A stretch of DNA of 64,000 nucleotides, taken from the NCBI RefSeq assembly GCF_004122735.1, contig NZ_SDIF01000010.1, positions 54,217 through 118,216 of the forward strand. Reading direction: 5' to 3'. Below are positions 1 to 64,000 of this stretch, piece after piece (positions within the stretch are counted from its first letter, which is position 1; each line of letters opens with the position of its first letter). Source of the DNA: Streptomyces sioyaensis. Its GTDB lineage: Bacteria > Actinomycetota > Actinomycetes > Streptomycetales > Streptomycetaceae. The notes below the pieces were generated by a model. It was not told the DNA's origin. It was given only the letters and a program-made list of their open reading frames with translations, and ran no database searches. A program made the translations under genes and the position numbers.

Positions 1-1517
1 GTGAGGGGCTCGATGCCGGCGAGGGACTCCCCGTCACCGGCGGTGCCGTCGGCAAAGCGGTCGGCGGCGCTGTCGGTGGTGCGGTCGTCCGTGCCGGCGG
101 CGTCGTCGGCGTCCCTGCCGTCCTCCGGGCCCGCGAAGTCCTCCGCGCCCGCGAGGTCGTCGGGGTCCGCGGAGTCGTTGGTGCCGGCGAAGTCGTCTGG
201 GTCCGGGTGCGCGTCGGGCTCGGTGTGCGCGCCGGGCCCGCTGGTCTCCCGCGGGGCGTCCGGCGCGGCACCCCCGTCGTCCGGCGCGGCGGACTCGGCC
301 GGGGCGTCGGGGTGCGCGAATTCGTCTGAATCCGGCGGCTGTTCGCCGTCGGCTCCCGGGACCGGCCATCCGCGCGTGCCGGTCATGTCGGGCATGTTCG
401 CCATCGCGTCGGACAGGTCGGCCGCCGCGTCCTGCCGCTCCGGCGCCGCGTCGTGCGAAGGCTGTGCCGCCTCGGTGGCCGGCGGCCACTGGGCCAGCGC
501 ATCGGCCGGCAGCGACCAGTGCCCGGTCGCCTCGCCGGCCGCGGGGTGCCGGCCGCCGCCCGTCGCGTACGGGTCGGCGCCGCCGGGCAGTTCGGGCTCG
601 GCGCCGTGGCCGGAAAGACCGCGCTCGTGCGCGTACGGGTCGCCCGCGGGGACGCCGAAGGGGCCGTGCGCCTCCCCGTGCACCTCCCCGCCGTGCGCGG
701 AATCCCGCGGCTGCGCGGGGGGCGCCTCCATCCCGCCCGCGGCGTCCGGCCCGGCGGTGAAGTTCCAGTGCCCGGTCCGGGCGGCCTCCTCGGCGTCCGC
801 CGGGCTCGGGGCCCGGTCGTACGCGGCCGGGTATCCGCCGTCCTGGTAGCCGGCGGCAGCGCCGTGCCCCGTAGGACCCGGATGTCCCGGATGCCCGGGG
901 TGACGCTGGTAGCCATGGACGCCCGGATAGCCGCCGGCATGCCCCGTATGCCCTGTGTGCCCCGTCAGTTCGTCGTCGCCGAGCAGATACTCGCCGGACT
1001 CCTCCGGTCCGTCGTCCGCCGCCGCGGGGATCGACCAGGTGCCGGTACCGCCCGCCTCCGGGCTGCCCGCCACGGGCCAGTCCACCCGCTCGCCCCACGG
1101 CGGGGCCGCCTCGGGGGTGCCGCTGTGGTACGCCACCGAGTGGCCCTGGTGGGGCGCCTGCTCGGCAGGGGCCGGGTATCCGGCGGACGGGTCGGCGTAT
1201 CCGGCCGAGGGGTCCGCGAACGGCATCGTCCACTGGCCGGTGGCGGCCGGGTCGGCGCCCGCGTCCGGGACCGGTGGTGTGCCGGCGTGCGGGGTGAAGG
1301 AGGACGGCGGGGTGTAGCCGTGGCCGGGGGCCTCCAGGGGTTCGGCGCCCGGGGTGCCGTAACGGGGCGCCCGCCCTTGGTAGATCCCGCTGGTGAAGCC
1401 TTCCGGGAGCTGTACGAAGGCCGTTGCCTCCGATTCGTACTCGCCGCCCTGCGGCAGCGGCTGCCAGCCCTGTTCGGGGTGCGGCTGGTACGGATGGCGG
1501 TTGTCGGCGTCACTCAT
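1..1517 (-). CDS. Partial: long low-complexity N-terminal region, probably of a (2Fe-2S) subunit of a molybdo-flavoenzyme
   Basis: The frame stays open from an ATG at 1517 to the left edge (505 codons, no stop), so the C-terminus lies outside the window. A GAGG ribosome site lies 8 nt upstream. The visible protein is Gly/Pro/His-rich, then from about residue 400 strongly acidic (DPDDFAGT, DPDDLAGAEDFAG). A short aromatic motif recurs at about residues 93-100 (TGQWTMPF), 158-165 (TGTWSIPA), 248-255 (TGHWNFTA) and 331-338 (TGHWSLPA). GHTGH/GHPGH repeats occur at 186-218. No ferredoxin cysteine motif is reached. The 2Fe-2S assignment is inference, resting on position directly behind the FAD subunit (100 nt gap, same strand) and on my recollection that Streptomyces small subunits of this enzyme carry such extensions. 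Confidence 0.7.
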   Translation of the reverse strand, partial: MSDADNRHPYQPHPEQGWQPLPQGGEYESEATAFVQLPEGFTSGIYQGRAPRYGTPGAEPLEAPGHGYTPPSSFTPHAGTPPVPDAGADPAATGQWTMPFADPSAGYADPSAGYPAPAEQAPHQGHSVAYHSGTPEAAPPWGERVDWPVAGSPEAGGTGTWSIPAAADDGPEESGEYLLGDDELTGHTGHTGHAGGYPGVHGYQRHPGHPGHPGPTGHGAAAGYQDGGYPAAYDRAPSPADAEEAARTGHWNFTAGPDAAGGMEAPPAQPRDSAHGGEVHGEAHGPFGVPAGDPYAHERGLSGHGAEPELPGGADPYATGGGRHPAAGEATGHWSLPADALAQWPPATEAAQPSHDAAPERQDAAADLSDAMANMPDMTGTRGWPVPGADGEQPPDSDEFAHPDAPAESAAPDDGGAAPDAPRETSGPGAHTEPDAHPDPDDFAGTNDSADPDDLAGAEDFAGPEDGRDADDAAGTDDRTTDSAADRFADGTAGDGESLAGIEPL

Positions 1518-1617
1518 GCCGAGCCCTCACTTCGCTCGGCCCCGCATTCGCGAGGCGCGCACCCTTCGATGATGATCCCCCGGTCTCCGACGGAGGGGAC
1601 CCCCATGCCGCGCTCAC

Positions 1618-2514
1618 TCATGAGAGCGCCCTCCCCAGTGCGCGGCGGGCCAGGGCTGCCACCGTACGGCGCAGGTGCAGTGCGGCCGGCGGCAGGGTGG
1701 CCGGTTCCGAACCGTCCTCGGGCGGCGCCGGGTCCGGGATGCAGGCGGCGGCGACGTAGTCACCGAAGGCCGTCAGCGCCTCGGGGACCAGGCCGCGTTC
1801 ACCGTCCCAGTCGATGAGCGAGGCCACCCACTGTTCGGCCTCCAGGGGGCGCAGCGGCATGGCGGCGACCGCGCCCACCGCGCAGCGCACCCCGCGCCGC
1901 GCCGGGTCCAGGACGAGCGCCACCGACGCGGTGGCGCGGCCGGGCCCGGTGCGGCCGGTGGCCTTGAGGAAGGTCTGCGGGGCGTGCAGCAGCGGCACCC
2001 GTACGAAGCCGACGAGTTCGCCGGGGCTGAGCATCTCGCGGCCGGCCAGGAGGTGGCTGACCGGAATCTCCCGGCGGCCGCCCCCGGGGCCGGCGATGAT
2101 CACCGTGGCTTCGAGGGCGGCGAGCACCGGGAGGGTGTCCCCCGTGGGCGCGGAGGTCACGATGTTGCCGCCGAGGGTGCCGGCGTTGCGGATCTGCGGT
2201 GGGCCGGCCGCGCGGGCGGCCGCGGCCAGGCCGGGGATCAGGGCGGCGAAGTCGGGGCGTCCCATACGGGCGAGGGTCAGACCGGCACCGAGCAGCGCAT
2301 GGCCGTCCAGGTACTGCCAGCCGCGCATCTCACTGATCCGGTTGAGACCCACCAGGGCTGCGGGTCTGAGGTGTCCGGCGTTGACCGCCGCCATGAGATC
2401 GGTGCCGCCCGCGACGGGCACGGCGGTGGGCATGGCGGTGAGCGCCGCCACCGCCTCGTCGAGCGAGGCCGGCAACGTCACCGTGTGCGACGCCTGCGGT
2501 GCGTGCGTGGTCAA
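1618..2514 (-). CDS. FAD-binding subunit of a xanthine dehydrogenase-type molybdo-flavoenzyme
   Basis: A protein of 298 residues, the normal size for the FAD subunit of three-subunit xanthine dehydrogenase/CO-dehydrogenase-like enzymes, which passes electrons between the Fe-S clusters and FAD. Visible family features: a VAGGTDLMAAVNAGHLRP flavin-binding stretch near the N-terminus, then IRNAGTLGGNIVTSAPTGD, the signature pyrophosphate-binding loop, and a C-terminal CO-dehydrogenase flavoprotein domain (FLKATGRTGPGRATASVAL). I chose the TTG at 2514 because GGGAAGGGG lies 8 nt upstream and homology begins just after it. The frame stays open further upstream but that part looks non-coding. The Fe-S gene follows 100 nt downstream; a molybdopterin subunit is expected beyond the left edge. 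The substrate cannot be read from sequence. Confidence 0.88.
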   Translation of the reverse strand: MTTHAPQASHTVTLPASLDEAVAALTAMPTAVPVAGGTDLMAAVNAGHLRPAALVGLNRISEMRGWQYLDGHALLGAGLTLARMGRPDFAALIPGLAAAARAAGPPQIRNAGTLGGNIVTSAPTGDTLPVLAALEATVIIAGPGGGRREIPVSHLLAGREMLSPGELVGFVRVPLLHAPQTFLKATGRTGPGRATASVALVLDPARRGVRCAVGAVAAMPLRPLEAEQWVASLIDWDGERGLVPEALTAFGDYVAAACIPDPAPPEDGSEPATLPPAALHLRRTVAALARRALGRALS

Positions 2515-3275
2515 GCCAGCTGCCCCTTCCCCGGTGTCCCGGCAGTTCCGCTCCGCCGTACGGTACGTGCTCACAGCCCGGACGTGGCAACTCTGGCACA
2601 TCTTCCCGGGCCCTCGGCGCGAGGGTCCACGAAGCGGCGGTCGGTCCCGGGACAGGGTTCTCGTCCGGTTTCGTCCGCCACCGACGGTACGGGCACTGCG
2701 GTGTGGCACGTCGGCGGCGGCGTCCGGCAGGGTGCAGCGGGACGCGCCCGCCGGCACTGCGGTGCTCGGTACGGCGGTGCGGGGGGACCGCCGTACCGCA
2801 CCACCGTCCCAGGGACCGGCCGCACGGGCGCCCTCCTTGCACCGGGGCTCACACGTTTGGGGGCGCCCCGTCGATCGGGCGTCCGAGCACTCCGGGCCGT
2901 TTCAGGGTGCGGACTTGGTCGTTGCCCGCGCCGCCGGGGCACCGAGCCCGCGGCGCTGTACGGGTACGAAGAAGACGACCGGCACGGGGCGGCCCTCACG
3001 ACCGATGCTGCCATGGCGGGGCGCCTTCCGGCCCCTAACTGCCGTGGTGGCGGAGGGGGTTCGCCGAGGGGAGCCGCGGGGAGGTCAGGGACACCCTGCA
3101 CGGGCCCAGAACGCCGAGGGGCCCCGGTCCACGAGGGACCCGGGCCCGTACCGAGGCGGGTTCGTCACCGCCGCACGACGCACTGCCGGACGGGCCGCGT
3201 CCGCAGCCCGTCACCGTCCTTGCGCCGCGCGCGCACGACCGGCCGTCGCCGGCCGGGAGTTACGGTCCGCGGTGG
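2515..3275. other. Long intergenic stretch without a convincing gene
   Basis: About 760 bases between the FAD-subunit gene and the DUF3039 gene. Several open frames exist on both strands, but their translations are Arg/Pro/Ala-rich, show no domain, and have no ribosome site. An imperfect hairpin at 3119-3147 is the only structure I noticed. The promoter of the molybdo-flavoenzyme operon should lie near its right-to-left start at 2514; I see no clear -10/-35 pair. Confidence 0.55.
3119..3147 (-). terminator. Candidate hairpin downstream of the DUF3039 gene
   Basis: A 12-nt arm at 3119-3130 pairs with 3136-3147 around a 5-nt loop, with two central mismatches (GGGCCCCGGTCC against GGACCCGGGCCC). 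It lies 128 nt beyond the DUF3039 stop with no U-tract, so it is a weak terminator call. Confidence 0.35.
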
Positions 3276-3569
3276 CTACTTCTTGCCGCCGTCCTTGCCG
3301 CCCTTGTCCTTGTCGCCGCCGGCGCCCATGGACTCGAAGATCTCCTTGCACATGGGGCAGACCGGGTACTTCTTCGGGTCGCGACCCGGGACCCAGACCT
3401 TCCCGCACAGCGCCACGACGGGCGTACCGTCGAGCGCACTCGCCATGATCTTGTCCTTCTGGACATAGTGGGCGAAGCGCTCGTGGTCGCCGTCGCCGTG
3501 CGACACCTGCGGTGTCGGCTCTACGAGGGTGCCCGTACCTGCCCCGCGCTCGGGCTCAACAGTGCTCAT
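3276..3569 (-). CDS. DUF3039 family small zinc-binding protein
   Basis: A 97-residue protein. The central part HYVQKDKIMASALDGTPVVA is followed by LCGKVWVPGRDPKKYPVCPMC. The CxxC pair and the earlier Cys/His suggest a small metal-binding fold; this arrangement is typical of the actinobacterial DUF3039 family, whose biochemical role is unknown to me. The C-terminus is a Lys/Gly-rich tail (GGDKDKGGKDGGKK). The ATG at 3569 is preferred over an in-frame TTG three codons upstream because the protein then begins MSTVEPE. The ribosome site is weak for both. It is a single-gene unit; the next gene upstream starts at 4340. Confidence 0.85.
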   Translation of the reverse strand: MSTVEPERGAGTGTLVEPTPQVSHGDGDHERFAHYVQKDKIMASALDGTPVVALCGKVWVPGRDPKKYPVCPMCKEIFESMGAGGDKDKGGKDGGKK

Positions 3570-3659
3570 AACAGCCAAGGGTACTCACGCGCGCCACAAG
3601 CCGGGAGCGTCGGTCCGGTGCCGGTGCCGGGCCGGGCGCACGGCCCCGGGGCACGGCCG

Positions 3660-4340
3660 CTACGAGGCGACCGCCATACCGCCCCGGTCCCCGGCCGTCA
3701 GGCCGAGCCGCACGGCGAAGGCCAGCGCGGCATCCGGCCGGACGTCGTACCAGGAGTCCTTGTCGCAGACCGCGTCCAGCAGCGCCGCGATGTCCGCCGC
3801 CCCTACCGTGCGGGCCGCCGCGAGGGCGAGGAAGGCACGGACCGCCGCACCGGGGTCGACCTCCGTCTCCGCCCGTGCCACGAGGTCCTCGACGAGCTTG
3901 TCGATCGCGGCGTCACCGGGAGCCGCCCAGTTCATCGCCATCTCCAGGCCGTCGTCCGGCATCTTCGCGGGATAGGGCGCACGGGCCCAGCCGCCGTCCT
4001 GCCACCAGTAGACGAACCCGAGGAGATTGCCCTCGGCGTCCTCCCGCAGCCGCTCCCAGGGCAGCCACTCGGGGCCGCCGGCCAGGAAGTCGATCCGCCG
4101 GCCCCCGTCGTGGGTGTAGCTGCCGTCCGAGTCCTGGCCGCACAGCAGTGCCCGGCCGCCCTCGAACAGCTGCAGCCGCCACCAGTAGCTGCCGCCGTCG
4201 TTCCAGCACTGCAGGCCGTTGCGGCCCCAGCTGTATTCGTCCCCGTCGTCCGCGCCGGCGGCCACCACGGCCAGGGTCGCGGCGCGCGCCCACAGGCGCT
4301 CCGGATGGTCGAGGTCCTCGGGCACGCTCGGCCTCTGCAT
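3660..4340 (-). CDS. Conserved protein of unknown function
   Basis: A 226-residue, Trp- and acid-rich protein with no signal peptide or membrane segment. The N-terminal half has the pattern WGRNGLQCWNDGGSYWWRLQLFEGGRALLCGQDSDGS and a FLAGGPEWLPWERL stretch, resembling SMI1/KNR4-type or similar small alpha/beta proteins, but I cannot assign a family. The C-terminal half is an Ala-rich helical bundle. The ATG at 4340 is supported by GGGGGAG ending 6 nt upstream; the frame is open upstream but that part is Arg-rich and unlikely. From memory a homologue sits at the same place in other Streptomyces, beside yqgE and murA. Confidence 0.8.
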   Translation of the reverse strand: MQRPSVPEDLDHPERLWARAATLAVVAAGADDGDEYSWGRNGLQCWNDGGSYWWRLQLFEGGRALLCGQDSDGSYTHDGGRRIDFLAGGPEWLPWERLREDAEGNLLGFVYWWQDGGWARAPYPAKMPDDGLEMAMNWAAPGDAAIDKLVEDLVARAETEVDPGAAVRAFLALAAARTVGAADIAALLDAVCDKDSWYDVRPDAALAFAVRLGLTAGDRGGMAVAS

Positions 4341-4540
4341 GGCGCTCTCCCCCGTTTGTCCGGCGCGGCCCCGCCGACGCGGCCGCACACCTCGCCTGTT
4401 ACGTCCGAACCCTAGCGACGGGGTCCGACAATTCCCCATGCCGAAGCCGTCACAATAATCCAGTCGTCAACAAAATTCGGGCCCCCGCGCCGGATTGCGG
4501 GAAGCCGCCCGCCCGACGCCCGCCCGCACCCGGACGGGGC

Positions 4541-5221
4541 TCAGTTCAGCGACGGGTCGTCCGGATACGTGGCCACCATCGCCAGTTCGTTGCGCTGGCG
4601 GCGCAGCACCGCGCGCCACAGCTGCTCCGGATCGGGCGAGGAGACGTCGCCGGGCTCGGACTCGACCACGTACCAGGCGCCCTCGACGAGCTCGTCCTCC
4701 AGCTGGCCCGGGCCCCAGCCCGCGTACCCGGCGAAGATCCGCAGACTGCCCAGCACCGCCGCGAGGAGTTCCGGCGGGGCCTCCAGATCGACCAGGCCGA
4801 TCGCGCCGTGCACCCTGCGCCAGCCCAGCGGCTCGTCACCCGATTGGACGTCCGCCCGGTCCGCGGCCGGGGCGGCCGGGGCACCGGCCGGCTCCGCGCC
4901 GTCACCGCCCGCCAGCGTGCTGCCGTCCACGGAGGGGATGCCGCCCTCGCCGGACAGCCCGCCGGGCACCACGGCCACCCCGAGCGCGGAGTCCAGCGAC
5001 ACCGGGCCGCCCTGGAAGACCACCCCCGGCTCGCCGGCCAGTGCGGCCCAGGGGGCGAGGATGTCCGCCACGCCGACCGGGGTGGGGCGGTTGAGGACCA
5101 CGCCGAGGGAGCCCTCCTCGTCGTGGTCGAGGAGCAGCACCACCGCGCGGTCGAAGTTCGGATCGGCGAGCGCGGGTGTCGCGACGAGCAGCCGCCCTGT
5201 GAGCGAGGACACCTCGGTCAT
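4541..5221 (-). CDS. YqgE/AlgH family protein (DUF179)
   Basis: A 226-residue protein. It starts MTEVSSLTGRLLVATPAL, then DPNFDRAVVLLLDHDEEGSLGVVLNRPT, the conserved family core, followed by FQGGPV and, near the C-terminus, LRIFAGYAGWGPGQLEDEL, the second family hallmark. Between the two halves (about residues 100-135) is an Ala/Gly/Asp-rich insertion that makes it longer than the roughly 190 residues usual for the family. The molecular role of YqgE/AlgH is not well established. The start is the ATG at 5221; the neighbouring ATG-like sites upstream lack family sequence. It is divergent from murA with a 296-nt shared upstream region. Confidence 0.9.
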   Translation of the reverse strand: MTEVSSLTGRLLVATPALADPNFDRAVVLLLDHDEEGSLGVVLNRPTPVGVADILAPWAALAGEPGVVFQGGPVSLDSALGVAVVPGGLSGEGGIPSVDGSTLAGGDGAEPAGAPAAPAADRADVQSGDEPLGWRRVHGAIGLVDLEAPPELLAAVLGSLRIFAGYAGWGPGQLEDELVEGAWYVVESEPGDVSSPDPEQLWRAVLRRQRNELAMVATYPDDPSLN

Positions 5222-5517
5222 GGCCACATGATCCCGCACTTCTGCCCGGAGCGGGGAGTCAACGCCGAGGCCCGTGCGAGAGCAGGGCAGGGCGTACGGC
5301 GGCAGCACCGGCGCACGACTTCGGAACGGATAGCCCATTCAAGACATTCACCGGCAATTTCAGCCAAAGGTTGATTACAGATCAAAGGCGGAAGGTAGCG
5401 GAGCGTGTTGTGGCAAAGCCATTACACGCGCGAAGCCTGCACGGGCCTACGGACTCACCCCCGGCCGCCCTTACCATTTCAGCTTGGCCCCTGCCCGTCT
5501 CCAGGAACGCGAGATCC

Positions 5518-6867
5518 ATGACCGTCTCTACTGACGACGTACTGCTTGTCCACGGCGGCACCCCGCTCGAGGGCGAGATCCGGGTTCGCGGCGCGAAGAA
5601 CCTTGTACCGAAGGCCATGGTCGCCGCCCTCCTCGGCAGCGGCCCCAGCCGGCTGCGCAATGTGCCCGACATCCGCGACGTACGCGTGGTGCGCGGGCTG
5701 CTGCAGCTGCACGGCGTCACGGTGCGCCCGGGTGACGAGCCGGGGGAGCTGATCCTCGACCCGTCGCACGTCGAGAGCGCCAACGTCGCTGACATCGATG
5801 CCCACGCGGGCTCCTCACGGATCCCGATCCTGTTCTGCGGCCCGCTGCTGCACCGCCTCGGCCACGCCTTCATCCCTGGCCTGGGCGGCTGCGACATCGG
5901 TGGCCGCCCGGTGGACTTCCACTTCGACGTGCTGCGCCAGTTCGGCGCGACGATCGAGAAGCGCGCCGACGGGCAGTACCTGGAGGCCCCGCACCGGCTG
6001 CGCGGCACCAAGATCCGACTGCCGTACCCGTCGGTCGGCTCGACCGAACAGGTGCTGCTGACCGCCGTCCTGGCGGAGGGCGTCACCGAGCTGTCGAACG
6101 CCGCCGTGGAGCCGGAGATCGAGGACCTCATCTGCGTCCTGCAGAAGATGGGCGCGATCATCTCCATGGACACCGACCGGACGATCCGGATCACCGGTGT
6201 CGACAAACTCGACGGTTACACCCACCGCGCCCTCCCGGACCGCCTGGAGGCCGCCTCCTGGGCGTCCGCGGCGCTGGCCACCGAGGGCAACATCTTCGTC
6301 CGCGGCGCGCAGCAGCGGTCGATGATGACCTTCCTCAACACCTTCCGCAAGGTCGGTGGCGCCTTCGAGATCGGCGACGAGGGCATCCGCTTCTGGCACC
6401 CGGGCGGTTCGCTCAACGCCATCGCCCTGGAGACCGACGTCCACCCCGGCTTCCAGACCGACTGGCAGCAGCCGCTGGTCGTCGCGCTGACCCAGGCGTC
6501 CGGCCTGTCGATCGTGCACGAGACGGTGTACGAGTCCCGGCTCGGCTTCACCTCCGCGCTCAACCAGATGGGCGCGCACATCCAGCTGTACCGCGAGTGC
6601 CTGGGCGGCTCCGCCTGCCGCTTCGGCCAGCGCAACTTCCTGCACTCCGCGGTCGTCTCCGGACCGACCCGACTGCAGGGCTCCGACCTGGTCATCCCCG
6701 ACCTGCGCGGCGGCTTCTCGTATCTGATCGCGGCGCTGGCGGCGCAGGGCACCTCCCGGGTGCACGGCATCGACCTGATCAACCGCGGCTACGAGAACTT
6801 CATGGAGAAGCTCGTGGAGCTGGGCGCCAAGGTCGAGCTCCCGAACGGCGCACTGCGCAGCAACTGA
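5518..6867 (+). CDS. murA: UDP-N-acetylglucosamine 1-carboxyvinyltransferase MurA
   Basis: Transfers enolpyruvate from PEP to UDP-GlcNAc, the first committed cytoplasmic step of peptidoglycan synthesis. The 449-residue length is standard for bacterial MurA. Visible catalytic residues: Lys27 in RGAKN (E. coli Lys22 equivalent) and Cys125 in LGGCDIGGRPVDFHF (Cys115 equivalent, the fosfomycin target; an Asp here would imply resistance, and it is Cys). The acid of FQTDWQQP matches the general base Asp305. The ATG at 5518 is chosen because the conserved HGGTPLEGEIRVRGAKN stretch follows at once. The ribosome site is only AGGAACG at a long distance. The gene is monocistronic, with a strong terminator 27 nt after the stop. 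Confidence 0.97.
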   Translation: MTVSTDDVLLVHGGTPLEGEIRVRGAKNLVPKAMVAALLGSGPSRLRNVPDIRDVRVVRGLLQLHGVTVRPGDEPGELILDPSHVESANVADIDAHAGSSRIPILFCGPLLHRLGHAFIPGLGGCDIGGRPVDFHFDVLRQFGATIEKRADGQYLEAPHRLRGTKIRLPYPSVGSTEQVLLTAVLAEGVTELSNAAVEPEIEDLICVLQKMGAIISMDTDRTIRITGVDKLDGYTHRALPDRLEAASWASAALATEGNIFVRGAQQRSMMTFLNTFRKVGGAFEIGDEGIRFWHPGGSLNAIALETDVHPGFQTDWQQPLVVALTQASGLSIVHETVYESRLGFTSALNQMGAHIQLYRECLGGSACRFGQRNFLHSAVVSGPTRLQGSDLVIPDLRGGFSYLIAALAAQGTSRVHGIDLINRGYENFMEKLVELGAKVELPNGALRSN

Positions 6868-6893
6868 CCACGGCACAGCGGTCTTCTCGACAG

Positions 6894-6936
6894 ACGGCAG
6901 CGGGCCCCGGCGTACACCGCCGGGGCCCGCTGCCGT
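6894..6936 (+). terminator. Strong hairpin terminator after murA
   Basis: An 18-bp perfect stem (6894-6911 with 6919-6936, core CGGGCCCCGGC) around a 7-nt loop. It begins 27 nt after the murA stop. Streptomyces terminators often lack a U-tract, as here. Confidence 0.85.
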
Positions 6937-7270
6937 GCGGAGTCCCGCATGCCGCGGACAACTCGGCGGGCGCGGCGCACCGTTCGCGCCGTCCGTCCTC
7001 GCGGCCCCAGGTCTCACCCGTACGGCGGCCCCGTACGGGACCGGGACGGCACCGCCGAGGTCGCACGGACCGTCCGGCCGACAGCCCCAGGGGCGCCCCG
7101 GCGGCGCCGGTTGCGGGCCGCCGGCGCATCTCCGGGCGTACCGGGCGGCGTTTCCGGCCCCTGCGGGGCCCTGGCGGCCTCGCTGGGGGGCGTGCGCCCG
7201 GCGGACTTCCCGTTCGGTGCGGCCGGCCGTCTCCGGCCGTCCACCGGCCGCCCGTGCCGTGGGACGCGAC
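6937..7270. other. Intergenic stretch between convergent murA and hup terminators, no gene seen
   Basis: About 330 bases bounded by the murA terminator on the left and the hup terminator on the right. Open frames here give low-complexity Arg/Pro/Gly translations without a ribosome site. I see nothing else in it. Confidence 0.6.
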
Positions 7271-7303
7271 AGGGCGGCCACCCCTGGAAGGGATGGCCGC
7301 CCT
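7271..7303 (-). terminator. Hairpin terminator after hup
   Basis: Outer arms 7271-7280 and 7294-7303 (AGGGCGGCCA / TGGCCGCCCT) are perfect, and an inner CCCT/AGGG pair extends the stem. It lies 20 nt past the hup stop on the minus strand. Confidence 0.8.
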
Positions 7304-7323
7304 GGCGTGCCGTGCTGAGGGTC

Positions 7324-7605
7324 TTACTTACCCTTGGCGGCTTCCTTGAGCTTGGAGCCCGCGGAGACCTTCACGCTGTAGCCGGCCGGGATCTGGATCG
7401 GGTCGCCGGTCTGCGGGTTGCGCGCGGTGCGAGCGGCACGGTGGGTGCGCTCGAAGGTCAGGAAGCCGGGGATGGTGACCTTCTCGTCGCCCTTGGCGAC
7501 GACCTCGCCGGTCACCTCGGCGAGGGCGGCCAGAACGGCGTCGGCGTCCTTGCGGGTCACCTCGGCGCGATCGGCCAGAGCGGCCACCAGCTCACTGCGG
7601 TTCAT
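7324..7605 (-). CDS. hup: HU family DNA-binding protein
   Basis: A 93-residue nucleoid protein that binds and bends DNA as a dimer. The sequence shows the whole HU fold: MNRSELVAALADRAEVTRKDA helices, GDEKVTIPGFLTFE beta-hairpin base, and the DNA-contacting arm RTARNPQTGDPIQIPAGY. It then ends after KLKEAAKGK, so this is the short, HupA-like type. The second Streptomyces HU, HupS, carries a long Lys-rich tail that is absent here. The ATG at 7605 has a GGGAG site 6-7 nt upstream. It is a single gene with its own terminator. Confidence 0.96.
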   Translation of the reverse strand: MNRSELVAALADRAEVTRKDADAVLAALAEVTGEVVAKGDEKVTIPGFLTFERTHRAARTARNPQTGDPIQIPAGYSVKVSAGSKLKEAAKGK

Positions 7606-7910
7606 GTTTGTACTCCCGTGTTCTTCTTGCCAATGAGGCGTGAGATCGAAGCCGATGCTGCCAGGGTCCTCGGACAGTCCCCGGACCCGGGTCTGGTGCC
7701 AGACCCTCGCGCCCGATTACGCATCCTGCCCCTACCTGCGGCGGTAAAGCCAATCCGGCACCCAGGAGGGTCACACGAAAAGCGCCACTGCCTCGTTAGT
7801 GGTCACGCTCCGTATCAATCCCGCTCCGGGCCGGCCCCACAGGGCGGCGGTCGCTTGCTGCCCGCCACCCTATGGGCGGCTCAACGACGGTGTTCCAGCG
7901 ACGCGCCGAC

Positions 7911-9344
7911 TCAGACGCTCGTGGCAGCCGTCACAGCCGCTTCGCCGCTCTTCGCCGCGTTCCGGACCGCGTCGGCCACCGCGCCCGCGACCTTCTCGTT
8001 GAAGACGCTGGGGATGATGTAGTTCGGGTTGACCTCGTCCTCCAGGACGACGTCCGCGAGGGCACCGGCCGCGGCCAGCATCATCTCGGTGTTCACCGTA
8101 CGGGAGTGGGCGTCGAGGAGGCCGCGGAAGACACCGGGGAACACCAGGACGTTGTTGATCTGGTTGGGGAAGTCGGAGCGGCCGGTGGCCACGACGGCGG
8201 CGGTCTGCCGGGCGATGACCGGGTCGACCTCCGGGTCGGGGTTGGCGAGCGCGAACACGATCGCGCCGTCGGCCATCTTCGCGACGTCGTCGCCGTCCAG
8301 GACGTTGGGCGCGGAGACGCCGATGAAGACGTCCGCGCCGACCACGGCCTCCTTGAGGGTGCCGGTGACGCCCTCGGGGTTGGTGTTGTCGGCGATCCAG
8401 CGCAGCGGCGAGTCCGGGTCGGCGTCGACCAGGTCCGTCCGGCCGGCGTGCACCACACCGTGGATGTCGGCGACGACGGCGTGCCGGACGCCGGCCGCGA
8501 TCAGCAGCTTGAGGATGGCGGTACCGGCCGCGCCGGCGCCGGACATCACGACCCGGACGTCCTCGGCCTTCTTGCCGACGACGCGCAGCGCGTTGGTGAG
8601 CGCGGCGAGCACCACGATGGCGGTGCCGTGCTGGTCGTCGTGGAAGACCGGAATGTCCAGGGCCTCGCGCAGCCGCGCCTCGATCTCGAAGCAGCGGGGG
8701 GCGGAGATGTCCTCCAGGTTGATGCCGGCGAAGCCGGGGGCGATGGCCTTGACGATCTCCACGATGGCGTCGGTGTCCTGGGTGTCCAGGCACAGCGGCC
8801 AGGCGTCGATGCCGGCGAAGCGCTTGAAGAGGGCCGCCTTGCCCTCCATGACGGGCAGCGCGGCCTTGGGGCCGATGTTGCCTAGGCCGAGGACGGCGGA
8901 GCCGTCCGTGACGACCGCGACGCTGTTGCGCTTGATCGTCAGCCGGCGGGCGTCCTCGGGGTTGTCGGCGATGGCCTGGCAGACGCGGGCGACGCCGGGG
9001 GTGTACACCATCGACAGGTCGTCACGGTTGCGGATGGGGTGCTTCGACGACATCTCGATCTTGCCGCCGAGGTGCATCAGGAAGGTACGGTCGGAGACCT
9101 TGCCGAGCGAGACGCCCTCGATGCCGCGCAGCTTGGAGACGATCTCGTCCGCGTGCGCGGTGGACGACGCGGCGATGGTGACGTCGATCCGGAGTTTCTC
9201 GTGGCCGGATGCCGTCACGTCGAGGCCGGAGACCGAGCCGCCGGAGGACTCCACGGCCGTGGTGAGCTGGCTGACTGCGGTCCCGCTGGCAGGGACCTCC
9301 AGCCGAACCGTCATCGAGTACGAGACGCTTGGCGCCGTTGCCAT
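7911..9344 (-). CDS. NAD(P)-dependent malic enzyme with N-terminal ACT domain
   Basis: Oxidative decarboxylation of malate to pyruvate, linking the TCA cycle to pyruvate/NADPH. It has 477 residues. Residues about 8-85 form an ACT-like domain (SYSMTVRLEVPASGTAVSQL) that in this family is expected to bind a small regulatory ligand. The catalytic part follows: MVYTPGVARVCQAIADNP with the active-site Tyr, TDGSAVLGLGNIGPKAALPV, FHDDQHGTAIVVLAAL metal/substrate motif, GAGAAGTAILKLL nucleotide-binding loop, and FPNQINNVLVFPGVFRG. The ATG at 9344 is preceded by AGAGGAAG. It is monocistronic; the 305-nt gap to hup contains the hup upstream region and nothing else recognisable. Confidence 0.95.
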   Translation of the reverse strand: MATAPSVSYSMTVRLEVPASGTAVSQLTTAVESSGGSVSGLDVTASGHEKLRIDVTIAASSTAHADEIVSKLRGIEGVSLGKVSDRTFLMHLGGKIEMSSKHPIRNRDDLSMVYTPGVARVCQAIADNPEDARRLTIKRNSVAVVTDGSAVLGLGNIGPKAALPVMEGKAALFKRFAGIDAWPLCLDTQDTDAIVEIVKAIAPGFAGINLEDISAPRCFEIEARLREALDIPVFHDDQHGTAIVVLAALTNALRVVGKKAEDVRVVMSGAGAAGTAILKLLIAAGVRHAVVADIHGVVHAGRTDLVDADPDSPLRWIADNTNPEGVTGTLKEAVVGADVFIGVSAPNVLDGDDVAKMADGAIVFALANPDPEVDPVIARQTAAVVATGRSDFPNQINNVLVFPGVFRGLLDAHSRTVNTEMMLAAAGALADVVLEDEVNPNYIIPSVFNEKVAGAVADAVRNAAKSGEAAVTAATSV

Positions 9345-9589
9345 GGCCGACTTCCTCTGCTTTCCCTGGTTCTCTCTCAGCGGCTCCGTGGCCCGGGGTA
9401 CCCGGTCCGGAGCAATGTTGACCGATCGTCGCACCTACCAGCCGGTACGCGGTAACCAGCCGCGACTTTCGGAAAGGCGATTTCACCATACGAGACGCGA
9501 TCAGCAGTGCGGAGCCCCCGGCGAGCGGCTCCGGGGAACGTTGCGGCAACGGTCATCCGCCCGTCGCCCGCCGTTCAGCCGGCACCGAA

Positions 9590-9631
9590 CGACTGCGGGC
9601 GCCTCTCCCGCAGGAGAGACGCCCGTAGTCG
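9590..9631 (-). terminator. Second hairpin downstream of helD
   Basis: A 19-nt arm ending in CGCCTCTCC pairs with GGAGAGACGCCCG around a CGCA loop, with one G-U and one mismatch. It lies about 230 nt beyond the helD stop in the 510-nt gap before the malic-enzyme gene. No gene is seen in that gap. Confidence 0.6.
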
Positions 9632-9796
9632 ACGATCAGGCGGCACCGACCCGCCATGCTCGCCTCGCGGCAAGTGGTCGCTCGTAGCGACGATGGTTGG
9701 GCCCGGGGGCTTGGATCGAGCCGGTGCCGTCACCCAGGCTAACAAACCATCCCCGGAAGCGAATCCCGTCCCGGGGGGCCGATCTGAAGACCCCTC

Positions 9797-9833
9797 GTAC
9801 GGCGGTGCCCGGCGCCCGGCGGGGCCGCCGTAC
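9797..9833 (-). terminator. Hairpin immediately downstream of helD
   Basis: Arms GTACGGCGG (9797-9805) and CCGCCGTAC (9825-9833) are perfect, with a G/C-rich interior. It starts 26 nt past the helD stop on the minus strand. Confidence 0.65.
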
Positions 9834-9858
9834 GGGTGCCGGGCGGGGCCGGTCGGGG

Positions 9859-12363
9859 TCAGTCCCGCAGCAGATCGGGCACCGCGGACGCGTCCGGCTC
9901 GTCCCGTTCGGCCGACAGCACGGTCAGCTGCTGGGTGGCCCGGGTCAGCGCCACGTACAGGACCCGCAGGCCGGCCGGGGACTCATCGGCGATCTCGGCC
10001 GGCGAGACCACGAGGGTGGCGTCGTACTCCAGCCCCTTGGCCTCCAGGGAGCCCAGCGCCACCACCCGGTCGCCGAGCGGGGCCAGCCAACTGCGGGCCT
10101 GCTCGCGGCGGTTCATGGCCACCACGACGCCGACCGTGCCGTCCACCTCGCCCAGCAGCCGCTCGGCCTCGGCGACCGTGGTCCGCGCCAGCGCCTCGTC
10201 GCCGGCCGGGCCGCCGCCGTCGGAGGTGAGCGCGAAGCGGGGTTCGAGGCCCGTGGAGCGGACCGCCTTCGGCGACTGCATACCGGGCATCGCCAGCGCC
10301 AGCACCCGGGACGCCAGGTCGGCGATCTCCGCGGGGTTGCGGTAGTTCACGGTGAGCGTGAAGCGGCGGCGCGGGCGGGTGCCGAGCGCCTCGTCGCGGG
10401 CGACGGCGGCCTCGTCCGGGTCGGACCACGAGGACTGCGCCGGGTCGCCGACCACGGTCCAGGTCGCGTGCCGGCCGCGGCGGCCGACCATCCGCCACTG
10501 CATCGGCGTCAGGTCCTGTGCCTCGTCGACGATGACGTGGGCGTAGTCGGTGCGCTCCTCCTCCAGCCGCTCGCGCCGGCTGCGGCCGCCGCCGCCGTTG
10601 CGGTCGACGTAGGTCGTGAGCTCCTCCAGGCCGGTCAGATGGTCCAGCGGATCGGCTTCGCGGGGGCGGGCCGGGCGCATCGGAGCGCCGAGGATCAGCT
10701 GGAGCTCGTCCAGCAGCGCGATGTCGTGCACCGACAGCGGGCCGTGTCCTTGCGCGTCCAGCCGCTGGAGGGAGCGGGCCAGTTGGCGTACCTCGCGCGG
10801 GTTGAGGGTCCGGCGTGCCCAGCGGCCCAGCAGCCGCTCGTCTGCCATCGCGGCCAGTACGCCGCGCGGGGTCAGCTCGGGCCACCAGGCGTCCAGGAAC
10901 TCCTGGAAGTCGTGCTCGGTGGTGATGTCCTCGTCGAAGCCCTCGCGGGCCTCGGCGGCGAGTTCGGGGTCGGTGTAGCGGCGGGCGGCGCCGGACTTGG
11001 CCCACAGCGCGTCCAGGATCAGCCGGCGGGCGCGCGGGCGCAGCAGGTTGACCGGTGCGGTGCCGCCGAGCGCGGACTGCCGGATGGCGTGCAGCTCGTC
11101 GGCGTCCAGCTCGATCCGGCCGCCGAAGGCGACGACCCGCAGCCGGGCGGGGGCGGCCGCGGCGGGCCGCGGGGATCTGGAGCGGGTGCGGCGGGCGCGG
11201 CGGGTCTCCTGCGCGGCGCCGCTGTCCGGGGGCGGGGCGAAGAGGTCCTCCAGGGACAGCTGGCCGTCCTCGTCCGCCGCGGCGGCCGGGCCGGTGCCGT
11301 CCGGCGACGCCGCCGGAGCGGCCAGTTCCAGCGCCCCGCGGGCCGCCTTGCGCAGCAGCTTCTGCATCCGCGCTGAGCCCTTGATCCGGGCGACGGCCTG
11401 CGGGTCGTAGGCCGTCGCCTCGGCGCCCTCCACCAGCGAGCCCAGGGCCCGGATGGCGACCTGGCCCTCCTCGCCGAGGGAGGGCAGCACGCCTTCGGTG
11501 TACGCGACCAGCAGCGGCGTCGGGGAGACGATCAGGATGCCGCCCGCGTAGCGGCGGCGGTCCTGGTAGAGGAGGTAGGCGGCGCGGTGCAGGGCGACCG
11601 CGGTCTTGCCCGTGCCGGGCCCGCCCTCGACCTCGGTGACGGAGGCGGCGGGGGCCCGGATCACCATGTCCTGCTCGGCCTGGATGGAGGCCACGATGTC
11701 CCGCATGGTGTGGCTGCGGGCCCGGCCCAGCGCGGCCATCAGCGCACCGTCACCGATCGCCGGCAGCTCCCGGCCGGCCAGCGTCGCGGTGACCTCCGGG
11801 CGCATCAGGTCGTCCTCGACGCCGAGGACCTTGCGGCCCTTGGAGCGGATCACGCGCCGGCGGACGACCCGGCCGGGGGCGACCGGGGTGGCCCGGTAGA
11901 AGGGCGCGGCGGCCGGCGCCCGCCAGTCGATGACCAGCGGGGAGTAGTCCGCGTCGAGGACACCGAGGCGGCCGATGTGCAGCGTCTCGGCGATCTCGGC
12001 GCGGTTGTTCTCGATCGCGCCGTCGGCGGGCTCGACGGAGGTGAAGGCCCCGTCCGGGCCCTTCTTGCCGTCCTTGCCGAGGAGCAGGTCGATCCGGCCG
12101 AAGAGGAAGTCCTCGTACTCGGAATTCAGCCGGTGCAGATGGACGCCGGCCTGGAAGACCTGGGCGTCGCGCTCGGCGAGCGCGCCGGGCGTGCCGACCT
12201 GGCCGCGCTTGGCGGCGTCGTCCATCAGGAACTCGGCCTCGTGGATCTTCTCCTCAAGGCGCCGGTAGACGCGGTCCAGATGCGTCTGCTCGGACTCGAT
12301 CTCACGGTCGCGAACGGAATCCGAAGCGTGATCCGGTGCGTGCGTGGCGTTGTGCGCGGCCAC
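9859..12363 (-). CDS. helD: HelD-like UvrD/Rep-type ATPase associated with RNA polymerase
   Basis: An 834-residue superfamily 1 ATPase. The N-terminus is a long coiled coil (about residues 20-95) followed by a sensor-like domain. Walker A is GGPGTGKT at 247-254, Walker B VIVDEAQDLTPMQW, motif III VVGDPAQSSW, and the C-terminal motif VLYVALTRATQQL. An acidic/Gln-rich linker (DEDGQLSLEDLFAPPPD) interrupts domain 1A. In Bacillus and mycobacteria such proteins enter the RNA polymerase channels and release stalled complexes; the related HelR gives rifamycin tolerance. Function here is inferred from that family. The start is a GTG at 12363 behind AAGGGGG. I see no rifamycin-associated inverted repeat upstream, so a housekeeping HelD is more likely than an inducible HelR. 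Confidence 0.9.
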   Translation of the reverse strand: MAAHNATHAPDHASDSVRDREIESEQTHLDRVYRRLEEKIHEAEFLMDDAAKRGQVGTPGALAERDAQVFQAGVHLHRLNSEYEDFLFGRIDLLLGKDGKKGPDGAFTSVEPADGAIENNRAEIAETLHIGRLGVLDADYSPLVIDWRAPAAAPFYRATPVAPGRVVRRRVIRSKGRKVLGVEDDLMRPEVTATLAGRELPAIGDGALMAALGRARSHTMRDIVASIQAEQDMVIRAPAASVTEVEGGPGTGKTAVALHRAAYLLYQDRRRYAGGILIVSPTPLLVAYTEGVLPSLGEEGQVAIRALGSLVEGAEATAYDPQAVARIKGSARMQKLLRKAARGALELAAPAASPDGTGPAAAADEDGQLSLEDLFAPPPDSGAAQETRRARRTRSRSPRPAAAAPARLRVVAFGGRIELDADELHAIRQSALGGTAPVNLLRPRARRLILDALWAKSGAARRYTDPELAAEAREGFDEDITTEHDFQEFLDAWWPELTPRGVLAAMADERLLGRWARRTLNPREVRQLARSLQRLDAQGHGPLSVHDIALLDELQLILGAPMRPARPREADPLDHLTGLEELTTYVDRNGGGGRSRRERLEEERTDYAHVIVDEAQDLTPMQWRMVGRRGRHATWTVVGDPAQSSWSDPDEAAVARDEALGTRPRRRFTLTVNYRNPAEIADLASRVLALAMPGMQSPKAVRSTGLEPRFALTSDGGGPAGDEALARTTVAEAERLLGEVDGTVGVVVAMNRREQARSWLAPLGDRVVALGSLEAKGLEYDATLVVSPAEIADESPAGLRVLYVALTRATQQLTVLSAERDEPDASAVPDLLRD

Positions 12364-12561
12364 CCAGGCCCCCTTCTGCTGTGCGTAGGGCAGCCGTCAA
12401 CCGTACGCGAACCGGGCATCATGCGCACCTGGTCAGAAGGACAAAGTCGGACGAGTTCGGTCGGAGGGCGACGCGGACCATGCCTCCGGTGGCGACGCGG
12501 ACCGCGGCTCCGGGTGGGGCCGGTCGGGGGAGGTGGCGGCCCGGCGCGGGGCGGTGCGTGG

Positions 12562-12596
12562 CCGGCGCCCCGGGCCGCGGCGGGCCCAGGCGCCGG
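12562..12596 (-). terminator. Hairpin terminator after the anti-sigma gene
   Basis: Outer arms CCGGCGCC / GGCGCCGG (12562-12569, 12589-12596) and inner GGGCC / GGCCC are separated by a small bulge. It lies 10 nt past the anti-sigma stop and before the helD ribosome site, so helD is probably transcribed separately. Confidence 0.7.
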
Positions 12597-12605
12597 GGAC
12601 GGGCC

Positions 12606-13352
12606 TCAGACGTTGACCTTCGCCAGCCGCTTGCCGTCCAGCGTGTTGATCTCGAAGTGGTCGATGTCGCCGCGGTTGAGGGCCGCGCCGCCCGCCGCGT
12701 ACAGGGGCTCGCGGTTCCACTTCGCGGTGCTGCCCGGGATGCCGTATCCGCCCTTGGGGACGGCCCAGGTGGTGACGGTCTGCCGTTTGCCGTCCTTGCC
12801 GACGGCGACCAGATCGCAGGCGAGCGGCCCCTTGACGTTGGCGAGCTCAAGGACGACCTGGGTGCCCCAGGGCTTGGCGGCCATGGAGACGCCCGCCGAC
12901 ACCTTGGTGTCCGGGTCGACGGAGCTCACCTTCTCGCCCGCCGCGTACTGGGCCCGGACGGCGTTCGCCAGCGGCGGCGCCGGAGGGCTCTGCGGCGACT
13001 CCGTCCCCTTCAGGGCGAAGGTGGCGAGCGGGCCGCCGACGATCAGTACGACGGCCGCGGCGACCAGGAACAGCCGGCGCCGGGCGCGGCCGCGCCGGGT
13101 GGTGGTCACCACGTCCAGCAGCCCGTCCAGCATCGCCGGCCCGGGGACGGCGGTGATCGTCTGCGGGGTGGGGGCGGACTGCTTGAACTCCGCCATCAAC
13201 GGCGTGAGCCGCATCAGCTGTTCGAGCTCGGCCGCACACCGGTCGCAGCCGACGAGATGCGCCTCGAACCGGTCCGCGTCGGCGGCGTCCAGGACGCCCA
13301 GGGCGTAAGCGCCGACGTCGGTGTGCCGGTCCGGCGGCATGGGCGGGGTCAC
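12606..13352 (-). CDS. rsuA: Anti-sigma factor, RsuA-like, membrane-anchored zinc-finger type
   Basis: A 248-residue anti-sigma factor. The N-terminal cytoplasmic anti-sigma domain contains the zinc-binding HxxxCxxC signature (HLVGCDRC, residues about 32-39) preceded by the conserved DVGAYALGVLD. One membrane segment follows at about residues 95-113 (LFLVAAAVVLIVGGPLATFAL), then an extracytoplasmic C-terminal domain. Family knowledge: it holds the cognate ECF sigma factor inactive until an envelope signal releases it. The GTG start overlaps the sigma-gene stop by 4 nt (GTGA), so the two are translationally coupled at near 1:1. The symbol rests on gene order matching S. coelicolor sigU-rsuA, recalled rather than searched. 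Confidence 0.88.
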   Translation of the reverse strand: MTPPMPPDRHTDVGAYALGVLDAADADRFEAHLVGCDRCAAELEQLMRLTPLMAEFKQSAPTPQTITAVPGPAMLDGLLDVVTTTRRGRARRRLFLVAAAVVLIVGGPLATFALKGTESPQSPPAPPLANAVRAQYAAGEKVSSVDPDTKVSAGVSMAAKPWGTQVVLELANVKGPLACDLVAVGKDGKRQTVTTWAVPKGGYGIPGSTAKWNREPLYAAGGAALNRGDIDHFEINTLDGKRLAKVNV

Positions 13353-13876
13353 TCCGTTACTCCTCGTTCTTCAAGCGAGAGCAGCGCGTAGAACACCCGG
13401 GACCGCACGGTCCCGGCCGGCACCCGCAGCACTTGTGCCGCCTCGCTGACCGTACGCTCCTTGAAGTACGTCTCGACGAGGGCCTCTCGGTGGGCCTTGC
13501 TCAGATCGCTCAGCGCCTCGGAGATCGTCATCAGCCGCAGCGCCCGGTCGATCACATCGGCGGCGGGCATCGTCTCCAGGGGCGTCGCGTCGACCTCCTG
13601 CGGCCGCGCCTGGCGGCTGCGGTGCCCGTCGATCACGATCCGCCGGGCGACGGTCACCAGCCAGGGCCGGATGGATCCGGTCGCCCGCTGCAACTGATCC
13701 GCGTTGCGCCAGGCACGGACCAGCGTCTCCTGCACCACGTCCTCCGCACGATGCCGGTCGCCCGCGACCAAGCGCAGGACGAAGGCGAGAAGCGGGCCCG
13801 CATGATCGTCATAGAGGGCTCGCATGAGCTCCTCGTCAGGTGTCGTCCTGTCTGCCACGACGGCATCCTTACGCAC
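13349..13876 (-). CDS. sigU: ECF-type RNA polymerase sigma factor, SigU-like
   Basis: A 175-residue group 4 sigma factor. Region 2 is visible as LLAFVLRLVAGDRHRAEDVVQETLVRAWRNADQL followed by RPWLVTVARRIVIDGHRSR. Region 4 is LSDLSKAHREALVETYFKERTVSEAAQVLRVPAGTVRSRVFYALLSL, the -35 recognition helix-turn-helix. There is no region 3 and no extra C-terminal domain. The GTG at 13876 has GGGAG about 6 nt upstream; an in-frame GTG six codons on with AAGGA is an alternative. It is co-transcribed with the downstream anti-sigma gene. Autoregulation is common in this family, but I could not identify a promoter motif in the 282-nt upstream gap. Confidence 0.9.
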   Translation of the reverse strand: MRKDAVVADRTTPDEELMRALYDDHAGPLLAFVLRLVAGDRHRAEDVVQETLVRAWRNADQLQRATGSIRPWLVTVARRIVIDGHRSRQARPQEVDATPLETMPAADVIDRALRLMTISEALSDLSKAHREALVETYFKERTVSEAAQVLRVPAGTVRSRVFYALLSLEERGVTE

Positions 13877-14158
13877 TCCAACTCCCGGGTCGATAGCCCA
13901 GATCGCCCAAGATCGCCGGGGACCGCGCCATGAATCGGACTTGCGGTGAGGAGTACGGACGGGCCGGGCGGGGTGTTCAGCGGCCGGCGGAATATTTTTC
14001 CCGGGCGACGACCGGCAGCCACCGGACCTGCCCGGACGCCAAAAACGTCAGCCCAAAACGGCATCCGTGTCACCACGTCACCAGCCTGGAGAAAGCGCTG
14101 CCTGCCGGGGTCTCCGCACTCCGGGATGTGTTACACAGGGCGTAATCAAAGGGGTATT

Positions 14159-15313
14159 TTGCAGCAGCTCAAGCTCGGAATCATGTCGCAGACCCGCAAA
14201 GAGAACGAGCACCGTCTGCCGATCCACCCAGCACACTTCGCACGCATCGACGCCGACCTCCGGCCCAACATCTCTCTGCAGACCGGTTACGGCGAGCACT
14301 TCGGTGTCCCGGACAGTCAACTCGCACCGTGGGTCGCCGGTTTCCGCCGACGCCAGGAGCTGATCGCGGAGTGTGACGTCATCCTGCTGGCCAAACCGCT
14401 GCACGAGGATGTGGCGGAGCTGCGGGACGGGCAGGTGCTGTGGGGGTGGCCGCACTGCGTGCAGGACGCGAAGGTCACACAGGCCGCCATCGACCGCAGG
14501 CTCACCGTGATCGCCTTCGAGGCGATGAACCACTGGACCCGGGAGGGCGCGTTCAACCTGCATGTCTTCCACAAGAACAACGAGCTGGCCGGCTACTCGT
14601 CGGTGCTGCACGCCATGCAGCTGACCGGTGCGACCGGTGACTACGGGCGCCGACGGCGTGCGGTGGTGATCGGCTTCGGCGCCACCGCCCGCGGCGCGGT
14701 CACCGCACTCAGCGCGCTGGGCGTTCACGAGGTGGACGTGCTGACTGCCCGCGGCGTCACCGCCGTCGGCTCACCGATCCACTCGGCGCGGATCGTGCAC
14801 TTCGACCACGACGTGGCCGACGGCACGCTCGACCCGCGGCGCAGCAGCGTGGTCACCGAGGGCGGCCCTCAGCCGCTGGCCGAGTTCCTCGCCCGGCACG
14901 ACATCATCGTCAACTGCGTGCTCCAGGACACCGCGGCGCCGCTGATGTTCCTGATAAAGGAGGACCTGCCGAAGCTCGCGCCCGGCACCCTGGTGATCGA
15001 TGTCTCCTGCGACGAGGGCATGGGCTTCGCCTGGGCCCGGCCGACCACCTTCGACGACCCGATGTTCACCGTCGGCGACCACGTCCGCTACTACGGCGTG
15101 GACCACAGCCCGTCCTACCTGTGGGACGCGGCCACCTGGGAGAACAGCGAGGCGCTGATCCCGTTCCTGCGGCCGGTCCTCGAAGGACCGGCCGGCTGGG
15201 ACGGTGACGGCACGATCCGCCGGGCGATCGAAATCCGCGGCGGCACCGTCCAGAACCCTGCGGTCCTGGCCTTCCAGCACCGCGCCGAGCAGTACCCGCA
15301 CGCGCTGCTCTGA
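14159..15313 (+). CDS. N5-(carboxyethyl)ornithine synthase / alanine dehydrogenase-like enzyme
   Basis: A 384-residue member of the alanine dehydrogenase/PNT fold. The N-terminal substrate lobe starts LKLGIMSQTRKENEHRLPIHP, keeps a KENEHR-type Arg/Lys substrate loop, and has ECDVILLAKPL. The NAD(P) lobe has AVVIGFGATARGAVTALSALG. HDIIVNCVLQDTAAPLMFL and GTLVIDVSCDEGMGFAWARPT follow. The last part matches N5-(carboxyethyl)ornithine synthases, which reductively condense pyruvate with the ornithine side chain, better than true alanine dehydrogenases. The exact substrate is inference. I chose the TTG at 14159 because AAAGGGG lies 4-5 nt upstream and it includes the first beta strand; an ATG at 14183 is the fallback. 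It is a single-gene unit with a strong terminator. Confidence 0.82.
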   Translation: MQQLKLGIMSQTRKENEHRLPIHPAHFARIDADLRPNISLQTGYGEHFGVPDSQLAPWVAGFRRRQELIAECDVILLAKPLHEDVAELRDGQVLWGWPHCVQDAKVTQAAIDRRLTVIAFEAMNHWTREGAFNLHVFHKNNELAGYSSVLHAMQLTGATGDYGRRRRAVVIGFGATARGAVTALSALGVHEVDVLTARGVTAVGSPIHSARIVHFDHDVADGTLDPRRSSVVTEGGPQPLAEFLARHDIIVNCVLQDTAAPLMFLIKEDLPKLAPGTLVIDVSCDEGMGFAWARPTTFDDPMFTVGDHVRYYGVDHSPSYLWDAATWENSEALIPFLRPVLEGPAGWDGDGTIRRAIEIRGGTVQNPAVLAFQHRAEQYPHALL

Positions 15314-15324
15314 GCCGGCGCCGC

Positions 15325-15365
15325 CCGGTCGACGGCGTACCCGGTGCGGGTACGCCGTCGACCGG
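15325..15365 (+). terminator. Strong hairpin terminator
   Basis: An 18-bp perfect stem (15325-15342 with 15348-15365, core GACGGCGTACCC) around a 5-nt loop, 12 nt after the stop at 15313. It may also serve the convergent CGNR gene. Confidence 0.88.
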
Positions 15366-15468
15366 ACGCTCCCGGCCCGCCGTCAGCCGTCACTCGTGTC
15401 CGCCGGACACGTGCCGACCGGTACGAGATCCCCACCCCCGCCGCACGCCAGCCCCGTGACCAGCAACG

Positions 15469-16101
15469 TCAGGTGGAAACCTGCTCAGTGGGCACGGGCC
15501 CCTGACCGGCGCTTCCGCCCTGCTCCCTGCGCACCGTCGTACGCCGGCGGTGCCGCGCCACCCGCTCCCGGTTGCCGCACACCTCGCTGGAGCACCAACG
15601 GCGGCGCCGGCCACGGGAGGTGTCCAGGTAGACCAGCGTGCAGCTCTCGCCCTCGCACTGCCGGAGCTGCCGGCGGGCCCCGGTGTCGGTCAGCAGCCCG
15701 ATCGCGTCCCGGGCCACCGCGGCCAGCAGCCCGGCACAGTCGGGCGGGCCGGGGAGCGTACGGGCCAGGGCGCCGTCCGCGGTCCGTACGGCACATACGG
15801 CGGGCGGTACCCCGGCCCCGGCCGCGGAGTTGAGCAGCGCCAGATCGGCGTCGGCCGCCCGGCCCCGCAGCTCGTCGTGCACCACCCGGCGCAGCAGCTC
15901 CCGCAGCGCGCGGAAGCGGCCGAGCCAGCGGCCGTCGACACCGTCCAGCGGGGTGCCGTGCGGCACCAGGCCGGCGCCGACCAGCCAGGCCCGCAACTCC
16001 TCGGGGCCGGTGAGCCGTTCGGCGGGGGCGCCTTCTGCCGTGGCCGCCAGGTCCAGGCAGATCCGCCCGCAGTCGAACCGCAGGTCGCAATGCACCGCCA
16101 T
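15469..16101 (-). CDS. CGNR zinc-finger / ABATE domain protein
   Basis: A 210-residue protein. Residues about 1-150 form the ABATE-type domain (FDCGRICLDLAATAEG, then helices with LREL and LLRRVV). The C-terminus carries the CGNR zinc finger: Cys-x4-Cys in QCEGESCTLVYLDTSRG, then RRRRWCSSEVCGNRERVARH. CGNR proteins are putative stress-related DNA-binding regulators; targets are unknown. The ATG at 16101 is preceded by AAGGAG at 10 nt. The gene faces the convergent carboxyethylornithine synthase gene and is divergent from the methyltransferase remnant; an AT-rich palindrome sits 130 nt upstream. Confidence 0.9.
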   Translation of the reverse strand: MAVHCDLRFDCGRICLDLAATAEGAPAERLTGPEELRAWLVGAGLVPHGTPLDGVDGRWLGRFRALRELLRRVVHDELRGRAADADLALLNSAAGAGVPPAVCAVRTADGALARTLPGPPDCAGLLAAVARDAIGLLTDTGARRQLRQCEGESCTLVYLDTSRGRRRRWCSSEVCGNRERVARHRRRTTVRREQGGSAGQGPVPTEQVST

Positions 16102-16229
16102 GTGCCTGTCACTCCTTAGGGACCACACACCTGTGCCCCCAGAGTGCCCGCCGCACGGTCCGGCCGGAACCCTCCGGAGTCAGCCACTCCGTGACGGGGC
16201 CGCACCTGGACACGACGAGTAGACCCTGC

Positions 16230-16251
16230 ATGTATACATCTTGCGTATAGT
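16230..16251. promoter_or_regulatory. AT-rich palindrome beside a -10-like hexamer
   Basis: ATGTATACAT (16230-16239) is a perfect 10-bp palindrome, followed 6 nt later by TATAGT (16246-16251), a near-consensus -10 reading rightward. Such AT-rich dyads stand out in this background and suggest a repressor operator over a promoter for the rightward methyltransferase remnant, or for the CGNR gene on the other side. The regulator is unknown. Confidence 0.45.
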
Positions 16252-16260
16252 GCGTGGTGG

Positions 16261-16794
16261 GTGAGCGGTGAGCCTTCGCCCTCCGCTCCGCCCGCCTTTT
16301 GCCTGCCCGTCCGCCCGCCTGCCCGTCTGTCCCGGTCCGTCTGCCTGTCGCCACGCCCTCAGCCACTCCAGGACATCGACATCTCGCCGGACATCCTGAT
16401 CTCCGCGAAGCGGACCCTGACGACCTACGGGCTCCAGGACAAGCTGCCGCACTTGACGATCACCCAGGACCTGACGCTGGACTTCCTGCCGTCCGCCCAT
16501 TTCGACATCGTCCATGCGCACAGCGTCTTCTCGCACTCGCCGGCCGAGGTCATCGACGAGTGCCTGGCCCACGTCGGCCGGATCCTGGCCCCCGGCGGCT
16601 TCTTCGACTTCACCTTCGACCGCACCGAGGGCACCGAGGGCACCGAACACCAGGTGCTGCACGAGGACTTCTACTACCGGACCGAGACCCTGCTGGAGCT
16701 GGCCCGCCGGCACGGCCTGGAGGCGCGCTTCATGGCGGACTGGGAGAAGCGGCCGCACGGCCAGTCCAAGATCCGTGTGAACAACCCGGCGTAG
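16261..16794 (+). pseudogene. N-terminally truncated SAM-dependent methyltransferase
   Basis: The homologous part starts only at about 16370: DIDISPDILISAKRTL, the acidic motif II, then FDIVHAHSVFSHSPAEVIDECLAHVGRILAPGGFFDFTF and a C-terminal HGLEARFMADWEKRPHGQSKIRV. The glycine-rich motif I that contacts SAM should precede residue 40 but is absent. The preceding 110 nt encode only a Pro/Ser/Arg-rich stretch with no methyltransferase character, in any frame I read. A GTG at 16261 could open a 177-residue product, but it would lack half the SAM site. I therefore call a decayed fragment; a small protein with a new role is the alternative. Confidence 0.7.
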
Positions 16795-16848
16795 GGCGTA
16801 GGGCCTGTCGCCCCCGATCCGCCGGACCGCCCCAGCTCCGCGCGGCCG

Positions 16849-18039
16849 CTACTCCCCGCTGTACTTGTCCGTGTCCGCATGCGGGTCGAGCGACAGCCGG
16901 TAGCCGCGCTTGACCACCGTCTGGATCAGCTTGGGCGCGCCCAGCGCCACCCGCAGCCGGGCCATCGCGGTCTCCACCGCGTGCTCGTCGCTGCCCGCGC
17001 CCGGCAGGGCGCGCAGCAGGTCCGCGCGGGAGACCACCCAGCCGGGCCGGCGGGCCAGTGTGCGCAGCAGCGCCATCCCGGCCGGCGGCACCGGACGCAG
17101 CGCGCCGTCCACCACCACGGCGTGCCCGCGGATCTCCAGCCGCTGCCCGGCCACCGGCAACGGCCGTACCCGGGACGGGAGTTCGCGGCACAGCAGCTGC
17201 ACGAGCGGGCCGAGCCGGAAGCGCTCCGGTTGCAGGGTGGGGATGTCCTCCGCCTCAAGAGGGATCGCGGTCACCGGTCCCACGCACACCGTCAGCACCT
17301 CCTGCCGCAGCGCGGCCAGCACCTCCTCGCGGATCCCGCGCTCCCCCGCCCGGCGCAGCAGCGACGCGGCGGCCGGCGCGCTGGTGAAGGTCACCGCGTC
17401 CAGGCCGCGCGCGAGCACCGCGTCCAGCAGCCGGTCGACCGGACCGATGTCCTCCGGCGGCATCCAGCGGTACACGGGGACGCCGATGACCTCCGCCCCG
17501 CCGGCCCGCAGCGCCTCGACGAACCCCGGCAGCGGCTCCCCGTGCAGCTGGACCGCCACCCGGCGCCCGGAGACGCCCTCCGCCAGCAGCCGGTCCAGCA
17601 CCTCGGCCATCGACTCGGAGGCCGGGGACCACTTCTCGGTCAGCCCGGCGGCCCGGATCGCGCCGCGCACCTTGGGCCCGCGCGCCAGCAGCTCCACCCC
17701 GGTCAGCCGGTCCAGCAGCGCCTCGCCCAGCCCCCACCCCTCCGCGGCCTCCACCCAGCCGCGGAAGCCGATGGCGGTGGTGGCCACGACGACGTCCGGC
17801 GGGTGGCCGATGAGGTCCCGGGTCACCGCGAGCAGCTCGGTGTCGTCCGGGAGCGGGACGATGCGCAGGGCGGGCGCATGCAGCACCTGTGCGCCGCGCC
17901 GTTCCAGCAGGGCGCCCAGTTCCTCCGCCCGCCGGGCCGCCGTCACGCCGACGGTGAACCCGTCCAGCGGCCGGACGGCCGGTGCCGACGCCGACGCCGT
18001 CTGCTCCTGCTCACCGTGTTCCTGCTGCTGCTCGTACAT
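16849..18039 (-). CDS. nnaR: HemD-domain / winged-helix transcriptional regulator, NnaR-like
   Basis: A 396-residue fusion. Residues about 25-290 resemble uroporphyrinogen III synthase (LDGFTVGVTAARRAEELGALLERRGAQVLHAP, later DAVTFTSAPAAASLLRRAGERG). The last 100 residues are an OmpR-type winged helix (RLEIRGHAVVVDGALRPVPPAGMALLRTLARRPG, VETAMARLRVALG, IQTVVKRGYRL). This matches NnaR, the nitrate/nitrite assimilation regulator that works with GlnR in S. coelicolor (established there; transferred here by architecture and position beside narK). A role in heme synthesis is less likely given the DNA-binding tail. The ATG at 18039 has a modest GGGACG upstream. A GlnR-like box lies 130 nt upstream. 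Confidence 0.9.
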   Translation of the reverse strand: MYEQQQEHGEQEQTASASAPAVRPLDGFTVGVTAARRAEELGALLERRGAQVLHAPALRIVPLPDDTELLAVTRDLIGHPPDVVVATTAIGFRGWVEAAEGWGLGEALLDRLTGVELLARGPKVRGAIRAAGLTEKWSPASESMAEVLDRLLAEGVSGRRVAVQLHGEPLPGFVEALRAGGAEVIGVPVYRWMPPEDIGPVDRLLDAVLARGLDAVTFTSAPAAASLLRRAGERGIREEVLAALRQEVLTVCVGPVTAIPLEAEDIPTLQPERFRLGPLVQLLCRELPSRVRPLPVAGQRLEIRGHAVVVDGALRPVPPAGMALLRTLARRPGWVVSRADLLRALPGAGSDEHAVETAMARLRVALGAPKLIQTVVKRGYRLSLDPHADTDKYSGE

Positions 18040-18168
18040 GGTCGTCCCGCTTCGCCCAGAGTGGTGTGCTGCCGTCCGGCGCCCGTACCCGTACCGCCGC
18101 GGCTCGGGCGGCACACGGTGCCGAGTGCCCAGCGTGCCAACGGCACGTGACAGCTCCGGTCCTCCAGT

Positions 18169-18184
18169 ATTTCCCCGCGGTTAC
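18169..18184 (-). promoter_or_regulatory. Candidate GlnR box upstream of nnaR
   Basis: Read on the minus strand it is GTAAC-N6-GAAAT, nine of ten positions of the published GlnR half-pair gTnAc-n6-GaAAc. It is centred about 137 bp upstream of the nnaR start and 9 bp from the narK terminator. Only one a/b pair is convincing. Confidence 0.5.
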
Positions 18185-18192
18185 GAGGCGTC

Positions 18193-18236
18193 GCGCGGGG
18201 GCGGCCGCGGGGACCTCCCTGCGGCCGCCCCCGCGC
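18193..18236 (-). terminator. Strong hairpin terminator after narK
   Basis: A 16-bp perfect stem (18193-18208 with 18221-18236, core GGGGGCGGCCGC) extended by GGG/CCC across one mismatch. It begins 13 nt past the narK stop, separating narK and nnaR transcription. Confidence 0.82.
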
Positions 18237-18249
18237 CCCGGACCGCCGC

Positions 18250-19701
18250 TCACACCTCCGCGTACACCGGGCGCGGCTCCCCGTCCGCGGCCGGGACCTG
18301 CGCCGTACGCCGCTCGCGCGCCGCGGGCCGCAGGTATACGGCCCAGGTCACCGCGCCGCACACCCCGTAACAGACCAGGAACGACACGAACGCGGGCGTG
18401 CCCGAGCCGGTCGTCAGGAACGACTGCCGGAAGGCGAGGTTGATGGCCAGCCCGCCGACCGCGCCCACCGCCCCGATCAGCCCCATCGCCGCGCCCGACA
18501 GCCGCCGCCCGTACGCCGCGGCCGCCTCCCCCGCCAGCCCGCGACCCAGCGCCAGGGCCTGGAAGATCCCCGGGATCATCTTGTACGTGGAACCGTTGCC
18601 GAGCCCCGACAGCACGAACAGCGAGATGAACCCGACGAGGAACACCGGCAGCGACTTCATCGCCGACGCCCCGATCACCACCCCGGTGGCCAGGGCCATC
18701 GCCGCGAAGGTGCCCAGCGTGATCCGGGCGCCGCCGAACCGGTCCGCCAGCCGCCCGCCGACCGGCCGGATCAGCGAGCCCAGCAGCGGCCCGATGAAGG
18801 TCAGCGACGCCGCCTGGAGTGGCGTGCGCGCGAACTGGCTCTGCAGCACCAGGCCGAAGGCGAAGCTGTAGCCGATGAACGACCCGAAGGTGCCGATGTA
18901 GAGGAGGGACATCACCCAGGTGTGCGGTTCCCGGGCGGCGTCGACGGCCGCGCCGGTGTCGTTCGTCACCGGCGCGAGATTGTCCATGAACAGCGCCGCG
19001 AGCACCGCCGCGAGCACGATCAGCGGCAGGTAGACGGCCAGCACAAGCCGTGGCTGCGCGGCCCCCGCCGTCCCGATCACCAGCAGCCCCAGCAGCTGGA
19101 TCACCGGCACCCCGATGTTGCCGCCACCGGCGTTGAGCCCCAGTGCGTACCCCTTCTTCCGCAGCGGGAAGAAGGAGTTGATGTTCGTCATCGACGAGGC
19201 GAAGTTCCCGCCGCCGACCCCCGCGAGCGCCGCGACCAGCAGGAACGTGCTGTACGAGGTGCCCGGTTCGATCACCACCGCGGCCACCGAGGCCGGCACC
19301 AGCAGCAGCAGCGCGCTCAGCACCGTCCAGTTGCGGCCGCCGAACCGCGCCACCGCGAAGGTGTACGGCACCCGCAGCACCGCGCCCACCAGCGTCGGCA
19401 TCGCCACCAGGAAGAACTTCCCGGCCGGGTCGATCCCGTACTCCGGCCCCATGAACAGCACCATCACCGACCACAGGCTCCAGACGGAGAACCCGATGTG
19501 CTCACAGAGCACGGAGAACACCAGGTTCCGCCGGGCGATCCGCTCCCCCGTCTCGGCCCAGAAGGTCTCGTCCTCGGGGTCCCAGTGCTCGATCCACCGC
19601 CCGCCGCGCCGCACACGGCCGTCGGTACGGCTGTCGCCACGGCTCTCGGCGGTCGTGTCATCGGGGCTGTTACTACGGGTCTCCGCGGCCTCGGCCGTCA
19701 T
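18250..19701 (-). CDS. narK: Nitrate/nitrite transporter, NarK family MFS
   Basis: A 483-residue MFS membrane protein of about 12 segments. The N-terminal extension is hydrophilic (about 45 residues). NarK features: HIGFSVWSLWSVMVLFM with the family Trp/Ser-rich TM1, the nitrate signature GGGNFASSMTNINSFFPLRKKGYALGLNAGGGN around TM5, and a second Gly-rich copy GLGNGSTYKMIPGIF in TM11. Both central arginines expected for anion binding seem represented (FAVARFGGRN, IRPVGGRLADR). The ATG at 19701 follows GGGAGG. It probably feeds assimilatory nitrate reduction regulated through GlnR and the neighbouring NnaR. It has its own terminator and a GlnR-like box 71 bp upstream. Confidence 0.94.
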   Translation of the reverse strand: MTAEAAETRSNSPDDTTAESRGDSRTDGRVRRGGRWIEHWDPEDETFWAETGERIARRNLVFSVLCEHIGFSVWSLWSVMVLFMGPEYGIDPAGKFFLVAMPTLVGAVLRVPYTFAVARFGGRNWTVLSALLLLVPASVAAVVIEPGTSYSTFLLVAALAGVGGGNFASSMTNINSFFPLRKKGYALGLNAGGGNIGVPVIQLLGLLVIGTAGAAQPRLVLAVYLPLIVLAAVLAALFMDNLAPVTNDTGAAVDAAREPHTWVMSLLYIGTFGSFIGYSFAFGLVLQSQFARTPLQAASLTFIGPLLGSLIRPVGGRLADRFGGARITLGTFAAMALATGVVIGASAMKSLPVFLVGFISLFVLSGLGNGSTYKMIPGIFQALALGRGLAGEAAAAYGRRLSGAAMGLIGAVGAVGGLAINLAFRQSFLTTGSGTPAFVSFLVCYGVCGAVTWAVYLRPAARERRTAQVPAADGEPRPVYAEV

Positions 19702-19771
19702 CGCGCCTCCCAAGGGGTCAGGTCCTGCTCCCCGACGCTAGGGACGGCGGATTTCCGTACCGTGCCGCCCG

Positions 19772-19798
19772 GTGACGCGGACGAAACCTTGCACTCAC
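19772..19798 (-). promoter_or_regulatory. Candidate GlnR box upstream of narK
   Basis: GTGAC-N6-GAAAC (19772-19787 on the plus strand) matches all fixed positions of the GlnR a/b site pair. Six bases on, CTCAC (19794-19798) is a partial third site. It lies 71 bp upstream of the narK start. Confidence 0.6.
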
Positions 19799-19995
19799 GT
19801 GGTGGGGCGGGGGGTGGTGAGGCGGGGACCACTCCTCGACCGGACGGAAGGGGTCCCCCATCGAAGGGGATCCCCGCATTCCCGCGTCGACCGTCGCGCT
19901 GCGTAACTACGCTGCTCCACCAGTCGGACCCGTACTCCTGGTGAGTACGGGCGCACACACGGTCACAGACGTCCGACCACGGGGAGTGGAAGGCC

Positions 19996-20823
19996 ATGCA
20001 GCCGCGAATGAAGCCCAGGAACCGGCACTCCGCAGCCATGGAAGTCATCGGCGCACAACTGGCGCTGTTCCGCATCAATGCCGGTCTCACCCAGCGTGGC
20101 CTCGGGGAACGGACCACTGCGTCCGAGGAGACCATCGCCTCCATCGAACAGGGCAGGCGCGCTCTGATGCCGCACCTCGCCTCCGAATTCGACCAACTCC
20201 TGCGCACGGGAGGGGCGCTGGCGGCGGGCGTCACGAAGCTGCCGCGGAAGGAGAAGTATCCGATCTGGGCGGAGGATTTCATCGCCTTTGAACAGGAGGC
20301 CGTCTCGCTCTCTTGGTACGAGCACGGTGTCCTCCCCGGCCTGCTCCAGACCGGGGACTACGCACTCGCCACGTTCCGCAGCAATATCCCGGGGCTCAGC
20401 GACGAGACCGTCGAGCAACGCGTCACCGCACGACTGGAGCGCCAGCAAATCCTGCACGGGAAAGGCGCAGTCACCGCCAGCTTCGTCTTCTCCGAAGCCA
20501 TTGTGCGGAGCAACCTCGGGGGCCGCGAGGTCATGCGGGCCCAACTCGTCCACCTGCGGGAGTGCGCGGAACTCACCGGCGTATCGCTGCAGATCCTGCC
20601 GCTGAACCGCGAGCATCACGCCGGTCTCAACGGACCGTTCGTCCTGCTGGAAACCGCCGACCATCAGCACTTCGCCTATACCGAGGCGCAACGCAGCAGC
20701 GAGCTGACATCGGACCCCGATGAGGTCAGCATCCTCACCCAGAAATATGGAATGCTGCGAATGCAGGCCCTCAACGCCGAAGAGACCATGGGTCTGCTGG
20801 ACCGGCTGCTAGGAGAGCGATGA
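19996..20823 (+). CDS. XRE-family helix-turn-helix regulator with DUF5753 domain
   Basis: A 275-residue actinobacterial regulator. The N-terminal HTH_31 domain is IGAQLALFRINAGLTQRGLGERTTASEETIASIEQGRRA. The rest is DUF5753: SWYEHGVLPGLLQTGDYALATFRSNIPGLSDETVEQRV, RLERQQILHG, FVFSEAIVRSNLGG, and the C-terminal YTEAQRSSELTSDPDEV. This is the WhiJ-like/AbaA-OrfA type, which in Streptomyces is paired with small DUF397 proteins and influences development and antibiotic production. The ATG at 19996 follows GGAAGG. Its stop overlaps the DUF397 start by 4 nt (ATGA), so the pair is translationally coupled. Confidence 0.93.
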   Translation: MQPRMKPRNRHSAAMEVIGAQLALFRINAGLTQRGLGERTTASEETIASIEQGRRALMPHLASEFDQLLRTGGALAAGVTKLPRKEKYPIWAEDFIAFEQEAVSLSWYEHGVLPGLLQTGDYALATFRSNIPGLSDETVEQRVTARLERQQILHGKGAVTASFVFSEAIVRSNLGGREVMRAQLVHLRECAELTGVSLQILPLNREHHAGLNGPFVLLETADHQHFAYTEAQRSSELTSDPDEVSILTQKYGMLRMQALNAEETMGLLDRLLGER

Positions 20824-21140
20824 CCCATCTGACATGGTTCAAGTCCAGCTACAGCGGCGACGAAGGCGGCAACTGCCTCGAAGTGGCTTACGACTGGCAC
20901 AAGTCCAGCTACAGCGGCGACGAAGGCGGGGCCTGCCTCGAAGTCGCCTACGACTGGCACAAGTCCAGCCACAGCAGCGACGAAGGCGGCAACTGCCTCG
21001 AAGTGGCCGCCCACCCCACCACCATCCACGTCCGCGACTCCAAGGACCCCCAGGGCCCGCACCTCGACTTCGCGCCGGGTGCCTGGGCCGCGTTCACCTC
21101 GTTCGCCGCACGCTCCGCTGCCGCCACAACTGCCCCGTAA
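20820..21140 (+). CDS. DUF397 protein with a triplicated N-terminal motif
   Basis: A 106-residue partner of the upstream XRE regulator. A normal DUF397 protein begins once with a W-x-KSSxSxxEGGNCVEVA motif. Here it occurs three times in tandem, at residues 6-25, 26-45 and 46-65 (WFKSSYSGDEGGNCLEVA, then WHKSSYSGDEGGACLEVA, then WHKSSHSSDEGGNCLEVA). The usual tail follows once (IHVRDSKDPQGPHLDFAPGAWAAFTSFA). Each unit is exactly 60 bp. DUF397 proteins are thought to counteract or modulate their cognate regulator; no mechanism is visible. Coupled translation through ATGA implies matched synthesis. Confidence 0.93.
   Translation: MTHLTWFKSSYSGDEGGNCLEVAYDWHKSSYSGDEGGACLEVAYDWHKSSHSSDEGGNCLEVAAHPTTIHVRDSKDPQGPHLDFAPGAWAAFTSFAARSAAATTAP
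20835..21014 (+). repeat. Three in-frame 60-bp tandem repeats inside the DUF397 gene
   Basis: Units 20835-20894, 20895-20954 and 20955-21014 are near identical at the DNA level. Units 1 and 2 differ at only a handful of bases; unit 3 differs a little more and loses the YD ending. The close identity implies a recent duplication. Confidence 0.92.
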
Positions 21141-21146
21141 CCGGGG

Positions 21147-21710
21147 CTACTCGGCCGCTTCGTACGGCGCGCCCATCCATATCGAGGCCGCGCAGACGTT
21201 CATCGCCTGGCGCTTGCCCGCCTCGTCGCGGACCTCGACCGCCCGCCGGCCCGGGTAATCGCGCGGCGCGGACACCACGGCGACATCGTTGCTGATCATG
21301 AAGGGGTCCGACGCCGCGCCCTTGCGGCAGTCCTTGTAGCGCAGGCTGGTCACGACCGTCCCGCCGCGTCGCAGGTCTATCGGCATGATCCGGCCGTGCC
21401 CCTGGGCATCGGACTCCGGCCCCTTGCCGAGGTGGACCTCGAAGGCCGGGAACCCGCGGAACACACAGGGCTTGTCGCCCGTGTTGACGACGGACAGCCG
21501 GGCGTCGCGGTGCGGGGTGTGCGGCTTCTTCTTCAGGACGGTGAGCTTCCACCGCAGGCCCTTGGTGGTGCAGTTGGCGTGCAGGGCCGCCATCCGCGGA
21601 GAGCCGCAGCCGGTCAGGGCCAGGCCGGCCGTCACACTGAAGATCAGCGCGGCCGCCACCGTCGCAAGAAGTGAACGCCGTTGCACGGATTTCCCCTGTT
21701 CGTTGCTCAC
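21147..21710 (-). CDS. DUF4232 domain lipoprotein
   Basis: A 187-residue secreted lipoprotein. The signal sequence QRRSLLATVAAALIFSVTAG leads to the lipobox LTGC, giving a Cys anchor. The mature part has the DUF4232 pattern: LSVVNTGDKPCVFRGFPAFEVHLG and TSLRYKDC, with a paired late Cys (MNVCAASIWMG). It is likely displayed on the outer face of the membrane; its role is unknown. The GTG at 21710 has GGGAAG upstream. A second GTG at 21686, behind GGGGAAA and directly before the signal sequence, is equally possible. The 3' end nearly touches the convergent DUF397 gene (6-nt gap). Confidence 0.85.
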   Translation of the reverse strand: MSNEQGKSVQRRSLLATVAAALIFSVTAGLALTGCGSPRMAALHANCTTKGLRWKLTVLKKKPHTPHRDARLSVVNTGDKPCVFRGFPAFEVHLGKGPESDAQGHGRIMPIDLRRGGTVVTSLRYKDCRKGAASDPFMISNDVAVVSAPRDYPGRRAVEVRDEAGKRQAMNVCAASIWMGAPYEAAE

Positions 21711-21802
21711 ACACTTCCCTGCCGTTAAGGAAAGCTTCCGGGCGCCCGGGGTTGCCTGGGCCTGCCGTACGTTTTCGCTGCCTCTTACATCATGTCGGGG
21801 CG

Positions 21803-22777
21803 TCAGGCAGCGATGCCCATCGTCCGCGCGTCCGTCTCGGGGAGCCACCATGCGTCGTCGGGCGGCGCGAGCCAGCCGTGCCGCGCGGCCCGTTCGCGGG
21901 CGGCCGCCCGCAGGGCGTCCAGCCCCGGATGCCGCAGCCCCCGCCGCCACACCATCGAGACGGGCGACAGCGGTACCGGCTCCACGAGCGGCCGCAGCAC
22001 CATCCCCGGCACCTCGATGAACTCCTCGCTCGCCAGCACCGACCACCCCCGCTTGCGCACCACCCGGACGAATTCCTGCGAGCCCTCGATCTCCGGGAAC
22101 GGCGCGGCCATCGCGATGCCGCGCCCCTCGAAGAGCCGCGCGGCCAGCTCCGTCCACTCGGCGGTGCGCGGATTGCCGGCACCCGCGTAGAGCGTCTCGC
22201 CGGCCAGCCGCGCGAGCGGGACCACCGGCCGGGCGGCCAGCGGGTGTTCCTCGGGCAGCAGCACCGCCATCCGCTCCAGCCGGACCGGCTGATGGCTCAG
22301 CCGCGCCCGGACAGCGGCCGGCAGCGCGGCGATCCGGCCGAAGGAGACATCGAGCCGGCCGTCCGCCACCTCGGACGCCGCCCCCGCCAGCCCGCTGTGG
22401 AACCGGGCGACCAGCTCCACGCTGTCCGCCACCCGCTCCCGGGCCGCCGCCAGCAGCCGGTGCGCGGTGCCGACCGGGGCCCGCACGTCCACCAGCAGCG
22501 GCCGCTCGGGGGCCGGCCGGAACGCCGCGGCCAGCTCGTCGTGCGCGCTCAGCACCCGCCGCGCGTACGGCAACAACCGCTGCCCGTCCGGAGTCAGGGC
22601 GACCTGCCGGGTGCTGCGGACGAACAGCGTGGCGCCCACCTCCCGCTCCAGCCGCCGGATGTCGCGGCTGAGCGCCTGCTGGGCGACGTGCAGCCCGGCG
22701 GCGGCACGGGTGAAGTGCAGCGCCTCGGCGACGGCGGTGAACGCGCGGAGCAGGCGCGGATCGATGTCGTACGGCAT
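21803..22777 (-). CDS. LysR-family transcriptional regulator
   Basis: A 324-residue LysR regulator. The winged HTH is at residues about 6-65: LLRAFTAVAEALHFTRAAAGLHVAQQALSRDIRRLEREVGATLFVRSTRQVALTPDG. The C-terminal periplasmic-binding-like effector domain starts at about 92 (LLVDVRAPVGTAHRLL) and is complete to WLPETDA. It is divergent from an MFS transporter, the usual LysR arrangement, with a perfect LysR-type inverted repeat midway between the two starts. The partner gene is now broken, so the regulator may be left controlling only itself or distant targets. The ATG at 22777 has GGATGG upstream. Confidence 0.93.
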   Translation of the reverse strand: MPYDIDPRLLRAFTAVAEALHFTRAAAGLHVAQQALSRDIRRLEREVGATLFVRSTRQVALTPDGQRLLPYARRVLSAHDELAAAFRPAPERPLLVDVRAPVGTAHRLLAAARERVADSVELVARFHSGLAGAASEVADGRLDVSFGRIAALPAAVRARLSHQPVRLERMAVLLPEEHPLAARPVVPLARLAGETLYAGAGNPRTAEWTELAARLFEGRGIAMAAPFPEIEGSQEFVRVVRKRGWSVLASEEFIEVPGMVLRPLVEPVPLSPVSMVWRRGLRHPGLDALRAAARERAARHGWLAPPDDAWWLPETDARTMGIAA

Positions 22778-22844
22778 CGGGCCATCCTGGCAGTGCCGCC
22801 GGGTGCCACCATCCGCCGCCCGCCACCAACCGCCTGCCGCCCGC

Positions 22845-22877
22845 CGCCCATTGACAACTCAGATGCGTCAATGGGCG
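22845..22877. promoter_or_regulatory. Perfect LysR-type operator in the LysR/MFS divergent promoter
   Basis: Arms of 11 bp, CGCCCATTGAC (22845-22855) and GTCAATGGGCG (22867-22877), are exact reverse complements around an 11-bp spacer. This is the dyad geometry of LysR-regulator sites and includes a T-N11-A core. It lies 68 bp from the LysR start and 49 bp from the MFS start. Confidence 0.8.
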
Positions 22878-22925
22878 CTGATCAGGTGTTGGACGGGCCC
22901 CGGGCGCGGCCGCGACCGTAGAGGC

Positions 22926-23586
22926 ATGATCCTCTTCCTCGCCGCCCGGCCCGTGACCGCCCCGCCCGTACGCCCGGCCCCACGGCCCGTACGCCCCGCC
23001 CCGCGGCCCGTACGCCCGGCCACGCGGCGCAGCGGACTCCGCCTGCCGGCGCCCTACCGCCGGATCTTCGCCCACCCCGGCACCCGCGCCTTCACCGCCG
23101 CCAACCTCCTGGCCCGGCTGCCCATGGGCATGCTCAGCGTCAGCGCGGTGCTGATGATCGCGGGCTCGCGCGGCTCGTACGCGCTGGCCGGGGCGGTCAC
23201 CGCGACCGGGCTGGCGGCAACGGCGCTGGCCGGGCCGTGGACCGCGCGGCTGATCGACCGGCACGGCCAGGCCCGTGCCGCCGTCCCGGCCACCGCACTC
23301 GCCGTCCTCGGCTCGCTCTCGCTGCTGCTCTGCGTCCACTACGGAGCACCCGACTGGACGCTCTTCGCCTCGTACGCCGCGACCGCCACCACCCCCAACA
23401 CCGGCGGGCTCTCCCGTGCCCGCTGGGCCCATCTCCTCCGGGACGACCCGGCCGGCGGGTATCGCGGCCGGCTCCGCCACCGGCGGCTGGGCCGTGGAGC
23501 GGCTCACCGGGCCCGGCCTCGGGTATGCGGTCCCGGCCGCGGCCGCCGCCCTGGCGCTGTGCGCCTCGCTCCGGCACCGGGCGTGA
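22926..23586 (+). pseudogene. MFS transporter remnant: large internal deletion with frameshift
   Basis: The frame from the ATG at 22926 encodes a normal MFS N-terminus: RIFAHPGTRAFTAANLLARLPMGMLSVSAVLM (TM1), later TARLIDRHGQARA and SRARWAHLLRDDPA, which in intact relatives is in the TM4-TM5 region. At about 23450 the frame loses homology. A different frame then supplies the C-terminal end of the same family, AAGSATGGWAVERLTGPGLG YAV and an Ala/Leu-rich final segment ending at 23586. Some 200 residues (roughly TM5-TM10) are missing and the join is out of frame, so no transporter can be made. Residues 13-34 are a PVRPAPR repeat encoded by three 21-bp units (22965-23027). Confidence 0.85.
22965..23027 (+). 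repeat. Three 21-bp tandem repeats
   Basis: Units start at 22965, 22986 and 23007 (CCCGTACGCCCGGCC... type) with 2-3 differences each. They encode the PVRPAPR repeats at the start of the MFS remnant. Confidence 0.85.
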
Positions 23587-23621
23587 GCGGGGCGGCACCC
23601 GGCGTGACCGTCCGTACACAA

Positions 23622-23656
23622 AGCAGCGGCCCGCGAGAATCTCACGGGCCGCTGCT
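23622..23656. terminator. Hairpin terminator between the MFS remnant and ssrA
   Basis: Arms AGCAGCGGCCCG (23622-23633) and CGGGCCGCTGCT (23645-23656) are perfect, with an inner GAG/CTC pair. It lies 14 nt past the tmRNA 3' end and 35 nt past the MFS remnant, so it can act on both strands, mainly for ssrA. Confidence 0.85.
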
Positions 23657-23670
23657 CTACATGGGATGAG

Positions 23671-24037
23671 TGGAGATGGCGGGAATCGAACCCGCGTCCA
23701 ACGGTGCAGAATCAGGGCTTCTCCGAGTGCAGTTCGCTGCGATTTTCTCGGCCCCGGAGATCACGCGAACAAGTCTCCGACGGGCTCAGTCACTGTTTGA
23801 TTTCCTTCTGGGCCCCGTGACCGGACCTAGAAGTTTAGTTCCCTAGCTGATGCCAGGATCCGGGTCGGGAACATCCCCGGGCTGACACTTCGCAAGTCGC
23901 TACTTAGGCAGCGAGGGCGAAGGAATCGCGCTTGGTGTTGGCGATTATTGGTTGCGACATATGGTTAACGAGATCATTGCCGCTTCCTCGACTCGCTTCC
24001 CCTGCTTCGACATCCGCTGTCGAAACCGATCATCCCC
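23671..24037 (-). ncRNA. ssrA: Transfer-messenger RNA (tmRNA)
   Basis: Read on the minus strand. The 5' end GGGGATGATCGGTTTCGACA and the 3' end GGGTTCGATTCCCGCC-ATCTCCA form the tRNA-like domain: the acceptor pairs GGGGATG with CATCTCC, and the T-arm GCGGG-TTCGATT-CCCGC is complete. The 3' CCA is not encoded. The tag reading frame (23904-23942) is GCC AAC ACC AAG CGC GAT TCC TTC GCC CTC GCT GCC TAA, giving ANTKRDSFALAA. Together with SmpB, tmRNA frees stalled ribosomes and marks the product for proteolysis. It lies directly downstream of smpB on the same strand, as usual in Streptomyces. The tag is shorter than the S. coelicolor tag I remember. Confidence 0.96.
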
Positions 24038-24161
24038 ATGTTGATTTATCAAGGTGGTGCCACACCCCTCGTGGGGTGCGGAGCCATCGTACGTGAACAA
24101 CGCATGCCGTTGCCAGCGTATTCCGTGGCAGCGGCGACGGGGCCCGGGCCGCGGGGGCTCC

Positions 24162-24662
24162 TCAGGCCCGCTGCCGCCGCCGCGCCGCCGAGATCGCCCG
24201 GTCCGTCTCCCGGCGGTCCTGCTGCTCCCGCAGCGTCTGCCGCTTGTCGTACTCCTTCTTGCCCTTGGCCAGCGCGATCTCGACCTTCGCCCGGCCGTCC
24301 TTGAAATAGAGGGCCAGCGGCACGATGGTGTGCCCCGACTCCTGGCTCTTGGACTCCAGCTTGTCGATCTCGGCGCGGTGCATCAGCAGCTTCCGCTTGC
24401 GCCGGGCCGCGTGGTTCGTCCAGGTGCCCTGGGTGTATTCCGGGATATGTACGTTGTGCAGCCAGGCCTCATTGCCGTCGATCTGGACGAATCCGTCCAC
24501 CAGCGAGGCCCGGCCCTGCCGCAGCGACTTCACCTCGGTGCCGGTCAGCACCAGGCCACACTCATAGGTGTCCAGAATGTGGTAGTCGTGCCGCGCCTTC
24601 TTGTGCTGCGCCACGAGCTTGCGCCCGGGATCCTTGCCCTTGTCCTTAGTCTGCTTGCTCAT
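24162..24662 (-). CDS. smpB: SsrA-binding protein SmpB
   Basis: A 166-residue partner of tmRNA. The core OB-fold is clear: [52 protein letters not shown], then [47 protein letters not shown]. The basic C-terminal tail that enters the decoding channel ([24 protein letters not shown]) is intact. The ATG at 24662 is fixed by the conserved lysine-rich start [15 protein letters not shown]. It lies 18 nt downstream of the S41 peptidase gene and 124 nt upstream of ssrA. Confidence 0.97.
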
Positions 24663-24680
24663 AGTGTCGCCATTTTCGCA

Positions 24681-25901
24681 CTACGCACCGCCCCCGAGGC
24701 CACTCAATACCGTGCGGGCCCGTTTCTCGGCGCCGTGCCCGACGACCAGGTCGGGGGTGATCCCCGCGTCGTCGACGGTCCGGCCGGACGGGGTGCGGTA
24801 ATGGCCGACGGTCAGCTCGGCGACCGAGCCGTCCGGCAGCCTGCTGGGCATCTGCACCGAGCCCTTGCCGAAGGTCGGGGAACCGACCACGACCGCCCGT
24901 CCGCGGTCCTGGAGCGCGCCGGCCAGCAGCTCGGCGGCGCTCATCGTGCCGCCGTCGACGAGGACGACCAGCGGCACCCGGGTGTTGCCGCCGCGCTCGG
25001 CGTACAGGGCCCGCTGGCTGCCGCGCACGTCGTAGGTCGCGACCAGGCCGCCGTCCAGGAAGGCGGAGGCGGTGGTGACGGCCTCGGTGACCAGACCGCC
25101 GGTGTTGCCGCGCAGATCGAGCAGCAGACCGTGCCGGGGGGAGGCGTGGCGCACCGCACGGCGGACCGCCTTACCGGTGCCCTTCGCGAACGCGCCGACC
25201 TTGACGCGGGTCGGGCCGTGGACCCCGTCGGGGTGATCGGTGACGACGTTGCGGGAGCTGAGCCGGGTGCGGTGGACGGTCGCGGTCCACCGGCGGGCGC
25301 CGCGCTGGAGGTCCAGCGAGACGGGGGTACCGGCAGCGGCGGCGGAGGCGCGGGAACCGTCGGGGGCCACCCCGCGCAGCCGGCTGACGACCTCGGTGAC
25401 CGGGGTGTCCAGGGTGGGGTGCCCGTCGACGGCGCGCAGCCGGTCGCCGCGGGCGATACCGGCCCGGGCAGCGGGAGAATCGGACTGGACCCGGGACACC
25501 TCGATCCGCCCGTCGTCCGCCTGCCGCACCCAGAGCCCGACGCCGACATAGGCGCCGCCCAACTGCTCCTGGAAGTCCTCGAACTGGCCCGGTGTGTAGA
25601 TCGCCGACCAGCGGTCGCCACTGCGGCTGACGACGTCAGCGGCGGCCTGGGCACCGGACTTGCCGTCCTCGACGGCCTCGGAGGCGGCGCGTTCGACGGC
25701 CTCACGGTCCGCGAAGGCGGAGGCCGGGGCGTGCGCCCGGGAGGCCTTGCCGTCCGGGGCGGTCGGTGCCGCGGCGCCGGCCGCCTCATCGCTCCAGGTG
25801 CCGGTCACGGCACCGGTGGCCAGCACACCGGCGAGGAACAACGTCAGGGCCGCCCCGCGGCGAATGCGGCGAGGCCGGTCGTACGAACACGGGCCCGACA
25901 T
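24681..25901 (-). CDS. S41-family (carboxy-terminal processing) peptidase, exported
   Basis: A 406-residue protease. An N-terminal membrane/signal segment is present (RRGAALTLFLAGVLATGAVTG). A PDZ domain lies at about residues 115-185 (LWVRQADDGRIEVSRVQSDSPAARAGIARGDRLRAVDGHP). The tail-specific protease core has LLLDLRGNTGGLVTEAV, then VLVDGGTMSAAELLAGALQDRGRAVVVGSPTFGKGSVQ, with the catalytic Ser (GTMSAAE) and Lys (FGKGS) of the Ser-Lys dyad. It acts outside the membrane. Its constant position between ftsX and smpB in Streptomyces suggests an envelope role. The start at 25901 (MSGPCSYDRP) is the last ATG before the signal segment; the ribosome site is weak. A terminator separates it from ftsX. 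Confidence 0.92.
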   Translation of the reverse strand: MSGPCSYDRPRRIRRGAALTLFLAGVLATGAVTGTWSDEAAGAAAPTAPDGKASRAHAPASAFADREAVERAASEAVEDGKSGAQAAADVVSRSGDRWSAIYTPGQFEDFQEQLGGAYVGVGLWVRQADDGRIEVSRVQSDSPAARAGIARGDRLRAVDGHPTLDTPVTEVVSRLRGVAPDGSRASAAAAGTPVSLDLQRGARRWTATVHRTRLSSRNVVTDHPDGVHGPTRVKVGAFAKGTGKAVRRAVRHASPRHGLLLDLRGNTGGLVTEAVTTASAFLDGGLVATYDVRGSQRALYAERGGNTRVPLVVLVDGGTMSAAELLAGALQDRGRAVVVGSPTFGKGSVQMPSRLPDGSVAELTVGHYRTPSGRTVDDAGITPDLVVGHGAEKRARTVLSGLGGGA

Positions 25902-25920
25902 GCCGGTGAGTCTAAGGGAC

Positions 25921-25961
25921 AAAAGGGCGCCGTACGGCGAGTTGACCGTACGGCGCCCCTT
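25921..25961 (-). terminator. Rho-independent terminator after ftsX
   Basis: A 13-bp stem (25925-25937 with 25946-25958, GGGCGCCGTACGG) is followed on the minus strand by a TTTT tract. It starts 9 nt past the ftsX stop and lies immediately upstream of the S41 start. Confidence 0.85.
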
Positions 25962-25969
25962 GGCAAAGC

Positions 25970-26881
25970 TCACACCTTGAGGTACTTGCGCAACGCGAAG
26001 AACGCGGCGAGCGCGGGCATCAGCAGCCCGATCAGAAGGACCAGCGGGAGGACCGCGGCGACCGAGTCCCAGCCGATGAAGTTGATCACCTGGATCTTCT
26101 TCGCCAGCCAGTTGTTGACGAGGACGTACTTGCCGCCGACGATCAGCACGCAGGCGAAGGCGGCGCCCAGCAGCCCCGCAATGGCGGCCTCCAGGATGAA
26201 CGGCATCTGGATGTAGAAGCTGGACGCTCCCACCAGCCGCATGATCCCCGTCTCCCGCCGACGGCTGAACGCCGACACCCGTACGGTGTTGACGATCAGC
26301 ATCAGCGCAACGACCAGCATCAGCCCCATCACGACGAGGGCGGCGATGTTCATGCCGTTGAGGAGATTGAAGAGCGGTTCGACGGTGTCCCGTTGGTCCT
26401 GGACCTCCTGGACGCCGGGCCGCTCGGAGAACGCCGACTTGATGACCGCGAACTTCGTCGGGTCCTTGAGCTTGACGCGGAAGGACTCCGGCAGCTGGTC
26501 GGGCGTCACCAGTCCGGCGACGGGGGTGTCACCGAACTGCTCCTTGTAGTGCTTGTAGGCCTGGTCACTGGACTCGTACTGCACGTTCTGCACGAGCGGC
26601 AGCCGGTTCAGCTCGGCCTTGATGTCGTTCTTCTGCTGCTGGGTGGCCGCACCCTTGGCGCAGTTGGCACCGGAGTCGGCGTCGTTCTTGTTGCAGAAGA
26701 AGATCGAGACGTTGACCTTGTCGTACCAGTAGCCCTTCATCGTGCTGACCTGGTCGCGCATCAGCAGCGAGGCGCCGAACAGGCCCAGTGACAGGGCTAC
26801 GGAGACGATGACGGCGAAGGTCATCGTGAGGTTTCGGCGGAGACCGACGCCGATCTCCGACAGGACGAACTGGGCGCGCAT
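25970..26881 (-). CDS. ftsX: Cell division protein FtsX (permease-like)
   Basis: A 303-residue membrane protein of the FtsEX complex, which couples ATP hydrolysis to activation of peptidoglycan hydrolases at division. TM1 is near residues 20-40 (LTMTFAVIVSVALSLGLFG). The large extracytoplasmic loop (40-175) contains two Cys (FFCNKNDADSGANC). The FtsX domain then has three membrane segments (LVVMGLMLVVALMLI, the segment after FILEAAIAGLLG, and LPLVLLIGLLMPALAAFFAL) with the cytoplasmic signature SRRRETGIMRLVGAS. The ATG at 26881 follows AAAGGA. It lies 9 nt behind ftsE in an operon. Confidence 0.97.
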   Translation of the reverse strand: MRAQFVLSEIGVGLRRNLTMTFAVIVSVALSLGLFGASLLMRDQVSTMKGYWYDKVNVSIFFCNKNDADSGANCAKGAATQQQKNDIKAELNRLPLVQNVQYESSDQAYKHYKEQFGDTPVAGLVTPDQLPESFRVKLKDPTKFAVIKSAFSERPGVQEVQDQRDTVEPLFNLLNGMNIAALVVMGLMLVVALMLIVNTVRVSAFSRRRETGIMRLVGASSFYIQMPFILEAAIAGLLGAAFACVLIVGGKYVLVNNWLAKKIQVINFIGWDSVAAVLPLVLLIGLLMPALAAFFALRKYLKV

Positions 26882-26890
26882 GGCGTCCTT

Positions 26891-27580
26891 TCAGTGCTGG
26901 TAGCCGTACACGCCGCGCGACTGGTCGCGTACGAGCCGGCCCTTTTCGAGTTCCATGACCCGCTTGCGCATCTGGTCGACGATCTGCTGGTCGTGGGTGG
27001 CCATGACCACCGTCGTACCGGTCCGGTTGATCCGGTCCAGCAGCTTCATGATGCCGACCGAGGTCTGCGGGTCGAGGTTGCCGGTGGGCTCGTCCGCGAT
27101 GAGGAGCATCGGACGGTTGACGAAGGCCCGTGCGATGGCGACGCGCTGCTGCTCACCACCGGAGAGCTCGCCCGGCATACGGTCCTCTTTGCCGCCGAGG
27201 CCGACCAGTTCGAGGACCTCGGGCACCGTCTTGCGGATCTGGCCGCGCGGCTTGCCGATGACCTCAAGGGCGAAGGCGACATTTTCCCCGACGGTCTTGT
27301 TGGGGAGCAGCCGGAAGTCCTGGAAGACGGTCCCCACCTGGCGCCGCATCTGCGGAACCTTCCAGTTGGAGAGCTTGCCGAGGTCCTTGCCGAGCACGTG
27401 GACGTGGCCGTGGCTGGCCCGCTCCTCGCGCAGCAGCAGCCGCAGAAAGGTGGACTTTCCGGACCCGGAAGAGCCCACCAGGAAGACGAATTCGCCGCGC
27501 TCGATTTCGAGCGAGACATCCCTGAGTGCAGGACGGTTCTGCTTCGGGTAGGTCTTGGAGACGTTGTCGAATCGGATCAC
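26891..27580 (-). CDS. ftsE: Cell division ATP-binding protein FtsE
   Basis: A 229-residue ABC ATPase partner of Fts[27 protein letters not shown] starts the fold. Walker A is GSSGSGKS (residues 36-43), Q-loop [16 protein letters not shown], signature [14 protein letters not shown], Walker [11 protein letters not shown], and switch His VVMATHD. I chose the GTG at 27580 because homology begins there and the length equals the FtsE I recall from S. coelicolor. An ATG at 27652, with a good GTGAGG site, would add 24 non-conserved residues and cannot be excluded. It is the first gene of the ftsEX operon. Confidence 0.93.
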
Positions 27581-27853
27581 TGATGCACCACGGTCGACCT
27601 GGATAGCGGCACGGGTTGCCGAGTTGCGGCTCCCGTCGGTGTGCGTGACCATACGCGAACCTCACGGGGTGGTGCAGTCGGCGTGGAGGGTTGGTGCCTT
27701 TCCTCACGGCACCTACGGGACAAAAGGCGCACAATCCCGCGGCCCGGCAGCCGTGCACCGGCCGGGGCGCGCCGTTCCGTGGACGAGCTGGCACAGTGGA
27801 AGAGGGAACCAATGCGCCTTCCGGTGCGTTGGTGCAGTGGAGAAGGAGGTCGC

Positions 27854-28048
27854 ATGACGTACGACCGACTGGTGTGCGCCAACTGCGCGGCCCCTGTGAG
27901 CGAGGGCCGCTGCCCCGTGTGCCGGGCGAGCAGAGAACGGCTTCAGCAGCAGGCGGGCGGTATCTTCGCCCAGCTCAGCCCCGCAGTGCTGGTGGCGCTG
28001 ATGATCCTGCTGATCGCGCTGGGCGTCCTGCTCCACCAGGTCGCCTGA
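27854..28048 (+). CDS. Small zinc-ribbon membrane protein
   Basis: A 64-residue protein with a textbook AGAAGGAGGT ribosome site 3 nt before the ATG. The N-terminus carries two CxxC knuckles (VCANCAAPVSEGRCPVC, residues 7-23), a zinc-ribbon pattern. The C-terminus is a single hydrophobic segment (LSPAVLVALMILLIALGVLL, residues 41-60) ending in HQVA. A tail-anchored, cytoplasm-facing zinc ribbon is implied. Function unknown. It is divergent from ftsE and convergent with the LAETG surface-protein gene, sharing a terminator with the latter. Confidence 0.88.
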   Translation: MTYDRLVCANCAAPVSEGRCPVCRASRERLQQQAGGIFAQLSPAVLVALMILLIALGVLLHQVA

Positions 28049-28116
28049 GACCGGTGTACGGCTGCCTGCCCGGCAGCCCGGACAACCGCCCGAATGGCGG
28101 CGGGACCACGAACGCC

Positions 28117-28152
28117 GAGGGGCCCGGGACGCTGCCGCGTCCCGGGCCCCTC
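28117..28152. terminator. Bidirectional hairpin terminator
   Basis: A 15-bp perfect stem (GAGGGGCCCGGGACG, 28117-28131, with 28138-28152) and 6-nt loop between the convergent zinc-ribbon gene and LAETG gene. Confidence 0.85.
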
Positions 28153-28171
28153 CAGCTGTTCCGCGCCGGCA

Positions 28172-29026
28172 TCAGGCCGCCGCGGCACCGCCGCCGTTCT
28201 TGTTGATCAGGCGGGGCAGCATACGGAAGCCCACGCCGCCCGCGATCATCGTCGCCGCACCGATGAGCAGGACGGTCGTGCCGGAGGAACCGGTCTCGGC
28301 CAGCTCCCCGCCCTTGGCCTGCTGCTTCGCCTGGCCGGGCGTGTCAGCGATCTGCTCCTTGCCCTGGCCGGGCTGCTCGATCGGCTTGGAGCCCTCGTTG
28401 TCGGTGCCGGTGCCGGTGGAGTCGCCGCCACCGCTGTTGCCGCCACCGCCGTTGCCGTGACCACCGGTGCTGTCGCCACCGGTGCTCTGGCCGCCACCCG
28501 TGCCGTGACCACCCGTGGTGTCACCGCCGGTCGTCTGGCCGCCCGTGCTGTGGCCACCCGTGGTGGAACCCGTGGTGTCACCGCCGGTCGTCTGGCCACC
28601 GGTGGTGGTGTCACCGCCCGTGGTGGAACCGGTGGTGGTACCCGTGGTGTCGCCACCGGTCGTGTCACCACCCGTGGTGGTGTCACCACCCGTAGTGGTG
28701 GAACCCGTGGTCTCGCCGCCGGTGGTGGTGTCACCGCCGATCTCACCGCCGGTGGTCGTGTCGCCACCGATCTCGCCGCCGGTGGCGTCGCCGCCGATCT
28801 CACCACCGGTGGCGTCGCCGCCACCGGTCGTACCGCTGCTGTCGCCGCCGGAGTCGCCTCCGCCGATGACGCCGCCGATGATGCCGCCGATGATGCCGCC
28901 GTCCTGGCCCGGGGTCTCACCCGGGCTGGCCGCGGAAGCCGCGCCGGCCGCGGTGAGCGACGCACCGGCCGCGATCACCGCACCGGCCGCAATGCGCGCT
29001 ACGCGCAGCCGCGTCTTCTTCGTCAT
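28172..29026 (-). CDS. LAETG-anchored cell-surface protein with Gly/Thr repeat region
   Basis: A 284-residue secreted protein. The signal peptide is MTKKTRLRVARIAAGAVIAAGASLTAAGAASA. After a Gly/Ile segment (GGIIGGIIGGVIGGG), residues about 60-200 are a repetitive Gly/Thr/Asp/Ser array (GGDTTTGG, GGDATGGEI, GGHSTGGQT units). The sorting signal at the C-terminus is LAETG at about 242-246, a hydrophobic stretch TVLLIGAATMIAGGVGF, and a basic tail RLINKNGG. LAxTG is the class E sortase motif of Streptomyces, also used by long chaplins, so covalent display on peptidoglycan is likely. The ATG at 29026 follows a GGGGG site. The ligand-binding role is unknown; the region may be a stalk. Confidence 0.9.
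   Translation of the reverse strand: MTKKTRLRVARIAAGAVIAAGASLTAAGAASAASPGETPGQDGGIIGGIIGGVIGGGDSGGDSSGTTGGGDATGGEIGGDATGGEIGGDTTTGGEIGGDTTTGGETTGSTTTGGDTTTGGDTTGGDTTGTTTGSTTGGDTTTGGQTTGGDTTGSTTGGHSTGGQTTGGDTTGGHGTGGGQSTGGDSTGGHGNGGGGNSGGGDSTGTGTDNEGSKPIEQPGQGKEQIADTPGQAKQQAKGGELAETGSSGTTVLLIGAATMIAGGVGFRMLPRLINKNGGGAAAA
28440..28850 (-). repeat. Degenerate Gly/Thr-coding repeat array
   Basis: Short units of 12-27 bp coding GGDTT(T)/GGDT/GGEI/GGHST recur through the LAETG gene. Some 20-30-bp blocks are nearly identical, so the array may vary between strains. Confidence 0.75.
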
Positions 29027-29289
29027 GTACTGCTACCCCCAGTAGCTGAACTCGTCATTGGAGCACCGCTGTACGGGGCGACGAGCCGATGGGGGTACGC
29101 GAGTCACGGCCGCAGCACAGCTGCCGGCCCCTCATCTCCCCGTTGCACCACGCGCCCCATGACATACGCATGCCGCGCTCACCCTTCCCAGTTCGACCAT
29201 CATCGTCAAGGCCGAATAAAGTCCCGGCGTCCGAATTGGCAAGAGTTGGGCGGTACATGGACATACGACTGTGACCAAACCGCCACAGC

Positions 29290-29322
29290 AAAAACAACTG
29301 CCTCCCCGAGGGAGGCAGTTGT
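29290..29322 (-). terminator. Classical rho-independent terminator after prfB
   Basis: A 13-bp stem (ACAACTGCCTCCC, 29294-29306, with 29310-29322) and a 3-nt loop, followed on the minus strand by TTTTT. It starts 27 nt past the prfB stop. The remaining bases between 29027 and 29349 hold only the LAETG upstream region. Confidence 0.92.
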
Positions 29323-29349
29323 TCGATGCTCAGATCCGGGCCGGGCCCG

Positions 29350-30456
29350 TTACTTCTCCTGCTGCTTGCGCCAGCGGATCCCGGCCTCCAAGAAGCCGTC
29401 GATGTCGCCGTCCAGCACCGCGGTGGGGTTGCCGACCTCGAACTCCGTCCGCAGGTCCTTGACCATCTGGTACGGGTGCAGGACGTACGAACGCATCTGG
29501 TTGCCCCAGGAGTTGCCGCCGTCGCCCTTGAGTGCGTCCATCTTCGCCTGCTCCTCCTGGCGGCGGCGCTCAAGGAGCTTGGCCTGGAGGACGTTCATCG
29601 CGGTCGCCTTGTTCTGGATCTGCGAGCGCTCGTTCTGGCAGGAGACGACGATGCCGGTGGGGATGTGCGTCAGCCGGACCGCGGAGTCGGTGGTGTTGAC
29701 GCCCTGGCCGCCGGGTCCTGAGGAGCGGTAGACGTCCACCCGCAGCTCGGACTCGTCGATCTCGATGTGGTCGGTCTGCTCGACGACGGGCAGCACCTCG
29801 ACGCCGGCGAACGACGTCTGGCGGCGGCCCTGGTTGTCGAACGGCGAGATCCGCACCAGGCGGTGCGTGCCCTGCTCGACGGAGAGCGTGCCGTAGGCGT
29901 ACGGCACCTGCACGGCGAAGGTGGTCGACTTGATGCCGGCCTCTTCCGCGTACGAGGTCTCGTAGAGCTCGGTCTTGTAGCCGTGCCGCTCGGCCCAGCG
30001 CAGATACATGCGCTGGAGCTTCTCGGCGAAGTCGGCGGCGTCCACGCCACCGGCCTCGGCGCGGATGTTGACGACCGCCTCACGGGAGTCGTACTCGCCG
30101 GACAGGAGGGTGCGGACCTCCATCTCCTCCACGGCCTTGCGGACCTCTGTCAGCTCGGCCTCGGCCTCGGCGCGGGTGTCCTCGTCGTCCTCGGCCTCGG
30201 CGAGCTCGAAGAGCACTTCGAGATCGTCGACGCGGCCGCGCAGCTGCTCGGCCCGGCGCAGCTGGCCCTGGAGGTACGACAGCCGGCTGGTGACCTTCTG
30301 GGCACTCTCCGGGTCGTCCCACAGGGACGGCGCCGCTGCCTGCTCCTCAAGCACGGCGACATCGGCCCTCATCTTGTCGAGGTCCAGCACGGCCTCGATC
30401 GACCCCATGGTCGAGGAGAGGGACTTCAGCTCTTCGGATACATCCACGACTGCCAC
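29350..30456 (-). CDS. prfB: Peptide chain release factor 2
   Basis: A 368-residue class I release factor that reads UGA/UAA. The stop-codon recognition tripeptide SPF is visible in [14 protein letters not shown]. The peptidyl-hydrolysis loop is [26 protein letters not shown] with the GGQ. The PCRF N-terminal helical domain and the C-terminal superdomain are complete. Many bacteria regulate prfB by a programmed frameshift at codon 26; here the frame runs uninterrupted from the start, so that control is absent. The GTG at 30456 is used; a second GTG (codon 4) is possible. It is monocistronic. Confidence 0.97.
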
Positions 30457-30601
30457 GCACCCAGCCTAACGGCTGCCACCGTCCGCGTGACCCGGCCCCG
30501 ACAGGTCGAACCTGCCGGGAGCCGCCCGCACCGGGCCGGGAAGGGGTGCCGCGCCGTCCGTCCGGCCGCTCACCGCCGGGCCCGGCGCGCCCCCGGCGCC
30601 G

Positions 30602-31909
30602 TCACGGGGCGTCGGGTCCGGACTGGTGGACGCCCGGTGTGGCGTCGCCCGCGTCGTCGTCGCCCGAGGCGAGCCAGCCGCCCAGGCCGGCCGCCACGAC
30701 CAACGCGGCGGCGGCCGCGCCGAGCCTGATCCGGCGGCGGCGCACCGCCTCCGGCGAGGCGCGGTGCCGGGCCGAGCCCGCCCGGCGCTCGCCGGTGGCG
30801 CGCGGGGCGCGGGCGGTGCCGTGGGCGCCGCCCGCCAGCTCGTCCGGGCCCGGGACCCGCATGCTGGTGTGGGTGTCCCGGTTGGAGTCGGGGGCCGTGC
30901 CCTGGACGAGCGGGACGGCGCCCCGCGGCGGGGTGGCCTCGCCCGATGCCGCCGGCGGGGGGAACGCCTCGTCACGGGTCCCGGCGGCGCTCTCCGGGGC
31001 GTCCTCCGGCTGCTCGTCCTCCGGCTCGTCGATGTCCAGCGGCGGCATGCCCGCCAGAGAGGGCAGCAGCTCGCGCAGCCGGGCGGCGAGCTCGGGGGCG
31101 CGCAGCCGGGACGCCGGCGCCTTGGCCAGACACTGCAGCAGCAGCTGCCACAGCTCGTCGGGGATCCCGGGCAGCGGCGCCACGCTCTCGGTCACATGGC
31201 GGCGCAGGACCGCCCCGGGGTGGCCGCCGCCGAACGGCGTGAACCCGGCGAGCAGCTCGTACAGGACGGTCGCCAGGGCGTAGACGTCCACGGAGGCGCG
31301 GGGCGGCAGGCCCTCGATGATCTCCGGGGCGAGGTAGTCGGGGGTGCCGATGACCTTGGTCGAGCGCAGCGGGACGGTGCTCCCCCCGGCCGGGGTCTGG
31401 GGGAGGCGGCGCGGCACGTCGACGAGCCGGGCGATGCCGAAGTCGGTGAGCAGCGCGGGGTGCGCGCCGCCGGGGCCGAGCGGTCCCTGCATGTCCAGCA
31501 GGACGTTCTCGGGCTTGACGTCGCGGTGCACGATCCGGGCGGCGTGCGCGGCGGCGAGCCCGTCGGCGACGTCGGCGGCGATCGCGACGGCCGCCGCGGG
31601 GGCCAGCCGGCGCTCGCGCTCCAGCCGGGTGCGCAGGTCGGTGCCGCGTACGAGCTCCATGACCAGCGCCAGGTCGTTGCCGTCGACGACGAGGTCGCGG
31701 ACGCCGACGACATGCGGGTCGGCCAGGCCCAGCAGAGCCGCCCGCTCCTGGACGAAGCGGCCGACGAGCTCCTGGTCGGCCGCGAGATCCTCACGCAACA
31801 GCTTGATGGCCACGGCCCCTTCGGGACCCTCGCCCAGCCATACCGTGCCGGCACTGCCGCGCCCCAGGATCTGGTGGGCGGTGTACCGGCTGCCGATCTT
31901 CCGTGCCAA
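30602..31909 (-). CDS. pkaB: Membrane-anchored Ser/Thr protein kinase, PkaB-like
   Basis: A 435-residue Hanks-type kinase. Catalytic landmarks: G-loop LGRGSAGTVWLG (residues about 14-25), VAIKLL with the ATP-binding Lys, HRDVKPENVLLD catalytic loop, DFGIARL, GTPDYLAPEII. The kinase domain ends near 275. It is followed by an acidic/Pro-rich linker (DIDEPEDEQPEDAPES) and a single membrane segment (LGAAAAALVVAAGLGGWLA) with a short outer tail and no PASTA repeats. The TTG at 31909 is chosen for GGAG 5 nt upstream and for starting right at the fold; an upstream in-frame extension looks non-coding. It lies after pkaA, with a hairpin between them. Confidence 0.92.
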   Translation of the reverse strand: MARKIGSRYTAHQILGRGSAGTVWLGEGPEGAVAIKLLREDLAADQELVGRFVQERAALLGLADPHVVGVRDLVVDGNDLALVMELVRGTDLRTRLERERRLAPAAAVAIAADVADGLAAAHAARIVHRDVKPENVLLDMQGPLGPGGAHPALLTDFGIARLVDVPRRLPQTPAGGSTVPLRSTKVIGTPDYLAPEIIEGLPPRASVDVYALATVLYELLAGFTPFGGGHPGAVLRRHVTESVAPLPGIPDELWQLLLQCLAKAPASRLRAPELAARLRELLPSLAGMPPLDIDEPEDEQPEDAPESAAGTRDEAFPPPAASGEATPPRGAVPLVQGTAPDSNRDTHTSMRVPGPDELAGGAHGTARAPRATGERRAGSARHRASPEAVRRRRIRLGAAAAALVVAAGLGGWLASGDDDAGDATPGVHQSGPDAP

Positions 31910-32072
31910 GACTGCTCCGACGTGTCGGGCCCCCGAGCGTCCTGCGAGGGCTGAGGTTGGCGTCAAAGCTACGCGGATGCCAGGGGAGTTCGTGCCCCGT
32001 ACGGCGGCAACCTTCACTTCTCCGGGCGAAATTGCCCGTCAGAAGTCGACAAATCCACTGAGTGGGTTCGGT

Positions 32073-32100
32073 GCCGCCCGCGGCATCCCCCGCGGGCGGC
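32073..32100 (-). terminator. Hairpin after pkaA
   Basis: Arms GCCGCCCGCGG (32073-32083) and CCGCGGGCGGC (32090-32100) are perfect around a 6-nt loop, 5 nt past the pkaA stop. It may uncouple pkaA from pkaB. Confidence 0.75.
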
Positions 32101-32105
32101 CGGCG

Positions 32106-33737
32106 TCAGCCGCCGAGTTTCTGCACGAAGTGCTGCACGCTGGTGAAGACGTGGCCGATCTGTGAGAAGAATCCCCTGGTCGTGCCGATCCACTCCTGGA
32201 GCGGGGTGAGCTCCCAGATCAGCCAGGCCGCCACGAACAGCAGAATGATCGTGAACAGACACCCCTTGAGGCAGCCCAGGCCCGGGATCTTCATCGGGTT
32301 GGCGCTGCGCGGGCGGGGCTCGCGCCGGGGCCGGGGCTCCCGGGCGGGCGGCCGCTGTGGTTCATAGCGCTGCGGCGGCGGCTCCTGACGGCGCTGCGGC
32401 GCCTGCGGCTGCTGCTGGTAGGGCGCCGGCTGCTGCCGGTAGGGGGGCTGCTGCGGCCGCTGGGGGGCGGGCTGGCGCTGCGGACGGCGGCGCAGCGGAT
32501 CCTCGGTGGGATCCAGATACTGCACCTGGGTCTGCTCGTTGCGGTCGCGGGCGGCCCGCATCTGGGACTCCCACGGATGGGGCCCGTCGGGATTCTGCGG
32601 TCCGCCGGCCGGTGCGCCCATGGGCATCGGCGGCATCGCACGGGTCGGGTCGCCCTGCCCGCCGGGGGCGCCCTGGCCGCCCTGGCCGCCGGTGGACGGC
32701 AGCACGCTGGTCGCCGCGGCCGGGTCGTAGGAACCGGCACCGGACGGGAGCACCTGGGTGGGGTCGGCGTCGCCGCCGCCGGTCCCGCCGTCGCCGCCCG
32801 TCCCGGGGACGGTCGCGGGCGCGGGGTCGGGGGCGAGCAGCGCGGCCACGCCCAGCGCGGCCTCGGCCTGCGCCGGGGAGGCGTGCGGCCCGATGCCGGA
32901 CGCGACGGCGCGCAGTGCCCGCGCGAGGTTCTCGGCACTGGGCCGCTCCTCGGGGCGCTTGCTCAGGCAGCGCTGTATCACCGTCCACAGCGGCTCGGGG
33001 AGCGTGCTGGGACGGCGCGGCTCCTCGCTGAGGTGACGGTGCAGCACCTCCAGGGCGGTCGCCCCGGCGAACGGCGGCCGGCCGGTGACGAGTTCGTACA
33101 GCAGGATCCCGGCGCCGTAGATGTCCACGGCGGAGGTCTGCGGGCGGCCCTCGGCGGACTCCGGGGCCACGTACGCGGGGGTCCCGACGAATTCATGAGT
33201 GCGGGTCAGGCCCGGGGAGTCGGCGAGGCGGGCGATGCCGAAGTCGGTCAGCATCGGGTGCATCTCGCCGCTGCCGTCCGACCCGGCGAGCAGGACGTTG
33301 GCGGGCTTGAGGTCGCGGTGCACCACGCCGTCGGCGTGGCTGGCGGCCAGCGCGTCGGCGATCTGGGCGGTGAGCAGGGCGGCGGCCACCGGGCTGAAGG
33401 GGCCGTTGTCGCGGAGGTAGCGGTGCAGGTCGGGGCCGTCGACCAGGTCCATGACCAGGGCCAGCAGATCGCCCTCGACGACGAGGTCGCGGGTGCGGAC
33501 GATGTTGGGGTGGGCCAGGCGCAGCAGGACGGAGCGCTCCCGCAGGAAGCGCATCACCACGTCCGCGTCGTGCGCCAGCTCCTCCTTGAGGACCTTGATC
33601 GCGACCGTCTCACCGGGCTCTCCTGCCACGGCGGCCTCGGCGCCCGCCGTCTCCCGCTGGCGGGCACGCCAGACGGTGCCCGTGGCGCCGCGTCCCAGCG
33701 GTTCCTCGAGCAGGTACTTGCTGCCTACCGGCCGCAC
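32106..33737 (-). CDS. pkaA: Membrane-anchored Ser/Thr protein kinase, PkaA-like
   Basis: A 543-residue Hanks-type kinase, the length I recall for S. coelicolor PkaA. Landmarks: LGRGATGTVWRA (G-loop), VAIKVLKEEL, HRDLKPANVLL, DFGIARLADSPG, GTPAYVAPESAEG. Residues about 290-490 are a low-complexity linker, first Gly/Asp, then Pro/Gln/Arg repeats (PYRQQPAPYQQQPQ). A single membrane segment (LFTIILLFVAAWLIWEL) precedes a short outer tail. The GTG at 33737 has GGGAG about 8 nt upstream and starts exactly at the kinase fold. It is divergent from the FHA-FtsK gene across 491 nt. Confidence 0.93.
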   Translation of the reverse strand: MRPVGSKYLLEEPLGRGATGTVWRARQRETAGAEAAVAGEPGETVAIKVLKEELAHDADVVMRFLRERSVLLRLAHPNIVRTRDLVVEGDLLALVMDLVDGPDLHRYLRDNGPFSPVAAALLTAQIADALAASHADGVVHRDLKPANVLLAGSDGSGEMHPMLTDFGIARLADSPGLTRTHEFVGTPAYVAPESAEGRPQTSAVDIYGAGILLYELVTGRPPFAGATALEVLHRHLSEEPRRPSTLPEPLWTVIQRCLSKRPEERPSAENLARALRAVASGIGPHASPAQAEAALGVAALLAPDPAPATVPGTGGDGGTGGGDADPTQVLPSGAGSYDPAAATSVLPSTGGQGGQGAPGGQGDPTRAMPPMPMGAPAGGPQNPDGPHPWESQMRAARDRNEQTQVQYLDPTEDPLRRRPQRQPAPQRPQQPPYRQQPAPYQQQPQAPQRRQEPPPQRYEPQRPPAREPRPRREPRPRSANPMKIPGLGCLKGCLFTIILLFVAAWLIWELTPLQEWIGTTRGFFSQIGHVFTSVQHFVQKLGG

Positions 33738-34228
33738 GTCATGCGCTCCCTGGTCGTGTGGTTCTCGTTGCCTGGCCCGCCGGATCGGATGGTTCGCCTC
33801 CGCACGGCCGTCCGACCCACTGTAGTGCCGTCGCACAATCTTTTCGGTCCGGACGGCCCGGTACAGGCTTGTGGGAAAGACGCACCTTCGCGGCGGATGG
33901 TTGCCCGCCGCCGCCGGCCGGTGCGCACACCGCCCGCACGTCCGGGCCGGGAACCGTTCCGAGCTGACCACGCCGGTCGAATTCCGGCCGGGCACGGCAC
34001 GCAAGCAGGCACTTTTTCGCCCTTAGAAGACCAATCAAGATCACTGAACGGCGGTCGGCGGGCGTGTTGTCAGTGCCAGGTGCGAGGATGCACCCAGCAC
34101 GATGCGGTGGGGGCGGGCGGTCTTTGTCGCGCCGTGCACTTGGGACTTGTCCGTGCCGACGTGCCCGGGTGCGGTGGGGGGATGAGCGGACCCCCTGCGG
34201 ATCCCGGCAGAAGGGACCGTTGACGGCG
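33738..34228. other. Divergent upstream region between pkaA and the FHA-FtsK gene
   Basis: 491 bases hold the two outward-facing promoters. No gene with a ribosome site or recognisable translation is present. I could not fix -10/-35 elements. An A/T-richer patch near 34020-34045 is the likeliest promoter zone. Confidence 0.5.
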
Positions 34229-37200
34229 ATGCAGATCCGGCTGACCGTCCTCGGGCCGCGCAGCGGCCACACCACTCGGGCCTGCGACGTGCTCGTGACG
34301 GCCCCCGCCGGGACCGCGCTGGCGGCGGTGGCCGGCTCGCTCGCGGCCTCCGTGGCGGGCTCCGGTGCGGATGTCGGCGGCGCGGGCGGCAGCAGCGCCC
34401 CCGTGGTGCTGTATGCCGGGACCGAGCGGCTCGATCCGCAGCGGGCGGCGCTCGGCGAGCCCCCGCTGATCGACGGCGCGGTGCTCTCCCTCCAGAACCC
34501 CGGCCCCTCCCCGGCGCACGGCCTGCCGCACGGCTCCGCGCGGCTGCGCGTCGTCTCCGGCCCCGATGCCGGCGGCGTGCATCTGCTGCACGGCGGCCAG
34601 ATCCGCATCGGCCGCTCCGCCGACGCCGATGTCCCGCTCGACGACCCCGATGTCTCCCGGCTGCACTGCGCCGTGACGGTCGGGCCCGACGGCGCGGTGA
34701 CCGTGGCCGACCTGCGCTCCACGAACGGCACGGCCGTGGACGGCGCCGACCTCGGCGAACAGCCCGCGCCGCTGCGGCCCGGCGCGCTGCTGCGGATCGG
34801 CGAGTCCGCGCTGCGCCTGCAGTCCGCGCCCGGCGCCCCGGACCCGGCCCTGGCGACCGCGCCGGACGGCGAGGGACAGCTGCGGATCGCCCCGGGGGCG
34901 GCCGGCGCGAGCGCTTCCGCAGCAGGACCGGCGGCGGCCGGCGGAGGCGGAGGCCACGGAGCGGCACCGGGTCCGCAGGGAGCCACCGCCGCGGCCGGCG
35001 GGGCGTATGCGGGAGCCGGGTACGACCGCCCGGCAGCCGCCTCCGCTCCCGTACCGCCGACCCGCCCGGCGGCGGAGAAGGGGCGGCGGGACACCCCGCT
35101 GCGCGGCACCCCGGCCGGCGGCGACCAGTCGTGGCACGGCGCGCCGGACCCCGGCCCGGGCGCCTGGCGGGCTCCCGCGGCCGCCCCCTTCCCGGATCTC
35201 TCCGGCGGCCAGGTCTACGACCGCACCGACGACGGCGCCCGGACCGACGGCTTCGGCGCCCCGCGCGCCGACGGCTTCCCCGGCGGGGTGCAGGACCCCA
35301 CGCACGGCGGGCAGCAGGCGCTCGTGCCGGCCGAGGAGTCCTCCCGTAAGGGCGGGCGGCGGGGCGGTATCGGCGCCTGGGCGCGGCGGCTGGCCGGCGG
35401 CCGGCCCGCCGTGGAGCGGCCCGAGACCCTCCCGGTGGCGTACCCGCCGGCCGGCGACCCGGCGGCCCCCGCGGACGACGCCGGGGAGACCTGGGCGGCG
35501 GACGAGGTGTCCGGGCCCGCCGCGGACGAGCGGTGGCCGGACGCCGCCGCGATCCTGCTCACCGCCCTGGGCCCGGGCCCCCGGCTCTGGGAGCGCGGCC
35601 CCGACCACCCCGACGCGCTGACCGTCCGGCTGGGAACGGCCGCCCGCAGCGGCGGCCGGGCCGCGGCGCCGGTGACCGTCGGGCTGCGCCGGGCCGGCTC
35701 GCTGGGGCTGGCCGGACCGCGGGCCCGGCTGACCGGGCTGGCCCGCTGCACCCTCGCCCAGCTCGCCGCGCTGCACTCCCCCGGCACCCTCGACATCGTG
35801 CTGATCAGCGCGGACCGGGCGCGCTCCGCCGAGGAGCGGGTGGCCGAATGGTCCTGGCTCGGCTGGCTGCCGCACGTCCGCCCGGCCCACGGCCAGGACT
35901 GCCGGCTGCTGCTGGCGTACGACAAGGAGCAGGCCGCGGCCCGTACGTCCGAGCTGGTGCGCCGGCTCGACGACGGCCCGCTGGGTCCCGGCTGGGCCGA
36001 CGCCGGGCGAGCGGAGACCGCCGCCGCCGCGGCCCGCCATCAGGGCCCGTTCACCCTGGTGATCGTGGACGGCGACCCCGGCTCCGCCGCGCTGCGCGAG
36101 ACCACCGCCCGGCTCGCGTCGGGCGGCCCGGCGGCCGGTATCCATCTGCTGTGTCTGGCCGAGACCCCGGCCGCCTCCCCCGCGTTCCCGCTGTCCGCGA
36201 CGTACGAGGCGGCCCGGGCGGCGTCCCCCGCCTTCGGGGAGTGCGGGGCGGTCGCGGTGCTCAGCGGCGATGTCGCCACGGCGCTGCGCGTCGTCCAGCC
36301 GGGCTCCGGCCCCAATGGCACGGTCGCGACGGTGGACGCGGTCTCCGGTGCCTGGGCCGAGCGGTTCGCCCGGGCGCTGGCGCCGCTGCGCGAGGACGGT
36401 GCGCCGGCCGGGGGTGCCGCGGTTCCCCGTGCGGCCGTCCCGCTGCCGGATGCGGCGCGGCTGCTGGACGAGTTGGGGCTGGCCCGCGCCACCCCGGCGT
36501 CCCTGATGGCCCGTTGGGCCGCCGCGCTGGACACCGACCGGGCGGGCGCCGTCGCGGTGCTCGGCGCCGGTCCGCACGGCCCGCTGGGCGCCGATCTCGC
36601 CGCCGACGGCGCGCATCTGCTCGTGGCGGGCGCGACGGCCACCGGCAAGACCGAGCTGCTGCGGGCGCTGACGGCCTCGCTGGCGGCCGCCGACCGTCCG
36701 GACCTGCTGTCGCTGGTACTGGTGGACGGCGGGGGCAGCGAGCGCGGTGAGGGGCTGCGGGTGTGTACGGACCTGCCGCACGTCACGACGTATCTCGCGG
36801 CCTCGGAGCCGGTCCGGATGCGGGAGTTCGCCCAGGCGCTGTCCTCCGAGCTGAAGCGGCGCACGGAGATACTCGGCGGCACCCCGTTCGCCGAGTGGCG
36901 CAGCCGGCATCTGCCGGCGCCGCGGGTCGTCGCCCCGCGGCGGACGACCGAGGGCACCAGCGGATCGGCGGCCGGTGACGCGGACCCGTCGACGACCGGG
37001 ACGCTGCGGCTGCGGGCGCGCAGCGGGGCACCCGCGGCGGACGGTGCGCCGGCGGCGGTGCCGATGCCGCGGCTGTTCGTGCTGGTCGACGACTTCGACG
37101 CGCTGGTGGCGCCGGCGCTGGGCAGCATGGGCCGGCCGGCCGCCGGTTCGGTCGTGCGGGCCCTGGAGGCGGTGGCCCGGGACGGGGCGGCGCTCGGGGT

Positions 37201-37576
37201 CCATCTGATAGCCGCGACCGGCCATCCGGACCGTACGGCCGAGACGGCGACGAGTGAACGGGCCGGTCTGCGGGTGCAGTTGGGCGCCTCCGACGGTGCG
37301 TCCGAGCCGGTGCCCCCCGGCCGCGGCCGGCTGCACCGCGTGGCGGACGGCTCCTCGACGCCGTTCCAGGCGGGCCGGGTGACCGGGCGGATACCCCGGA
37401 CGTCCACCCTCCGGCCGACGGTCGTCCCCCTGGAGTGGGCGCGGATGGGCGACCCGCCGGCCCGGCGGCCGCTGCGCGAGCTGGGCAACGGTCCGACGGA
37501 CCTGGCGCTGCTGGCCAGCGCGCTCCAGCGGGCCGCACAGTCCTCGGGTGCCGCGGCCGCCCCACCCCTACTGTGA
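34229..37576 (+). CDS. FHA-domain FtsK/SpoIIIE (EccC-like) ATPase
   Basis: A 1115-residue protein. An N-terminal ubiquitin-like segment (MQIRLTVLGPRSGHTTRACDV) precedes an FHA domain at about residues 110-190 (IRIGRSADADVPLDDPDVSRLHC, LRSTNGTAVDG), which binds phosphothreonine. A long Ala/Gly/Pro linker (about 210-430) follows. The C-terminal half resembles one EccC/FtsK module: Walker A GATATGKTELLRALTASL at about 805-822, LVLVDGGGSERGEGL where EccC has DFKGG, and Walker B LFVLVDDFDALV with Asp in place of the usual Glu. It has one full ATPase domain, no membrane segment and no DNA-reading gamma domain. ATG 34229 is the conserved start; a TTG at 34220 sits nearer the AAGGGA site. It faces two kinases, so it is a plausible phospho-reader. 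Confidence 0.88.
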   Translation: MQIRLTVLGPRSGHTTRACDVLVTAPAGTALAAVAGSLAASVAGSGADVGGAGGSSAPVVLYAGTERLDPQRAALGEPPLIDGAVLSLQNPGPSPAHGLPHGSARLRVVSGPDAGGVHLLHGGQIRIGRSADADVPLDDPDVSRLHCAVTVGPDGAVTVADLRSTNGTAVDGADLGEQPAPLRPGALLRIGESALRLQSAPGAPDPALATAPDGEGQLRIAPGAAGASASAAGPAAAGGGGGHGAAPGPQGATAAAGGAYAGAGYDRPAAASAPVPPTRPAAEKGRRDTPLRGTPAGGDQSWHGAPDPGPGAWRAPAAAPFPDLSGGQVYDRTDDGARTDGFGAPRADGFPGGVQDPTHGGQQALVPAEESSRKGGRRGGIGAWARRLAGGRPAVERPETLPVAYPPAGDPAAPADDAGETWAADEVSGPAADERWPDAAAILLTALGPGPRLWERGPDHPDALTVRLGTAARSGGRAAAPVTVGLRRAGSLGLAGPRARLTGLARCTLAQLAALHSPGTLDIVLISADRARSAEERVAEWSWLGWLPHVRPAHGQDCRLLLAYDKEQAAARTSELVRRLDDGPLGPGWADAGRAETAAAAARHQGPFTLVIVDGDPGSAALRETTARLASGGPAAGIHLLCLAETPAASPAFPLSATYEAARAASPAFGECGAVAVLSGDVATALRVVQPGSGPNGTVATVDAVSGAWAERFARALAPLREDGAPAGGAAVPRAAVPLPDAARLLDELGLARATPASLMARWAAALDTDRAGAVAVLGAGPHGPLGADLAADGAHLLVAGATATGKTELLRALTASLAAADRPDLLSLVLVDGGGSERGEGLRVCTDLPHVTTYLAASEPVRMREFAQALSSELKRRTEILGGTPFAEWRSRHLPAPRVVAPRRTTEGTSGSAAGDADPSTTGTLRLRARSGAPAADGAPAAVPMPRLFVLVDDFDALVAPALGSMGRPAAGSVVRALEAVARDGAALGVHLIAATGHPDRTAETATSERAGLRVQLGASDGASEPVPPGRGRLHRVADGSSTPFQAGRVTGRIPRTSTLRPTVVPLEWARMGDPPARRPLRELGNGPTDLALLASALQRAAQSSGAAAAPPLL

Positions 37577-37836
37577 GCCCCGACCTGCCGTGAAACCCGA
37601 CCGCCGTCCGTAACACCACCGTCACGAAAGGTCAGTTGACGCGGAACGCGGTATTGCGGACCCCGCGGCCGGGGCGTAGGACTGTCGCACACCGACCCGC
37701 ACGACGAGGCGCAGCGCGACACCGCACCACCGCTCGGCACGACGCGAACGGCACCGCAGGGACGCCGCGGCACGACGTGACACGGCGCTCCCTTCGCACC
37801 CGGCACGGCAGGCGCAGCGACAAGGGGGCTACGGGG

Positions 37837-39207
37837 ATGCGCAGACGACTCGACCGCACGGCGCTCGGCACCACGACCGCGGTGGCCGCGACCGCGGCGC
37901 TCGCCCTGGCGCTGGCCGCCTGCGGCAGCGGCGGCGGCACGGACCACGCGGACGGCGGCGGCACGGGCCGCGGCACCGCCCCCACCGTCCGACTCCCGCA
38001 CCTCGACGGCCAGAAGGTGCAGGTGACCGCGGTCTGGACGGGGCCGGAGCGGGAGAACTTCGGCAAGGTGCTGGACGAGTTCGAAAAGCGCACCGGGGCC
38101 ACGGTCGACTTCGTGCCCAGCGGCGACGACATGGCCGGTTTCGTCGGCTCCAAGATCGCCGGTGGCGGACCGCCGGACGTCGCGATGCTCCCCCAGGTCG
38201 GTGTGCTCCACGAGTTCGCGCGGAAGGGCTGGCTCAAGCCGCTCGGCGCGGATGCCAAGGCGCAGCTCACCAGGAACTACGCCAAGGGCTGGCAGGACCT
38301 CGGCGCGCACCGAGGCACGCCGTACGGCGTCTACTTCAAGGCCAGCAACAAGTCGTTGGTCTGGTACAACGCCCGGGCCTTCGACAACGCCGGCGTCAAG
38401 GAGCCGACGACCTGGCGGGAGTTCCTCACGACGGCGCGGACGCTGGCCGACTCGGGCGTCGAGCCGGTCTCGGTGGGCGGCGCGGACGGCTGGACGCTGA
38501 CCGACTGGTTCGAGAACGTCTACCTCTCGCAGGCGGGACCACAGAAGTACGACCAGCTCGCGCGGCACAAGCTCAAGTGGACCGACCCGTCCGTCACCCG
38601 GGCGCTGACCACACTCGGCGGGCTCTTCGGCCACAAGGATCTGCTCGCCGGCGGTAACTCCGGTGCCCTGCAGACGGACTTCCCGACGTCGGTGACCCGG
38701 ACCTTCAGCGGCGGCGGTGCCCCCAAGGCCGCGATGGTCTCCTCGGCCGACTTCGCCGCCGCCACCATCAGCCAGACCAAGGCCCGGATCGGCACGGACG
38801 CCAAGGTCTTCCCGTTCCCCGCGGTGGGCGCGAAGTCCCCGGTGGTGACCGGCGGCGATGTGGCAGTGGCCCTCAAGGACACCAAGGCCTCGCAGGCGCT
38901 GCTGACGTTCCTGGCGTCGACGGACGCCGCCAGGATCTGGGCGCGGGCCGGCGGGTTCCTCTCGCCCAACAAGGCGCTCGACCAGGCCGCGTACGCCAAT
39001 GACGTGCTGCGCACGATCGCCAAGGCGCTGATCGCGGCGGGCGACGACTTCCGCTTCGACATGTCCGACCAGGCGCCCGCCTCCTTCGGCGGCAAGCCGG
39101 GCCAGGGCGAGTGGAAGGACCTGCAGGACTTCCTGAAGAACCCCAAGGACGTCGCGGGCGTCCAGAGCCGGCTGGAGAAGGACGCCGCCCGGTCGTTCGG
39201 GCACTGA
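37837..39207 (+). CDS. Extracellular solute-binding lipoprotein of a sugar ABC importer
   Basis: A 456-residue family 1 solute-binding protein. The signal sequence TTTAVAATAALALALAAC ends in a lipobox (LAAC), so it is membrane-tethered outside. The mature part is typical for oligosaccharide binders: VTAVWTGPERENFGKVLDEFEKRTGATVDFVPSGDDM, GGPPDVAMLPQVGVLHEFARKGWLKPL, and GVYFKASNKSLVWYNARAFDNAGVKEPTTWREFL. The ATG at 37837 has AAGGGGG 8 nt upstream. It is the first gene of a three-gene operon with two permeases and no ATPase; the shared Streptomyces sugar ATPase MsiK, encoded elsewhere, would be expected to energise it. The substrate is not predictable. Confidence 0.93.
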   Translation: MRRRLDRTALGTTTAVAATAALALALAACGSGGGTDHADGGGTGRGTAPTVRLPHLDGQKVQVTAVWTGPERENFGKVLDEFEKRTGATVDFVPSGDDMAGFVGSKIAGGGPPDVAMLPQVGVLHEFARKGWLKPLGADAKAQLTRNYAKGWQDLGAHRGTPYGVYFKASNKSLVWYNARAFDNAGVKEPTTWREFLTTARTLADSGVEPVSVGGADGWTLTDWFENVYLSQAGPQKYDQLARHKLKWTDPSVTRALTTLGGLFGHKDLLAGGNSGALQTDFPTSVTRTFSGGGAPKAAMVSSADFAAATISQTKARIGTDAKVFPFPAVGAKSPVVTGGDVAVALKDTKASQALLTFLASTDAARIWARAGGFLSPNKALDQAAYANDVLRTIAKALIAAGDDFRFDMSDQAPASFGGKPGQGEWKDLQDFLKNPKDVAGVQSRLEKDAARSFGH

Positions 39208-39244
39208 CGCCGACCACCTCGACCGGGACCGGGGGACCGTCACG

Positions 39245-40627
39245 ATGAGCGACGCACAGGTCGGCAAGGTCAGCAGCGGGCACGGCGGGAGGCCCGACGG
39301 CGGGCGGTCCAGCAGCGGGCGGCCCCGTAGCGGGCGGCCGCGCGTGCCGGGCACCCGGCCGTGGATCGCCGCGGGGTTCCTGCTGCCGGCCCTGCTGCTG
39401 CTCGGGGCGCTGGTCGCCTACCCCATCGGCTTCTCCGTCCAGCGGAGCCTGTTCGACGCCTCCGGCAAGGGGTTCGTGGGGCTGGGCAACTACGGCGCGA
39501 TGTTCTCGGACGACGGCATCCGTACGGCGCTGAAGAACAACGTCGTGTGGGTCGTGGTGGCGCCGACGGTCTCGACGGTGCTGGGGCTGGTCTTCGCGGT
39601 GCTGACCGAGCGGATCCGCTGGGGCACCGCCTTCAAGCTGATCGTGTTCATGCCGATGGCGATCTCCATGCTGGCGGCCGGCATCATCTTCCGGCTGGTC
39701 TACGACCAGGACCCGCAGCGCGGTGTCGCCAACGCGGTGTGGGTCGGCGTCCATGACACGTTCGCCGACCCGGCGCCGTTCCCGGGCGCCAAGCCGCGGC
39801 CCGGGTCCGGCCTCGCGCCGTCCGGCGACGGCGGGTTCACCACGCGCTCGGCCGTCCGTGCGGGAGCCCCGGTCCCGCTGCCGCTGGTCGCCGTCCAGCC
39901 GGGCGATGTGCGCGACGCCCGGCCCGCGGCCGCCGCCCGGCCCCGGCCGGGAGCGATCACCGGCACCGTGTGGCTGGACTTCACCCGCGGTGGCGGCGGC
40001 CGCCCGAACGTCCTCGACGGCAACGAGAAGGGGCTGGCCGGGCTGACGATCGAGGCGGTCGAGGGCGGCCGGGTGGTCGCCTCGGCGACGACGGCGGCCG
40101 ACGGCACCTTCTCGCTGCCCGGCGAGCGGGCCGCGGGCGCCCGGCTCCGGCTGCCCGCGGCCGACTTCGCCGAGGCCTACCGCGGCGTCGACTGGCTCGG
40201 CCCGGCACTGGTCACCCCGGCCATCATCGGCTCCTACGTCTGGATGTGGGCCGGTTTCGCCATGGTCCTGATCGCGGCGGGGCTGGCGGGCGTCCCGCGT
40301 GAGCTGCTGGAGGCGGCGCGGGTGGACGGCGCCGGGGAGTGGCAGGTCTTCCGCCGGATCACCGTGCCGCTGCTGGCCCCGGTCCTGCTGGTCGTGCTGG
40401 TCACCCTCATGATCAATGTGCTGAAGATCTTCGACCTGGTCTACATCATCGCGCCGGGCTCCAGCCTCCGGTCCGCCAATGTGCTGGCGCTCCAGCTCTT
40501 CCAGTCGTCGTTCGGCACGGATGTCGACGAGGGGCTGGGCAGCGCGATCGCCGTCTTCCTGCTGCTGCTCGTGCTGCCGGTGATGTACGTCAACCTCCGG
40601 CGCATACGGAAGGAGCGTCGCCGATGA
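39245..40627 (+). CDS. MalF-type sugar ABC permease with an extracytoplasmic insertion domain
   Basis: A 460-residue inner-membrane permease. TM segments at about 40-62, 98-120, 130-153, then 320-345, 376-400 and 431-448 are those of a MalF-like protein. The EAA loop is PRELLEAARVDGAGEWQVFRRI at 350-371. Between TM3 and TM4 lies about 150 extra residues (170-318): a Pro/Arg linker and then a small beta domain, GAITGTVWLDFTRGG and LDGNEKGLAGLTIEAVEGG, with TTAADGTFSLPG, the pattern of Cna-B/SdrD-B-like or carboxypeptidase-regulatory-like folds. It would project outside the membrane next to the binding protein. Translation is coupled to the next permease by an ATGA overlap. Confidence 0.92.
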   Translation: MSDAQVGKVSSGHGGRPDGGRSSSGRPRSGRPRVPGTRPWIAAGFLLPALLLLGALVAYPIGFSVQRSLFDASGKGFVGLGNYGAMFSDDGIRTALKNNVVWVVVAPTVSTVLGLVFAVLTERIRWGTAFKLIVFMPMAISMLAAGIIFRLVYDQDPQRGVANAVWVGVHDTFADPAPFPGAKPRPGSGLAPSGDGGFTTRSAVRAGAPVPLPLVAVQPGDVRDARPAAAARPRPGAITGTVWLDFTRGGGGRPNVLDGNEKGLAGLTIEAVEGGRVVASATTAADGTFSLPGERAAGARLRLPAADFAEAYRGVDWLGPALVTPAIIGSYVWMWAGFAMVLIAAGLAGVPRELLEAARVDGAGEWQVFRRITVPLLAPVLLVVLVTLMINVLKIFDLVYIIAPGSSLRSANVLALQLFQSSFGTDVDEGLGSAIAVFLLLLVLPVMYVNLRRIRKERRR

Positions 40628-41538
40628 CGACCGCCGACGGAGTCGTACCGGCCGAGCGGCGCCGCGCGGCCGGTCCGGTACGCGCCCGGCAGCCGCTCAC
40701 GGCCCGGATCGCGGCGCGGGCCGGCGGCGGGGCGCTGCGGATCTTCCTGATCCTGGTCGCGCTGTTCTGGCTGATGCCCTCCGTGGGGCTGCTGCTGTCC
40801 TCGCTGCGCGGCCCGCGGCAGATCGCCGAGTCCGGCTGGTGGCGGGTCTTCGCCCAGCCTGCCCAGCTCACCTGGGACAACTACAGCCAGCTGCTGTCCA
40901 ACGGCAAGGTGATGGGCTCGCTGCTGACCACGGCGGCGATCACCGTGCCGTCGACGGTGCTGGTCGTCGTCATCGGAGCGCTGGCCGGCCATGCCTTCGC
41001 CTGGCTGGACTTCCCCGGCCGCGACGGCTGGTTCCTGGTGGTGGTCGGGCTGCTGGTGGTGCCGGTGCAGGTGGCGCTGATCCCGGTGGCCAAGCTGTTC
41101 GGCGCGGTGGGGCTCTTCGAGACGACGGCCGGGGTGATCCTTTTCCATACGGCCTTCGGGCTGCCGTTCGCGGTGTTCCTGCTGCGGAACTTCTTCGCCG
41201 AGATCCCGCGTGAGCTGCTGGAGGCGGCCCGGCTGGACGGGGCGGGCGAGCTGCGGCTGTTCACCCACGTCGTGCTGCCGCTGGGCGGTCCGGCGATCGC
41301 CTCGCTGGGGATCTTCCAGTTCCTGTGGGTGTGGAACGACATGCTGGTCGCGCTGATCTTCGCGGACAGCGGCCATCCGCCGATCACCGTCGCCCTGCAA
41401 CAGGAGGTGCGGCAGTTCGGCAACAACATCGATGTGCTGGCACCCGGAGCGTTCCTGTCGATGGTGGTGCCGCTGATCGTCTTCTTCGCCTTCCAGCGCC
41501 AGTTCGTCTCCGGAGTGATGGCCGGCGCGGTGAAGTGA
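40624..41538 (+). CDS. MalG-type sugar ABC permease
   Basis: A 304-residue inner-membrane permease with six segments. The first is LRIFLILVALFWLMPSVGLLL. The EAA loop that docks the ATPase is EIPRELLEAARLDGAGELRLFTHVVLP. The C-terminal end is typical (FLSMVVPLIVFFAFQRQFVSGVMAGAVK). The start ATG at 40624 overlaps the stop of the upstream permease (ATGA), implying coupled translation of the two halves of the channel. It is the last gene of the operon. The following 357 nt (41539-41895) hold no gene or clear terminator. Confidence 0.95.
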   Translation: MTTADGVVPAERRRAAGPVRARQPLTARIAARAGGGALRIFLILVALFWLMPSVGLLLSSLRGPRQIAESGWWRVFAQPAQLTWDNYSQLLSNGKVMGSLLTTAAITVPSTVLVVVIGALAGHAFAWLDFPGRDGWFLVVVGLLVVPVQVALIPVAKLFGAVGLFETTAGVILFHTAFGLPFAVFLLRNFFAEIPRELLEAARLDGAGELRLFTHVVLPLGGPAIASLGIFQFLWVWNDMLVALIFADSGHPPITVALQQEVRQFGNNIDVLAPGAFLSMVVPLIVFFAFQRQFVSGVMAGAVK

Positions 41539-41895
41539 GACCGCGGGAGACGGGGCGGGGAACCGCACGCCATCTCCTGTTCACCTTCCTCCCCCTACGA
41601 TGCGGGTCCCGTGAAGCGCATGGTGTGACCCGGCTTCGTCATGGAGACTGCCGGAGCGGCGCGCGCACGACTCTCGCACCGAGCGGTGGCGCCCCCGGCC
41701 CGGCAGGGCCGCGCCCGTGCGCAGCGGCCGCGACACCCGGGTACGCCCCGGACCGCGGAGACAACCACAACAGGCAGCACCGAGCAGCACCCGCATATCC
41801 ACGGCGGACAGGCGCCGGAACATACCGCCCGCATCCCCCTCACCTACGTGTCGTCATTCGTCCTACGTTCCCGACCGTCTGGAGACGGACCGCAC

Positions 41896-42840
41896 ATGAC
41901 TGCCCCCATCGCAGAGAGTGCCGCACTGCCGCGCCCCACCCGGCTGTCCGAGGTCAAGGGCTGGTTCTTCACCGCCGACCAGCTGATGTTCGACTGGTTC
42001 CTGGCACACCAGCAGAAGCAATCCGAGCCGGGCGATCTGCTCGAACTGGGCGCGTACATGGGCAAGAGCGCGATCTTCCTCGGCGCCCGGCTGCGCGCCG
42101 GCGAGCGCTTCACGGTCTGCGATCTCTTCGACTCCCCCGCCGAGGACGCCTCCAACTCCAAGGAGATGAAGAAGTCCTACGCGACCCTGACGCGGCGGGC
42201 CTTCGAGGCCAACTACCGGGCGTTCCATGAGGAGTTGCCCACCATCGTCCAGGGCCTCAGCTCGGTCGTCACCGACCACGTCGACGAGGGTTCGGTGCGC
42301 TTCGCCCACATCGACGCCTCACACCTCTACGAGCATGTGCACGGCGACATCCTCGCGGTGCGCACGCTGCTCACCCCGCACGGCGTCGTGGTGATGGACG
42401 ACTACCGCGCCGAGCACTGCCCCGGGGTGGCCGCCGCCACCTGGCAGGCCGTCGCGAACGAGGGGCTGCGCCCCATCTGCATCACCGGCACCAAGTTCTA
42501 CGGGACCTGGGGCGACCCCGAGCCGCTCCAGAAGGCGCTGCTGGAGTGGATAGCGGCCCGCGGCGACATCTGGCACGAGGTGCAGTTCGTCAACGACGCC
42601 CCGCTGATCCGGCTGAGCGCCAAGGGCGCCAGGGAACCCGCCCAGCCGGCCTCGCGACACCGGTCCGCGGGCGCCTCCGCCCCGCGGCCGGCACAGTCCC
42701 CGGCGGCCTCCGCGGCCCGCCCGGCCCCGCGCCCGCCGCTCCCGACGCGCGGCACGGTGCGGCGGCTGGCCCTGGACGTCCTGCCGCCGATCGTCACCCG
42801 CGCCCTGGTGAAGGCCCGCAAGCGGGCCCGCGGACGCTGA
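41896..42840 (+). CDS. Class I SAM-dependent methyltransferase with C-terminal basic tail
   Basis: A 314-residue protein. The Rossmann core has motif I LLELGAYMGKSAIFLGARL (about residues 47-65), acidic motif II FTVCDLFDSP, and a metal/substrate segment VRFAHIDASHLYEHVHGDILAVRTLLTPHGVVVMDDY, as in Methyltransf_24-type enzymes that act on sugars or phenolics. After residue 240 comes an Ala/Pro-rich linker and a basic tail ending RALVKARKRARGR, perhaps for membrane or polymer association. A GGA site lies 6 nt upstream of the ATG. It begins the polysaccharide/teichoic-acid-like region, so polymer methylation is a reasonable inference, not shown. Confidence 0.82.
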   Translation: MTAPIAESAALPRPTRLSEVKGWFFTADQLMFDWFLAHQQKQSEPGDLLELGAYMGKSAIFLGARLRAGERFTVCDLFDSPAEDASNSKEMKKSYATLTRRAFEANYRAFHEELPTIVQGLSSVVTDHVDEGSVRFAHIDASHLYEHVHGDILAVRTLLTPHGVVVMDDYRAEHCPGVAAATWQAVANEGLRPICITGTKFYGTWGDPEPLQKALLEWIAARGDIWHEVQFVNDAPLIRLSAKGAREPAQPASRHRSAGASAPRPAQSPAASAARPAPRPPLPTRGTVRRLALDVLPPIVTRALVKARKRARGR

Positions 42841-42879
42841 GGCGCCGGGCCGGGCCGGAGCGCCCCGGCCCGGCCCGCC

Positions 42880-43566
42880 CTACCGCGGCACCTGCCCCAC
42901 CAGGACGAACACATTGGACCGCAGCAGCATCCCGGCCGGGCGCGGCAGCGGATGGGAGTACGTCCGCCGCACCGCCAGGCCGGCGGAGGCGGCGAAGGCA
43001 CGCAGCAGCGCGAAGTCGGTGAAACGCACCGGGGTGGGGCCGGCCCGGTGCCCGGCCTCCTGCGCGGTGATCAGCAGCACCCCGCCGCCCGGCCGGACAT
43101 AGCGGACGTAGGCCCGCAGCAAGCTCTCGACCTGCTCGTCGTCCAGATGCTCCAGGACGTGCGCGGTCAGCAGCGCGTCGAAGGCGCCGGGCCTGGCGTG
43201 CGCGCTGGCCAGGAACGTCTCGGCCGTATAGGCGGTCAGCCCGCGGGCCCGGCAGCGCTCGACGGACTGCGGGTCGTGGTCCACCCCGACGCTGCCGGGC
43301 GCGCAGCCGGCGAGGGTGTCGCCGTCGCCGCAGCCGATCTCCAGCACCCGGCCGGTGCCGATCCGCCGCAGCTGGCTGCGGAACGGGGACCGGGCGGGCA
43401 GCAGCCGCGCCGGGCCGCCGCGGCCCCGGTCGGCCGGCAGCCGCGCGGTGGAGGCGGACGGCGCGGTCCCCGCGGGGCGAAGGGGGCGCGCGGGCCGGGT
43501 GTCACCGCCCGGCGGCCCGGCGTCGAGGCTGTCGGTGGCGGCGGAGCTGTCGGTTCGGCCGGGCAT
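42880..43566 (-). CDS. SAM-dependent methyltransferase (Methyltransf_11 type)
   Basis: A 228-residue enzyme. After about 60 low-complexity residues comes LRRIGTGRVLEIGCGDGDTLAGC (motif I), VGVDHDPQSVERCRARG (motif II), and DALLTAHVLEHLDDEQVESLLRAYVRYVRPGGGVLLIT (motifs IV-V). Substrate unknown; the surrounding genes point to a wall glycan or its precursor. The ATG at 43566 has GGAAGG about 13 nt upstream, somewhat far. The frame stays open for another 38 codons upstream, so the N-terminus is uncertain. It is convergent with the preceding methyltransferase and divergent from the large glycosyltransferase. Confidence 0.82.
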   Translation of the reverse strand: MPGRTDSSAATDSLDAGPPGGDTRPARPLRPAGTAPSASTARLPADRGRGGPARLLPARSPFRSQLRRIGTGRVLEIGCGDGDTLAGCAPGSVGVDHDPQSVERCRARGLTAYTAETFLASAHARPGAFDALLTAHVLEHLDDEQVESLLRAYVRYVRPGGGVLLITAQEAGHRAGPTPVRFTDFALLRAFAASAGLAVRRTYSHPLPRPAGMLLRSNVFVLVGQVPR

Positions 43567-43816
43567 CAGGACGCGGTCACCTTCCCTGAGGAATCGGGGC
43601 GCACGGGGCGCCGGCAAGCTGTGAACGGGTCTACGGCATCGAACGCGGCCCGGCACTACGGCGCGCCGACCTTTGCGCACGGAACGTCATCGAGGGAACA
43701 CGCACCGCCGACGGCGGCTCTCACCCTTTCAGCGCAGAAGCGGTGACCGTGCCGCCACCCGCGAGTTGAACGGACCGGTCTTGTGCATCACCCGTCCGGA
43801 AAGGCTTGGTCCACGT

Positions 43817-46800
43817 ATGAAGCCTCGGCTCACCGTCGTCATCCCGGTCCATCGCACCGAGGGATCCGAGCGGAATCTGGAGGAGTGCCTGGAGTCGGTC
43901 GCGGCACAGACGCTGACCGCGCTGGATGTGGTGATGGTGGACGGCCCGCCCGCGCAAGGCGGCGAGGACGCCCCCGCACCGGGCACGCCCGCGGCCCTGG
44001 CCCGCCGCTTCGCCGAGCGGGACCCGCGGTTCCGGATCGTCCACCACCCCGGCGGCGACCCGGCCCCCGGCTGTGGCGCGGTCCGCAACACCGGTGTCCG
44101 GCACGCCTATCCGCACACCGCGTACCTGGCCTTTCTCGACGCCGACGATGTGCTGCTGCCGCGCGCGTACGAGGACCTCACCGGCCTCCTGGACAAGTCC
44201 GGTGCGGACCTGGCGACCGGCAACGTCTACCGGCTCGGCGCGGGCGGCCGCAGTCAGTCCGCACACCATCCGGCCGGCCGCGAGACCGTACTGCGCACCC
44301 ACATCAGCGAGGACCTCACGCTGCTGGCCGACCACTTCGCCCGCAACAAGGTCTTCCGCCGCACCTTCTGGGACACCCACGAACTCGCCTTTCCCGAGGG
44401 GGAGTTCTGCCATGACGCGGCGGCGACACTGCCCGCGCACTTCCTCGCCGACGCGGTCGATGTGCTGCATGAGCACGTCTGCTACTGGCGGCTGCCGGAA
44501 GGGCCCGACCGGCACCGGCGGCCCGATGCCCGGGGCGTGCGGGACCGGTTCGCGGTGGTGGCCGGCATCCGGCGCTTCCTCGGCGACCCGACCCGCCCCC
44601 GGCTCGCCGCCCACCGGCGGGACTACGACCGGGCCCAGCTCACCGACGGGCTGCTCGACCTGGTCGACGCGCTGCCCGGGGCCACGCCCGAGTACCGCAC
44701 CGCGTTCCTGGACTGCGCCCGCGACTTCCTCTCCGGCGTCGATCCGCGGCTGTTCCCGACGCTCCCCGTGGAGCTGCGGATGCGCTGGTACCTGATCCGC
44801 ACCGGACGGCTGACCGATCTGCTCGCCCTGCTCACCCATGAGGCCCGCAATCCGGCCGGGTTCACCGTCGCCGGGCCGCCGCTGCGCAAGCGGGCGGTGC
44901 TGCCGCTGACGCCGCCGCTGGAGCTGCCGCCGGGCGTGACCCGCCTGGCGGGCGCCGACTTCCCGGTACGCGCCCGGGTCGTGGCGGCGACGTGGCAGGA
45001 CGGCGTGCTGGTGCTGCGCGGCCACGCCCATATCCGCAATCTGGACGCCGCGGCCCGGCACAGCTACCTCAGGACGGCGGTGCTGTCGTGCGGGCGGCGG
45101 CGGGTGCTGCTGCCGCTGCGGCCGGTCCTGATGCCGGAGGCGACCACCGAGTCCGGTCAGGAGCTGCACTGTTACGACTGGTCGGGCTTCGAGGTACGGC
45201 TCGACCCGGCCCGGCTGCGCAGGGGCGGGCGCTGGGAGGAGGGCGAGTGGACGGTCGGGGTGCTGCTGGCGTCGGCCGGCGTGCTGCGGACCGCGCCGCT
45301 GGGCGCGCCCGAGACCGGCTCCGGCGCCGCCCCGTGCACCCACGAGGTGGCCGCGGACGGCGCGGACGGCGCCGTACGGATCACGCCCCGGTACGCGGAC
45401 GGGCAGCTGCGGCTGTCGGTGGCCCGGCGTACCCGGTGGCTGGCCGGCCGGCACGCGGCGGCGGCCGGCACCCTGGACCTGACCGTCACCGCGCCCGGCC
45501 GGCCGCCCGCCGCGCTGCGGGTGACCCACCAGGGAACCGGCACGGTGGTGTCGTTCCCGGTGGAGACGGAGCCGCCGAGCGAGCCGGACCCCGAGCAGGC
45601 GGCCGCCGCGCCCCCCGCGTCCGGCGCCGCGCGCTGCTCCCCCGCCCCCCGGCTGACCTACCGGATCCGTCTCGACGCCCTGGCCGCCGCGCGCCCCACC
45701 CGGGACGGGGCGCCGCGGGCCGTCCCGCCGGCGCACACCGAGAGCTGGGTGCCCGAACTGGTCCTGCCCGGCGGCGGCACCGACCCGATCGCCTGCGACC
45801 CCTGGCTCGCCCCCCTCGCCTGCCCGCTCCCGCACGGCCGCGAGCTGATCGTCGCGGCCACCCCGGCCGGCGACCTCGTGCTGCACGACCGCATCCCGCA
45901 GCCGTACCTGGACCGGGCGCTGTGGCGTCCGGACGGCACCCTGCTGCTGGCGGGCCGGCTGCCGGACGCCGCGCCGCACACCACCGAACTGGTCCTCAAA
46001 CACGGGGCGCACGCCACCGAGCTGGCCTTCCCCACCACCCACGACGACGGCCGCTTCCACTGCGCGCTGCCGCTGGGCGCGCTGCCCTCGCTCGCCGGGA
46101 CGGTGCCGCTGCGCGAGGGCCGCTGGACGCTGCACCTGCGCGAACAGGGCGCGCCCGGCTCCCCGTTGGACGCCCCGGTCCGCTGCGCACCGACCGTCCT
46201 GGACGGGCTGCCGGCCGCCCGTACGGTCCGCGGCAAGCCGCTCGCCCTCGACCGGCACCGGCACGACGAGGCCCTGGTCACGGCGGGGCCCGCGCTGCCC
46301 GCCCCCGACCGCGGCCCCTACCGCCGCCGGATGCTGCGCGAACAGCACTATGCGCTGCACCGCTCCCGCCCGCTGCGCGACACCGTCCTCTACAGCAGCT
46401 TCGGCGGCCGCGCGTACGGGGACTCGCCCCGCGCGGTGCACGAGGAGCTGGTCCGCCGGGACATGGACGTCGAGCACCTGTGGGCGGTGCGCGACGCCCA
46501 GACCGCGGTGCCGGAGACGGCCCGGGCGGTGATCGTGGGCAGCGCCGAGTGGCACGGCGCGCTGGCGCACAGCCGCTGGGTGGTCGCCAACACCCATCTG
46601 CCCCGGTGGTTCACCCGGCGCGGCGGCCAGCGCATCATCCAGACCTGGCACGGCACCCCGCTCAAGCGGATCGGCGCCGACCTGGCCGGGACCCTGTGCG
46701 CGGGCCTGGCCCATCTGGCGCCGCGGCCGCGGGTGAGCCGGCAGTGGAGCGTGCTGCTGTCGCCCAACGCCCACAGCACCCCGGTGCTGCGCGCCGCGCT

Positions 46801-47452
46801 CGGCTACTCCGGCCGGCTGCTGGAGACCGGGCTGCCGCGTACCGACGCCTTCTTCGCCGCCGACCGCGACCGGATCGCGGCCGCGGTGCGCGAGCGGCTG
46901 GGCATCGAGCCCGGCCGGAAGGTCGTGCTGTACGCGCCGACCCCGCGCGACGACCTGGCCTACGACGCGGGCCACCACCGGCTGCATCTGCCGCTCGACC
47001 TGGAGCTGGCCCGGCAGGAGCTGGCGGACGACCACGTCCTGCTGGTCCGCGGCCATCCGCTGGTCGCCGACCGGCTGCCCGCCCACCACGCGCCCTTCGC
47101 CCTCGACGTCTCCGCCCACCCCGACGCCACCGAGCTGCTGCTGGCCGCGGACGTGCTGGTCACCGACTACTCCTCGCTGGCCGCCGACTTCGCCAACACC
47201 GGCCGCCCGATGCTCTTCCTCACCCCCGATCTGCCGCACTACCGCGACACCCTGCGCGGCTTCACCCTCGACTTCGAGGCGCGGGTACCGGGTCCGCTGC
47301 TCACCTCCACCGGTGAACTGATCGACGCGCTGGGCGACTTGGAGGCGATCGCCGCGGCGGGGGCGGAGGCGTACGCGGACTTCCGGGAGACGTTCTGCCA
47401 CCGGGACGACGGCGGGGCGGCGGGCCGGGTCGCCGATCTGATGGAGCGCTGA
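43817..47452 (+). CDS. Bifunctional GT2 glycosyltransferase / CDP-glycerol glycerophosphotransferase (TagF-like)
   Basis: A 1211-residue fusion. Residues 1-110 hold the GT-A fold start (PRLTVVIPVHRTEGSERNLEECLESVAAQ) and YLAFLDADDVLLPRAYEDL with the metal-binding DAD; the domain runs to about 330. Residues about 380-830 are beta-rich, resembling accessory domains of wall teichoic acid glycosyltransferases. The C-terminal 350 residues are TagF/TarL-like: YSSFGGRAYGDSPRAVHEELVRR, TWHGTPLKRIG (catalytic His, near 943), LLVRGHP, and LVTDYSSLAADFANTGRP near 1113. Such enzymes polymerise polyol phosphates from CDP-activated precursors on the inner membrane face. The start ATG at 43817 immediately precedes the fold. 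A teichoic-acid-like or poly(glycosyl phosphate) product is inferred. Confidence 0.9.
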   Translation: MKPRLTVVIPVHRTEGSERNLEECLESVAAQTLTALDVVMVDGPPAQGGEDAPAPGTPAALARRFAERDPRFRIVHHPGGDPAPGCGAVRNTGVRHAYPHTAYLAFLDADDVLLPRAYEDLTGLLDKSGADLATGNVYRLGAGGRSQSAHHPAGRETVLRTHISEDLTLLADHFARNKVFRRTFWDTHELAFPEGEFCHDAAATLPAHFLADAVDVLHEHVCYWRLPEGPDRHRRPDARGVRDRFAVVAGIRRFLGDPTRPRLAAHRRDYDRAQLTDGLLDLVDALPGATPEYRTAFLDCARDFLSGVDPRLFPTLPVELRMRWYLIRTGRLTDLLALLTHEARNPAGFTVAGPPLRKRAVLPLTPPLELPPGVTRLAGADFPVRARVVAATWQDGVLVLRGHAHIRNLDAAARHSYLRTAVLSCGRRRVLLPLRPVLMPEATTESGQELHCYDWSGFEVRLDPARLRRGGRWEEGEWTVGVLLASAGVLRTAPLGAPETGSGAAPCTHEVAADGADGAVRITPRYADGQLRLSVARRTRWLAGRHAAAAGTLDLTVTAPGRPPAALRVTHQGTGTVVSFPVETEPPSEPDPEQAAAAPPASGAARCSPAPRLTYRIRLDALAAARPTRDGAPRAVPPAHTESWVPELVLPGGGTDPIACDPWLAPLACPLPHGRELIVAATPAGDLVLHDRIPQPYLDRALWRPDGTLLLAGRLPDAAPHTTELVLKHGAHATELAFPTTHDDGRFHCALPLGALPSLAGTVPLREGRWTLHLREQGAPGSPLDAPVRCAPTVLDGLPAARTVRGKPLALDRHRHDEALVTAGPALPAPDRGPYRRRMLREQHYALHRSRPLRDTVLYSSFGGRAYGDSPRAVHEELVRRDMDVEHLWAVRDAQTAVPETARAVIVGSAEWHGALAHSRWVVANTHLPRWFTRRGGQRIIQTWHGTPLKRIGADLAGTLCAGLAHLAPRPRVSRQWSVLLSPNAHSTPVLRAALGYSGRLLETGLPRTDAFFAADRDRIAAAVRERLGIEPGRKVVLYAPTPRDDLAYDAGHHRLHLPLDLELARQELADDHVLLVRGHPLVADRLPAHHAPFALDVSAHPDATELLLAADVLVTDYSSLAADFANTGRPMLFLTPDLPHYRDTLRGFTLDFEARVPGPLLTSTGELIDALGDLEAIAAAGAEAYADFRETFCHRDDGGAAGRVADLMER

Positions 47453-47683
47453 GGCGGGCCGGTCCGCCGCAAGGTGATGGCGGCTGGATCGACATCGTGC
47501 GGCGCTCGCGTCGTTACAGCATGTGCAGGTGCTCTTACGGGCCATGCACACCCAACCCCTGACTTCCCGCCGGGTAAGAAGACGGCAAGAGGGCGGGAAA
47601 AGCGGAGCGGCGGGTGCAACCGCTCGACGGGATTCGACCTCTCAACCATCGGAAATGGGTTCGGAACCCGCTCGCGCCAAGAG

Positions 47684-49372
47684 ATGCTGTCGACACGAAA
47701 TGTAGATTCAGTGACTGTGAAAGAAGCCCTTGAGCCACTGCCGGCCGGGCCCAACATCACGCCATCCGCGCAGGTCAGCATCGTTGTCATCGCCTTCAAC
47801 GATGTCGGCCACGTCTGCGACGCGGTGCGCTCCGCGCTCGCGCAGGGGAATCCTGGCGAAACGGTCACCGAAGTGATCGCGGTGAACGACGCCTCCACCG
47901 ACGGCACCGGCGCCGCCCTGGACGACCTCGCCCGCACCGAACCGCGCCTCCGCGTCCTGCACCGCGAGCGGAACAGCGGCGGCTGCGGCACCCCGCGCAA
48001 CGATGGGCTGCGCGCCGCCACCGGGCGCTTCGTGATGTTCCTGGACAGCGACGATGTGCTGCCCCCGGGCGCGGCCCGGGCGCTGCTGGCCGCCGCACTT
48101 CAGCACGACGCCCCGGTCGCGGCCGGCGCCTGCGTACGCCGTGAGCTGCCCGCGCACCGCGACATCCCCTGGCAGCCCGCCCTCTACCGCGAGCCGGCCG
48201 TGCACGACTCCGCCGAAACCAGCCCGCAGCTGGTCCGCGACACGCTGTGCGTCAACAAGCTCTACGACCGGGCGTTCCTGGACGAGCACGCCGTCACCTT
48301 CCCCGAGGGCCGCTTCACGTACGAGGACTTCGTCTTCACCGCGCGGGTGCTGGCCGCCGACCCGCGGATCGTGACCATCCCCGACAGCGTCTACATCTGG
48401 CACGTGCGCCGCTCGGCCGCCAAACAGTCGATCTCGCTGGACCGCAACGACGTCGCCAACTGGCAGGCCCGGATCGCGGCGCACCGCGCCAGCGTGCAGA
48501 TCTTCAAGGACGCCGGCCTCAAGGCGCTGGCGCACGCCGCGCACACCAAGTTCCTCGACCACGACCTGCGGATGTACGTCCGCGAGCTGCACACCCGCGG
48601 CGCCGACTACCGCGCCGAGTGGTGGAGCCTGACCCGCGACTATTTGGCCAATTTCGACGAGGTCGATCTGCGCGCGGCCCGCGCCCCGGCCCGCTGGCTG
48701 GCCCGCGTCGTGCTGGCCTCCCCCGCCCCGCGGGACCTGGACCGCCTCACCCAGCTGGCGGCCCGCCCCGGCCGGCTGCTGCCGCCGTACGCGGAGGCCG
48801 ACGGCCGTCCGGTGTGGTCCCCGGACCTGCCCGAGGTCGAGCTGGACGCGGTCGGCACCAAGCCGACGCACCGGCTGCCGGTGACCATCGACGCCGAACC
48901 CTCCGTCACCGGCCGCGGTGTGCTCCGGCTGCGCATACACGATCTGTACGGGCGGCTGGCCGCGTCCGAACCGCAGAGCATCGACATCGAGCTGCACCGG
49001 CGCCGCGACGAGCAGCGCGGCCCGGTCCACACCGCCTCGCTCACCCGGGCCGCCCCGACCGCCCCCGGCTCCACGGCCAGCTGGACCGCCGAGGTCACGC
49101 TGGACCTCGCCGCGCTGGTCGAACCGGACGGGCAGGGCGCCGACCCCGAGCCCTGGGACCTGATGGCGCAGGTCAGCTGCGCGAACGGGGCCGGTTTCCG
49201 CGCCTCGCTGCGGGCCAAGGGACCGGGGCTGCGCCGCCGGGTGCTGCCCAGCCGGCAGCATCTCGTCCTGCTGGTGCAGCCGTACGCGACGACCGGCGGA
49301 GCGCTGTCGCTCCGGGTCGCCTCGGGTGTGCGCAGCGTATGGCGGATCGCCGCCCGGCGGCTGCGCCGCTGA
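47684..49372 (+). CDS. GT2 family glycosyltransferase with C-terminal beta-rich domain
   Basis: A 562-residue protein. The GT-A domain begins AQVSIVVIAFNDVGHVCDAVRSALAQ and has the nucleotide-sugar site IAVNDASTDGTGAALDDLA, the RNDGLRAATGRFVMFLDSDDVLPP metal motif, and the acceptor-side FPEGRFTYEDFVFTARVLA. After a helical region, residues about 390-540 form a beta-rich module like those in the neighbouring fusion enzymes (LRLRIHDLYGRLAASEPQSIDIEL). It has no membrane segment. The start is uncertain: ATG at 47684 (used), GTG at 47711 or GTG at 47717; none has a good ribosome site. It is co-oriented with galE 52 nt downstream. Confidence 0.86.
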   Translation: MLSTRNVDSVTVKEALEPLPAGPNITPSAQVSIVVIAFNDVGHVCDAVRSALAQGNPGETVTEVIAVNDASTDGTGAALDDLARTEPRLRVLHRERNSGGCGTPRNDGLRAATGRFVMFLDSDDVLPPGAARALLAAALQHDAPVAAGACVRRELPAHRDIPWQPALYREPAVHDSAETSPQLVRDTLCVNKLYDRAFLDEHAVTFPEGRFTYEDFVFTARVLAADPRIVTIPDSVYIWHVRRSAAKQSISLDRNDVANWQARIAAHRASVQIFKDAGLKALAHAAHTKFLDHDLRMYVRELHTRGADYRAEWWSLTRDYLANFDEVDLRAARAPARWLARVVLASPAPRDLDRLTQLAARPGRLLPPYAEADGRPVWSPDLPEVELDAVGTKPTHRLPVTIDAEPSVTGRGVLRLRIHDLYGRLAASEPQSIDIELHRRRDEQRGPVHTASLTRAAPTAPGSTASWTAEVTLDLAALVEPDGQGADPEPWDLMAQVSCANGAGFRASLRAKGPGLRRRVLPSRQHLVLLVQPYATTGGALSLRVASGVRSVWRIAARRLRR

Positions 49373-49424
49373 CCGCCGCGGCCCGAACCTCTTTCCTGTC
49401 CGACCCCGACCCTAGGATTGACCC

Positions 49425-50402
<978 letters not shown>

Positions 50403-50420
50403 CCGGAGCCCGGCCACCGA

Positions 50421-50453
50421 CGCCCCGCCGACCCGCACGGACCCGGCGGGGCG
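50421..50453. terminator. Hairpin terminator after galE
   Basis: Perfect 10-bp arms CGCCCCGCCG (50421-50430) and CGGCGGGGCG (50444-50453), 13-nt loop, between convergent galE and the DUF1876 gene. Confidence 0.75.
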
Positions 50454-50532
50454 CGGCTCTGCGCACGGGCGGATCCGTACGGGCACGGCGGGGCCCGGCC
50501 GGCCCGCAGGGGTCACGGCCCGGCCATCCGCC

Positions 50533-50805
50533 TCAGTGCAGCGGGTGCGAGGTCCGGCCGGACGCCTCGTCGATCTCGTCGTGCGCCTTGGTCAGCAGCT
50601 TCATCGCCAGCTCGTTGAGTGCTCTGGCCCCCGCGACCTCCTCGCCGACCCTCGGCTGATTCGAATCGGCGGGGTGGCGGCTGGCGTAGCCATGGGACCG
50701 CACCTCGGTCCCGTCGGAGAGCCGGACCAGGGCCGCGGCGCGAGTGCGGTGGGTGTCCTCGTCGAATTCCAGCTCGACATGCCATCCAACAGCGGTCTGC
50801 AGCAT
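50533..50805 (-). CDS. DUF1876 domain protein (dsRBD-like small protein)
   Basis: A 90-residue actinobacterial protein. VGWHVELEFDEDTHRTRAAALVRLSDGTEVRSHGYASRHPAD, then RVGEEVAGARALNELAMKLLTKAHDEI is the complete DUF1876 pattern, an alpha/beta domain of unknown role. The ATG at 50805 is fixed by an ideal GGAGGTGATC ribosome site 8 nt upstream. It is a single gene convergent with galE. Confidence 0.93.
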   Translation of the reverse strand: MLQTAVGWHVELEFDEDTHRTRAAALVRLSDGTEVRSHGYASRHPADSNQPRVGEEVAGARALNELAMKLLTKAHDEIDEASGRTSHPLH

Positions 50806-50932
50806 CACGATCACCTCCGGAACCCCTGTTTCCAGCGTGCGCCTGCCGCCCCGCGTGTGCACGGCGTGCCGCACGGCGGCCTGAGCCGGAAGCCGGGCCC
50901 GCCCACCCCGTACACCCCGCCCGCCCCGTCGT

Positions 50933-52885
50933 TCACCCGCGGAGCCTGCGCGCGAGCCGCGTCCGGAAGCTGGTGTCGGGCACGTTGAGGGTCAGCGGTA
51001 TCGGGCCGTCGGGCGGGGCGTCGGCGGGGTGGACCGGTAGTTCGCGGCGGAGGGGGCCCGCGGTCACCCGCAGGGCCACCCGCCAGGTGCCCGGGGGGCC
51101 GGTGCGGAGCAGGGAGCGCACGGTGTAGTGGTCGCCGGCGTTCCGGGTGGCCGTGGTGCGCAAGGCCACCGTGCGGGTCGCGTCGCGGAGGATCAGCTGG
51201 AGCTCGGCGTCGGCGGGGCAGCCGGGCAGGGTGAGGTGCGCGGTGAGGGTGGCGCGTCCGGAGCGGGTGCAGTCCGCGGTGCCCCGCAGGTCCGCGCCGA
51301 GCGGCCGGCTCGTTCCGTCCAGGTCGAGGTTCAGATGGCCGTGCGGCCTGGAGCGGAAGAGGGCGGCGACGGCGGGGCCCGCGGCGCCCCGGCCGACGAT
51401 CCGCGGGGCGAAGTCCGGGTGGCCCGTCTCGTCCGCCGGGTGCTCCGGGACCAGCCAGGCCTCGCGGCGCAGCGCGGGCCCGGCGGCGCCGCCGGTGCCG
51501 TGCGCGGTGAGTGCGATCTTGAAGCCCCAGGTGCCGCCGGGAAGCGGGCCGCCGTCCGCGGCGGTCGCCGGGTCGACGGCGGCCCGCCACGCGCCGTCCT
51601 GGTAGCGGGCCGGGACGCGGTGGGTGGTGCCTCCGCGGCGCAGGTGGATCTCGACGGTGTCGCCGCCGAGCGGCGAAAGGGCCGCGGTGCCCCGCAGGTG
51701 CAGGACGCCGCCCACCCAGTGCAGGTGGACCAGCCGCTGGCGCAGCGCCACCCGGTCGGTGAGGTCGTAGCAGGCGTCGGGGAGGGCGCGCTGCGGATCG
51801 CGGAAGTACGGATAGCCGGCGTAGACCCGCCCGTCGTCGTCGAGGTGCGGCGGGCCCGGCCGGGAGCCGGTGTCGGCCCGGACGACGGCGGTCAGCTCGT
51901 CGTCGAGCCCGGCGCGCAGGCAGTGGGCGCGCAGCCGCAGGGCGGGCGGCAGGGCGGCCAGCACCCGGTCGGTGAGGTAGCGCTCGACGAGCGGGCGGGC
52001 GGCGGCGGCCATCGCCCGCCGGCCGGCCCCGTCGCGGCCGAGGTAGGGGGCCCCGAAGGGCATGAGTATCTCGCCGTGGAAGTGCCGGACCATCAGCTTG
52101 TCGCGGTCGGCGCCGGGCGGGACCTCGGCGGCGACCTGGTCGAGAACGGTGCCGATGTAGGCGAGGTACTCGCACCAGTCGATGTCCTGGCGGGTGGCGT
52201 TGCTGTTGTCGTCGCGTCCGTGCAGGTAGTAACAGGTGCGTTCGGCGAAGACGGAGACGACCTCGGCGCGCAGCAGCGCGGTGATGCCGAAGGGGAGGTC
52301 CTCGGCCAGCAGCCGGCCCTCGACGAAGCGCAGGCGGTGCTGTTCGAGGAAGGCCCGGCGGAAGAGCTTGTAGGCGGCCAGCGACCAGTAGACCGGGGAG
52401 TCGAAGACGGAGACCGCCGCGCTGGTGGTGCGCAGGTCGACGGGGGCCCCGCGGCCGTCGGCGCCGGCTATCCGGCCGTAGACGACGTCCGAGCCGCTCT
52501 TCTGGGCCGTGCGGGTGAGCCAGAACAGCGCCTCGGTGTCGAGGCGGTCGTCGGAGTCGAGGAAGAAGACGTAATCGCCGGTGGCGAGGTCCAGCCCGGC
52601 GTTGCGCGGCCGGCCGGCGCCGCCGGAGGCCTCCTGGCGCAGCACCGTCAGGTTGGGGTGGCTGCGGGCCTGCTCGAACAGCCATTCCGCACTGCCGTCC
52701 GTGGAGCCGTCGTCGACCGCGATCACCTCTATCTGCCGCTGGTCCAGCGTCTGGGCGAAGACGGAGCCGAGGCTGCGGTCGAGGTATCGCCGGGTGTTGT
52801 GCACCGGCATGATCACCGAGACGGTCGGCGCCGCGGCATCCGGCCCGGTGGGGACCGCGGCCGCGAGGTCGTCTGAGACGGGCAC
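50933..52885 (-). CDS. GT2 family glycosyltransferase with C-terminal beta-rich domains
   Basis: A 650-residue protein. The GT-A domain starts at about residue 20 (TVSVIMPVHNTRRYLDRSLGSVFAQTL) with IAVDDGSTDGSAEWLFEQA, RNAGLDLATGDYVFFLDSDDRLD (DxD motif) and a downstream AEDLPFGITALLRA acidic motif. From about residue 340 it is beta-rich and similar in layout to the C-terminus of the co-cluster glycosyltransferase at 47684 (DTVEIHLRRGGTTHRVPARY, GHLNLDLDGTSRPLGADLRG). It has no membrane segment. The GTG at 52885 has GGAGG 7 nt upstream. It is divergent from the YfhO-like gene. Probably adds a sugar to the wall polymer; donor and acceptor unknown. Confidence 0.88.
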   Translation of the reverse strand: MPVSDDLAAAVPTGPDAAAPTVSVIMPVHNTRRYLDRSLGSVFAQTLDQRQIEVIAVDDGSTDGSAEWLFEQARSHPNLTVLRQEASGGAGRPRNAGLDLATGDYVFFLDSDDRLDTEALFWLTRTAQKSGSDVVYGRIAGADGRGAPVDLRTTSAAVSVFDSPVYWSLAAYKLFRRAFLEQHRLRFVEGRLLAEDLPFGITALLRAEVVSVFAERTCYYLHGRDDNSNATRQDIDWCEYLAYIGTVLDQVAAEVPPGADRDKLMVRHFHGEILMPFGAPYLGRDGAGRRAMAAAARPLVERYLTDRVLAALPPALRLRAHCLRAGLDDELTAVVRADTGSRPGPPHLDDDGRVYAGYPYFRDPQRALPDACYDLTDRVALRQRLVHLHWVGGVLHLRGTAALSPLGGDTVEIHLRRGGTTHRVPARYQDGAWRAAVDPATAADGGPLPGGTWGFKIALTAHGTGGAAGPALRREAWLVPEHPADETGHPDFAPRIVGRGAAGPAVAALFRSRPHGHLNLDLDGTSRPLGADLRGTADCTRSGRATLTAHLTLPGCPADAELQLILRDATRTVALRTTATRNAGDHYTVRSLLRTGPPGTWRVALRVTAGPLRRELPVHPADAPPDGPIPLTLNVPDTSFRTRLARRLRG

Positions 52886-53002
52886 CCGTGCCCTCCGTTC
52901 ATTTCTGCAATCCCCCGAAAGACCCGGCGGCGCAGCCAGGCAAAAGGGACTATCTAGACATATAACGTGGGGTGAACGTTCGCCGATCGTGGAGGAGTGC
53001 CG

Positions 53003-55645
53003 GTGGCTCCGACGCCCGCCACCCCACAAGAGGCGGTCCGGCCCCTGGAGGTTGCCCGTCCCGTTCCCGGAAGGGAACGCCCGGCGGCGGCGCGCGGGGC
53101 CCTCGGGCGGCTGACGGCACCCGGGCTCGCGGCGGCCCTGGCCATGGGCGCGTACTGCCTCGGGCTCGCCCTCTACGGCAGCTACCCCTTCGGTCCGCAC
53201 TCCCGCGCCGTCAACGACCTGGGCAATCAGTTCGTGCCGTTCCACGCCCGGCTGTGGGACCTGATGCACGGCACCACCAGCGGCGATCTGTTCTTCAACT
53301 GGGGCAGCGGCTACGGCGTCCCGTTCCTCGCCGACTTCTTCAGCTATCTGATGAACCCCTTCTCCTGGCTCGTCGGACTCTTCCCGCGCGGGCTGGTCGA
53401 CCTCCCGGTCTTCCTGGTCACCCTGCTCAGCATCGGCCTGGGCAGCGCGCTGATGACCGTCTTCCTCGGCCGGCTGAAGCCGGGCTCCGGCACGCTGCGG
53501 GCGCTGCTGTCGGTGGGGTACGGACTGTGCGCCTGGGTGCTGAACGACGGTTTCGCCGACCCCATGTGGATGTGGGGCCTGGTCGCGCTGCCGCTGACCG
53601 GTATCGCCGCGGACTGGTGCCTGCGCCGCACCCGCTGGGTGGCCGGCACCCTGCTGGTCGCCCTCGCCTGGGCGGGCAACTTCTACACGGCGGCGATGGC
53701 CACCCTGGCGACGGCGCTGGTCCTGGGCCTGCGGCTGCTGACGGCCACCCGGATGCCGCGCCGCGACCGCCTGCGGGCGGCGGGCCGCGCCGTCTCGATG
53801 GCACTGACCGGCATCCTGCTCACCGCGCCCGTCCTGACCGTCACCTTCCTGGCCGGCCGCGCCGCCCAGCCCGCCCCCGCGGTGTCGTACACCGGCGGGC
53901 CGCCCCTGCTCCACCAGGTGTCGCAGCTGCTGCCCGGCGGCCACGACTCGACGCCGGCCCCGAACCTCTTCATCGGGGTCCCCGGGCTGCTGCTGGTGGC
54001 GGCCTTCCCGTTCGTGCGCGCGGTGCCGCCGCGGGTGCGCCTGGGCTGGTCCGCGCTGGCGGCGGGTGTCGCCGTCTCGTTCGTCCGGGAGCCGACGATC
54101 CTGCTCTGGCACGGCTTCGCGCTGCCCAACGGCAGCCCCTACCGTGCCGCCTTCGTGCTCAGCGGGATCCTCGTGATGATCTCCTGGCTCGCGCTGGCGC
54201 ACCGCCCGCGGCCCGGCGAACTCGCCGCGGGCGCCGGGCTGGTCGCCGCGCTGGCCTGGCTCTGCCGGCACCAGGCCGCGGTCGGCACCGCCACCTGGGT
54301 CCTGGTGGCCGGCGGCGGCGCCGTGACCCTCCTGGCGCTGACCGCGCGCACCGCGGGTGGCCGCACCCGGGCCGCGGCCACCGCCGCGCTGACCGGCACC
54401 GTCCTGCTCGGCTCGGCGTACACGGCGTTCTCGGTGACCGCGGCGCGGGACCGGATCCCGTGGTTCCGGCCCAAGATCACGCTGGCCGGGCCGTCGCTGG
54501 CGGCCCGGGGCGAACTGGCCGCCCGCACCGACTGGCCCCGCTCCCGCACCGATCCGGGGCCGCACGAGTTCGCCAACAACGACCCGTTGTTGCTCGGCGG
54601 CGAGGGCGGCGCGTACTACAGCAGCTACGTGCCCGCGGCCACCGCCCGCACCCTGCAACGCCTGGGCGCCGGGTGGTACATCAGGGGCCGCCACACGCTC
54701 AGCTTCGAGGACCCGGCGGGCCAGGCGATCATGGGCGTGAGCAGCTCGCTGTCCCCGGTGTGGGAAAGCCGCACCCGCTACCGCACGCACCGCGCGCACC
54801 CGGCCCCGCTGCTGACCGTACGGAGCACGCTCCCTGGCCCGGGCGCCGGGGAGACGGTGTTCGCCCGTCAGGAGCGGGTGCTGGGTGCGGCCGTCTACGA
54901 GGTGCCGGCCCTGCGGCCGACCGCGGGCGCGCCCGCGGTGCCCGACCGTGACGGCTGGCTGCTGCGCCCGGCACGGCCGCCCGCCGCACGGCACCCGGCG
55001 GCGGGCCCGAACGGCCCCGGGACCACCTTCACGGCGCACTGCGCCCCGGGCAGCACCGCGGTGTGGTCGGCGCCGTGGTTCGCCGGGCGGGTCAGCGGGC
55101 TGGGCGGGCACAGCAAGGCGATCGGCAGCGCCGATGTCACCGCCAATCCGGTGCGGGAGCTGGGCCGGGTGCCCGCGGACGGCACGGTGTCGGTGCGCTT
55201 CACCGGCCGGGGCCCGCAGCACGTCCCCGGGCACGCCGTCGGCTGTCTGTCCCGGCGCGGGCTGACGGCGGCGGTGGACGCGCTGCGCGCCAGGGGCCCG
55301 GTGGAACTGACCGCCGGCGGCCACCGCCTGACGGCCCGGCTGCGGCCGGGCAGCAGGGGCAGCGCGGTGCTGGCGATGCCGGCGGTCGCGGGCTGGGGCT
55401 GTGCGGTGGACGGCGGACCCCGCCGCGCGCCGCGCTCGTTCGCCGGCCTGCTGGCCGTCCCGCTGGGCTCCGGGGCCTCCCGGCTGTCGTGTTCCTACGA
55501 GCCGCCGGGCCTGCGGACGGGGCTGGCGGCGAGCGCCGCGGCGGCGCTGGCGGTCGCCGCGGTGGCGGCGGCCGGGGCGGTCCGCGGCCGCCGGCGCGGC
55601 ACACCAGCCCGCCCCTCACCTCGTGACATCGCACCGGATCCGTAG
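53003..55645 (+). CDS. YfhO-family polytopic membrane protein
   Basis: An 880-residue membrane protein. TM1 is GLAAALAMGAYCLGLALYGSYPFGP. Next comes the YfhO signature NDLGNQFVPFHARLWDLMHGTTSGDLFFNWGSGYGVPFLADFFSYLMNPFSWLVGLFP, then about ten further hydrophobic segments to residue 490. A large extracytoplasmic domain (about 500-850) follows, and a final segment (GLAASAAAALAVAAVAAAG) with a basic tail. In Bacillus and Listeria, YfhO proteins act in glycosylation of lipoteichoic/teichoic acid at the outer face, using lipid-linked sugars made by a GtrB-type enzyme; the gtrB/gtrA pair follows here, which fits. Start GTG 53003 has GGAGG 7 nt upstream; GTG 52997 is the alternative. Confidence 0.9.
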   Translation: MAPTPATPQEAVRPLEVARPVPGRERPAAARGALGRLTAPGLAAALAMGAYCLGLALYGSYPFGPHSRAVNDLGNQFVPFHARLWDLMHGTTSGDLFFNWGSGYGVPFLADFFSYLMNPFSWLVGLFPRGLVDLPVFLVTLLSIGLGSALMTVFLGRLKPGSGTLRALLSVGYGLCAWVLNDGFADPMWMWGLVALPLTGIAADWCLRRTRWVAGTLLVALAWAGNFYTAAMATLATALVLGLRLLTATRMPRRDRLRAAGRAVSMALTGILLTAPVLTVTFLAGRAAQPAPAVSYTGGPPLLHQVSQLLPGGHDSTPAPNLFIGVPGLLLVAAFPFVRAVPPRVRLGWSALAAGVAVSFVREPTILLWHGFALPNGSPYRAAFVLSGILVMISWLALAHRPRPGELAAGAGLVAALAWLCRHQAAVGTATWVLVAGGGAVTLLALTARTAGGRTRAAATAALTGTVLLGSAYTAFSVTAARDRIPWFRPKITLAGPSLAARGELAARTDWPRSRTDPGPHEFANNDPLLLGGEGGAYYSSYVPAATARTLQRLGAGWYIRGRHTLSFEDPAGQAIMGVSSSLSPVWESRTRYRTHRAHPAPLLTVRSTLPGPGAGETVFARQERVLGAAVYEVPALRPTAGAPAVPDRDGWLLRPARPPAARHPAAGPNGPGTTFTAHCAPGSTAVWSAPWFAGRVSGLGGHSKAIGSADVTANPVRELGRVPADGTVSVRFTGRGPQHVPGHAVGCLSRRGLTAAVDALRARGPVELTAGGHRLTARLRPGSRGSAVLAMPAVAGWGCAVDGGPRRAPRSFAGLLAVPLGSGASRLSCSYEPPGLRTGLAASAAAALAVAAVAAAGAVRGRRRGTPARPSPRDIAPDP

Positions 55646-55696
55646 CCCGGGGACGGCGTCCGCACCGCCCCCTGCCCCCGGCGAAAAGGCCTGCTC

Positions 55697-56683
55697 ATGA
55701 AGCTCTCCATCGTCGTCCCCTGCTACAACGAAGAGGCCGTCCTGAGCCGCTTCGACGACACGATCCGCGCGGTCCTCGCCGCGCTCGCCGTCGAGTACGA
55801 ACTCTGTTACGTCGACGACGGCAGTTCCGACGGCACCCTGGCCCGGCTGCGCAGCCTCGCCCAGCAGCACCGCGGCACCACCCGCTATCTCTCCTTCAGC
55901 CGTAACTTCGGCAAGGAGCCCGCCATACTGGCCGGCCTGCGGGCGGCCGACGGCGACGCGGTGATCCTCATGGACGCCGATCTGCAGCATCCGCCCGAGC
56001 TCATCGAGAAGATGCTCGACCTCTACCAACTCGGCCACGACCAGGTCGTCGCCAAGCGCACCCGGCACGGCGACCGGCCGGTGCGGACCGCGCTGAGCAG
56101 GCTCTACTACCGCGCCGTCAACAGGTGGGTGGATGTCGAACTCACCGATGGCGTGGGCGACTTCCGGCTGCTGTCCCGTACGGCCGTGGACGCGCTGCTC
56201 TCGCTGCCGGAGTACAACCGCTTCTCCAAGGGCCTGTTCTCCTGGATCGGTTTCGACACGGTCACCTTCGACTACCGCAACGCCGCCCGGGAGGCGGGCG
56301 AGACCAAGTGGCACGTCGGCTCGCTGGTCAACTACGGCATCGACGGCATGCTGTCCTTCAACTCCCGCCCGCTGCGGCTGGCCATCTACGCCGGGCTCAC
56401 CCTGGCCTCGCTCGCCGCCCTCTACACCCTGTGGATCATCGGCGCGGCCCTCGTCGGCGGGGTCACCGCGCCGGGCTATGTGACGCTGGTGGCCATCATC
56501 GTCGGCCTGGGCGGGCTGCAGATGGTGATGCTCGGGCTGATCGGCGAGTACATCGGACGGATCTACTACGAGGCCAAGCGGCGGCCGCACTTCCTGATCA
56601 AGGAGAGCAACACCGCCGTCCCCGCGCCCACGCCCGCGGACGCCACCCGGGCCGGCTCCCGGGCCGGCTCCCGGGCCGGCTGA
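55697..56683 (+). CDS. GtrB/DPM1-type polyprenyl-phosphate glycosyltransferase
   Basis: A 328-residue GT2 enzyme with two C-terminal membrane segments. KLSIVVPCYNEEAVLSRFDDTIR, YVDDGSSDGTLARLR, FSRNFGKEPAILAGLRAADGDAVILMDADLQHPPELI and GVGDFRLLSRTAVDAL give the whole catalytic domain. Segments at about 235-258 and 267-290 anchor it. The family charges undecaprenyl phosphate with a sugar at the cytoplasmic face. The C-terminal tail ends in a triple RAGS repeat. The ATG at 55697 is followed directly by the fold. Its TGA overlaps the next ATG by one base (TGATG), coupling it to gtrA. Confidence 0.94.
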   Translation: MKLSIVVPCYNEEAVLSRFDDTIRAVLAALAVEYELCYVDDGSSDGTLARLRSLAQQHRGTTRYLSFSRNFGKEPAILAGLRAADGDAVILMDADLQHPPELIEKMLDLYQLGHDQVVAKRTRHGDRPVRTALSRLYYRAVNRWVDVELTDGVGDFRLLSRTAVDALLSLPEYNRFSKGLFSWIGFDTVTFDYRNAAREAGETKWHVGSLVNYGIDGMLSFNSRPLRLAIYAGLTLASLAALYTLWIIGAALVGGVTAPGYVTLVAIIVGLGGLQMVMLGLIGEYIGRIYYEAKRRPHFLIKESNTAVPAPTPADATRAGSRAGSRAG

Positions 56684-57111
56684 TGCGCGGGCTGCCGACG
56701 CCCGTCCCCTGGGGCCGGATGGTGCGCTTCGCCACCGTCGGCGGGGTCAACACCCTCACGTTCTACGCCTGTTACCTGCCGCTGCGGCGGATGCTGCCGT
56801 ACTTCGCGGCCTACACCGGCGCCTTTGCGCTGAGCATGGTCTGCTCGTTCCTCCTGAACACCTACTTCACCTACCGCACCCGGCCGACCTGGAAGAAGTT
56901 CCTGCTCTTCCCGCTCACGCAGGTCACCAACTATGCGGCGCAGAGCGTGGGGCTGGTGCTGCTGGTGAGCTGGTGCGGGCTGAACACCGCGGTGGCGCCG
57001 CTGGCGGCGGCGCTGGCCGCCCTCCCGTTCACCTTTCTGGTCTCCCAGCGCATCCTGCGCCCGCCCGCTCAGCCCGATCCGCCGCCGGCCCGCTCCGGCG
57101 GACCCGTCTAG
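56683..57111 (+). CDS. GtrA-family membrane protein (putative lipid-linked sugar flippase)
   Basis: A 142-residue protein with four membrane segments (MVRFATVGGVNTLTFYACYLPL, FAAYTGAFALSMVCSFLLNTYFTYRT, then two more). RFATVGGVNT and FLLNTYFTYR are the GtrA hallmarks. Family role: moving undecaprenyl-phosphate-linked sugars made by the partner GtrB across the membrane, here presumably for the YfhO-like protein upstream. The stop TAG at 57109-57111 is peculiar: TA belongs to a probable target-site duplication and G is the first base of an inserted palindromic element. Without the insertion the stop would be TAA at the same place. Confidence 0.93.
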   Translation: MRGLPTPVPWGRMVRFATVGGVNTLTFYACYLPLRRMLPYFAAYTGAFALSMVCSFLLNTYFTYRTRPTWKKFLLFPLTQVTNYAAQSVGLVLLVSWCGLNTAVAPLAAALAALPFTFLVSQRILRPPAQPDPPPARSGGPV

Positions 57112-57272
57112 GGGCTGTCGTTTGGATCAGGCCGGATCAGGGAGCGGGGTCTGGTGTCGTGCATCGCAAGGCGGAGGAGGGAGTCAGGGCGGAGCCCTGG
57201 CGACCGACGACAACGCGGCGAGGTGCGGTGCCAGACCCCGCGAGCCCGGCCTGATCCAAACGACAGCCCCTA
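57109..57272. mobile_element. 160-bp palindromic MITE-like element flanked by TA, inserted in overlapping stop codons
   Basis: The element body is 57111-57270. Its terminal inverted repeats, 57111-57135 and 57246-57270, are identical over 25 bp (ends GGGGCTGTCGTTTGG...). TA flanks both sides (57109-57110, 57271-57272), as a TA target duplication. Inside, CGGGGTCTGG (57145) recurs inverted at 57230-57239, and the centre is CAGGGC-GGA-GCCCTG (57185-57199). Most inner mismatches are G-U compatible in the plus-strand RNA, so the transcript would fold as one long hairpin and serve as a terminator. It has no coding capacity. TA duplication suggests an IS630/Tc1-like partner transposase; that is inference. 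Confidence 0.8.
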
Positions 57273-59435
57273 AGCCCGCCACCCCCCGAACAGCGCACGC
57301 TGCCCGACCGAGGTCTGGCGGGCCGTGTACAGCCTGCCGTCGGTGCCCAGCGCGACCACCACCGCGCGCCCGGCGACGTCCTGGGCGACGCCGGCCGCCG
57401 CCGAATGCGCCACCCTGCCCCGCTGCCAGGGCCCGGGGGCGTCCTGGGCCATCGCCATCCGCACGTCGCCGGCATCATCACGGGCCGCGAGCACCATCCG
57501 GCCGGCCCCGCCGACCGGCGCCGCCGCCACCCGCCCGTACCCGCCGACCGCCGCACACCGCGCCGACACCCGCCAGCCGCCGATCATCCGCGGCCGCTCG
57601 GCGATCAGCACCTGGGCGGTGGCCGACCGGCGGAAGACGGCCCGCACCACGCCGTCGGCCAGCGGGACGAGGCTGACCGGGCCGGCCGGCTGCGGCAGCC
57701 CGGTGGCCGCGGCCGGCCGCGGCGGCCCCCCGGCCTCCTTGGACACCCAGTGCTCCACGGTCCCGGCGCTCGGCGCGGCCAGATGGATCAGCCCGGCGGA
57801 GTCCACGCAGGCGTCCAGCCCGTCGATGATCCGCGGGGACGCCAGCAGCGTGCTGACCGTGCCCTCCAGCCGCTGCCACGGCGAGAAGCCCCGCCCGGGC
57901 AGGCCGCTGCGGTGCGCGATGTTGCCGTCCCAGGTCCGGACGAAGACGTGCACCGTGCCGTCCGGGGTGGCCACCGCCGCCGGGAAGCCGATCTCCAGCG
58001 ATCTGACCGGGTCCGCGTCCGGGGAGCCCAGCGACTCCCAGCGCGCGAACGCGGGCACCCCGTCCGGGCCGGTGCCGGTCTGCGGTGCGGTCAGCAGCTC
58101 CCGGTGGTGGTCGGTGTGCCGGCCCGGCAGCACGGTGCGGGAGGCGAACAGCTGGAGCGTGCCGTCCGGGCGGCGCACCACATGGAGCTGCCCCTGCAAC
58201 AGCGCACCGCCGACCGGTACCGGCGCGCCGAAGCTGCCGCTGCCCGGCCGGGTCTCGGCCCAGCAGTACGCCCGGCCGCCCAGGACCGCGAAGGCCGCGA
58301 GCCGGCCGTCCTGCGCCGGGCGGAGCCAGGCGTTGGAACCGGGCGCCCGCAGCCGGGTGCTGCGGGTCCAGTTGCGGGACCCGCCGTAAAGCGCCGAGCC
58401 GCCCACCTTGCGGTCGCCGCAGCCGGCCGGGTCGCCACAGGCGCGGTGGTCGGCCCAGCCGTAGACCGACAGCAGCGCGGCCTTGCGGCGGGCGGTGGCC
58501 GGGTCGAGGTCGTGGGGCAGCACTCCGGCCTCGTAGCCGAGGTAGTGCTCCACGATCGGGGGCCGCCCGCGGTCGGCGTACGCCGCCAGCGCGGCCTGCG
58601 CGAAGTAGGCGGAAGCGGTGTGGTCCTGATGGTCGTAGTAGCGCAGCCCGGCCAGCCGGGGATCGTGATCCGGGGTGGCCGGCGGCCGCTTCCGCGCGTG
58701 CACCGCGTTCGGGTCCAGGGTCCGTACGACCGTGGGCCGGACCCGGTCGAGCACCGCCACCAGGGTCCGGATGACCTGGTCGCGGGTGTAGTGGAACTGC
58801 CGCCGCACGGGGGTGCCGTCGGGACGCAGCGTGGGGAGGGTGGCGGCGGCCCCGAGCCACAGGCCGCGCAGGCTGACCGTGCGGGCCTGCCAGACGGCCC
58901 GGGACTCCACCAGTTCCAGGAAGATCAGCTGGTGCTGCGGGGCGTCGTGCAGCGTCTGGATCTCCGCCTCGAAGCCGGGGAGCAGGGAGAGGGCCGCGAC
59001 GTCCCAGCGGGCGGCCGGGCTGCCGGTGACCATCGCGGCGTGCGCGGCCCGCAGTCCGTTGGCCCGCGCGCGGGCGAAGGCGGCCCGGTCCACCGGGACC
59101 CGCTCGGGGTCGGGGGCCCGCAGGCTGACGTTGTGGCCGTCCGCCTCGCCGCCCGTGAGGCAGACGGTGACCGAGCGCGCGCCGCCGCGCAGGGACTGCT
59201 CCAGGTCGGGGTTCATGAAGTACAGGCCGTCGTCGGCGTGCGCGACGATGTGCACGAAGGACTGGCCGGCCGGGTCCACCAGGGAGCGGCCGGGGCCCGC
59301 CGGTCCGGCCGTACGGGAGGCGTCGTCCGACAGCCGGGCCCAGACCGCGGCGCCCGCCGTCGCGGCGAACAGCCCGCCGCCGGCGACCTGAAGCAGCCGG
59401 CGGCGGGACAGCAGGGGCAAGGGCACGGGTGACAC
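57270..59435 (-). CDS. Secreted PIG-L (LmbE) deacetylase with C-terminal propeller-like lectin domain
   Basis: A 721-residue exported protein. The N-terminus has a Tat-like signal (SRRRLLQVAGGGLFAATAGAAVWA). The PIG-L fold follows: FVHIVAHADDGLYFMNPDL (AHADD zinc/catalytic motif, variant of AHPDD), VCLTGGEADG, and later YYDHQDHTASAYFAQAALAA with the H-x2-H zinc ligands. From about residue 360 to the end there are repeated W-x-R/G-rich blades (RNWTRSTRLRAPGSNAW, RTWDGNIAHRSGLPGRGFSPWQRL, GTDGRLYTARQT) resembling PLL-type sugar-binding beta-propellers. Likely removes N-acetyl groups from an extracellular glycan. Start GTG 59435, or GTG 59426 with better spacing to GAGGGT. Its TAG stop is built partly from the flanking element. 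Confidence 0.88.
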   Translation of the reverse strand: MSPVPLPLLSRRRLLQVAGGGLFAATAGAAVWARLSDDASRTAGPAGPGRSLVDPAGQSFVHIVAHADDGLYFMNPDLEQSLRGGARSVTVCLTGGEADGHNVSLRAPDPERVPVDRAAFARARANGLRAAHAAMVTGSPAARWDVAALSLLPGFEAEIQTLHDAPQHQLIFLELVESRAVWQARTVSLRGLWLGAAATLPTLRPDGTPVRRQFHYTRDQVIRTLVAVLDRVRPTVVRTLDPNAVHARKRPPATPDHDPRLAGLRYYDHQDHTASAYFAQAALAAYADRGRPPIVEHYLGYEAGVLPHDLDPATARRKAALLSVYGWADHRACGDPAGCGDRKVGGSALYGGSRNWTRSTRLRAPGSNAWLRPAQDGRLAAFAVLGGRAYCWAETRPGSGSFGAPVPVGGALLQGQLHVVRRPDGTLQLFASRTVLPGRHTDHHRELLTAPQTGTGPDGVPAFARWESLGSPDADPVRSLEIGFPAAVATPDGTVHVFVRTWDGNIAHRSGLPGRGFSPWQRLEGTVSTLLASPRIIDGLDACVDSAGLIHLAAPSAGTVEHWVSKEAGGPPRPAAATGLPQPAGPVSLVPLADGVVRAVFRRSATAQVLIAERPRMIGGWRVSARCAAVGGYGRVAAAPVGGAGRMVLAARDDAGDVRMAMAQDAPGPWQRGRVAHSAAAGVAQDVAGRAVVVALGTDGRLYTARQTSVGQRALFGGWRA

Positions 59436-59639
59436 ACCCTCAGTATTCGGTCACCGGGGAGTTCCTGCCTGCCCGACAATTCACCACTTCCTCGGACGTG
59501 TGACCGGGCCCACAGAACATTCAGATTACGGAGAACAACCTTTTTGGGTGAACGAGAGTCGTACGGCTGACAACGCACGAGACCCCTTTGGGGAGATTTC
59601 TGCGTTCTGTACTCAGCTCATTACGAGGAGTAGCACCGC

Positions 59640-62060
59640 ATGTCCGAGACAGGCCTTGACGCCGTACCCCGGTTCAGCATCATCGTCCCCGTGTTCCGCG
59701 TGCAGGGCTTCCTGCGCGCGTGCATGGACTCGGTGCTGGCCCAGGAGTTCACGGACTTCGAGCTCATCGCCGTCGACGACTGCTCCCCCGACCACAGCGG
59801 CGCCATCCTGGACGAGTACGCCGCCCGCGACGACCGCGTCCAGGTGCTCCACCTCCCGGAGAACGCCGGTCTGGGCCCGGCCCGCAACGCCGGCCTGGAG
59901 AAGGTCCGCGGCGACTACGTCCTCTTCCTCGACAGCGACGACACCCTCGTACCCGGCGCGCTCGGCGCCCTGGCGGACCGGCTGGCCGCCACCGGGGACC
60001 CCGAGATCCTGATCTTCGACTACGCCCGGACCTACTGGGACGGCTCCACCCGGCGCAATGCCCTCTCCGGGCTGCTCGACGAGTCCGGTGCCCCCGCCTT
60101 TTCGCTGGCCGAGCGCCCCCAGCTGCTCGATCTGCTGCAGATCGTCTGGAACAAGGCCTACCGCCGCGACTTCATCGAGGAGCACGGCTTCACCTTCCCC
60201 CCGGGCTACTACGAGGACGCCCCCTGGACCTTCTGCACCCTGATCACCGCACGGCGGATCGCGGTCCTGGACCGGGTCGCGCTGCACTACCGCCAGCGCC
60301 GGCAGGGCGGCAACATCCTGCGCACCACCAGCCGCAAGCACTTCGACGTCTTCGACCAGTACGCCCGGGTCTTCGCCTACCTGGACGCGCACCCCGAGCT
60401 GTCGCGCTGGCGCCCGGACATGTTCCGCAAGATGGTCGACCACTATCTGACCGTCCTGGACAAGCCCGGCCGGCTGCCGCGGAACGCCACCGCCGAGTTC
60501 TTCCACCGCGCCGCCCGCGACTACCGCCTGCGGATACCGGCCGGCTTCGTCCGCCCCACCGGCATGGCCGGCGGCAAGTACGCGCTGCTCGCCAAGGACG
60601 CCTACCCGGCACTGGCCGGCCTCAAGGCCGTCGGCAAGGTGCGGCGCACGGTACGCAAGCACGCCGGCAAGCGGGTCCGGCAGGCCAAGCGCAAGGCGAT
60701 GGACCTGCGCTACCAGGCGCTGCTGCGGCAGCCGCTGGACGACAACCTCGCCGTCTACTCCGCGTACTGGAACCGGCGGCCGGCCTGCAACCCGCTGGCG
60801 GTCTACGAGAAGGCCAAGGAGCTGGCGCCCGGGATCCACGGCGTCTGGGTCGTCAAGAAGCAGCTCGCCGAGGCCGGCGAGATCCCGGCCGGCATCGACC
60901 ACGTCGTGCTGAACTCCCCGCGCTACTGGGAGGTGATGGCCCGCGCCAAGTACCTCGTCAACAACGTCAACTTCGCGGACGGCGTGGTCAAGCGCGAGGG
61001 CCAGATCCATCTGCAGACCCACCACGGCACCCCGCTGAAGTCGATGGGCACCGACCAGAAGCGCTACCCGGCCGCGGCCAAGGGCATGAGCTTCCGCAAG
61101 CTGCTGGCCCGCGCCGACCGCTGGGACTTCTCGCTCTCCGCCAACCAGCACACCACCGAGCAGTGGGAGCGGGTCTACCCCTGCGACTTCGAGGCGCTGA
61201 ACGCGGGCTACCCCCGTAACGACGTCTACTACCGGGCCACCGCCCAGGACGTCCTGGACATCCGCGCCCGGCTGGGCATCGCGCCCGGCAGGATCGCGGT
61301 CCTCTACGCCCCGACCATGCGCGACTACCAGGTCGGCTACGTCCCCCGGCTCGACCTGGAGCGGATCTCCCGCGAGCTGGGCGAGGACTTCGTCCTGCTG
61401 GTGCGCACCCACTACTTCTACGACCAGGACCCGCGTCTCCAGGCGCTCCAGGAGCGCGGCGCGCTGATCGACGTCTCCGGCCACCCGGTCGTCGAGGAGC
61501 TGTGCCTGGCCGCCGACGCCCTGATCACCGACTATTCGTCGATCATGTTCGACTACGCCAACCTCGACCGGCCGATCGTCACCTACGCCGACGACTGGGA
61601 CACCTACGTCCGCTCCCGCGGTGTCACCTTCGACCTGCTCTCGGGCCGGCCGGGCGACACCCCGGGCGCCCTCGCCACCACCGAGGACGAGCTGATCGAG
61701 GCGTTCCGCAGCGGCCGCTGGGACGACGAGCGGGCCACCGAGCTGCGCGCCGCGTTCCGTGCGCGGTTCTGCCAGTGGGACGACGGGCACGCGGCCGAGC
61801 GGGTGGTCCGCCGGGTCTTCCTGGGCCAGGAGGCGACCCCCGCCCCGCTGCCGCAGGCCGAGCGGACCGTCGCCCCGTCCCCGCGCGCCGCGGCCGCCGG
61901 ATCCGCTCCGGGCCGGCTGCCGCTCGCGGGCACCCGGCTGCCCGCCCAGCGGGACAGCGGCCCGTCCGCCGAGGCGACGTCCGCCGTGGCGCCGTCCGAC
62001 GTGACGCCCGCCGACGTGACGCCGTCCGCCGAGGCGACGGACATGGGGCTCGCGGGCTGA
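59640..62060 (+). CDS. Bifunctional GT2 glycosyltransferase / CDP-glycerol glycerophosphotransferase
   Basis: An 806-residue fusion. The N-terminal GT-A domain is PRFSIIVPVFRVQGFLRACMDSVLAQ, LIAVDDCSPDHSGAILDEYA, RNAGLEKVRGDYVLFLDSDDTLVPG, and PPGYYEDAPWTFCTLITARRI. The second half is TagF/TarF-like: YLVNNVNFADGVVKREGQIHLQTHHGTPLKSMGTD (catalytic His near 459), FVLLVRTHYF, and ALITDYSSIMFDYANLDRPIV near 628. Unlike the 1211-residue relative at 43817 it lacks a large middle beta domain. The last 70 residues are low-complexity with PSAEATS and PSDVTPADV repeats. The ATG at 59640 has GAGGAG upstream. Probably builds a sugar-polyol-phosphate polymer with the exporter genes to its right. Confidence 0.93.
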   Translation: MSETGLDAVPRFSIIVPVFRVQGFLRACMDSVLAQEFTDFELIAVDDCSPDHSGAILDEYAARDDRVQVLHLPENAGLGPARNAGLEKVRGDYVLFLDSDDTLVPGALGALADRLAATGDPEILIFDYARTYWDGSTRRNALSGLLDESGAPAFSLAERPQLLDLLQIVWNKAYRRDFIEEHGFTFPPGYYEDAPWTFCTLITARRIAVLDRVALHYRQRRQGGNILRTTSRKHFDVFDQYARVFAYLDAHPELSRWRPDMFRKMVDHYLTVLDKPGRLPRNATAEFFHRAARDYRLRIPAGFVRPTGMAGGKYALLAKDAYPALAGLKAVGKVRRTVRKHAGKRVRQAKRKAMDLRYQALLRQPLDDNLAVYSAYWNRRPACNPLAVYEKAKELAPGIHGVWVVKKQLAEAGEIPAGIDHVVLNSPRYWEVMARAKYLVNNVNFADGVVKREGQIHLQTHHGTPLKSMGTDQKRYPAAAKGMSFRKLLARADRWDFSLSANQHTTEQWERVYPCDFEALNAGYPRNDVYYRATAQDVLDIRARLGIAPGRIAVLYAPTMRDYQVGYVPRLDLERISRELGEDFVLLVRTHYFYDQDPRLQALQERGALIDVSGHPVVEELCLAADALITDYSSIMFDYANLDRPIVTYADDWDTYVRSRGVTFDLLSGRPGDTPGALATTEDELIEAFRSGRWDDERATELRAAFRARFCQWDDGHAAERVVRRVFLGQEATPAPLPQAERTVAPSPRAAAAGSAPGRLPLAGTRLPAQRDSGPSAEATSAVAPSDVTPADVTPSAEATDMGLAG

Positions 62061-62082
62061 ACCGCCCCCACCCCCACGGCGG

Positions 62083-62120
62083 GGTGCCGCGGCGGGGATC
62101 CCGCCGCGGCACCTTTCCTT
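62083..62120. terminator. Strong hairpin terminator with T-rich tail
   Basis: A 14-bp perfect stem (GGTGCCGCGGCGGG, 62083-62096, with 62100-62113), GAT loop, then TTTCCTTTTCC on the plus strand. It lies 22 nt past the glycosyltransferase stop and before the convergent tetR gene. Confidence 0.88.
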
Positions 62121-62158
62121 TTCCGGTCCTTTTCCGGATCCGGCCGGAGCCGGTCCGC

Positions 62159-62782
62159 TCAGCGTCCGCCGAGCGCGCTGACCACGGCCGCGGTCAGCTC
62201 GTCGAGATAGCCGGCCGGCACCTCGTCCCGGACCACCAGCAGCCGCCAGTACAGCGGCCCGGTCAGCAGGTCCAGGGCCAGCCGGCCGTCCGCGCCGGCC
62301 GGGATCTCGCCGCGCTCGACGGCGCGCGCCACCATCGCCGTGGCGACGCCCTCCTGGCTGTCGTGCAGCGCGGACTTCAGTGCGGCCGCCAGTTCGGGGC
62401 TGCGGGCCGCCTCCGCCAGCAGGTCCGGGATGATCTGCGAGGCCATGGGGTGGCGCAGCGCACGGGCCGCGACCTCCAGCAGCACCCGTACATCGCCGGA
62501 CAGCGACCCGGTGTCCGGCGTCGGCATGCCCGCCGCGGCCACCGCGGAGACCACATCGAGGACCAGGTGCAGCTTGGAGCGCCACCGGCGGTAGACGGCG
62601 GTCTTGCCCACGCCGGCCCGCCGCGCGATGCCCTCGATCGACATCCGGGCGAAGCCCACCGCGGCCAGTTCCTCGAAGACCGCGGCACGGATCGCCGCGG
62701 TCTTGTCCTCGCGCAGTACGGCGGCGCCTGCCGGGCTCCGGCGCGCCGCCGCGGTCTCGCTTCCGCTGCCGTCGTGTGCCAT
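62159..62782 (-). CDS. TetR-family transcriptional regulator
   Basis: A 207-residue regulator. The DNA-binding domain is at about residues 27-75: TAAIRAAVFEELAAVGFARMSIEGIARRAGVGKTAVYRRWRSKLHLVLDVV. The C-terminal ligand/dimer domain (LLEVAARALRHPMASQIIPDLLAEAARSPELAAAL) is of the TetR_C_16-like type. It is divergent from the TagG-like exporter gene across 138 nt containing a duplicated operator-like motif, so it likely represses itself and the exporter operon. ATG 62782; the ribosome site is weak. Confidence 0.93.
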   Translation of the reverse strand: MAHDGSGSETAAARRSPAGAAVLREDKTAAIRAAVFEELAAVGFARMSIEGIARRAGVGKTAVYRRWRSKLHLVLDVVSAVAAAGMPTPDTGSLSGDVRVLLEVAARALRHPMASQIIPDLLAEAARSPELAAALKSALHDSQEGVATAMVARAVERGEIPAGADGRLALDLLTGPLYWRLLVVRDEVPAGYLDELTAAVVSALGGR

Positions 62783-62794
62783 GGCTTGAGCATA

Positions 62795-62860
62795 ACGTCA
62801 CGACGCTACGGTTGCGTTTCGACGCGGGCTCCCTCTAGTCTCGACGTCGCGACGATACGG
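62795..62860. promoter_or_regulatory. Duplicated operator-like motif in the tetR/exporter intergenic region
   Basis: A 17-bp motif ACGTC-R-CGACG-M-TACGG occurs at 62795-62811 and again at 62844-62860 with two differences. Each contains a CGTC(A/G)CGACG dyad, perfect in the second copy (62845-62854). Spacing is 49 bp start to start, and the copies lie 13 and 61 bp from the TetR and exporter starts respectively. Confidence 0.6.
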
Positions 62861-62920
62861 ACCCGTCCCATCGTCGCCCCCGTGTGCGGCCCCTGTACGC
62901 AAACGAAAGCGGCCTCCTCC

Positions 62921-63856
62921 ATGCCCCAGACCCTCGCGCCCCCGGTCGCGACGCCCACCCCGGCGCCCGCGCCCGGCACCGCCCCCGACCCCGAGCTGCG
63001 CGCGCTGGCCGAACGCCATGGCCTCACGGTGAGTGGCGCCCGCCCCTCACTGTCGGAGTACACCCGCCAGCTGTGGCACCGGCGGCACTTCATCACCTCG
63101 TTCGCCAGCGCCAAGCTGACCGCGCAGTACACCACCGCCAAGCTCGGGCAGCTCTGGCAGGTACTGACCCCGCTGCTCAACGCGGCCGTCTACTACTTGA
63201 TCTTCGGCGTGCTGATCGGCACCCGGAGAGGCGTCCCGGACTACGTCCCGTTCCTGGTGACCGGCGTCTTCGTCTTCACCTTCCTGCAGAACTCGGTGAT
63301 GGCCGGCACCCGGGCGATCTCCGGCAGCCTCGGCCTGGTGCGGGCGCTGCACTTCCCGCGGGCCTGTCTGCCGATCTCCTTCTGTCTGGCACAGCTGCAG
63401 CAACTGCTGTACTCCATGGGCGTGCTCGTGGTCATCCTGCTGTGCTTCGGGCAGGTCCCGACCTGGTCGTGGCTGCTGGTCGTCCCGGCGCTGACGCTGC
63501 AGTTCGTCTTCAACACCGGCCTGGCGATGGTCATGGCACGGCTGGGGGCGAAGACCCCCGACCTGGCGCAGCTGATGCCCTTCATCATGCGGACCTGGAT
63601 GTACGCGTCCGGCGTGATGTTCAGCATCAGCCTGATCCTCCAGGGCAAGCACCTCCCGCAGTTCGTGGTGGTGCTGCTGAACGGCAACCCCGCCGCGGTC
63701 TACATCGACCTGATGCGCTTCGCCCTGATCGACAGCTTCACGCACAAGCAACTGCCGCCGCATGTCTGGGCGTTCGCCGCGGGCTGGGCCCTGCTGGCCG
63801 GTGTCTTCGGCTATGTGTACTTCTGGAAGGCCGAGGAGCGGTACGGACGTGGCTGA
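62921..63856 (+). CDS. ABC-2 polysaccharide/teichoic acid export permease, TagG-like
   Basis: A 311-residue inner-membrane permease. After a Pro/Ala-rich N-terminus, the ABC-2 domain starts HFITSFASAKLTAQYTTAKLGQLWQVLTPLLNAAVYYLIFGVLIG, the hallmark of TagG/Wzm exporters. Five more segments follow (FLVTGVFVFTFLQNS, GVLVVILLCFG, LTLQFVFNTGLAM and so on) and ALIDSFTHKQLPPH, ending WKAEERYGRG. The family moves lipid-linked wall polymers out of the cytoplasm with a TagH/Wzt ATPase, which is the next gene, overlapping by 8 nt. No ribosome site precedes the ATG at 62921; an in-frame GTG at 62882 is an alternative. Confidence 0.92.
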   Translation: MPQTLAPPVATPTPAPAPGTAPDPELRALAERHGLTVSGARPSLSEYTRQLWHRRHFITSFASAKLTAQYTTAKLGQLWQVLTPLLNAAVYYLIFGVLIGTRRGVPDYVPFLVTGVFVFTFLQNSVMAGTRAISGSLGLVRALHFPRACLPISFCLAQLQQLLYSMGVLVVILLCFGQVPTWSWLLVVPALTLQFVFNTGLAMVMARLGAKTPDLAQLMPFIMRTWMYASGVMFSISLILQGKHLPQFVVVLLNGNPAAVYIDLMRFALIDSFTHKQLPPHVWAFAAGWALLAGVFGYVYFWKAEERYGRG

Positions 63857-64000
63857 ACTGACGAACGGTACGGACATGGCCGAGCACACGAACGGCAGCC
63901 GGCCGACCGAGGCCGCCCAGGACCGCATCCCGACCGTGATCGCGGACGATCTGCACATCGTCTACCGCGTCTACGGCACGGGAGCCGGCAAGGGCAGCGC
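63849..64000 (+). CDS. Partial: ABC exporter ATP-binding protein, TagH-like N-terminus
   Basis: Only the first 50 codons are inside the window. The frame opens at a GTG at 63849 with GAGGAG 10 nt upstream, overlapping the permease stop. The visible part is a hydrophilic leader (VAELTNGTDMAEHTNGS), then PTVIADDLHIVYRVYGTGAGKGSA, which resembles the start of TagH/Wzt-type polysaccharide ATPases. Walker A is not reached. The assignment leans on the overlap with the TagG-like permease. Confidence 0.75.
   Translation, partial: MAELTNGTDMAEHTNGSRPTEAAQDRIPTVIADDLHIVYRVYGTGAGKGS

Follow-up and report, generated by a model that had tools for sequence, protein, structure and literature searches.

The window, which is the whole 64,000-nucleotide stretch of Streptomyces sioyaensis DNA that was analysed, carries two convergent genes, gtrA and a gene of the PIG-L family, and between their 3' ends there is a palindromic sequence with the layout TA-[160 bp]-TA at 57109-57272 (Table 1). 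The 26-nt end TAGGGGCTGTCGTTTGGATCAGGCCG is found at 57109-57134 (+) and at 57247-57272 (-) with 0 mismatches between the two, against a mean of 0.00 occurrences in 100 shuffles; when the TA is not counted, the perfect terminal inverted repeat is 25 bp. Re-reading of the sequence and a search for the end motif bear out the original prediction in its coordinates, its arrangement of TAs and repeats, and the perfect match of the two repeats. The tips have the exact form GGG(N)CTGTCGTTTGGATCA. As is characteristic of a MITE, the element is short, non-coding and multicopy, has terminal inverted repeats, and belongs to a family with the duplicated target TA (or CTAG) on both sides, for which there are empty sites in loci L217, L220, and L221 and in the relatives of the window. 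Each of the two TAG stops, that of gtrA at 57109-57111 and that of PIG-L at 57270-57272 (minus), is made of one TA and the first G of the MITE. Excision of the MITE with one TA leaves GTC-TA-AGC, exactly as had been predicted.

Table 1. Features at the gtrA/PIG-L junction, in window coordinates.
Feature	Position	Strand	Basis
gtrA, GtrA/DPMS transmembrane family, PF04138; predicted start; last codon from MITE	56683..57111	+	
Left TA (target duplication); with next G, gtrA stop TAG	57109..57110		sequence
MITE body, 160 bp (164 bp counting both TAs)	57111..57270		multicopy; absent from 12/12 relative junctions
Left terminal inverted repeat, 25 bp, perfect	57111..57135	+	sequence
Right terminal inverted repeat, 25 bp, perfect	57246..57270	-	sequence
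Right TA; on the minus strand, with next G, PIG-L stop TAG	57271..57272		sequence
PIG-L family gene, PF02585, convergent; last codon from MITE	57270..59435	-	

A search of genome contigs for PIG-L homologues gave 17 loci, 12 of which have gtrA convergent beside PIG-L, while the remaining five (L131-L135) do not have the junction. Far from every relative carrying the MITE at this locus, it is missing from all 12 of the related Streptomyces that show the junction. In each of these the gtrA stop is TGA and the PIG-L open reading frame extends antisense into gtrA by 31–46 nt, continuing 10–19 codons beyond the end matched by the PIG-L of the window, the C-terminus of which is shorter. It had been proposed that the insertion was into a TA common to overlapping TAA and TAG stops. 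The TA flanks, the supply of both TAG stops by the MITE, and the empty junctions agree with this; the joined TA, with its TAA/TAG overlap, was expected in related strains and is seen in 0/12, where the empty sites all have TGA and a longer PIG-L. In S. kronopolitis (88% identity in PIG-L) the junction reads GTC-TGA-GCCCGCC, where the window has GTC-TA[G...C]TA-AGCCCGCC. A single G-to-A change in GTC-TGA gives GTC-TAA-GCC and simultaneously converts the PIG-L codon CAG to TAG, which would suggest that the G-to-A change came first and the MITE second, into a joined C-TA-A target. Since one such change suffices, the insertion itself need not have altered either the gtrA or the PIG-L protein, and to this extent the claim that neither protein changed can stand, although the PIG-L of the window falls short of those in the relatives. 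Two other comparisons were put aside: the best full-length match among other PIG-L relatives has 54% identity, and a convergent pair without the MITE in G036 (L062, 63%) was considered too diverged.

The opposite history, with the MITE ancestral at this locus and lost in the relatives, is extremely improbable. Members of the family do occur in the genomes of 6 of the 12 relatives, but all 12 junctions are empty, retain the overlapping reading frames, and have no remnant. In S. lydicus the junction is empty despite family matches in nine places elsewhere (94–164 bp, 98–99% identity, two of them full-length).

The original prediction of multiple TA-flanked copies in the host and in other Streptomyces was confirmed by blastn, by end-site searches, and in plasmids and genomes. 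There are 37 blastn matches to the MITE in the S. sioyaensis genome (7.85 Mb, 289 contigs), a figure in which palindromic copies count for each strand. Apart from the copy in the window, full coverage of the query is seen in two matches of 201–202 bp, the rest being partial. The 21-nt end is found at 23 sites in this genome at ≤3 mismatches, compared with 0 for the reversed control. Of 199 Streptomyces genomes, 11 contain the exact 25-mer, S. sioyaensis included, and there are matches to the MITE in 47 plasmid records, without exception from Streptomyces. There was no match in phage records, and none was found in viral contigs scanned with the pattern of the MITE interior. A second subfamily in S. 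sioyaensis (L008, L009, and L017, on contigs C246, C68, and C231) has the terminal repeat TAGGGGGTGTCTCTTCGATCT and shares with the window MITE the interior block TGCATCGCAAGGCGGA and the CGACAACGC region, the interiors being more alike than the terminal repeats. There are also four 24-bp mini-palindromes in this genome, GGGYCTGTCG...CAGGCCC, two flanked by TA (L036, L047) and two with TG or CA (L042, L048), which are perhaps internal deletions between CAGG repeats of the two ends.

With family ends accepted at ≤5 mismatches, 63 raw two-ended elements were called, of which 42 were left after near-duplicate flanks and flanks shorter than 150 nt had been dropped. The reconstructed empty sites of these 42 insertions are CTAG in 33 cases, CTAC in five, and CTAA (the window), ATAG, TTAG, and TTAA in one each, as suits the YTAR/CTAG or TA target of IS5/IS427-type elements. 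CTAG accounts for 39 of 3,406 TA sites in 356 kb of background (the window and the PIG-L loci), a difference with p 3e-51, where the background includes homologous PIG-L loci and is thus not fully independent, and each copy is taken as an independent event in the statistics. The TA is intact on both sides of 28 of the 42 insertions, 24 of these at CTAG, and damaged in the other 14, some of which are perhaps mispaired ends. The window target, C-TA-A, is therefore atypical of a family that usually has CTAG.

At CTAG sites a 2-bp duplication of TA cannot be distinguished from a 4-bp duplication of CTAG, and only 4 of the 28 intact sites are informative. IS5 is described in the available text of PMC5493358 as duplicating Py-T-A-Pu, mostly CTAG, an under-represented tetranucleotide, and 4-bp CTAG repeats are reported for IS5-group elements, including one of Mycobacterium shottsii (PMC9241763, PMC3189936, as far as the accessible parts go). 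The 24 intact CTAG sites would fit a 4-bp duplication equally well, in which case the G of each TAG would come from the target and not from the MITE. This is rather unlikely, as in the four informative sites (window, L051, L136, L206) the 4-mers differ between the two sides while TA is identical, with G/C inside and other bases outside. From the TGA of the relatives, moreover, the window is reached with one change if the duplication is of 2 bp and with at least two if it is of 4 bp, and the IS427-group elements in the part of PMC3281130 available have mostly 2-bp repeats. These atypical sites could reflect duplication of TA alone, or later mutation of the outer bases.

An IS630/Tc1-like partner with the same terminal repeats had been expected, and this expectation failed: a search of the host's own genome for DDE_3 (PF13358) gave one match below the cut-off, and this IS630-type locus (L058), being without the MITE repeat, was rejected as the partner. 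There was no match to DDE_Tnp_1_2 in the S. sioyaensis genome, and the one match to DDE_Tnp_4 there is likewise without the repeat. The search of this genome with PF13340 led to L054, an element of 906 bp including the TAs with TAGGCAGTTTCGTTTGGATCA at both ends, which matches the IS5 transposase model NF033580 at 202.6 bits (cut-off 110), the C-terminal part being in another frame. Its terminal repeat differs from the MITE end by 3 mismatches over 20 compared positions. L054 and its plasmid relatives are thus related autonomous insertion sequences of the IS5 family, IS427-like and 903–906 bp long. Three of the nine plasmid relatives (L208, L209, L212) have a 903-bp repeat pair, and in all three the site is C-TA...TA-G, comparable to the CTAG of the MITE; no repeat pair was detected by script in the other six, and the site of L054 itself is C-TA...TA-T, not CTAG.

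The MITE and this IS427 group (L054, L208, L209) are alike in having TA flanks and a terminal repeat with the same TTTGGATCA half. The L054 type has two reading frames and a length near the 832–865 bp given for IS427 elements in the available portion of PMC3281130. Unlike these insertion sequences the MITE has no transposase, and the best match of its interior to the IS loci, 18 nt with E 0.41, is not convincing. No insertion sequence with the exact MITE tips at both ends was found in the best 30 loci from 15 genomes or among nine plasmid loci. On these sequence comparisons the MITE is likely to have been mobilised by an IS5/IS427-type transposase. Separately, positions 1184-1932 of L173 (G088) are a 749-bp IS5-type remnant, one end of which is MITE-like (TAAGACCTGTCGTTTGGATCA) and the other IS-like (TAGGCGGTTTCGTTTGGATCA).

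The most probable reading of the locus, held at about 85%, is that the MITE, likely mobilised by IS5/IS427, inserted with TA duplication at what would have been C-TA-A and supplied both TAG stops. The G-to-A change (gtrA TGA to TAA, PIG-L CAG to TAG) would have created the target and trimmed PIG-L before the insertion. A non-autonomous MITE would then have been moved by the transposase into C-TA-A at the tail of the two genes, where the TA was duplicated and the G-tipped ends supplied TAG for both gtrA and PIG-L.

The window is not alone in having stop codons at the boundary of the MITE. With open reading frames called by codon log-odds trained on five window genes, at least one flanking frame ends in frame at the TAG of the MITE in 25 of the 42 insertions (27 of 84 ends), and both flanking genes do so in two (the window and L149). 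The reconstructed empty codon at these 27 ends is TAG in 24, TAA in two, and TAT in one; this last is L051, which is associated with a stop in the filled state while its empty codon is no stop. Phase 2 is seen at a single end (L089, where the left end of the pair has CT, not TA) and phase 1 at none. A wider set consists of 97 ends with TA intact and flanks of 150 nt or more; here phase 0 is seen at 41 ends, and phases 1 and 2 do not occur. Annotation agrees with the stop association in 4 of 11 annotated plasmid regions (L051, L196, L205, L206); in six the MITE is outside annotated CDSs, and L207 has an annotated hypothetical CDS that takes in most of the MITE match.

The fact that background CTAG sites are themselves rich in stops, with natural stops at 11 of 39 and gene-interrupting positions at 3 of 39, means that the CTAG preference explains much of the link to stop codons. 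There is a residual excess, 25/42 against 11/39 (p 0.007), that may be due to selection. Indeed, the whole association might be thought survivorship, TA insertions being random and those within genes purged: at 2,467 of the 3,406 background TA sites an insertion would break into a called gene, yet an out-of-frame coding flank is found at 0 of 97 ends, and the excess beyond the CTAG background points the same way. As the sole explanation this is improbable, as survival alone does not account for CTAG at 33 of 42 sites when CTAG makes up 36 of the 939 background TA sites at which no called gene would be hit. In a GC-rich genome with codons mostly ending in C, many of the rare CTAG sites would be NNC-TAG stops, and choice of this target would therefore carry the MITE to gene ends. 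Because the TA is duplicated and the MITE begins and ends with G/C, TAG (and CTAG) would be rebuilt on each side with the length of the gene unchanged, and the family is predicted to spread without breaking genes.

At two plasmid loci for which close relatives are empty, the MITE is inserted at a natural TAG stop and the gene has kept its length. In L205, on a plasmid of S. anthocyanicus, the MITE is at the TAG of a racemase gene, where L220 and L221, on S. coelicoflavus plasmids, are empty; the racemase CDS is 738 bp in all three, and the right-hand duplicate in L205 is TG instead of TA. In the filled L206, fabG ends TTT-TAG at the MITE, compared with TTC-TAG in the empty L217, and the fabG CDS is 786 bp in both. 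Over a 236-nt right-hand alignment this pair is mismatched at two positions only, immediately before and after the TA, with CTAG in L217 and T-TA...TA-A in L206; there is additional non-matching sequence to the left of the MITE in L206. For the plasmid queries L051, L196, and L198, the relatives were too distant for a base-exact left junction.

Similar elements are described elsewhere. MITEPsy1 of Pseudomonas syringae is likewise an IS5-like MITE that targets CTAG, being 100 nt with a target of CTAG or YTAA; it differs in its reported 4-bp duplication and unrelated repeat, and a link to stop codons is unmentioned in the portion of PMC3189936 available. The Correia/NEMIS and RUP MITEs are of comparable size (about 107–155 bp), and RUP also has TA-containing targets and is thought to be moved in trans by an insertion sequence, in its case IS630-Spn1, unlike the window MITE; stop-codon rebuilding is undescribed in the accessible text on these elements, where NEMIS hairpins are proposed as RNase III substrates (PMC2229807). 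In the open-access literature, outside which most subscription papers lie, neither an account of the present family nor stop-codon rebuilding by a MITE was recognised in the text available. MITEs, including those that form hairpins, and the preference of IS5 for CTAG are already known; the part without precedent in the open-access text searched is the link from CTAG to the stop codon with a rebuilt TAG.

The rule for harmless landing that this provides is simple and testable: a rare tetranucleotide target coincides with stops in GC-rich genomes, and the stop is restored by the base at the tip of the MITE itself. A parallel is offered by integrases that re-form the ends of tRNA genes, with the difference that for the MITE one TA and one G are enough. 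A broader, tentative proposal is that of a stop-codon-addressed transposon with a self-renewing safe harbour, some copies of which (that of the window included) act as hairpin insulators and which has reshaped gene ends across Streptomyces. If true, the harbour would be the ends of GC-rich genes, and every CTAG insertion would leave two CTAG/TAG sites.

With 4 nt on each side, the plus strand of the MITE has a predicted folding energy of -126.7 kcal/mol (z -12.2), which none of 200 shuffles equalled. The inner mismatches had been described as mostly G-U compatible, as if RNA folding were maintained. In a structure-free alignment of the arms of 20 members, the commonest states of the 74 columns are Watson-Crick in 55, G-U in four, and neither in 15, which makes the inner arms less regular than had been claimed. 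Derived arm states are G-U in 21 cases and A-C in 11 (p 0.11) among the 20 members, and 18 and 6 (p 0.02) when the count is restricted to the 14 copies with a length of exactly 164 bp. There is thus a modest bias of the kind suggested, but the G-U pairs are largely inherited within the family. An earlier count on the minimum-energy structure of the window (103 G-U against 11 A-C inner pairs) was biased, as that structure holds only pairs that form in the window, and was replaced by the structure-free one. The alignment contains 25 compensatory states, and the arm changes fit folding but also a function of the repeats in transposition.

It is possible, though doubtful, that the MITE was retained as a bidirectional terminator or insulator hairpin between these convergent genes, the orthologues of which overlap; the predicted hairpin would then insulate two formerly overlapping transcripts. 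The stability of the hairpin, the overlap in the 12 relatives, and the compensatory states are in keeping with this. Structured, U-poor 3' ends occur in S. clavuligerus, according to the part of PMC8269248 available, which makes a terminator role possible for the MITE. The intrinsic terminator pattern (GC hairpin and U-tract), however, is absent from 56600-57800, and the compensatory changes may stem from the role of the repeats in transposition. Moreover, genes end at the right end of the MITE, which is the PIG-L side in the window, more often than at the left (22/40 against 6/32, p 0.003, the 25 of 97 ends without left/right assignment being outside this comparison), and the reading direction that faces the right end folds less stably in 20 of 20 copies compared. 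That stop-sharing genes favour the less stable direction argues against selection for a more stable transcript. A search of Rfam 15 gave four matches, all far below the gathering score, and these microRNA-type hairpins were taken as chance.

The MITE separates genes whose orthologues overlap in antisense, and naturally occurring filled and empty alleles could be used to probe the effect of such an overlap on convergent transcription. Upstream of gtrA, the stop codon of a glycosyltransferase gene overlaps the predicted gtrA start (TGATG, 56681-56685), so that the MITE is likely to be at the end of an operon.
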